DNA from: a virus
Reading direction: 5' to 3' (one strand)
IMG/VR virus record: IMGVR_UViG_3300030430_001771
Span: 1 to 22,861 of that record
DNA length: 22,861 bases
The translations under genes and the position numbers were made by a program. The notes under the pieces are model-generated. The model worked only from the letters and a program-made list of their open reading frames with translations, was not told where the DNA came from and ran no database searches. Every line of letters starts with the position of its first letter. The first letter of the stretch is position 1. Positions 1 through 22,861 of the stretch are shown here, piece after piece.

Positions 1-486
1 GGATTTGAACAGCGTTTAGGTTTTGGATTGCCAAATAATCAAGATCCTAAAATTTTTAATTTAAAATGGGAAAATATTACTGAAGAAGAATCAGATACTA
101 TTGAATATTTTTTAGAGGAACGTGCAAGAGATAAAGCAAGTTTTACATACTCTCCACCAAAAGAAGCTTTTACCAAAACAGGCACATATTCGCAAAGTAG
201 TACGACTATAACCATAACTGTTGCAAATCATAGATTATTCGCTGGTGATTCTTTGGTTATTGACTTTACTTCTGGAAATGCTTCTGATGGAACTTATGTA
301 GTTTCTTCTGTTACTAATGCTAATAATTTTTTAGTTACAGCAGCTAGTGGTGCAACAACAAGCGGTAATGTTTCTATTACAAAATCAGCATCATATAAAT
401 TTGTGTGTCCAGAATGGAATAAGGTAATTGATTTGCCTAATTTAGCTACGATAACAGCTACATTTGTACAGAAATTTGAACCATGA
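1..486 (+). CDS. M: Minor tail protein M (gpM-like), 5'-partial, with inserted beta domain
   Basis: The reading frame is open from base 1 (GFEQRLGFGLP...), so the gene begins upstream of the window; the TTG at 28 is internal. The visible 161 residues align by eye with the second half of lambda gpM: FLEE...SF.Y.PP, then KFVCPEW, then ATFVQKF, against lambda FLEE...SFLWTPP, KVTCAKW and SAEFEQV. gpM is a tail-tip protein that joins the tape-measure/tube end to L and J. Between the PP and the KFVCPEW strand sits about 70 extra residues rich in Thr, Ser, Val and Gly (bases about 166-387), absent from lambda gpM. It is followed by L with a 4-nt overlap, the usual M-L order. Function from family knowledge is secure; the role of the insertion is unknown. 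Confidence 0.85.
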   Translation, partial: GFEQRLGFGLPNNQDPKIFNLKWENITEEESDTIEYFLEERARDKASFTYSPPKEAFTKTGTYSQSSTTITITVANHRLFAGDSLVIDFTSGNASDGTYVVSSVTNANNFLVTAASGATTSGNVSITKSASYKFVCPEWNKVIDLPNLATITATFVQKFEP

Positions 487-1091
487 CAATAGATACTGCC
501 CCTGTTTTTAGTGACATACAAAAAGTAAATCCATCTTCAATTATCGAGTTATTTAAACTTGAATTAAAAGAAGGATTGAATTACGCTACAGGTAATCCTA
601 ATAATATAACTACAGTACATAGGTTTCATTCTGGTAGCAATCTTGATGCTTATGGAAATATTTTTTGGAATGGGGAAGAATATCTTAGGTTTCCTGTAGA
701 AGCTACTGGTTTTGCTTTTCAAAGAGGACAATTACCAAGACCAACAATTACTGTTAGTAATATGGGAACTCCTAGTATGTCGGCTGTATTGTTGGCTGCA
801 AATAGTTTTACGGCTGGCAATGATTTAACAGGTGCGAAGGTAACAAGAATTAGAACTATGGCAAAATTTTTAGATGTTGCTAATTTTTCTGGTGCGACAA
901 ATCCTTTTGGTACTCCAGACCCAGATGCAGAGTTCCCTAGAGAGGTATATTATATAGATCGAAAATCAGCAGAAAATAGAGAAGTTGTACAGTTTGAATT
1001 AGCAGCCGTCTTTGATATGGCTGGTATTCGTGCGCCAAAACGTCAATGCACCAGAGATCTTTTCCCGTCTATAGGTACATTTATAGGATGA
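483..1091 (+). CDS. L: Minor tail protein L (gpL-like), shortened C-terminus
   Basis: This 202-aa protein has the gpL family pattern: an N-terminal LFKLEL strand, the FRFPVEATGF-like stretch, QLPRPTITVSN, and a C-terminal half ending FELAAVFDMAGIRAPKRQC. In lambda, gpL sits in the tail tip between M and J. The start ATG overlaps the M stop (ATGA). Lambda gpL is about 30 residues longer and ends in a cysteine-rich segment that binds an iron-sulfur cluster. Here the chain stops about 14 residues after a single cysteine (residue 189), the only one in the protein, so such a cluster cannot be held by this chain in the same way. The gene is followed immediately by K (ATGA overlap at 1088-1091). Confidence 0.87.
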   Translation: MTIDTAPVFSDIQKVNPSSIIELFKLELKEGLNYATGNPNNITTVHRFHSGSNLDAYGNIFWNGEEYLRFPVEATGFAFQRGQLPRPTITVSNMGTPSMSAVLLAANSFTAGNDLTGAKVTRIRTMAKFLDVANFSGATNPFGTPDPDAEFPREVYYIDRKSAENREVVQFELAAVFDMAGIRAPKRQCTRDLFPSIGTFIG

Positions 1092-1795
1092 ATTGGAAAG
1101 AAAGTGCATTACTTCATGCGAAAGACCAAGACCCTAAAGAGGCTGTTGGTTTAGTTTTAAATGTGAAAGGTAAAGAAAGATATTTTCCTTGTCGTAATTT
1201 ATCAATGACAGCACATCAATGTTTTATTCTTGATCCAGAAGATTATGTTAAAGCAGATAAACTAGGAGATATTATTGGAGTTTTTCATAGCCATCCTGTC
1301 TCCTCACCAGAACCTACTCAAGCAGATAAAGTTAGTTGCGAACAAAGTAATTTGCCATGGTATATAGTTAATCCAAAGTTAGAGACATGGGGATATTATG
1401 AGCCACAAGGTTATAAAGCACCACTTATAGGAAGAGAATGGGTTTGGGGGATAACAGATTGTTGGGCATTAGTTCGGGATTATTATCAACAAAAACTAAG
1501 TATAAATTTATTAGATTATGAAAGAAGTATGTCACCAGAGGAATTTTTAGATAATCCTTTGTTTGAAAAGTATGCAATACAAACTGGATTTAGGGAACTT
1601 GATAAAGATGAAAATTTACAAAAAGGTGATGTATTATTGATGTCAATATTACATCCAACCTTAAATCATGTAGCTATTTTTTTAGGAGATATGGTTTTAC
1701 ATCATTTAGCCGATAGACTATCTTGTAGAGAGCCATATTCTGAGTGGTTACAAAAATGTACTGGTAAGAGGTATCGTTATGCTCAGAAAAATTAA
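1088..1795 (+). CDS. K: Tail assembly protein K: JAMM metalloprotease fused to NlpC/P60 peptidase
   Basis: This 235-aa protein has the two-domain structure of lambda gpK. The first domain (about residues 10-100) is a JAB/JAMM isopeptidase-like metalloprotease with Glu18 (KEAVG), the zinc ligands His67 and His69 (HSHP) and Asp80; the usual Ser three residues before the Asp is Thr77. The second domain (about 115-215) is NlpC/P60-like, with catalytic Cys125 in ITDCWALVRDYY and His194 in LNHVAIFLG; His205 or His206 could complete the triad. The family acts in tail-tip maturation or in cutting cell-wall peptides during entry. ATG at 1088 is chosen because it overlaps the L stop as ATGA; the ATG at 1046 would add 14 residues lying over the end of L. 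Confidence 0.88.
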   Translation: MNWKESALLHAKDQDPKEAVGLVLNVKGKERYFPCRNLSMTAHQCFILDPEDYVKADKLGDIIGVFHSHPVSSPEPTQADKVSCEQSNLPWYIVNPKLETWGYYEPQGYKAPLIGREWVWGITDCWALVRDYYQQKLSINLLDYERSMSPEEFLDNPLFEKYAIQTGFRELDKDENLQKGDVLLMSILHPTLNHVAIFLGDMVLHHLADRLSCREPYSEWLQKCTGKRYRYAQKN

Positions 1796-2423
1796 ATTAT
1801 ATGGAGAACTTGCTGAGTTTTTAGGTCAAGATGAATTTGAGGCTGTTGTAAAAACAACAGCAGAAGCAGTTAAATTTTTAATAACAAATTTTCCAAAATT
1901 AGAAGCATATATGAGTAATAGATATTATCAAGTATTAGTTGGAGATAATGAATTAGAAAAAGAACAAATACATGATCCTGTAGGTAAATCAGAAATACAT
2001 ATCGTACCTGTTATAACTGGTGCTGGTGGTAGTAGTTTTCAAAGAATTTTATTAGGTGGTGCTTTAATTGGAGCAAGTTTCTTGTTTCCGGGTGCTGGTA
2101 TGTTTGGAACTGTTAGTTTTGGAGGTCAAATTGCTGCTGGAACTACATTAGGAACATATGCTGCTGGTAGTGCATTAATGACAGGAATTGGTACGGCTCT
2201 TAGTGCTGTTGGTGCTGGGTTAGTTTTAAATGGTGTTTCTGAAATATTATTTCCATTACCTAATTTTGATGAGCCAGAAGATGACCCAAGAATATCGTTT
2301 AACTTCTCAGGGGTGCAAAATACAAGCCGAGCCGGAACAGCGCATCCGATTGTATATGGAGAAATTGCTTGTGGATCTGTGGTGATCTCCGCTTCTGTTG
2401 ATACGAATCAGGTGGTTGCATGA
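1779..2423 (+). CDS. I: Tail assembly protein I (gpI-like)
   Basis: This 214-aa protein is recognised as lambda gpI family from its order between K and J and its layout. Residues 1-75 form a small ubiquitin-like alpha/beta part (LYGELAEFLG...EIHIVPVITGAGG). Residues about 87-150 are long, hydrophobic and Gly/Ala-rich. A C-terminal segment ends DPRISFNFSGVQNTSRAGTAHPIVYGE, which is typical of the family and resembles a conserved turn of tail-tip proteins. Length matches lambda gpI (223 aa). The start overlaps the end of K by 17 nt and the stop overlaps the J start (ATGA), so translation is probably coupled. Lambda gpI is needed for tail-tip assembly but is not found in the finished particle. 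Confidence 0.86.
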   Translation: MLRKIKLYGELAEFLGQDEFEAVVKTTAEAVKFLITNFPKLEAYMSNRYYQVLVGDNELEKEQIHDPVGKSEIHIVPVITGAGGSSFQRILLGGALIGASFLFPGAGMFGTVSFGGQIAAGTTLGTYAAGSALMTGIGTALSAVGAGLVLNGVSEILFPLPNFDEPEDDPRISFNFSGVQNTSRAGTAHPIVYGEIACGSVVISASVDTNQVVA

Positions 2424-5400
2424 CAAAAAAGATTATTAAAGGTGCTGGTGGCCCTCCTACTCCTCCTACTCCATATCGTGCGCCCGATACTTTAAATAGT
2501 AGACAGTTTGCGACAATACAAGACTTGTTATCAGAAGGAGAGATAGAAGGTTTTGCAACACCATCAAAAGCCGGTATTCCTAAAAGTTCAGCCAATTATT
2601 TAACAGCAGCGCAAAAAGATATATTCCTTAATGACACACCAATACTTAACGCTAATGCTAGTAACAGTAGTCCAGCAGATACAGATTTTAATTTTTCAAG
2701 CGTTGTTTTAGATGCACGTTATGGAACAAACAATCAATCGGTTATACCGGGAATAGAATCAAGTAGTTCTGTAAATTCAAGTCCTTTAGCTGGTTTTCCA
2801 AGACTTTGTACAGTTGCTAACGGTGGTGTAACACAAGCCATATCCCTTAACAAAGATGCAGTTAGAGTAACTATATCTTTTCCTCAATTACAAAAAGCAA
2901 AAGATAACGGAGATTTATTAGGCTCTACTGTTGATTTAAAAATACAGTTACAAATAAACAACGGAACTTTTACGGACAAAATTACAGATACTATAACTGG
3001 TAGATCTGCTGATCTTTACTCCAAAGAATATCGTGTAAATTTGCCAGCTACATATTCACAAGCAGCAATAAAAGTTTTACGAGTAACAGCAGATAGTACT
3101 ACTGACTCATTAAAGGATGAATTTAGTGTTTCTGTTATGCAAGAGATAGTAGATGATCCACAAACATATCCTGACTCTGCATATGTACAATTAAGAATAG
3201 ACTCTGAACAGTTTAGTGCAATACCAAAAAGAGCATACAGAATAAGAGGAATAAAAGTACGAATACCAGCAGCAAATGGAGGTTTAACTCCAACAGTTGT
3301 TTCTAATCAAACTATTGCTGATTCATTAGGTTTAGGAACTTGTAGTTCTTTTGGTTTTATACATTATCCAGAAAATTACGTTTTTAACGGTCAAATGGCT
3401 GCTGCAACTTGGTGTAGTGATCCAGCAATGATACTTTTAGATCTTCTTACAACTAAACGCTATGGATTTGGAACTCATATTGCTCCTAATCAAGCTAATG
3501 ATACAGAATTGTACGAAAATTTAGACCTATATAGTTTTGTTGCTGCCAGCAGATATTGTACTGGTAATGATGGAGGAAGTACACTTCTTAATGATGGTTT
3601 TGGAAGTAAAGAGCCAAGATTTAGTTGCAATGTAAATATACAGTCATCTAAAGAAGCTTTCGAGCTTATTAAAGACTTAGCAGCGATAATGAGATGTATT
3701 CCTGTATGGTCACAAGGTTCTATTTCTATTATTCAAGATAGACCTACAGATCCTAGTTATTTGTTTAGCTTGGCTAATGTAACTCCAGAAGGCTTTAGTT
3801 ATACAGGTTCAAGTCTCAAACAAAGACATTCTGTTGTAAGTGTTAGTTATTTTAATATGGATTCAAGAGAAATAGATTTTGAGGTTTATGGTGATGGCGA
3901 TAGTACAGCAGAAGTTAATAGAAGAGGAAAACTTGGAATAGTTTATAAGCAAATAAAAAGTTTTGGTTGTACTTCTAGGGGTCAAGCGCAGCGTTTAGCT
4001 CGTGCATTAGTCTTCTCGGAGGAACAGGAAAGTGAGGTTATAAACTTTGCTACATCAATGGATGCAGGCGCAATAGTTAGACCGGGAAGTGTAATTGCTG
4101 TTAATGATCCAGTTAGGCAAGGAGATAGAAGATCTGGTCGTATCGCTGCTGCTACGACAACACAAATTACAGTTGATGATACTTTTAATCTTGAAACCTT
4201 TGGTGGTGGTAATAAACAGGTAAGCGTTATTATGCCTGATGGAACTGTTGAGAAAAAAGCTTGTACTGTTGTTGGAGATAAAATAGATCTTACAAGTGCA
4301 TTAAGCACAACACCAAACGTAAATTCAATTTGGTTATTAGAAAGTGATGGAACAGGAGAAGAACCACAAACCTTTAGGGTTGTAAGTGTAGAAGAACAGG
4401 ATGGTGTAAATTATTCTATTAGTGCCTTATCTTATAGGTCTGATAAATATAACAATATAGAATCAGTAGACTTTCCTACTTTACCAGCAAGAAATATATC
4501 AAAACTAAATGAACTAAAACCAGCACCCACTATAAAAACTCCAATTCTAGAAGAAATTGTAGTTAGAAATAATATTGCAATAAATAGATTGCTTATATCT
4601 TGGATTCCTGTATCTGGAGTAACTCAATACCAAGTCCAATATAGATTTGAAAATTCAAACTGGGTTACTGAAATTGTATTTAGACCAGATATAGAAATTA
4701 TGAATACGCAGGCTGGAACTTATGATATAAAAGTATTTTCTTTTAACGCTGCTGGTCAATTATCATCAAGTCCATCATCAGCACAACATATTGCAACAGG
4801 GAAAAAAGCAGTACCAAATGATGTACAAAATCTTACGATTGAACCTGTAAACGACAAGCTAGTAAGATTAAGATGGGATAAATCTATTGATGCAGACGTT
4901 TTGCATGGAGGTCGTGTCTACATACGACACTCAAATAAGACTGATGGTACTGGAACTTTTGCTGACTCTGTAGATCTTGTGCAAGCTGCTGCTGGTAATA
5001 CAACAGAGGTAGTCGTACCAGCTTTAGAAGGTGAATACATTTTAAAATTTAGAGATGACGGAGAAAGATTTAGTTTAGGAGAGACAAGTGTAATTTTGGA
5101 TTTACCAGACATGATAGATTCACAAGAAATTATTACAGAATTAGATAATGATGATGATTTTCCGGGTACTAAAGTTCGTACAAGTACTTCAAATAATGTT
5201 TTAAGTCTTACTAATCCAGCAGCTACTAATGGGCTTACAGGTACTTACGATTTCCAAAATATAATAGATTTAGGTGGTGTATTTTCTCTTAATTTAAAGC
5301 GAATATTACAGACGATTGGAGTTCAGATTGGTGTTAATATTGAAACGCAAATTCCAGATTTACCACCAGAGCTAGGTGGGCCTGCTGGAGGTGGTTGGGA

Positions 5401-5998
5401 TAACTATGCAACAAATGGAAATTTTAATGGTACGGCGATTGAGGATGTCAATGCTCAAATGGTGGTAAGAACTACTAAAAATGCGCCTGCTGGGTCATCT
5501 TATGCAAATTCAGATTTTAGTGGTGGATTTAATACTTTTGCAAATGGAACATTTAAAGGAAGAGGTTTTCAGTTTAGATTAAATTTAACTTCTGAGAATA
5601 CAGGTCATAATATTAATGTAAGCAAAGCTGGTTTTATTGCTTTATTTGAATCAAGAACTGAAAGAAGTTATGTAAGTGGTTCTTCAACATCTACTGCACC
5701 AATTTCTTCTGGAACAAATGCAAATGGTATAGATGTCACTTTTGGGAAACCATTTTTTGTTGGAACAAGTACTTTAGGAGGTGTTAATGCTTTTAAACCT
5801 ACACTTGGTATAACAATAATGGGTGCTGCTGCTGGAGAATATTTTTCTATAAAAACAGATAGCAATGGCGATTTCTTAAACGCAGCAGGGGCAGTTATAA
5901 CTGGCACAGGATTTAATATAAGTATTAAAGATGGTAGTAATAATCCAGTTGATAAGAAATTTACATTTCAAGCTGTCGGTTATGGTAAAGGGGTGTAA
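2420..5998 (+). CDS. J: Central tail-tip / host-specificity protein J
   Basis: This 1192-aa protein is of lambda gpJ type (lambda J is 1132 aa). The N-terminus GAGGPPTPPTPYRAPDTLNSRQFATIQDLLSEGEIEGF is the family signature. The following roughly 650 residues form the tail-hub part (phage-tail_3-like region around LIKDLAAIMRCIPVWSQGSISI). About residues 700-890 are two fibronectin-III-like modules (ILEEIVV...LISWIPVSGVTQYQVQYR and VQNLTIEPVNDKLVRLRWDKS). The last 200 residues are a Gly/Asn/Ser-rich beta region ending FTFQAVGYGKGV, a common J ending. J forms the spike at the tail end and contacts the host receptor. It is last in the M-L-K-I-J run, and the fibre genes follow after 22 nt. Confidence 0.9.
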   Translation: MTKKIIKGAGGPPTPPTPYRAPDTLNSRQFATIQDLLSEGEIEGFATPSKAGIPKSSANYLTAAQKDIFLNDTPILNANASNSSPADTDFNFSSVVLDARYGTNNQSVIPGIESSSSVNSSPLAGFPRLCTVANGGVTQAISLNKDAVRVTISFPQLQKAKDNGDLLGSTVDLKIQLQINNGTFTDKITDTITGRSADLYSKEYRVNLPATYSQAAIKVLRVTADSTTDSLKDEFSVSVMQEIVDDPQTYPDSAYVQLRIDSEQFSAIPKRAYRIRGIKVRIPAANGGLTPTVVSNQTIADSLGLGTCSSFGFIHYPENYVFNGQMAAATWCSDPAMILLDLLTTKRYGFGTHIAPNQANDTELYENLDLYSFVAASRYCTGNDGGSTLLNDGFGSKEPRFSCNVNIQSSKEAFELIKDLAAIMRCIPVWSQGSISIIQDRPTDPSYLFSLANVTPEGFSYTGSSLKQRHSVVSVSYFNMDSREIDFEVYGDGDSTAEVNRRGKLGIVYKQIKSFGCTSRGQAQRLARALVFSEEQESEVINFATSMDAGAIVRPGSVIAVNDPVRQGDRRSGRIAAATTTQITVDDTFNLETFGGGNKQVSVIMPDGTVEKKACTVVGDKIDLTSALSTTPNVNSIWLLESDGTGEEPQTFRVVSVEEQDGVNYSISALSYRSDKYNNIESVDFPTLPARNISKLNELKPAPTIKTPILEEIVVRNNIAINRLLISWIPVSGVTQYQVQYRFENSNWVTEIVFRPDIEIMNTQAGTYDIKVFSFNAAGQLSSSPSSAQHIATGKKAVPNDVQNLTIEPVNDKLVRLRWDKSIDADVLHGGRVYIRHSNKTDGTGTFADSVDLVQAAAGNTTEVVVPALEGEYILKFRDDGERFSLGETSVILDLPDMIDSQEIITELDNDDDFPGTKVRTSTSNNVLSLTNPAATNGLTGTYDFQNIIDLGGVFSLNLKRILQTIGVQIGVNIETQIPDLPPELGGPAGGGWDNYATNGNFNGTAIEDVNAQMVVRTTKNAPAGSSYANSDFSGGFNTFANGTFKGRGFQFRLNLTSENTGHNINVSKAGFIALFESRTERSYVSGSSTSTAPISSGTNANGIDVTFGKPFFVGTSTLGGVNAFKPTLGITIMGAAAGEYFSIKTDSNGDFLNAAGAVITGTGFNISIKDGSNNPVDKKFTFQAVGYGKGV

Positions 5999-5999
5999 T

Positions 6000-6020
6000 A
6001 TGGAGGAAAAGATTTTTTAA
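6000..6020 (+). other. Mini-ORF (6 codons) between J and the first fibre, containing the GGAGG motif
   Basis: Between the J stop and the next ATG lies ATG-GAG-GAA-AAG-ATT-TTT-TAA (MEEKIF). Its stop abuts the fibre ATG at 6021. The GGAGG at 6002-6006 is 14 nt from ATG 6021, longer than the usual 5-10 nt. The mini-ORF could let ribosomes re-start at 6021, or be chance sequence around a poorly spaced ribosome binding site. Confidence 0.25.
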
Positions 6021-7172
6021 ATGGCATTAGTATCTAATAAAGATATTGCTAATAATTCTGGTGCTGGAGTAAGGCAAGATCTTAATGATGTTTTTGCTGC
6101 TGTAGCATCAAATAATTTTGGAGATAAAACACAAGCTGGTCAAATCTTACCATGTGAATTTGTTGCAGATAGTTCTACTACACCTAAAAAATTACTAATA
6201 AGATCTACAACAGGTAATGACGGAACTCTTGGTACTACACCTACTTTTTTCCCTGTTGGAAATTTAGATGAAGATAATTTAGGACTTGTAAAAAGGGCTG
6301 GAGACACGCTTACAGGCCCATTAGCATTAGATGACGGATCTGGAGCAAGCACTCCAGCACTATGTTTCGATCAGGATGAAGATACCGGAATTTTTAGGTC
6401 GGGTGCTAATACAATGGGTTTTTCTACTGCTGGCACTCAAAGAGTTAGTATAAGTAATGCTGGCTTAGATATGCTTAACGCATTACCGATTAGATTTCAA
6501 GATAGTAGCGGTTCTCCTTTTGTATCAATACAATCTCCATCATCTTTATCTGGCAATGTAGCTCTTACATTACCCTCGTCAATAGTAAATGGTGGATTTT
6601 TAAAAACTGACGGATCAGGTAATTTAAGCTTTTCTATAATTGCAGGAGTTCCTACTGGATCTATTTTTTGTATGGCAGCCGACTCAGTTCCAACAGGTTA
6701 CGTCAAATGTAATGGTGCTTCATATGCAAGGTCGGGAACATACGCTGCTTTGTTTGCTGTAATAGGTACTACTTATGGTGCTGTTGATAGTAGTCATTTT
6801 AATGTTCCAGACTTACGAGCAGAATTTATTAGAGGTCTTGATGATGGTAGGGGAATTGACAGCAATAGACAAATAGGTTCATCACAGGGAGGTGCGTTTG
6901 AGTCGCATGACCACGATGCAGATGCAAATGCTAGTTCTAGTGTAACTGACCCCGGTCATAGACATACATTGTTTGGTGGAGATGATGACGCAAATAGTGG
7001 TAACAAAGTACCAACTGGTGATGCTCAAAATAAAATTCTTGATAATAATTCAGTAACAGATGCGACAACTGGAATTAGCGTTAATACATCTGTTACTATT
7101 GACATAGATAATGAGGGTGGCTCAGAAACAAGACCTCGTAACTTAGCAATGCTTTACGTTATTAAAATTTAA
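6021..7172 (+). CDS. Tail fibre with phage tail-collar tip domain
   Basis: This 383-aa fibre protein has three visible parts. Residues 1-90 are an N-terminal attachment part. Residues about 95-190 contain a fibre-shaft module with GAGDTLTG-like, TPALCFDQDEDTGIFRSG and GTQRVSISNAGL motifs, frequent in cyanophage fibres. The C-terminal tail-collar domain starts around residue 212 (PTGSIFCMAADSVPTGYVKCNG) and continues PDLRAEFIRGLDDGRG to GGSETRPRNLAMLYVIKI. The tip holds HDHD and HRH motifs of the kind that bind metal in T4 gp12/gp37-like fibre ends. It probably forms a trimer that binds the host surface. The tip closely resembles that of the gene at 12287-14962. Confidence 0.8.
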   Translation: MALVSNKDIANNSGAGVRQDLNDVFAAVASNNFGDKTQAGQILPCEFVADSSTTPKKLLIRSTTGNDGTLGTTPTFFPVGNLDEDNLGLVKRAGDTLTGPLALDDGSGASTPALCFDQDEDTGIFRSGANTMGFSTAGTQRVSISNAGLDMLNALPIRFQDSSGSPFVSIQSPSSLSGNVALTLPSSIVNGGFLKTDGSGNLSFSIIAGVPTGSIFCMAADSVPTGYVKCNGASYARSGTYAALFAVIGTTYGAVDSSHFNVPDLRAEFIRGLDDGRGIDSNRQIGSSQGGAFESHDHDADANASSSVTDPGHRHTLFGGDDDANSGNKVPTGDAQNKILDNNSVTDATTGISVNTSVTIDIDNEGGSETRPRNLAMLYVIKI

Positions 7173-7174
7173 TT

Positions 7175-7516
7175 ATGGCAATATCACCGGGTACATATAA
7201 TATGACGATCCAAAGAAGATCGGATCATTCTATACAACTTATTTTTAAAGATTCTAATAATGCTGCTATTTCTTTAAATGGTTATACAGTTGAGGCTCAA
7301 GTGTGGGAAGAGACACGCAGTATAAAATACGCTGACTTTGCAGTTACTTACACAAACAGAGGATTAGGAATAGTTGATTTGGCTCTTACAGATACACAAA
7401 CTGCCACATTTGAAACATCATCTTTAAAATATGATGTATTACTTACAGACCCTAATGGTTTAAAAGAGTATTATTTAGAAGGAACAATTACTATGAGTGA
7501 GGGTTACACAGCATGA
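7175..7516 (+). CDS. BppU-N-like beta-sandwich structural protein
   Basis: This 113-aa protein alternates short beta strands (YNMTIQRRSDHSIQLIFKDSN, GYTVEAQVW, GLGIVDLALTD, LKYDVLLTDPNG, YYLEGTITM). This pattern fits the N-terminal immunoglobulin-like domain of phage baseplate upper proteins (BppU), which docks receptor-binding proteins onto the tail tip. The resemblance was judged from strand pattern and the W-E-x-T and D-G-x-x-x-Y-Y-L-E-G-T type motifs, not by a search. It starts 2 nt after the collar fibre and overlaps the next gene by 4 nt. Most likely it is a connector between the hub and the fibres. Confidence 0.55.
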   Translation: MAISPGTYNMTIQRRSDHSIQLIFKDSNNAAISLNGYTVEAQVWEETRSIKYADFAVTYTNRGLGIVDLALTDTQTATFETSSLKYDVLLTDPNGLKEYYLEGTITMSEGYTA

Positions 7517-7752
7517 CATCGGTAAACATTACCACCACTAAAAATACTGTTACAGTTAATGAAGGAGATGCAAGTGTTGTAACTGTAGCAACTCAAGGGC
7601 CAGCAGGCCCAGCCTTTACTACAAGTGGGGCAACACTTGATGATACTGCTAAAGTTAACAACTCAATAGTGTACTTTAACCAAAGTAGTGGTACATTTAA
7701 AGCAGATGCTACTCGTACTGTCGAAAATCTTGTCGATGGAGGAAATTTTTAA
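7513..7752 (+). CDS. Short structural linker protein with collagen-like GPAGPA
   Basis: This 79-aa protein opens with a Thr/Val strand segment (VNITTTKNTVTVNEGDASVVTV), followed by TQGPAGPAF, a short collagen-like Gly-Pro-Ala turn, then VYFNQSSGTFKADATRT and the end VENLVDGGNF. The same kind of short protein with GPAGP occurs beside fibre genes in marine phages as far as I recall; no enzyme motif is present. The start overlaps the preceding stop (ATGA), and the stop abuts the next ATG at 7753. Probably part of the fibre attachment, with function inferred only from position. Confidence 0.5.
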   Translation: MTSVNITTTKNTVTVNEGDASVVTVATQGPAGPAFTTSGATLDDTAKVNNSIVYFNQSSGTFKADATRTVENLVDGGNF

Positions 7753-9060
7753 ATGGCAAACACAGTAAGAATTAAAAGATCAACTGGATCTTCTGCACCG
7801 ACAACTTTGGCAAATGCTGAGTTAGCGTTTGCTGAAGGTAATGAGATTGGTTATATCGGTATAGGAACTGGAGGTGCTGGAGGGTCAGCTACCACGATAA
7901 ATAAAGCATTTGGAAAAGGTGCTTTTTTCGATAAAGATACAACAAGAACTGCAAATACTATTCTTAGTGGCCCTACAACTGGAAGTGCTGCTGCACCTAC
8001 ATTTAGAGCATTAGTAGCTGCTGATATACCTACACTTCTACATACAAAGATTAGTGATTTTGATACAGGGGTTAGAACAAACAAATTAGATCAAATGGCT
8101 GTTCCTACAAGTTCAGTTTCATTAAACTCACAGAATATTACAAACTTAGCTGATCCAGTTAATACACAAGATGCAGCGACTAAGGGCTTTGTTGAGGCAA
8201 CTGCACAAGGACTTGATGTTAAAGATTCGTGCGTAGCAGCAACAACAGCAAACATAACAATATCTACTGCTCTTAATAATGGAGACACGCTAGATGGTGT
8301 TACATTATCTACTAATGATCGTGTTCTTGTTAAGGATCAATCAACAGCAACCCAAAATGGTATTTATGTTGTTGGGTCTTCTCCAGCGAGAGCAGCAGAT
8401 TTAGCTTCTGGTGCTGATGCTGCTGGTGTGTTTGTTTTTATAGAACAAGGAACAACTAATGCTGATAACGGTTTTGTTTGTACAAGTAATAAAGGTTCAG
8501 CAGTTACGGGTACAAATAATTTAACTTTTGCACAATTTTCTGGTGCTGGTCAGATTACAGCAGCAGATGGCTTACAAAAGTCAGGAAATACATTATCAGT
8601 TGATCTTAAATCAAATGGTGGACTTGTTATTGAATCTGCTGAAATTGCTGTTGATCTTGCTGCTAGTTCTATAACAGGAACACTTGCAGTTGGAGATGGT
8701 GGTACTGGAGCTACAACAGCTTCTAACGCAAGATCAAACTTAGGTTTAGTGATTGGCACAGATGTTGAGCCTCATAGCGATCAACTAACAGAACTTTCAA
8801 GTATGGGTCAAACTACAGCTAACTCTTTAGCTGATTTAAGTGCTGCTGAAGTTCAAATATTAGATGGTGCGGTAGTCACAACAGCAGAATTAAATATTTT
8901 AGATGGTGATACATCAGCAACGTCAACAACACTTGCTACGGCTGATCGCATGGTTATTAATGATAATGGCACGATGGTACAAGTTGCTTTGTCAGATTTA
9001 GTTACTTTTCTTGAAAACGGAAGTGTATCAGGTTTCGATATAGATGGTGGATCGTATTAG
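7753..9060 (+). CDS. Tail fibre protein (435 aa) with IKRSTGSS-type attachment head
   Basis: The N-terminus VRIKRSTGSSAPTTLANAELAFAEG is the short 'K/R-R-G/S-T' head that starts many cyanophage fibre proteins, attaching them to the tail. It is followed by shaft sequence with TILSGPTTGSAAAPTFRALVAADIP (about residues 68-95), a NLADPVNTQDAATKGFVE phage-fibre motif, LNNGDTLDGVTLSTNDRVLVKDQ, GTGATTASNARSNLGL and LTELSSM-type repeats. No collar or catalytic domain is seen, and the C-terminus is short and polar (FDIDGGSY). A GGAGG within the end of the upstream gene (about 7738-7742) serves as its ribosome binding site. Probably a homotrimeric shaft fibre without its own receptor tip. Confidence 0.75.
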   Translation: MANTVRIKRSTGSSAPTTLANAELAFAEGNEIGYIGIGTGGAGGSATTINKAFGKGAFFDKDTTRTANTILSGPTTGSAAAPTFRALVAADIPTLLHTKISDFDTGVRTNKLDQMAVPTSSVSLNSQNITNLADPVNTQDAATKGFVEATAQGLDVKDSCVAATTANITISTALNNGDTLDGVTLSTNDRVLVKDQSTATQNGIYVVGSSPARAADLASGADAAGVFVFIEQGTTNADNGFVCTSNKGSAVTGTNNLTFAQFSGAGQITAADGLQKSGNTLSVDLKSNGGLVIESAEIAVDLAASSITGTLAVGDGGTGATTASNARSNLGLVIGTDVEPHSDQLTELSSMGQTTANSLADLSAAEVQILDGAVVTTAELNILDGDTSATSTTLATADRMVINDNGTMVQVALSDLVTFLENGSVSGFDIDGGSY

Positions 9061-9064
9061 CCAT

Positions 9065-9070
9065 AGGAGG
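9065..9070 (+). promoter_or_regulatory. Consensus ribosome binding site AGGAGG
   Basis: AGGAGG lies 9 nt upstream of ATG 9080 in the only short spacer of the fibre run. It is the strongest Shine-Dalgarno sequence near a structural gene here and fixes the start of the 806-aa fibre. Confidence 0.7.
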
Positions 9071-9079
9071 TAAAAGCCA

Positions 9080-11500
9080 ATGGCTAATGTCATTAAACTC
9101 AAAAGAGGTTCTGGTAGTGATCCTACTGCTAATGATTTAGTTGTTGGAGAAGTAGCGGTAAGAACTGATACTGGAAAATTATTTACAAAAAAAGATAATG
9201 GCACTATTGCAGAGATAAGTGGTGCTGGGGGATCAGATATATTTATAAATACATTATCATCCTCATCTGGCTCTGGCGGTGGTAGTGCTACCTTTAATGG
9301 TACTGCAACTAGATTTACTCTCAGCAATCCACCAGATGTATCAGCACAACAATTATTAGTAAGTGTTAATGGTGTAGTACAAAAACCTAACGCTGGAACA
9401 AGTCCTAGTACAGGATTTGCAGTAGATGGAAATGATATTATTTTTGCTTCTGCACCTGAGACAGGAGCTAGTTTTTTTATCGTAACTTATGGAACTATTG
9501 GATTAGGAATACCAGCAGATAACAGCGTTACAACTGGAAAAATAGCAGATGGAACTATTGTAAACGCTGATGTAAATGCAAGTGCAGCAATAGCAGGGTC
9601 AAAAATAAATCCTAACTTTGGTAGTCAAGATATAAGTACAACTGGAAATTTAACTTTATATGGCACAAATCCAACAATTAGTTTTACAGATTCTAACGAG
9701 GATTCTGATTTTAGACTTTTTATAAATGCTGGTAAATTTAAAATACAAGACGCATCAAATTCTAATGCAGATCGTTTTACTGTCTTTACTGATGGACACA
9801 TTGATATACCGGGAAATTTAAACTGTGCTGATGGTCTTGATGTAACGGGTGAAATTACAGGCACAAGCCATCTAGATTTACCTGATAATGCAAGAATAAA
9901 ACTTGGAACAGATGATGATTTACAAATTTATCACGATGGGTCAAACTCTTATCTACTAGATGGTGGTACAGGATCTTTATTGTTAGCAACTAATGGAGCA
10001 AAAGTAGGAATAATGTCGAGTGGCGGTGTTGCAATAGCAAATTTTAACAACAATTCAAGTTGCGAGTTATTTCATACTGGATCAAAAAAATTGCAGACTG
10101 ATTCTCATGGAATTACAGTTTTTAGAGATACAGGTGACGCTTATACAATAGTTAGAGCATTAGAAAATTCGGGTAGTGCTGATGCTGCAATTAGATTACA
10201 AGTAACTAATGATTCAGCTAGAGGCATGATTCAGTTTGGGGATGGTTCTGATGCTGATGTAGGAAATATTATGTATCAGCATAATGATGAACGTATGAGA
10301 TTTTATGTAGGTGCTGTCGATCAATTTGAGGCAAATACAAACGGCATACAGCTAGATGATACGAAAAAAGCTCAATTTGGAAATTCTAATGACCTACAAA
10401 TTTATCACGATGGAACAAACAGCGTTATTGCTAATACTACTGCCATTTTTGCTTTGCAATCAAATGATTTACAATTAACAGATGTAACTAATTCACACCC
10501 ATATATAAAATGTGTTCGTGATGCACAAGTAGAACTCTATTACGACAATGCAAAGAAAGCAGAAACAGTAACAGGTGGATTTACGATTACAGGTACTTGT
10601 ACAGCTACATCATTTAGCGGTGACGGCTCAAACCTTACAGGTGTTGGTTCGGATTTAGTCAATGACACTTCTCCGCAGTTAGGCGGTGGTTTAGATACTA
10701 ATAATCACAATATTAGTTTTACTGATAATGATAAAGCTAAATTTGGTGATAGTGATGATTTACAAATCTATCACGATGGAAGTAATAGCTACTTATTAAA
10801 TTCTACAGGAAATTTAATTTTAAAAGATACTTCTGGTTCGATTTATTTACAGTCAACCAATGTATTTATACAAGATGACACTACAAACGAAGATATAGCA
10901 AAATTTATTGCTGATGGAGCAGTAGAACTTTTTTACGACAACAGTAAAAAGTTTGAGACAGTAAGTAATGGAATCTCTGTAACTGGTAATGTAACGCTAC
11001 CTGACTCAGCAGATGGAAATACAGGAAGATTTAAGTCTGGTGCTAGTGCAGATTTACAAATGTACCATGATGGCACAAACTCAGTCATTAAAAACTCAGA
11101 AGGAGATTTATTTTTACGAAATCATGCAAGTGGCGAGCTAAAATTACAGGCAAAATTTGGAGAAGCTAGTATTACTTGCAAACCTGATGCAGAAGTAGAG
11201 GTATATTACGACAACAGTTTGAAGTTCAGTACTCGATCTACTGGGGTTAATATTTTTGGACTTGCTGAAGTGTATGGCACTATTAGACCTAATGCGAATA
11301 ATACACATGATTTAGGTACATCATCTTTACGTTGGAGAAACGTCTACACCAATGACCTCAACTTATCTAACGAGGGCGGTGCTAATGACGTTGACGGAAC
11401 TTGGGGAAGTTATACTATACAAGAAGGAGCAGAGGATCTTTTCCTAGTGAACAAACGCAATGGAAAAAAATATAAGTTTAATTTAACGGAGGTATCATAA
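9080..11500 (+). CDS. Long tail fibre (806 aa) with DLQIYHDG repeats
   Basis: The N-terminal head VIKLKRGSGSDPTANDLVVGEVAVRTDTGKLF is the cyanophage-type fibre attachment segment. Residues about 155-175 carry NADVNASAAIAGSKINPNFG. The shaft holds four copies of D-L-Q-I/M-Y-H-D-G-x-N-S, each followed by a short beta repeat, and four copies of a second unit of the form V-E-L-Y-Y-D-N-x-K-K-x-E-T. The C-terminal part (RPNANNTHDLGTSSLRWRNVYTNDL...) resembles the intramolecular-chaperone-type fibre ends that begin with DLG/SLRW. The Asp/Gly-rich loops suggest metal-stabilised beta shaft. The stop overlaps the next start (TAATG). No enzymatic domain is seen. Confidence 0.8.
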   Translation: MANVIKLKRGSGSDPTANDLVVGEVAVRTDTGKLFTKKDNGTIAEISGAGGSDIFINTLSSSSGSGGGSATFNGTATRFTLSNPPDVSAQQLLVSVNGVVQKPNAGTSPSTGFAVDGNDIIFASAPETGASFFIVTYGTIGLGIPADNSVTTGKIADGTIVNADVNASAAIAGSKINPNFGSQDISTTGNLTLYGTNPTISFTDSNEDSDFRLFINAGKFKIQDASNSNADRFTVFTDGHIDIPGNLNCADGLDVTGEITGTSHLDLPDNARIKLGTDDDLQIYHDGSNSYLLDGGTGSLLLATNGAKVGIMSSGGVAIANFNNNSSCELFHTGSKKLQTDSHGITVFRDTGDAYTIVRALENSGSADAAIRLQVTNDSARGMIQFGDGSDADVGNIMYQHNDERMRFYVGAVDQFEANTNGIQLDDTKKAQFGNSNDLQIYHDGTNSVIANTTAIFALQSNDLQLTDVTNSHPYIKCVRDAQVELYYDNAKKAETVTGGFTITGTCTATSFSGDGSNLTGVGSDLVNDTSPQLGGGLDTNNHNISFTDNDKAKFGDSDDLQIYHDGSNSYLLNSTGNLILKDTSGSIYLQSTNVFIQDDTTNEDIAKFIADGAVELFYDNSKKFETVSNGISVTGNVTLPDSADGNTGRFKSGASADLQMYHDGTNSVIKNSEGDLFLRNHASGELKLQAKFGEASITCKPDAEVEVYYDNSLKFSTRSTGVNIFGLAEVYGTIRPNANNTHDLGTSSLRWRNVYTNDLNLSNEGGANDVDGTWGSYTIQEGAEDLFLVNKRNGKKYKFNLTEVS
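9920..11225 (+). repeat. Intragenic repeat family, DLQIYHDG units in the 806-aa fibre
   Basis: Four near-identical 20-nt cores of the type TTACAAATTTATCACGATGG lie at about 9920, 10394, 10760 and 11054, and a second unit (V-E-L-Y-Y-D-N) recurs between and after them to about 11225. Spacing between cores is irregular (about 290-475 nt), so the array grew by duplication of whole modules and divergence, not by slippage. The same cores recur in the 891-aa fibre. Confidence 0.8.
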
Positions 11501-11988
11501 TGGCTATATTTTATGGTGATGGTTCTAACTCTAATGCTGGTAGAATTATCCAAGTAGTAACTGGTGTTAGAACATCTGTTTTTTCAACGACAAGCAGTAG
11601 TTTTACTGACATAGGACTTTCAGCATCAATAACACCAAAAGAATCTGCTAGTAAAATCCTCATTTTTTTGACAATATATTCTTCATGTAATGACATTCAT
11701 AGTCAAAGATTGTTAAGAGGTAGTACTGCTATTGAAGTTGGTAATGCTAGTGGTAGTAGATCCAGAGGCTTTGGTGGTGGATTTTTTTGTGGTGAGGATG
11801 CAGATATAGGTACAATGTCAGGTACTTTTATAGATTCGCCAAATACAACCAGTTCAACAACTTACAAAGTTCAAACTCTCGTTGGTGGTGGTGGAACAGT
11901 TTTTTATGGTAGAGATAGAACTAATGGTAACAACTTTCAGCATACAAGAAGCATACAAAGAATTACATTAATGGAGGTTGCAGTTTAA
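11500..11988 (+). CDS. Small fibre-tip-like structural protein
   Basis: This 162-aa protein has beta-strand pattern throughout and the segment SSSFTDIGLSASITPKESASKILIFLTI, followed by Gly-rich loops (SRSRGFGGGFFCGED) and a closing RSIQRITLMEVAV. The 'S-x-I-T-P-K-S-A-S-S-K-I-L-I' core and the 'ITLMEV' end are, from memory, common in marine phage fibre-tip or C1q-like domains. It sits between two fibre genes and is translationally coupled to both (TAATG overlaps at each end, GGAGG upstream at about 11488). It may be a separate head for the 806-aa fibre. Function is inferred from fold pattern and position. Confidence 0.55.
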   Translation: MAIFYGDGSNSNAGRIIQVVTGVRTSVFSTTSSSFTDIGLSASITPKESASKILIFLTIYSSCNDIHSQRLLRGSTAIEVGNASGSRSRGFGGGFFCGEDADIGTMSGTFIDSPNTTSSTTYKVQTLVGGGGTVFYGRDRTNGNNFQHTRSIQRITLMEVAV

Positions 11989-12284
11989 TGCCAGAATACG
12001 ATCACGAAGCCATAAGAAAAGCTTATCCTTCAGCAGTCACTATTGATGATGATTTAGAAAATGGAGTTTTAGATGCTAATGGTGATCCTTTATCTATAGA
12101 TCAATCTTTGGTTGACGCTGCAAGGGTTGAACTTAATAAACTTTCTTATCAATATGATAGGAGTCAAGCTTATCCATCAATAAAAGAGCAGCTTGATATG
12201 CAGTATTGGGATAGTGTTAATGGTACAACAACATGGAAAGATACAATTGCTAAAGTAAAATCAGACAATCCAAAACCTAGCTAA
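11988..12284 (+). CDS. Fibre-assembly-like small protein (XkdW/tfa-adjacent type)
   Basis: This 98-aa acidic protein has the ending AYPSIKEQLDMQYWDSVNGTTTWKDTIAKVKSDNPKP. The 'AYPSIKEQLD-x-x-Y-x-D' motif is the hallmark of small phage proteins encoded next to tail-fibre genes and thought to help fibre assembly. The N-terminal half (YDHEAIRKAYPSAVTIDDDLENGVLDANGDP) is acidic and lacks catalytic motifs. It starts in a TAATG overlap with the upstream tip-like protein and ends 2 nt before the 891-aa fibre. The assembly role is a family-level guess; the match to the YPSIKEQLD family itself is clear. Confidence 0.65.
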   Translation: MPEYDHEAIRKAYPSAVTIDDDLENGVLDANGDPLSIDQSLVDAARVELNKLSYQYDRSQAYPSIKEQLDMQYWDSVNGTTTWKDTIAKVKSDNPKPS

Positions 12285-12286
12285 TT

Positions 12287-14962
12287 ATGGGATTAACACA
12301 AGTCACAGGAAAAGGTATAACTGACGGCACTATTTTCGATGTTGATGTTCATGCTTCAGCAGCGATAGCTGGATCAAAAATTAATCCAGCTTTTACTTCA
12401 GATGTAACAATTACTGAAGCTAACCCAGCACTAAATTTTGTTGATAGTAATAATAATCCTGATTACAGGATTTATGTAGAAAGTGGTTCTTTTTTAATTC
12501 AAGATGCAACCAACAGCAATGCAAATAGAATTGCTATTAATAGTGATGGTAATGTTACTGTACCGGGAAATTTTGACGTAGTAGGAAATATAGCTACAAA
12601 TGGAAATTTAAGTTTAGGAGATAGTGATTATCTCAAACTTGGAACAGGTGATGATTTGCAGATTTATCACGATGGCAGTCATAGTTATATCGAAGATGGT
12701 GGTACAGGTAATCTGATAATAAAAAGTGATTCAGTTGTAAGCATTAGAGGTACAACTGTTGCATTGAAAAGTGCTGGTAATACTGAAACCTTAGTGGAAT
12801 GTACTCAAAATGGTTCTGTAGACCTTTACTACAACAACTTTAAAAAGTTGGAGACAACTTCAACAGGAATAAAAGTAGACAGGATTGTAACTATTGATGG
12901 AAGTACTCCTCGTATTGCAATGAAGCCTACTGCGGATGAGCAGTCTCACAGAATAGAATTTTATAATGCTGCTGATTCGATGGTATCAAGAATATATGGA
13001 GATCCATCTACAGGAAATCTTGAAATACAAACTGGCTCAGGTGGTAATGAAACGTCTGTAAAGTGTATTGCAAATGGAGCAGTAGAGTTATATCACGATG
13101 ACAGTAAAAAATTTGAGACAACTAGCGGTGGAGCAAAAATTACTGGTGTTTTAGAAGGTGATAGTAATTTACTGTTAAAAACAGGTAGTGGTAGTAATAG
13201 TGTGATTTTGAAATCTAATAATGAATTGGAAACATTATTACAAGCTACTGTAAATGGATCGGTAGAACTCTATCACGACAATAGTAAAAAGTTTGAGACA
13301 ACCAGTTCGGGTGCTACTGTAACTGGTAATTTAACAGTCTCAGGGTCACTTACTAACGGAGTGACAGCAACAACTCAATCAGCAGGGGATAATTCTACAA
13401 AAGTTGCGACAACTGCTTACACAGATACAGCAATCGCAAATTTAGCTGATTCAGCACCTAGTACCTTAAATACATTAAATGAATTAGCAGCAGCACTTGG
13501 AGATGATGCTAACTTCTCAACAACTGTCACCAACTCAATAGCAACTAAAATGGCTCTTGCAGGGGGTACTTTTACTGGAGATGTGACATTTGATGGGGAA
13601 ACAGCAGGGAGAGATATTCTTTTTGATAGATCAAGAAATGCTTTAGTTTTTAAAGACAATTCTCTAGCTGAATTTGGAAGTTCAAATGATTTTCAAATTT
13701 ATCACGATGCAACAAATAGTCATATTAAAAATGCTACAGGTACTTTAATTTTTAGGTCTGACAATTATCAATTTATAGATAAAGATAATGGTGATGTAAT
13801 GATGAAATTGCTCCATGACGGAGCAGTAGAGTTATATCACGACAATAGTAAAAAGCTTGAAACAACAAGTGCTGGAGTCTCTATTGCTGGTACTTGCACT
13901 TTATCAAGTCATTTACTACTAGGTGATTCAGATGAGATAAAAGTAGGTAGTGGCGAAGATTTACTTATTTACCACAATAGCACTAACTCTTATCTTCAAA
14001 ACTCTACAGGAAACTTTTTTGTAGAAACATCTACTGGAGATTTATATCTAAAAACTTCAGGAGATGATATACATTTAAGAGCAGCAGATAACGTACATAT
14101 AGAAAATCAAGATGGTAGTGAAAAATATGCTTTATTTGAAAAGGATGGGGGAGTAGATCTCTACTACGACAACTTCAAAGCGTTTGAAACTACACCTTAT
14201 GGTGTGCAAGTTAATGATAATGACGGTAGTGTTCAAATTGATATGATAGACAGTTCTGGTCAAACTGGTTATTTATATGGTGCTGGTACTAATTTTGGAC
14301 TTTTAGATAAAAGTGGTAATTGGAAAGTAAAAGTTGCTCATAATGCACAAACAGAATTGTTCCACCATACAACTAAGCGTTTAGAAACAACCAGTTCTGG
14401 TGTAAACGTAGTTGGTGCATTGACAATAAATGGTGCTGCTTTAGGTGGTGGTAATCCAACAGGTACAGTAATTAGTTATGCAGGGTCTTCTGCTCCAACA
14501 GGTTATCTAAAAGCAAATGGCGATTCTATTCCAAACGGATCGGGTACTGTTCAAGGAGTTACTGAAGATTTTTCAGATTTATACGCAATCGTAGGATCAT
14601 CGTTACCAGATTTAAGGGGAGAGTTTGTAAGGGGTCTTGATGACGGCAGAGGTGTTGATAGTGGTCGATCAATTAGATCTTCACAAGGTAATCAAAACTT
14701 GTCACATTCACATACAACAAATAGCACTCTTGAACCCTCTAATAATAATAGTAAAGATTTGCAGGGTCAGTTTAACGGAGAAGAACGTGATGGTAGGCCA
14801 TTTGGTGTATTTTATACTGTTGGTGGTCGTGGTAGAGACTTTGACGGAGGTGATGGAGATTATATTGGTTTTGACGGAAGACACAGACATGGAACTACAT
14901 CAAATGGCGGTAGCGAGGCAAGACCAAGAAACGTGGCACTTTTAATGTGTATAAAGTATTAA
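12287..14962 (+). CDS. Long tail fibre (891 aa) with YHDG repeats and a collar tip
   Basis: The protein begins abruptly with GKGITDGTIFDVDVHASAAIAGSKINPAF, which aligns with residues about 150-175 inside the 806-aa fibre, so the usual IKLKRG head is missing. Three YHDG-type units (about 12656, 13691, 13961) and at least six V-E-L-Y-H-D-N-x-K-K-x-E-T-T-S units build the shaft. Around residue 360-420 lies TATTQSAGDNSTKVATTAYTDTAIANLADSAPSTLNTLNELA, a fibre motif seen in cyanophage proteins. From about residue 723 a collar-type tip follows (PTGYLKANG...PDLRGEFVRGLDDGRG...HRHG...GGSEARPRNVALL). HSH and HRH motifs may bind metal. The two halves suggest a distal fibre segment with receptor-binding end. 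Confidence 0.8.
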   Translation: MGLTQVTGKGITDGTIFDVDVHASAAIAGSKINPAFTSDVTITEANPALNFVDSNNNPDYRIYVESGSFLIQDATNSNANRIAINSDGNVTVPGNFDVVGNIATNGNLSLGDSDYLKLGTGDDLQIYHDGSHSYIEDGGTGNLIIKSDSVVSIRGTTVALKSAGNTETLVECTQNGSVDLYYNNFKKLETTSTGIKVDRIVTIDGSTPRIAMKPTADEQSHRIEFYNAADSMVSRIYGDPSTGNLEIQTGSGGNETSVKCIANGAVELYHDDSKKFETTSGGAKITGVLEGDSNLLLKTGSGSNSVILKSNNELETLLQATVNGSVELYHDNSKKFETTSSGATVTGNLTVSGSLTNGVTATTQSAGDNSTKVATTAYTDTAIANLADSAPSTLNTLNELAAALGDDANFSTTVTNSIATKMALAGGTFTGDVTFDGETAGRDILFDRSRNALVFKDNSLAEFGSSNDFQIYHDATNSHIKNATGTLIFRSDNYQFIDKDNGDVMMKLLHDGAVELYHDNSKKLETTSAGVSIAGTCTLSSHLLLGDSDEIKVGSGEDLLIYHNSTNSYLQNSTGNFFVETSTGDLYLKTSGDDIHLRAADNVHIENQDGSEKYALFEKDGGVDLYYDNFKAFETTPYGVQVNDNDGSVQIDMIDSSGQTGYLYGAGTNFGLLDKSGNWKVKVAHNAQTELFHHTTKRLETTSSGVNVVGALTINGAALGGGNPTGTVISYAGSSAPTGYLKANGDSIPNGSGTVQGVTEDFSDLYAIVGSSLPDLRGEFVRGLDDGRGVDSGRSIRSSQGNQNLSHSHTTNSTLEPSNNNSKDLQGQFNGEERDGRPFGVFYTVGGRGRDFDGGDGDYIGFDGRHRHGTTSNGGSEARPRNVALLMCIKY
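12656..14390 (+). repeat. Intragenic repeat family in the 891-aa fibre
   Basis: Three YHDG cores and six VELYHDN-type units recur here. One core is degenerate (LLIYHNST), so the array has decayed. Units are shared in sequence with the 806-aa fibre, giving a substrate for recombination between the two genes. Confidence 0.75.
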
Positions 14963-14985
14963 ATACTAGATTAATACTAAATTCT

Positions 14986-15014
14986 TTGATAGTATTGAAT
15001 AGTTCTTATATAAA
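14986..15014 (+). promoter_or_regulatory. Candidate sigma70-type promoter at the start of the accessory run
   Basis: TTGATA (14986-14991) is followed after exactly 17 nt by TATAAA (15009-15014), each one mismatch from TTGACA/TATAAT. Transcription would begin near 15020, at or just inside the 54-aa gene (ATG 15018), giving a leaderless message or serving the downstream genes. The region is AT-rich, so chance is possible. A weak AT hairpin (AATACTA 14973-14979 / TAGTATT 14990-14996) overlaps the -35. Confidence 0.35.
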
Positions 15015-15017
15015 TTT

Positions 15018-15182
15018 ATGGCTATTGATCCAAAGCAAAAACTTGAGGCACTTAATTCTGAGTTATCACAAGTTGCAGAAAATTATAATAAAGCAACTCA
15101 AGTTGTTAAAAATTGCGAGCAACGCATACATGAATTAAGAGGTGGCATAGCTGCTCTTGAGGAAATTATAGCTAAAAAGTGA
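15018..15182 (+). CDS. Small coiled-coil protein (54 aa)
   Basis: ATG 15018 opens a 54-aa frame starting MAIDPKQKLEALNSELSQVA and ending GGIAALEEIIAKK. It is almost entirely helical with a heptad-like spacing of Leu, Val and Ile, and is free of aromatic or catalytic motifs apart from one Tyr and one Cys. A coiled-coil dimer is likely. The stop overlaps the next GTG start (GTGA), which supports this frame over the overlapping 63-codon frame beginning at 14947 that has no such coupling and an unlikely composition. Function unknown. Confidence 0.75.
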   Translation: MAIDPKQKLEALNSELSQVAENYNKATQVVKNCEQRIHELRGGIAALEEIIAKK

Positions 15183-15775
15183 ATGTATTTACTCTCTTTC
15201 CTTCTCTTGTAGCAAAGATAAAAGTACAACATCACGAGGAACTTAAAAAATTATTAGTGCCATCATTAGTAAAGCAATATAAAGATAATCCTGATCTTGA
15301 ATTACCTTGGGCAAGATGGGCTAATACATGGAATATTAATACTAATATTTCTAGTAATTTAAGCTTTAGAAAGTATATAGATGAATGGATGCAACATTTT
15401 AATTATCCAAAAATTAATTACGATATTGCATATTGGACTAATATTCACGAGTGGTATCATTATCAAGAAGTGCATACACATATGACTAATAATACTTTTT
15501 TATCAGGTATATATTATGCACAATTTGATAAAAATGATAGACCAGTAGAGTTTATTAACCCAAAAGATCAAGCACTTACTTACACAACAGAAGTTTTAGG
15601 TAAAAAACTTGAGCATCCATTTTTTCAAAAATACTCTACCGATACAGGATTAACAATAGAAGAGGGAGACTTGTTATTATTTACTCCTGATTGCCGACAT
15701 TTTGTACCCTCATCAAAAGACAAACATGATCGACTAAGAATAACACTTAGCTTTAATGCACATAAAATAAAATGA
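15179..15775 (+). CDS. 2-oxoglutarate/Fe(II) dioxygenase (TIGR02466-like)
   Basis: This 198-aa protein begins at GTG 15179 in a GTGA overlap with the upstream stop; no in-frame ATG lies nearby. The core VHTHMTNNTFLSGIYYAQF (His99, His101) resembles the H-x-H...LSGVYY motif of the TIGR02466 (2OG-FeII_Oxy_5) family, followed by GDLLLFTPDCRHFV (distal His174) and DRLRITLSFN, where an Arg (185 or 187) would bind 2-oxoglutarate. The N-terminus LFPSLVAKIKV is typical of the family. These double-stranded beta-helix enzymes hydroxylate proteins or small molecules; phage substrates are unknown. It is followed by a second, unrelated oxygenase with a 4-nt overlap. Confidence 0.75.
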   Translation: MNVFTLFPSLVAKIKVQHHEELKKLLVPSLVKQYKDNPDLELPWARWANTWNINTNISSNLSFRKYIDEWMQHFNYPKINYDIAYWTNIHEWYHYQEVHTHMTNNTFLSGIYYAQFDKNDRPVEFINPKDQALTYTTEVLGKKLEHPFFQKYSTDTGLTIEEGDLLLFTPDCRHFVPSSKDKHDRLRITLSFNAHKIK

Positions 15776-16326
15776 AAGACTTTATAGGTGTTTATGATGA
15801 TGCCTTCACAACTGACCAATGTAATGAACTAATTGAATATATTGAGTCTTTGCAAAAAAATCATTTATTATTCCAAGATAACGATAAAAAACATAATACA
15901 GACCACAAAGCAGTAGGACTGTTTTACCATAATTTGCTAGGCACTTCACCTTTTGGAGTTAAGTTTCTTCCAAATATTCAAAGATATGTTGATTCCTACC
16001 TAGATGAGTATTCAATTTTATCAAGAAAAAAGTTTTTAATATATGATGTCAAAGTTAAAAAAATACCTGATGGTGGTGGTTTTCATGCTTGGCACTACGA
16101 AGCAAATAATTTTGTATATGCTTCAAGAGTGTTCGTAGTTCAGTTATTTCTAAATGATATAGAAGAAGGAGGTGAAACAGAATTTTTATACATAGGCAAG
16201 AGAATAAAATCAAAAGCTGGTAGGTTAATTATTTACCCTGCTGGTTTTACACATACACATAGAGGCAATCCACCACTAGGCCAGACAAAATACCTTTGCT
16301 CTTCATGGGGTATTGTTCAAGAATAG
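15772..16326 (+). CDS. 2-oxoglutarate/Fe(II) dioxygenase, prolyl-4-hydroxylase type
   Basis: This 184-aa protein starts with a DDAFT-type segment typical of P4Hc-like enzymes. It shows the iron site His108-x-Glu110 (FHAWHYE), GGETEF at about 134-138, the distal His163 within GFTHTHRGNPP, and Lys173 in TKYLCSSW, which would bind the 2-oxoglutarate carboxylate. HxE instead of HxD is an accepted variant, but whether the Glu ligand alters activity here cannot be told. The start overlaps the previous gene (ATGA). Length and motif order match the phage and bacterial oxygenases related to collagen prolyl 4-hydroxylase. Substrate unknown. Confidence 0.85.
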   Translation: MKDFIGVYDDAFTTDQCNELIEYIESLQKNHLLFQDNDKKHNTDHKAVGLFYHNLLGTSPFGVKFLPNIQRYVDSYLDEYSILSRKKFLIYDVKVKKIPDGGGFHAWHYEANNFVYASRVFVVQLFLNDIEEGGETEFLYIGKRIKSKAGRLIIYPAGFTHTHRGNPPLGQTKYLCSSWGIVQE

Positions 16327-16327
16327 A

Positions 16328-16459
16328 TTAAATAGATTTTTCTGTCATTTGTCTTGTCATAATACTCATAGTGACGTAAAGGGGAGACAGAGCTACAATA
16401 AGCAGTAATACAAGCACACTTGTAACAGATAGTGCTTTCAATATTGCTAATTTAACCAT
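16328..16459 (-). CDS. Tiny antisense membrane protein (43 aa)
   Basis: On the - strand ATG 16459-16457 opens MVKLAILKALSVTSVLVLLL and closes with TAA at 16330-16328. Residues 4-29 form one strong hydrophobic segment, followed by a polar tail TRQMTEKSI, giving a single-pass membrane peptide. It fills nearly exactly the otherwise empty gap between the oxygenase and the next + gene. Its start shares the CATG palindrome with the + strand ATG at 16458, so both genes diverge from overlapping start codons. No Shine-Dalgarno sequence is visible on either strand. The complete fit and hydrophobicity favour a real gene but chance remains possible. Confidence 0.45.
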   Translation of the reverse strand: MVKLAILKALSVTSVLVLLLIVALSPLYVTMSIMTRQMTEKSI

Positions 16460-16679
16460 GAGAAAAGTTTTAGATGCTTTAACTATCGTAACTACAGTTC
16501 TAGTCTTGGGAATATTAGGCGGTGGATTCTTTACATATAAGTATGTGACCAGCGAGCAGTTTAAAGCAAAGATGATGAATCAAGTTCTTGAAAATGTAAA
16601 AGGACTTATGCCAAATGTTCTTGACAATGCTTTACCAAATACAACAGGCAAATCAATACCATTACCATTTAAAAAATGA
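16458..16679 (+). CDS. Small single-pass membrane protein (73 aa)
   Basis: MRKVLDALTIVTTVLVLGIL is followed by GGGFFTYKYV, giving an N-terminal Arg/Lys and one hydrophobic helix (residues about 8-29). A predicted amphipathic region QFKAKMMNQVLENVKGLMPNVLDNAL and a Pro-rich end TGKSIPLPFKK follow. The N-terminus looks like an uncleaved membrane anchor. As far as I recall, proteins of this kind with a 'GKSIPL' ending occur in marine cyanophages, of unknown function. It overlaps the zinc-ribbon gene by 4 nt (ATGA). A role at the membrane, perhaps lysis-related, is a guess. Confidence 0.7.
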   Translation: MRKVLDALTIVTTVLVLGILGGGFFTYKYVTSEQFKAKMMNQVLENVKGLMPNVLDNALPNTTGKSIPLPFKK

Positions 16680-16825
16680 ATTGTTGGCATTGTAAGTCAG
16701 AATTAATTTGGGGTGGCGATCAAGATACTGAAGAAGACACGCAGTATTCTATGGTCACAAATTTATCTTGCCCAAAATGTTTTAGTTATGTAGAAGTATA
16801 TCTACCGAGAAATGCCTACGATTGA
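16676..16825 (+). CDS. Zinc-ribbon microprotein (49 aa)
   Basis: ATG 16676 opens MNCWHCKSELIWGGDQDTEE and ends VYLPRNAYD. It has two CxxC knuckles, Cys3/Cys6 (CWHC) and Cys32/Cys35 (CPKC), 25 residues apart, which is the layout of a zinc ribbon. The centre DTEEDTQYSMVTNL is acidic. It overlaps the upstream stop (ATGA) and the next start at 16812 by 14 nt, so it is packed into the operon. From memory the MNCWHC...LIWGGD family is common in cyanophages. It may bind nucleic acid or a host protein. Confidence 0.8.
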   Translation: MNCWHCKSELIWGGDQDTEEDTQYSMVTNLSCPKCFSYVEVYLPRNAYD

Positions 16826-17447
16826 AATACCTAATATTTCTATTCCAGAAATAAAAATAGATCTACCATTGCATATACCTTATCAAGTTTTAAATGTACC
16901 TCCTCCATCTATAAAATTACCGGGCTGTGTTAAGTATCACAGAGATGCTTCCCCAAAAAATACTGCTTTATATGATGATGATCCTACAGGCACAATGATT
17001 TCTTGCCCTTACGGATCAATGCCTACGTTTCAGCCAATGTTATATGACAGAAGAAGATTAGATATTGTTGAATCAAAAGAACAAGAAAAAAGACAAGAAA
17101 CAAACGAAACTATAGAGTCACCAACAGTAAAACCAGAACTACCAAAGGAAAAGAAAAAGATAGTGATACCAGAGTGTCCGGGGTCAAAAGACCAGCGAGT
17201 AGGTGATTACAGAAATGCAAAAAAGCTTGAAATCGTAGTTGGACATCGTTTAGATAGAACAGAGTGCATAACTCTTTATGAAGACGTACCCTTCAAAGAT
17301 CAATACATCCCTTCTGCTAATCAATTTGTTGGGGTCTTTAGTCTTGCTTTGGTTGGTGCTTCTGCTCCGCTTGTTTTACAGCTAGTGCGACCCTTAGTTA
17401 AACAAGCTGTTTCTAAGTTATCAAAGAAAAAAGAGCCAAAATCATAG
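16812..17447 (+). CDS. Pro/Ile-rich protein with C-terminal hydrophobic segment
   Basis: This 211-aa protein starts MPTIEIPNISIPEIKIDLPL, an alternating Ile-Pro pattern, followed by HIPYQVLNVPPPSIKLPGCVKYHRDA. A middle charged region with EKKK and many Glu comes next, then QRVGDYRNAKKLEIVVGHRL...CITLYEDVPFKDQYIPSAN. Near the end lies a hydrophobic helix, about residues 172-197 (FVGVFSLALVGASAPLVLQLV). The C-terminal KKEPKS tail is basic. Cysteines at CVKYH, SCPYG, ECPGS and ECITL are scattered. I recall the family as a cyanophage protein of unknown function. The stop is followed by a terminator, so it ends the + operon. Confidence 0.7.
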   Translation: MPTIEIPNISIPEIKIDLPLHIPYQVLNVPPPSIKLPGCVKYHRDASPKNTALYDDDPTGTMISCPYGSMPTFQPMLYDRRRLDIVESKEQEKRQETNETIESPTVKPELPKEKKKIVIPECPGSKDQRVGDYRNAKKLEIVVGHRLDRTECITLYEDVPFKDQYIPSANQFVGVFSLALVGASAPLVLQLVRPLVKQAVSKLSKKKEPKS

Positions 17448-17473
17448 GTATAAACATAAGCAGACTTTTTTAC

Positions 17474-17509
17474 AAGCCCCTTACAGGCGATTCTGAGAGG
17501 GCTTTTTTT
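17474..17509 (+). terminator. Rho-independent terminator after the accessory operon
   Basis: AAGCCC (17474-17479) pairs with GGGCTT (17499-17504) over a 19-nt loop and runs into seven T (17503-17509), the layout of an intrinsic terminator for + strand transcripts. The T tract overlaps the stop of the convergent gene ending at 17508. Confidence 0.75.
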
Positions 17510-18173
17510 ACTGTTTTACGTCAATTTTGTGTTTATGAGGTAAAACTTGATTAGCTTTAGGAACTATCTCAATATCAGAGCATAAATCGTAATATGGGCT
17601 GTCTTTTTTAAATCTTATGCCTGCAATCTTTTTTTCTCCGCAATGACGTAATCTTGCCATATGCCAATCAAGTTCCTTGTTCTTTAATATTTGTTTGTTT
17701 ATATCATTCTGCACCTGTGCAGCTTCTTTGCATTTTTTTGTATATTGCCTATCTAATGGAATACTGAAATTTAAAGTAATTCCTGTTCCAAGAGCAAAAC
17801 TATCTTTATTTGTTCCAGAATAATTTTGTTGATAATACAAAATATCTCCCGGATTATCAGGTGTTCCATCTCCTATAGCGTTACCATCATCGTCAAAATC
17901 TCCAACAATATCTGTTTCGTCATAAACAGGTGTGTAGTAAAAATCTCGATATGGTTTTCTATAGTTTGTATTAAATGTAGTAAACGGAGTTATGGTCATC
18001 ATTGCTCCTTGACATACAACACCTCCACCAAATTGGTTAGTGTGAAAGCTTCCATTATTTACATTCCAGTTTTGATTAGTGACAGATCCACTATTACTTT
18101 GACTGACAGCATTAGCTAAAGCACTTGCTGGCAAGAAAGCTATTGAAAGACAGAGGTAGTGGTAACTACGGAT
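17508..18173 (-). CDS. Exported protein of the secreted operon, start codon unclear
   Basis: Coding signal in this frame starts near IRSYHYLCLSIAFLPASALANA, a signal peptide with an ALA/ANA-type cleavage site. The mature part is SQSNSGSVTNQNWNVNNGSFHTNQFGGGVVCQGAMMTITPF, then a Tyr-rich region with DDDGNAIGDGTPDNPGDILYYQ (calcium-loop-like), then a Cys-containing helical part (KKCKEAAQ...LRHCGEKK...YYDLCSDIEI) and PHKHKIDVKQ. From memory it matches a cyanophage secreted family ending PHxHxI. No ATG, GTG or TTG lies where a start is needed: ATC 18173 gives a full signal peptide, ATA 18143 overlaps the upstream TAG (ATAG), TTG 18134 is too late. The ATG at 18314 is read over the upstream gene. 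Boundary chosen at 18173. Confidence 0.65.
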   Translation of the reverse strand: MRSYHYLCLSIAFLPASALANAVSQSNSGSVTNQNWNVNNGSFHTNQFGGGVVCQGAMMTITPFTTFNTNYRKPYRDFYYTPVYDETDIVGDFDDDGNAIGDGTPDNPGDILYYQQNYSGTNKDSFALGTGITLNFSIPLDRQYTKKCKEAAQVQNDINKQILKNKELDWHMARLRHCGEKKIAGIRFKKDSPYYDLCSDIEIVPKANQVLPHKHKIDVKQ

Positions 18174-18562
18174 TCCGTTTCGATGGTGCGATTTATGGTT
18201 GTGACGTTTTGAAGACCGGGGGCTGAATATGTTTCTGTAAATTGAAAGGCATCTCCTGATGTTGGATTTGTAAGAGTCCAATCTGGTTTTGTTGTCATAT
18301 CTGCTCCTTTCCATGTGTATGTTTGACCTCCTACTGTTCCTGTAACGCTAACTGCATCTGGGGAAATATCGCCATTTGCACTAATGCCTGTTCCTGTAAC
18401 GGTATATTCATATCCAGTTTTATAGTCTTTGCTAGTGACTGATTCTGTAATTGTAGTTTGGGTATTAGTTGTTGAGGACATTGTACCAGTTGTAAAGTTT
18501 GGCACAATATTTGCGTTAGCTGGTAAAGCATATATAAAAAATAAAAATAAAAGCTTTCGCAT
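18140..18562 (-). CDS. Exported Thr-rich protein (140 aa)
   Basis: The N-terminus MRKLLFLFFIYALPANANIV is a clear Sec signal peptide with cleavage at ANA. The mature chain is Thr/Ser-rich and beta-like: TTGTMSSTTNTQTTITESVT, GYEYTVTGTGISANG, GGQTYTWKGADMTT, DAFQFTETYSAPGLQNVTTINRTIETESVVTTTSVFQ. From memory it resembles cyanophage secreted proteins with FTETYxGPGL and TTSVF endings. It starts 8 nt after the upstream exported gene and its end overlaps the next coding region. Location would be periplasm or outer surface. No enzymatic motif is visible. Confidence 0.75.
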   Translation of the reverse strand: MRKLLFLFFIYALPANANIVPNFTTGTMSSTTNTQTTITESVTSKDYKTGYEYTVTGTGISANGDISPDAVSVTGTVGGQTYTWKGADMTTKPDWTLTNPTSGDAFQFTETYSAPGLQNVTTINRTIETESVVTTTSVFQ

Positions 18563-18570
18563 AGCTCATC

Positions 18571-19050
18571 TTAGTCCACAGTTACAGATGTGACATAAGA
18601 ACCTGTGGCCGTAGTACCAGCCGACCCTGCTGTTATTGTAATTACATGATTATCAACAGTACCAGCTAAATTTGTAGCTGTACCTCCACTTGTACTTGTT
18701 AAGTCACCAAAAGGACTCACTTCACCAACAGTTAGAGATGTTGCGATTGTATCTCCAGTAGTGTGCGAAACTGTGTATGTAAAACTTTCTCCGTCAGTTA
18801 GTTGGGATGCAGTAATTGGTGTATAAGCATTTACACCATTAGTCGCTGCACCAAGACCTCCTACCGAGCCAGCAGTTGTTCCGTCTGTTGTATTAACTCC
18901 TGTTCCAGAAACAGAATATGAATTACCAATTCGATCAGCAGTAGTACCAGCAGCAGCAACTTCTAGTTTGACACTAGAACTAATTTGTGACGTTATATCT
19001 GCATAAGCTGGTGCTGATACAAGAAATATGAATGGAAGAAGTCTTTTCAT
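18571..19050 (-). CDS. Exported beta-rich protein (159 aa)
   Basis: MKRLLPFIFLVSAPAYADIT is a signal peptide with a YAD cleavage site. The mature protein runs SQISSSVKLEVAAAGTTADRIGNSYSVSGTGVNTTDG, then Gly/Ala/Thr-rich strands ending VTVD, with no cysteine. The segment 'SVKLEV-x-A-A-x-x-T-A-x-R-I-G-x-S-Y-S-V-S-G-T-G' is, from memory, a cyanophage family of unknown function. It starts in a 4-nt ATGA overlap with the upstream membrane gene. The next exported gene follows after 8 nt, and the N-terminal halves of the two are alike in design (Lys/Arg-Leu-Leu...). Confidence 0.75.
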   Translation of the reverse strand: MKRLLPFIFLVSAPAYADITSQISSSVKLEVAAAGTTADRIGNSYSVSGTGVNTTDGTTAGSVGGLGAATNGVNAYTPITASQLTDGESFTYTVSHTTGDTIATSLTVGEVSPFGDLTSTSGGTATNLAGTVDNHVITITAGSAGTTATGSYVTSVTVD

Positions 19051-19307
19051 TTTGTTACAGTTTTGTTATTTTTATTATCCACAATATTAGGGGCATTGCC
19101 AACAGTATTCTTTTTCTTGTTAACGGAAATGCCATAGCTGCCTAAGACCCCACTCGTGAGGCCGGCCAAAAAAGCACCATCATTGCGTATCTTATCCATA
19201 TATCCAAGAGTCATCATCGCCAAACTCCAGCAAAGAATCATAAATCGGACTCCATGACCAAAAATTTCTCCCCAATCAGTTCCTTCTTTTTCTTCTTTAT
19301 CTTCCAT
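19047..19307 (-). CDS. Holin-like small membrane protein (86 aa)
   Basis: This 86-aa protein has a charged N-terminus (MEDKEEKEGTDWGE), a first hydrophobic stretch GVRFMILCWSLAMMTLGYM (about 20-38) and a second NDGAFLAGLTSGVLGSYGISV (about 42-62), then a polar Asn/Lys-rich tail. Two helices with charged ends resemble class II holins. Nothing proves the function, and it lacks a nearby lysin. It opens the - strand operon and overlaps the exported gene by ATGA. A bidirectional spacer upstream separates it from the divergent 19355 gene. Confidence 0.6.
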   Translation of the reverse strand: MEDKEEKEGTDWGEIFGHGVRFMILCWSLAMMTLGYMDKIRNDGAFLAGLTSGVLGSYGISVNKKKNTVGNAPNIVDNKNNKTVTK

Positions 19308-19354
19308 ATTAGTAAGATGATATATACTATAACTATAGACACAAAAGGTTGAGA
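19308..19354. promoter_or_regulatory. Short divergent spacer with -10-like boxes
   Basis: The 47-nt spacer between divergent genes contains ATATACTATAACTATAG with TATACT and TATAGT-type -10 boxes on both strands. No convincing -35 was found at the right distance on either strand. Promoter activity in both directions is plausible but not demonstrated. Confidence 0.3.
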
Positions 19355-19585
19355 ATGGTAGAAGTAATAGCAGCAGTAGGTGGAGCTATGATGACCGCTT
19401 GCTTTGTATCAGTTGGCTCGGTATCTTATAGAGGCAGACAATCAAGAGATGATCTTGTGCGAAATACAACAGCAATAGAATTACTTACAACAAAAATAGA
19501 TGATATGCACGATGACATGAAAGAGGTATTTCATCGACTAAAAGAAGTAGAGCTTGCTGTTGCAGAAATTAAACCAAGAAGGTAA
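19355..19585 (+). CDS. Membrane-anchored coiled-coil protein (76 aa)
   Basis: ATG 19355 opens MVEVIAAVGGAMMTACFVSV, a hydrophobic N-terminal helix (about 3-25), followed by a heptad-rich tail TAIELLTTKIDDMHDDMKEVFHRLKEVELAVAEIKPRR, a likely coiled coil facing one side of the membrane. A TTG at 19349 could add two residues but ATG is preferred. The architecture resembles small phage lysis or spanin-like anchor proteins, though no lipobox or partner is seen. It stands divergent to the holin-like gene and 3 nt before the third oxygenase. Confidence 0.65.
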   Translation: MVEVIAAVGGAMMTACFVSVGSVSYRGRQSRDDLVRNTTAIELLTTKIDDMHDDMKEVFHRLKEVELAVAEIKPRR

Positions 19586-19588
19586 TTA

Positions 19589-20173
19589 ATGTTCAAAGAG
19601 CTTATTTATATTAAGAAAAATTCACTAACACCTAAATTTTGTAAAGACGTAATAAATAAATTTGAAGTAGAACCACAAAGAAAAGCAGGCATGGTTGGTG
19701 GTAATGCTCCAAGAATAGATAAAAGTGTAAAAGATACTGTTGATTTTTCTCTTACTAGAAGTGCTAATTGGGTTGAAGAGGATCGTGTTTTTTTTAACGC
19801 TTTACAAATTGGTTTAGAAGAATATACAAAATACTTACAATCTTTTCATATAAATTGTATGCCAAATCCAGATTATAAGACTATTGATACAGGATATAAA
19901 ATACAAAAGTACGAGCCTGCTGGTTTTTATAAATGGCATAATGATTGGGTCTTAACAAGTAAAGAGGGTTCAAGGGTATTTGTTTTTATGTGGTATCTAA
20001 ATACTATTGATAAAAAAGATGGTGGTTACACAGAGTTTTTTGATGGAACTAGATTGCAGCCTGAGTGTGGCTCATTAGTATTTTTTCCAGCAACTTGGAC
20101 TTATGTTCATAGAGGTTACAAAACAAAAGTAAATAAATATCTTTGTAACGGCTGGATTTATGCAAAGCCATAA
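19589..20173 (+). CDS. Third 2-oxoglutarate/Fe(II) dioxygenase (194 aa)
   Basis: This 194-aa protein has the iron site His117-x-Asp119 (WHNDW), GGYTEFFDG, the distal His174 in TYVHRGYK and Lys183 in NKYLCNGW. Motif order matches prolyl-4-hydroxylase-like enzymes and parallels the 15772 gene, but the HxD ligand and a different N-terminus (MFKELIYIKKNSLTPKFC) make it a distant relative, not a recent duplicate. The upstream region KYEPAGFYKWHND is the typical lead-in. No RBS beyond a weak AAGAAGG. Substrate unknown; phages carry such enzymes beside fibre and accessory genes. Confidence 0.85.
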   Translation: MFKELIYIKKNSLTPKFCKDVINKFEVEPQRKAGMVGGNAPRIDKSVKDTVDFSLTRSANWVEEDRVFFNALQIGLEEYTKYLQSFHINCMPNPDYKTIDTGYKIQKYEPAGFYKWHNDWVLTSKEGSRVFVFMWYLNTIDKKDGGYTEFFDGTRLQPECGSLVFFPATWTYVHRGYKTKVNKYLCNGWIYAKP

Positions 20174-20174
20174 A

Positions 20175-20235
20175 ATAGCCTCTTCCTTTATGACCAGTAG
20201 AAGAGGCTATAGCTCTTAGTGCGAGGAGTGAGCTA
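20175..20235 (+). other. Double stem-loop (transcript structure or attenuator)
   Basis: A perfect 11-bp stem ATAGCCTCTTC (20175-20185) / GAAGAGGCTAT (20200-20210) with a 14-nt loop lies 2 nt after the oxygenase stop. A second stem TAGCTC (20210-20215) / GAGCTA (20230-20235) follows directly. There is no T tract on the + side; on the - side the first stem runs into TTTT. It may be a 3'-end processing structure, a mRNA-stabilising hairpin, or a terminator for - strand reads. Confidence 0.6.
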
Positions 20236-20263
20236 CTATTAATCTAGCAACATAAAAAAAATT

Positions 20264-20425
20264 ATGCTAAAAATTATTGAGCCGATTATTTTTGCGTTTT
20301 TGCGTGGCAAAGCAATAAAAAAACTCGCACTTGATATAGTACGAGCTATGGTAAAAAAAACTGATAATACAGTAGATGATCGCCTTTGCGATATGTTAGA
20401 AAAAGCTTTGTTTCCGGGCAGATAA
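20264..20425 (+). CDS. Small helical protein (53 aa)
   Basis: ATG 20264 opens MLKIIEPIIFAFLRGKAIKK and ends LCDMLEKALFPGR. The first third is hydrophobic (IIEPIIFAFL), followed by a Lys-rich, helix-favouring stretch and an acidic segment TDNTVDDRLCD. As far as I recall, short phage proteins with 'LIEPLLFAFL' starts occur in cyanophages. The stop lies 1 nt before the stop of the opposing Lys-rich peptide. A membrane-associated peptide is likely but not sure. Confidence 0.65.
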   Translation: MLKIIEPIIFAFLRGKAIKKLALDIVRAMVKKTDNTVDDRLCDMLEKALFPGR

Positions 20426-20426
20426 A

Positions 20427-20489
20427 TTACTTTTTACTACCTTTCTTTTTTTTCTTTTTCTTCATTCCAGTTCCGTAATGGCCGGGCAT
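20427..20489 (-). CDS. MPGHYG-polylysine microprotein (20 aa)
   Basis: On the - strand ATG 20489 opens MPGHYGTGMKKKKKKKGSKK followed by TAA. The MPGHYG head plus a Lys-rich tail is, from memory, a recurrent tiny phage protein; its sequence is too specific to be random. The seven-Lys run alternates AAG and AAA codons, which argues for selection on the protein. It would bind DNA, RNA or acidic protein. No Shine-Dalgarno sequence is seen; a TATACT box lies about 33 nt upstream of the start. Confidence 0.75.
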   Translation of the reverse strand: MPGHYGTGMKKKKKKKGSKK

Positions 20490-20558
20490 AGTGTGTAAGT
20501 GTAACTAAGCCAAGTATAGCTTTGTTGCCTTATAAGACCAGTACGCTAGTGTGTGGAT

Positions 20559-20563
20559 GGAGG
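20559..20563 (+). promoter_or_regulatory. Ribosome binding site GGAGG deciding the start at 20572
   Basis: GGAGG sits 8 nt before ATG 20572, so this start is preferred over GTG 20551 and ATG 20557, which lie before or on top of it. Confidence 0.7.
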
Positions 20564-20571
20564 AACTTGTA

Positions 20572-20874
20572 ATGAAACTTGTAATGCCTTGGTCAAATTG
20601 GTTTAACAAACAAGCAAAAAAAAGGCGAAAAGTTGAGCCTTGGGTTTTGGCTGACGTTACATTAGAAGAAGAATTACACGTTGAGATATTTTTACGTCAC
20701 GTTATAGAAACTCTTGATCCTAACGACATACCAGATCTTATTAGTGCCTTTGCAAAAGAAAATTTTAGATTAGTAAAGATAATAAACCAAGCTGGCGATC
20801 ATATAGACAAAATAGATCCTAAATCTTCTTCTCCCAAAAATAAGCGCAATCCTTCGCCCAAACTCCCCCACTAG
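20572..20874 (+). CDS. Conserved-looking small protein (100 aa), unknown function
   Basis: From ATG 20572 the protein begins MKLVMPWSNWFNKQAKKRRK and continues EPWVLADVTLEEELHVEIFLRHVIETLDPNDIPDLISAFAKENFRLVKIINQAGDHIDKI, a helical acidic body, with a Ser/Pro/Lys-rich tail SSSPKNKRNPSPKLPH. No known family is recognised. The tail overlaps the 3' end of the opposite-strand gene by 56 nt. The basic N-terminal KKRRK patch may contact nucleic acid. It is the only + strand gene in the early-looking region. Confidence 0.6.
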   Translation: MKLVMPWSNWFNKQAKKRRKVEPWVLADVTLEEELHVEIFLRHVIETLDPNDIPDLISAFAKENFRLVKIINQAGDHIDKIDPKSSSPKNKRNPSPKLPH

Positions 20875-21133
20875 CTTTACCCTCTGGCATACCAAGACCA
20901 CATTCTGCTTTTATGACTAGGTGGTGGATGCAATCTATACATAGAGGATGATCTCTACTCATACATCTAGCATCAGCATATAAATATTCTGCTTCTACAA
21001 GTGCAGGCTCTAACTCTTTTGATTTTAAGGGTAAATTAAGCTTACCTTTTTTTGTTTTTATTTTTACTCGCCATACTTTAGGTTCTTCTTCATATAGAAC
21101 CATGCGACCAGCATGGTATCTAAGAGAAGCCAT
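20819..21133 (-). CDS. Cys-rich small protein (104 aa), likely zinc-binding
   Basis: This protein has a basic N-terminal half (MVLYEEEPKVWRVKIKTKKGKLNLPLKSKELEPALVEAEYLYADARC) like a short DNA-binding or integrase-type arm domain. A Cys cluster follows: Cys57, CxxC at 65-68, His70/71, Cys78 and Cys96, a probable zinc site. From memory a cyanophage family with CIxCIHF and GxWAKDC motifs. The start is 5 nt after the stop of the upstream - gene. The 3' end overlaps the + strand gene. Function unknown. Confidence 0.65.
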   Translation of the reverse strand: MASLRYHAGRMVLYEEEPKVWRVKIKTKKGKLNLPLKSKELEPALVEAEYLYADARCMSRDHPLCIDCIHHLVIKAECGLGMPEGKASGGVWAKDCAYFWEKKI

Positions 21134-21138
21134 TTGTT

Positions 21139-21306
21139 TTATGCTTCGTAATCATCAGGTGGAGGACTTAGCCAGTATCTTGTTCCATTTATAACCCTAA
21201 ATACATGATTACCGCAACATACTATCTGCCCTAAGTTTCTCTGCTGCTGCCTGTGCTTCTGATCTTGTCTCAAATGTTCTGCTTTGATAGACAACTTTTC
21301 CGTCAT
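21139..21306 (-). CDS. Small protein with FRVINGTRYWLSPPPDDYEA end, start uncertain
   Basis: The last 22 residues (VFRVINGTRYWLSPPPDDYEA) look conserved and coding. Upstream the same frame overlaps the 61-aa gene of another frame by up to 98 nt and loses coding character. ATG 21306 is the nearest AUG start (55 aa), and the frame extends to 21360. A start nearer 21225 would need a non-AUG codon (ATA). It lies 5 nt before the Cys-rich gene. Either it begins at a rare codon or a frameshift joins it to the 61-aa gene. Confidence 0.45.
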   Translation of the reverse strand: MTEKLSIKAEHLRQDQKHRQQQRNLGQIVCCGNHVFRVINGTRYWLSPPPDDYEA

Positions 21307-21394
21307 AAAACCAACCCTTAAATTTATATGTAAGACCATAATATATTGGCTGGACTCCAAAATTACCTTTACAGGCTAAATGTGTGACATACAA
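21209..21394 (-). CDS. Small protein (61 aa) with KGWFYDGKVVYQSRTFETRSEAQAAAEKLRA
   Basis: This 61-aa protein begins MYVTHLACKGNFGVQPIYYG and ends AEKLRADSMLR. The part FKGWFYDGKVVYQSRTFETRSEAQAAAEKLR reads as a beta hairpin plus helix of the 'Y-x-F-x-T-R-x-E-A-x-A-x-A-E-x-L' kind common in phage and transposon small domains (arm-type DNA-binding modules). No gene name can be given. The stop is inside the beginning of the next coding frame. Confidence 0.6.
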   Translation of the reverse strand: MYVTHLACKGNFGVQPIYYGLTYKFKGWFYDGKVVYQSRTFETRSEAQAAAEKLRADSMLR

Positions 21395-21410
21395 GATTTT
21401 TTTATGATTT

Positions 21411-21638
21411 TTATATCAATTCGTAACTACAATCTTTCCATCTAGCCTTAATATATTTAACAGCTTTAGCTTGTGTTTCTGCTTGTGTAGATAATTTCAT
21501 TGGTGCAGTTCCTATTCCAACTCCTTTTACAATAAAGGTAAATTTTTTAGTTTTTTTATCTTTTAAAGGTCTTGTAACACCTTCCATGTCAGGTGTCATT
21601 GCGATTATTTCTTTATCTTTAAAATTCTGAGATTGCAT
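21411..21638 (-). CDS. Small basic protein (75 aa), unknown function
   Basis: MQSQNFKDKEIIAMTPDMEG is followed by VTRPLKDKKTKKFTFIVKGVGIGTAPMKLSTQAETQAKAVKYIKARWKDCSYELI. The AETQAKAVKYIKARW helix after a beta segment is the same kind of small alpha/beta module as in the 61-aa neighbour (arm-domain-like). The start lies 20 nt inside the 3' end of the 95-aa gene. No family is recognised. Confidence 0.6.
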   Translation of the reverse strand: MQSQNFKDKEIIAMTPDMEGVTRPLKDKKTKKFTFIVKGVGIGTAPMKLSTQAETQAKAVKYIKARWKDCSYELI

Positions 21639-21906
21639 TTTCGGCTGCCTCCTGTTCTTTATCAGTAAAATCTCTAATTAACATTTTTGCAACCTTATTT
21701 ACGTTGTAGTTATGTTTCATAATAATAGTCCTAATATTTTCATCTACCCAATCACTACGAAGACTTGCAGTATGGTTGTCTGCATATTCAACGATATGAT
21801 CGTAACCTCTTATATCAGAGTCTAATTTTTTTGCTAATTCTTCAAGCTTGTTTTCTCTAAGCTTATTTAGTTTGCGTTCTGATTTACGACTTTGTTTTGG
21901 TGTCAT
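21619..21906 (-). CDS. Small helical protein (95 aa), unknown function
   Basis: The protein starts MTPKQSRKSERKLNKLRENK, a Lys/Arg-rich helical segment, and continues RGYDHIVEYADNHTASLRSDWVDENIRTIIMKHNYNVNKVAKMLIRDFTDKEQEAAENAISEF. The MKHNYNVNKVAKMLIRDF part reads as helix-turn-helix-like (x-x-N-V-x-K-V-A-x-M-L), a possible DNA-binding module, but no family is certain. It overlaps its neighbours (ATGA start overlap with the 134-aa gene, 20 nt with the next), a coupled operon. Confidence 0.6.
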   Translation of the reverse strand: MTPKQSRKSERKLNKLRENKLEELAKKLDSDIRGYDHIVEYADNHTASLRSDWVDENIRTIIMKHNYNVNKVAKMLIRDFTDKEQEAAENAISEF

Positions 21907-22307
21907 GTTATCTTTTCTAATTCAGCAATAGCTAAAGAACGTGCTTTATTGTGGATAGTTCTAAACTCGTTCCTATCTATATATTCTAAGATAATTTGCG
22001 AAAAATGTTTATCATAAATAGATCTAAATAAACTTTCATCGTGATCTAAGCTAATAAGTTGCGACAAAAAAGCTTTGCATACCTGTTGTTTGCGTCTTAC
22101 TTTTTGATGCCAATCTTTGTCATATGCTTCTTGTTTTTCCTGTTTAAATTTCTTAATATAATCATCCATACTTTTAATGGCTGTCATTAGCTCATCTTTT
22201 AACAACAAAACTTCTGGGTTAGATAAAGACCCGACATCATCAATCGAGACAACTTTATCAATTTGTTTACTGTTAAATGTTAAAGGCATAGATAAGGATA
22301 ATTTCAT
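21903..22307 (-). CDS. Helical protein (134 aa), unknown function
   Basis: The protein begins MKLSLSMPLTFNSKQIDKVV and is mostly alpha helical, with DYIKKFKQEKQEAYDKDWHQKVRRKQQVCKAFLSQLISL and FRSIYDKHFSQIILEYIDRNEFRTIHNKARSLAIAELEKIT. Charged heptads suggest coiled-coil or helical bundle. No catalytic motif or known family was recognised. It is followed by the 95-aa gene with an ATGA overlap, and preceded by 92 nt of spacer that may hold its promoter. Confidence 0.6.
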   Translation of the reverse strand: MKLSLSMPLTFNSKQIDKVVSIDDVGSLSNPEVLLLKDELMTAIKSMDDYIKKFKQEKQEAYDKDWHQKVRRKQQVCKAFLSQLISLDHDESLFRSIYDKHFSQIILEYIDRNEFRTIHNKARSLAIAELEKIT

Positions 22308-22348
22308 TCTATTTTAGCTTAATTTGGCTTAAAATCTAGTAAAAGTGA

Positions 22349-22395
22349 GGGGTCTTACATGAAGTCAAACTCGTCTAAAAATACTTCACAGCCCC
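22349..22395. other. Weak stem-loop in spacer, possible regulator
   Basis: GGGG (22349-22352) / CCCC (22392-22395) and TGAAGT (22360-22365) / ACTTCA (22383-22388) form a two-part stem around a 17-nt loop between the SSB-like and 134-aa genes. On the - strand a TTGACT (-35-like) overlaps it. No T tract follows, so it is not a clean terminator. Confidence 0.3.
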
Positions 22396-22399
22396 ATAT

Positions 22400-22768
22400 T
22401 TAAAAAGGAAACTCCTCTTCTGCTGCTTTTACTTTTGGTGCTGGTGACTCATTAGCATCAGCTTCTTCTATAGCTTTCATAGTCTTGTAATCAGGTTCTA
22501 GGTTTAAACCAATATACTTTTTGCCTTGCTTACTTTCATTTAGATAACCTGTAGCTCTTATAGTAACTACACCTTCTCCATGAAAGTCGCTATGCTCTGG
22601 CTTTGCTTTCTGTACATACTCACATAGCTTAATAATATCGCCCTCTGTAATCTGCATAACTCCAGAATACTTAGGATAGTTTTTGTTAGGATCGTAGTTC
22701 TCCTTGTAACGCTTTTTGTGGTCTTCTGCATCTTGTGAGAAAACTGCAAGTGGTAATTTAAAGTCCAT
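22400..22768 (-). CDS. Probable single-stranded DNA-binding protein (SSB-like, 122 aa)
   Basis: The body MDFKLPLAVFSQDAEDHKKRYKENYDPNKNYPKYSG runs into ITEGDIIKLCEYVQKAKPEHSDFHGEGVVTIRATGYLNESKQGKKYIGLNLEPDYKTMK, a beta-rich 90-residue core of OB-fold size with Tyr, Trp-free aromatics and Lys that can stack on bases. A low-complexity Ala/Glu linker (residues 99-116) ends in EEEFPF, the SSB-type acidic tail that recruits replication proteins. Family identity is inferred from the tail and size, not from a strict motif. The start lies 9 nt after the upstream partial gene. Probably the first clear replication gene of the - strand cluster. Confidence 0.65.
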   Translation of the reverse strand: MDFKLPLAVFSQDAEDHKKRYKENYDPNKNYPKYSGVMQITEGDIIKLCEYVQKAKPEHSDFHGEGVVTIRATGYLNESKQGKKYIGLNLEPDYKTMKAIEEADANESPAPKVKAAEEEFPF

Positions 22769-22777
22769 AGATAAAAA

Positions 22778-22861
22778 TTAATTGGATTGACGTTTGGCTG
22801 ATTCTAAATCCTCTATCTCAGCCAACTTATAGAGGATCTTCCCATTGATGGTGTAGAAAGA
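22778..22861 (-). CDS. 3' end of a gene cut by the window edge (27 aa)
   Basis: The - strand frame is open from base 22861 to TAA 22780-22778 and reads SFYTINGKILYKLAEIEDLE plus a short tail ending RQSN. It is the C-terminus of a gene lying upstream of the SSB-like gene. The 9-nt spacer between them fits one operon. Too short to assign. Confidence 0.5.
   Translation of the reverse strand, partial: SFYTINGKILYKLAEIEDLESAKRQSN

Follow-up and report, generated by a model that had tools for sequence, protein, structure and literature searches.

Four genes on the minus strand form a compact cassette in the window, by which we mean the whole stretch of 22,861 nucleotides that was analysed. We refer to them as g0, g1, g2 and g3 in their 5' to 3' order. 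They had been predicted to encode one holin-like and three exported proteins, and all four open reading frames are real, every one of them matching a conserved family. The genes, the elements within them and two neighbors are as follows.

19047–19307, minus strand: g0, 86 amino acids, holin-like with two predicted transmembrane (TM) segments and charged tails; phrog_21865 (1e-12), phrog_721, DUF6450.
18571–19050, minus strand: g1, 159 amino acids, Thr-rich, exported; phrog_564, T4-GC 237, 'OMP1'; apparent distant paralogue of g2.
18140–18562, minus strand: g2, 140 amino acids, Thr-rich, exported; DUF6322, phrog_650, T4-GC 236.
17508–18314, minus strand: g3, 268 amino acids, exported, with four invariant cysteines and a probable start inside g2; phrog_848, T4-GC 235, gp165 family.
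18165–18314, minus strand: N-terminal extension of g3, basic in composition (14 Lys or Arg, 4 His and 3 Asp or Glu in 50 amino acids) and sharing its nucleotides with g2, from which it is read in the -1 frame.
18108–18164, minus strand: part of the g3 signal peptide that comprises its hydrophobic core and Ala-rich cleavage region (YHYLCLSIAFLPASALANA); the g2 stop codon lies within it.
18312–18314, minus strand: proposed ATG start of g3, formed from 'ACA TGG' (Thr-Trp) of g2.
18327–18332, minus strand: internal Shine-Dalgarno sequence AGGAGG, 12 nucleotides upstream of the g3 ATG, within the g2 codons GTA GGA GG-.
16812–17447, plus strand: phrog_570 (T4-GC 234), convergent conserved neighbor that also adjoins g3 in T4-like cyanophages.
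16458–16679, plus strand: phrog_568 ('plasmid stability', T4-GC 414), 73 amino acids, conserved neighbor.

In the window, g0 and g1 overlap by 4 nucleotides and a spacer of 8 nucleotides separates g1 from g2, in agreement with the tight packing described in the original prediction. That description had passed over the third junction, where g2 and g3 overlap by 175 nucleotides in different frames, and this overlap is the most unusual feature of the cassette. Among window-like loci with enough flanking sequence, g1 is present in 49 of 49 and an open reading frame lies upstream of it in 48 of 49. The 4-nucleotide overlap recurs in 47 of these 48, which marks the members of the cassette as genes and not chance open reading frames. 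A scan for promoters and terminators found no excess over chance. Non-ATG starts are recurrent in the cassette: in L229, L284 and other loci resembling that of Marine virus AG-345-A17, g2 begins with a TTG that overlaps the g1 stop codon by about 8 nucleotides. This virus, known from a single-cell genome, also carries g3, and the tail protein K encoded at 1046–1795 of the window (plus strand) is 67% identical to its counterpart there, which points to it as the nearest named relative.

The g2 protein scores 107 bits against DUF6322 (PF19847; curated cut-off 30.6) and 1e-39 against phrog_650, g3 matches positions 5–264 of the 292 in phrog_848 (4.9e-69), and g1 covers phrog_564 at full length (1–163 of 164, 2.8e-46). 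The g0 protein scores 29.8 bits against DUF6450 (cut-off 25). All g1 homologues carry an N-terminal leader resembling those cleaved by SPase I, and a crude signal-peptide test is passed by 233 of 233 g3 homologues and 229 of 230 g2 homologues, which bears out the proposal of three exported proteins; a simple pattern found no lipobox in any of these 233 and 230 sequences. Thr-rich composition was correctly attributed to g1 (20%) and g2 (23%). It does not extend to g3 (5.6%), and the cassette proteins contain no tandem repeats. An hhalign comparison (96.7%, E 3e-10), to which the shared leader contributes, suggests that g1 is a distant paralogue of g2.

We searched 50,697 phage records using tblastn and found g1 in 409, g2 in 402 and g3 in 450, essentially all from cyanophages or marine single-cell viruses. 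No g3 relatives emerged when a collection of bacterial and archaeal genomes was scanned with a pattern. Relatives of the cassette span T4-like, T7-like and siphovirus-type genomes, and gene order is nearly always kept. In profile searches of 22 selected cyanophage genomes, g2 and g3 were both present in 18 and both absent in 4, and the two are neighbors wherever they occur (18 of 18 tested genomes carrying either). Thus the families co-occur as had been anticipated, are not found as isolated genes, and keep their signal peptides in relatives; a co-conserved exported cassette is supported.

The usual layout in window-like contigs is g0-g1-g2-g3. In most P-SSP7-like podoviruses g1 is missing and the layout is g0-g2-g3; in P-SSP7 itself the order is tail fiber, phrog_9426, g0, g2, g3 and terminase. 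The g0 slot is occupied by several different small membrane families among relatives. In T4-like cyanophages the families of g1, g2 and g3 correspond to the trio T4-GC 237, 236 and 235 (phrog_564, phrog_650/DUF6322 and phrog_848), annotated for example in Syn19, S-SM1 and P-SSM2, which shares with the window its families, order and -1 overlap. The window differs in being a siphovirus-type genome, in having g0 directly in front, and in its strong internal AGGAGG. The cassette consists of families already known to be conserved in cyanophages, though with no assigned function, and is not a set of isolated oddities; the view of it as an undescribed system holds for its function, but not for the families, which are already catalogued (T4-GC 235–237, PHROGs and DUF6322).

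Several neighboring genes are also of note. Beyond g3, phrog_570 and phrog_568 are found alike in the window, Syn19 and S-SM1; in the window (16458–17447, plus strand) they converge on g3 as in T4-like cyanophages, which suggests a larger shared module. Three plus-strand genes (15179–15775, 15772–16326 and 19589–20173) resemble 2OG-Fe(II) oxygenases or prolyl hydroxylases by eye, and a similar-looking gene in L301 (13614–14201) matches PF13640. Divergent from g0, a plus-strand gene at 19349–19585 encodes 78 amino acids with one N-terminal TM segment and a coiled coil (phrog_26178). This protein has a weak Rz-like match (E 0.31) and resembles Syn5 gp47 and P60 gp38 in appearance.

The reading frame of the g3 signal peptide runs through the g2 stop codon and is shifted by -1 from that of g2, a relation shared by 281 of 283 loci. 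Nearly all relatives have no start codon near the signal peptide, and public annotations place the g3 start at differing points, with gene callers behaving inconsistently. The start that we propose lies 21 to 58 codons upstream, at a tryptophan codon of g2 (xTGG). Between this position and the end of g2, the -1 frame is open in every sequence of five sets (63/63, 24/24, 56/56, 11/11 and 72/72), a total of 226 of 226 overlapping junctions, although these counts are not independent because the sequences are related. Synonymous resampling of the same sets gave expectations per sequence of 0.4%, 2.2%, 5.8%, 13.6% and 1.8%, respectively. Upstream of the proposed start, the -1 frame stays open for 40 codons in only one of the 226. 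In six T4-type relatives, g2 and g3 meet at an ordinary ATGA junction and the g3 leader is ordinary too (MKKYICLLLLLNNPVFANS); in this non-overlapping subclade the -1 frame is filled with stop codons and open in 0 of 6. In P-SCSP1u the g3 leader is nested in g2 in the other frame and has an ordinary ATG.

The codons around the proposed start also appear to be constrained. In the clade of the window, the Thr codon preceding the Trp is ACA (once ACG) and never ACT or ACC, and AGGAGG is found 11–12 nucleotides upstream of the g3 start in 57 of 60 sequences. On the tree of this clade, the two wobble positions that form AGGAGG change 0 and 1 times, compared with 13 changes at the next Gly wobble. 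Around the g3 start, synonymous variation is reduced to 0.22 of expectation, and in the rest of the overlap it is close to normal; constraint over the whole overlap is unclear in this clade (0.78 versus 0.80) and marginal in the other sets (p 0.03–0.05). P-SSP7-like phages with no nearer ATG use CCG (44 cases) or CCA (11 cases) for the g2 Pro that precedes the Trp, although CCG makes up 3% of the Pro codons in these genes. In contrast, this position holds CCT (or GCT for Ala) in all 11 P-SSP7-like loci where an ATG precedes the stop by 21 codons. Parsimony places about nine changes of the start base on the P-SSP7-like tree, all between G and A. No clear Shine-Dalgarno sequence was found in the T4-like and P-SSP7-like copies.

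The g2 stop codon is TAA or TAG in 227 of 227 overlapping junctions and TGA in six of six non-overlapping ones. The absence of TGA from overlapping junctions is explained if TGA would create a misplaced start. We also considered an AUA start overlapping the g2 stop (CAATAA or CAATAG). This candidate was rejected, as the ATA is not conserved (many podovirus copies have GTA) and the leader would be too short; avoidance of TGA accounts better for the pattern.

On the basis of these sequence comparisons, translation of g3 very probably initiates within g2, on a codon derived from xTGG, so that the g3 signal peptide would overlap the last part of g2 in the -1 frame. The basic extension that such a start adds shows weak evidence of selection, its charge being mostly explained in simulations by g2's own sequence. 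This is what would be expected if g3 instead used a near-cognate start close to the signal peptide and the upstream open frame were a by-product of g2 composition, and three loci (L049, L054 and P-SSM2) have no ATG, GTG or TTG at the expected position. The open-frame test and the clade-specific conservation of the start codon and AGGAGG argue against such a start, and we regard it as quite improbable. Our first idea, raised by the absence of a start near the signal peptide, had been a programmed -1 ribosomal frameshift yielding a g2-g3 fusion with no start of its own for g3. The nearly constant -1 relation of the two frames and the same three loci would fit this mechanism, but it was dropped as constraint mapped to the upstream start and AGGAGG and not only to the junction, where no conserved slippery heptamer was seen by eye. 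Frameshifting is made very unlikely, and internal initiation favored over it, by the open frame in 226 of 226 junctions together with the stop-filled frames of the six ATGA relatives, and by the separate starts of those relatives and P-SCSP1u. What is new here is a g3 signal peptide encoded in the -1 frame across the end of g2, with a start very probably built on a g2 tryptophan codon.

Structure models offer limited guidance. The g2 model (pLDDT 77) contains two beta strands of about 23 residues. This long two-strand element recalls the stems of beta-pores and rings (lysenin, aerolysin and the FliF collar), but matches in the PDB to such barrel stems and ring collars are weak (Z at most 4), no sequence relation exists, and the likeness may reflect a common arrangement only. 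Against a viral library the model matched its own cyanophage relatives only. With a pLDDT of 62, the g3 model is poor; it features the four invariant cysteines and a long C-terminal helix. Its matches in the viral library were limited to gp165 relatives, and a second look at PDB chains using VIA-align gave essentially helix matches (Z at most 4).

We propose, tentatively and as something plausible though short of probable, that this conserved cassette with its g3 start inside g2 serves to breach the cell envelope at the end of infection. The small holin-like g0, whose gene precedes those of the three Sec-exported proteins, would permeabilise the inner membrane. The beta-rich and perhaps oligomeric g1 and g2, together with a disulphide-bonded g3, would work in the periplasm or the outer membrane and stand in for the spanins that these phages lack. 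This role is favored because of the position of the cassette in P-SSP7, the variable holin-like g0, the export of g1–g3 without a lipoprotein, and elimination, since no lysin is seen. Specifically, in a 45 kb relative running from RecT to the terminase genes, none was found in scans of 16 distinct proteins (10 with Pfam, 10 with PHROGs, four of them with both), and several large genes there, such as open reading frames of 721, 585, 1427, 1686 and 1088 amino acids, were placed by listing of open reading frames only. No Amidase_2 domain was found in six relatives. The literature on cyanophage lysis genes, gp165, overlapping genes and virion proteomics yielded nothing on the cassette genes.

Comparison with known lysis proteins gives partial likenesses. 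Like class II holins, g0 is small, has two predicted TM segments and charged ends, and occupies a highly variable slot. However, it matches no named holin family in Pfam or PHROGs and has no lysin in view beside it; its two hydrophobic segments are evident by sequence, and a crude TM count gives 0–2 in relatives. The cassette shares with two-component spanins (Rz/Rz1) genes overlapping in different frames (g2 and g3, 226 junctions), exported products and a holin-like gene nearby, but it has neither a lipoprotein (no o-spanin lipobox in the 233 and 230 homologues) nor an anchor of the i-spanin type, and no sequence relation was detected. Nor does it resemble unimolecular spanins, which combine a lipobox with a C-terminal TM segment: there is no lipobox, the g2 model ends in a beta strand and g3 ends in a polar tail.

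Twenty Prochlorococcus and Synechococcus phages have been listed as lacking spanins, and it was suggested that outer-membrane disruption may be unnecessary there, the membrane perhaps being simply fragile (Kongari et al., PMC6139136). We found g2 and g3 in 13 of 18 tested phages from this spanin-less table (PMC6139136), which further favors a role in lysis. The cassette is absent by profile search from S-PM2, Syn5, S-CBS4 and PSS2, and was not found in the part of P60 that was searched. Because four phages do without it, the cassette is not universally needed and cannot be the only route. It is also opposite in strand to its neighbors in the window and in T4-like phages, so that position does not imply late expression there. 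A bolder reading, which we rate as rather unlikely, is that marine cyanophages have in this cassette their missing means of breaching the outer membrane. It would need neither lipoproteins nor spanins: once g0 fires, the exported beta proteins g1 and g2 and a disulphide-bonded g3, started inside g2 to fix their ratio, would disrupt the cyanobacterial outer membrane.

The absence of the cassette from some phages would also fit a role in surface remodelling or superinfection exclusion. The infected cell would then have its outer membrane coated or blocked by the exported proteins, and g0 would serve as their membrane partner and not as a holin. This rival is live, if on the unlikely side. All three proteins are Sec-exported and non-lipidated, g1 and g2 are Thr-rich beta proteins, and the cassette is often a strand-isolated island, compatible with timing of its own. 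However, exclusion genes usually turn over fast, unlike a cassette conserved over unrelated cyanophage morphotypes and hosts. The tight linkage with a small two-TM protein and the proximity of podovirus copies to terminase and tail fibers also speak against it. The same podovirus location, with P-SSP7 neighbors annotated as tail fiber, could point to accessory components of the virion, but this is improbable, as Sec signal peptides on all three would take the proteins out of the cytoplasm, where particles assemble, and Syn5 gp58, annotated as structural and in a similar place, is unrelated to the cassette.

Phages of Prochlorococcus and Synechococcus kill a large share of the ocean's photosynthesisers. 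The xTGG start provides an example of an overlapping gene anchored on the tryptophan codon of its neighbor, and inconsistent placement of the g3 start in public genomes means that the signal peptide has been missed in some of them (for example Syn30, S-TIM5 and P-SSP7). Present in most of the listed genomes that were tested, the co-conserved exported cassette supplies a concrete set of candidate genes for the outer-membrane question.
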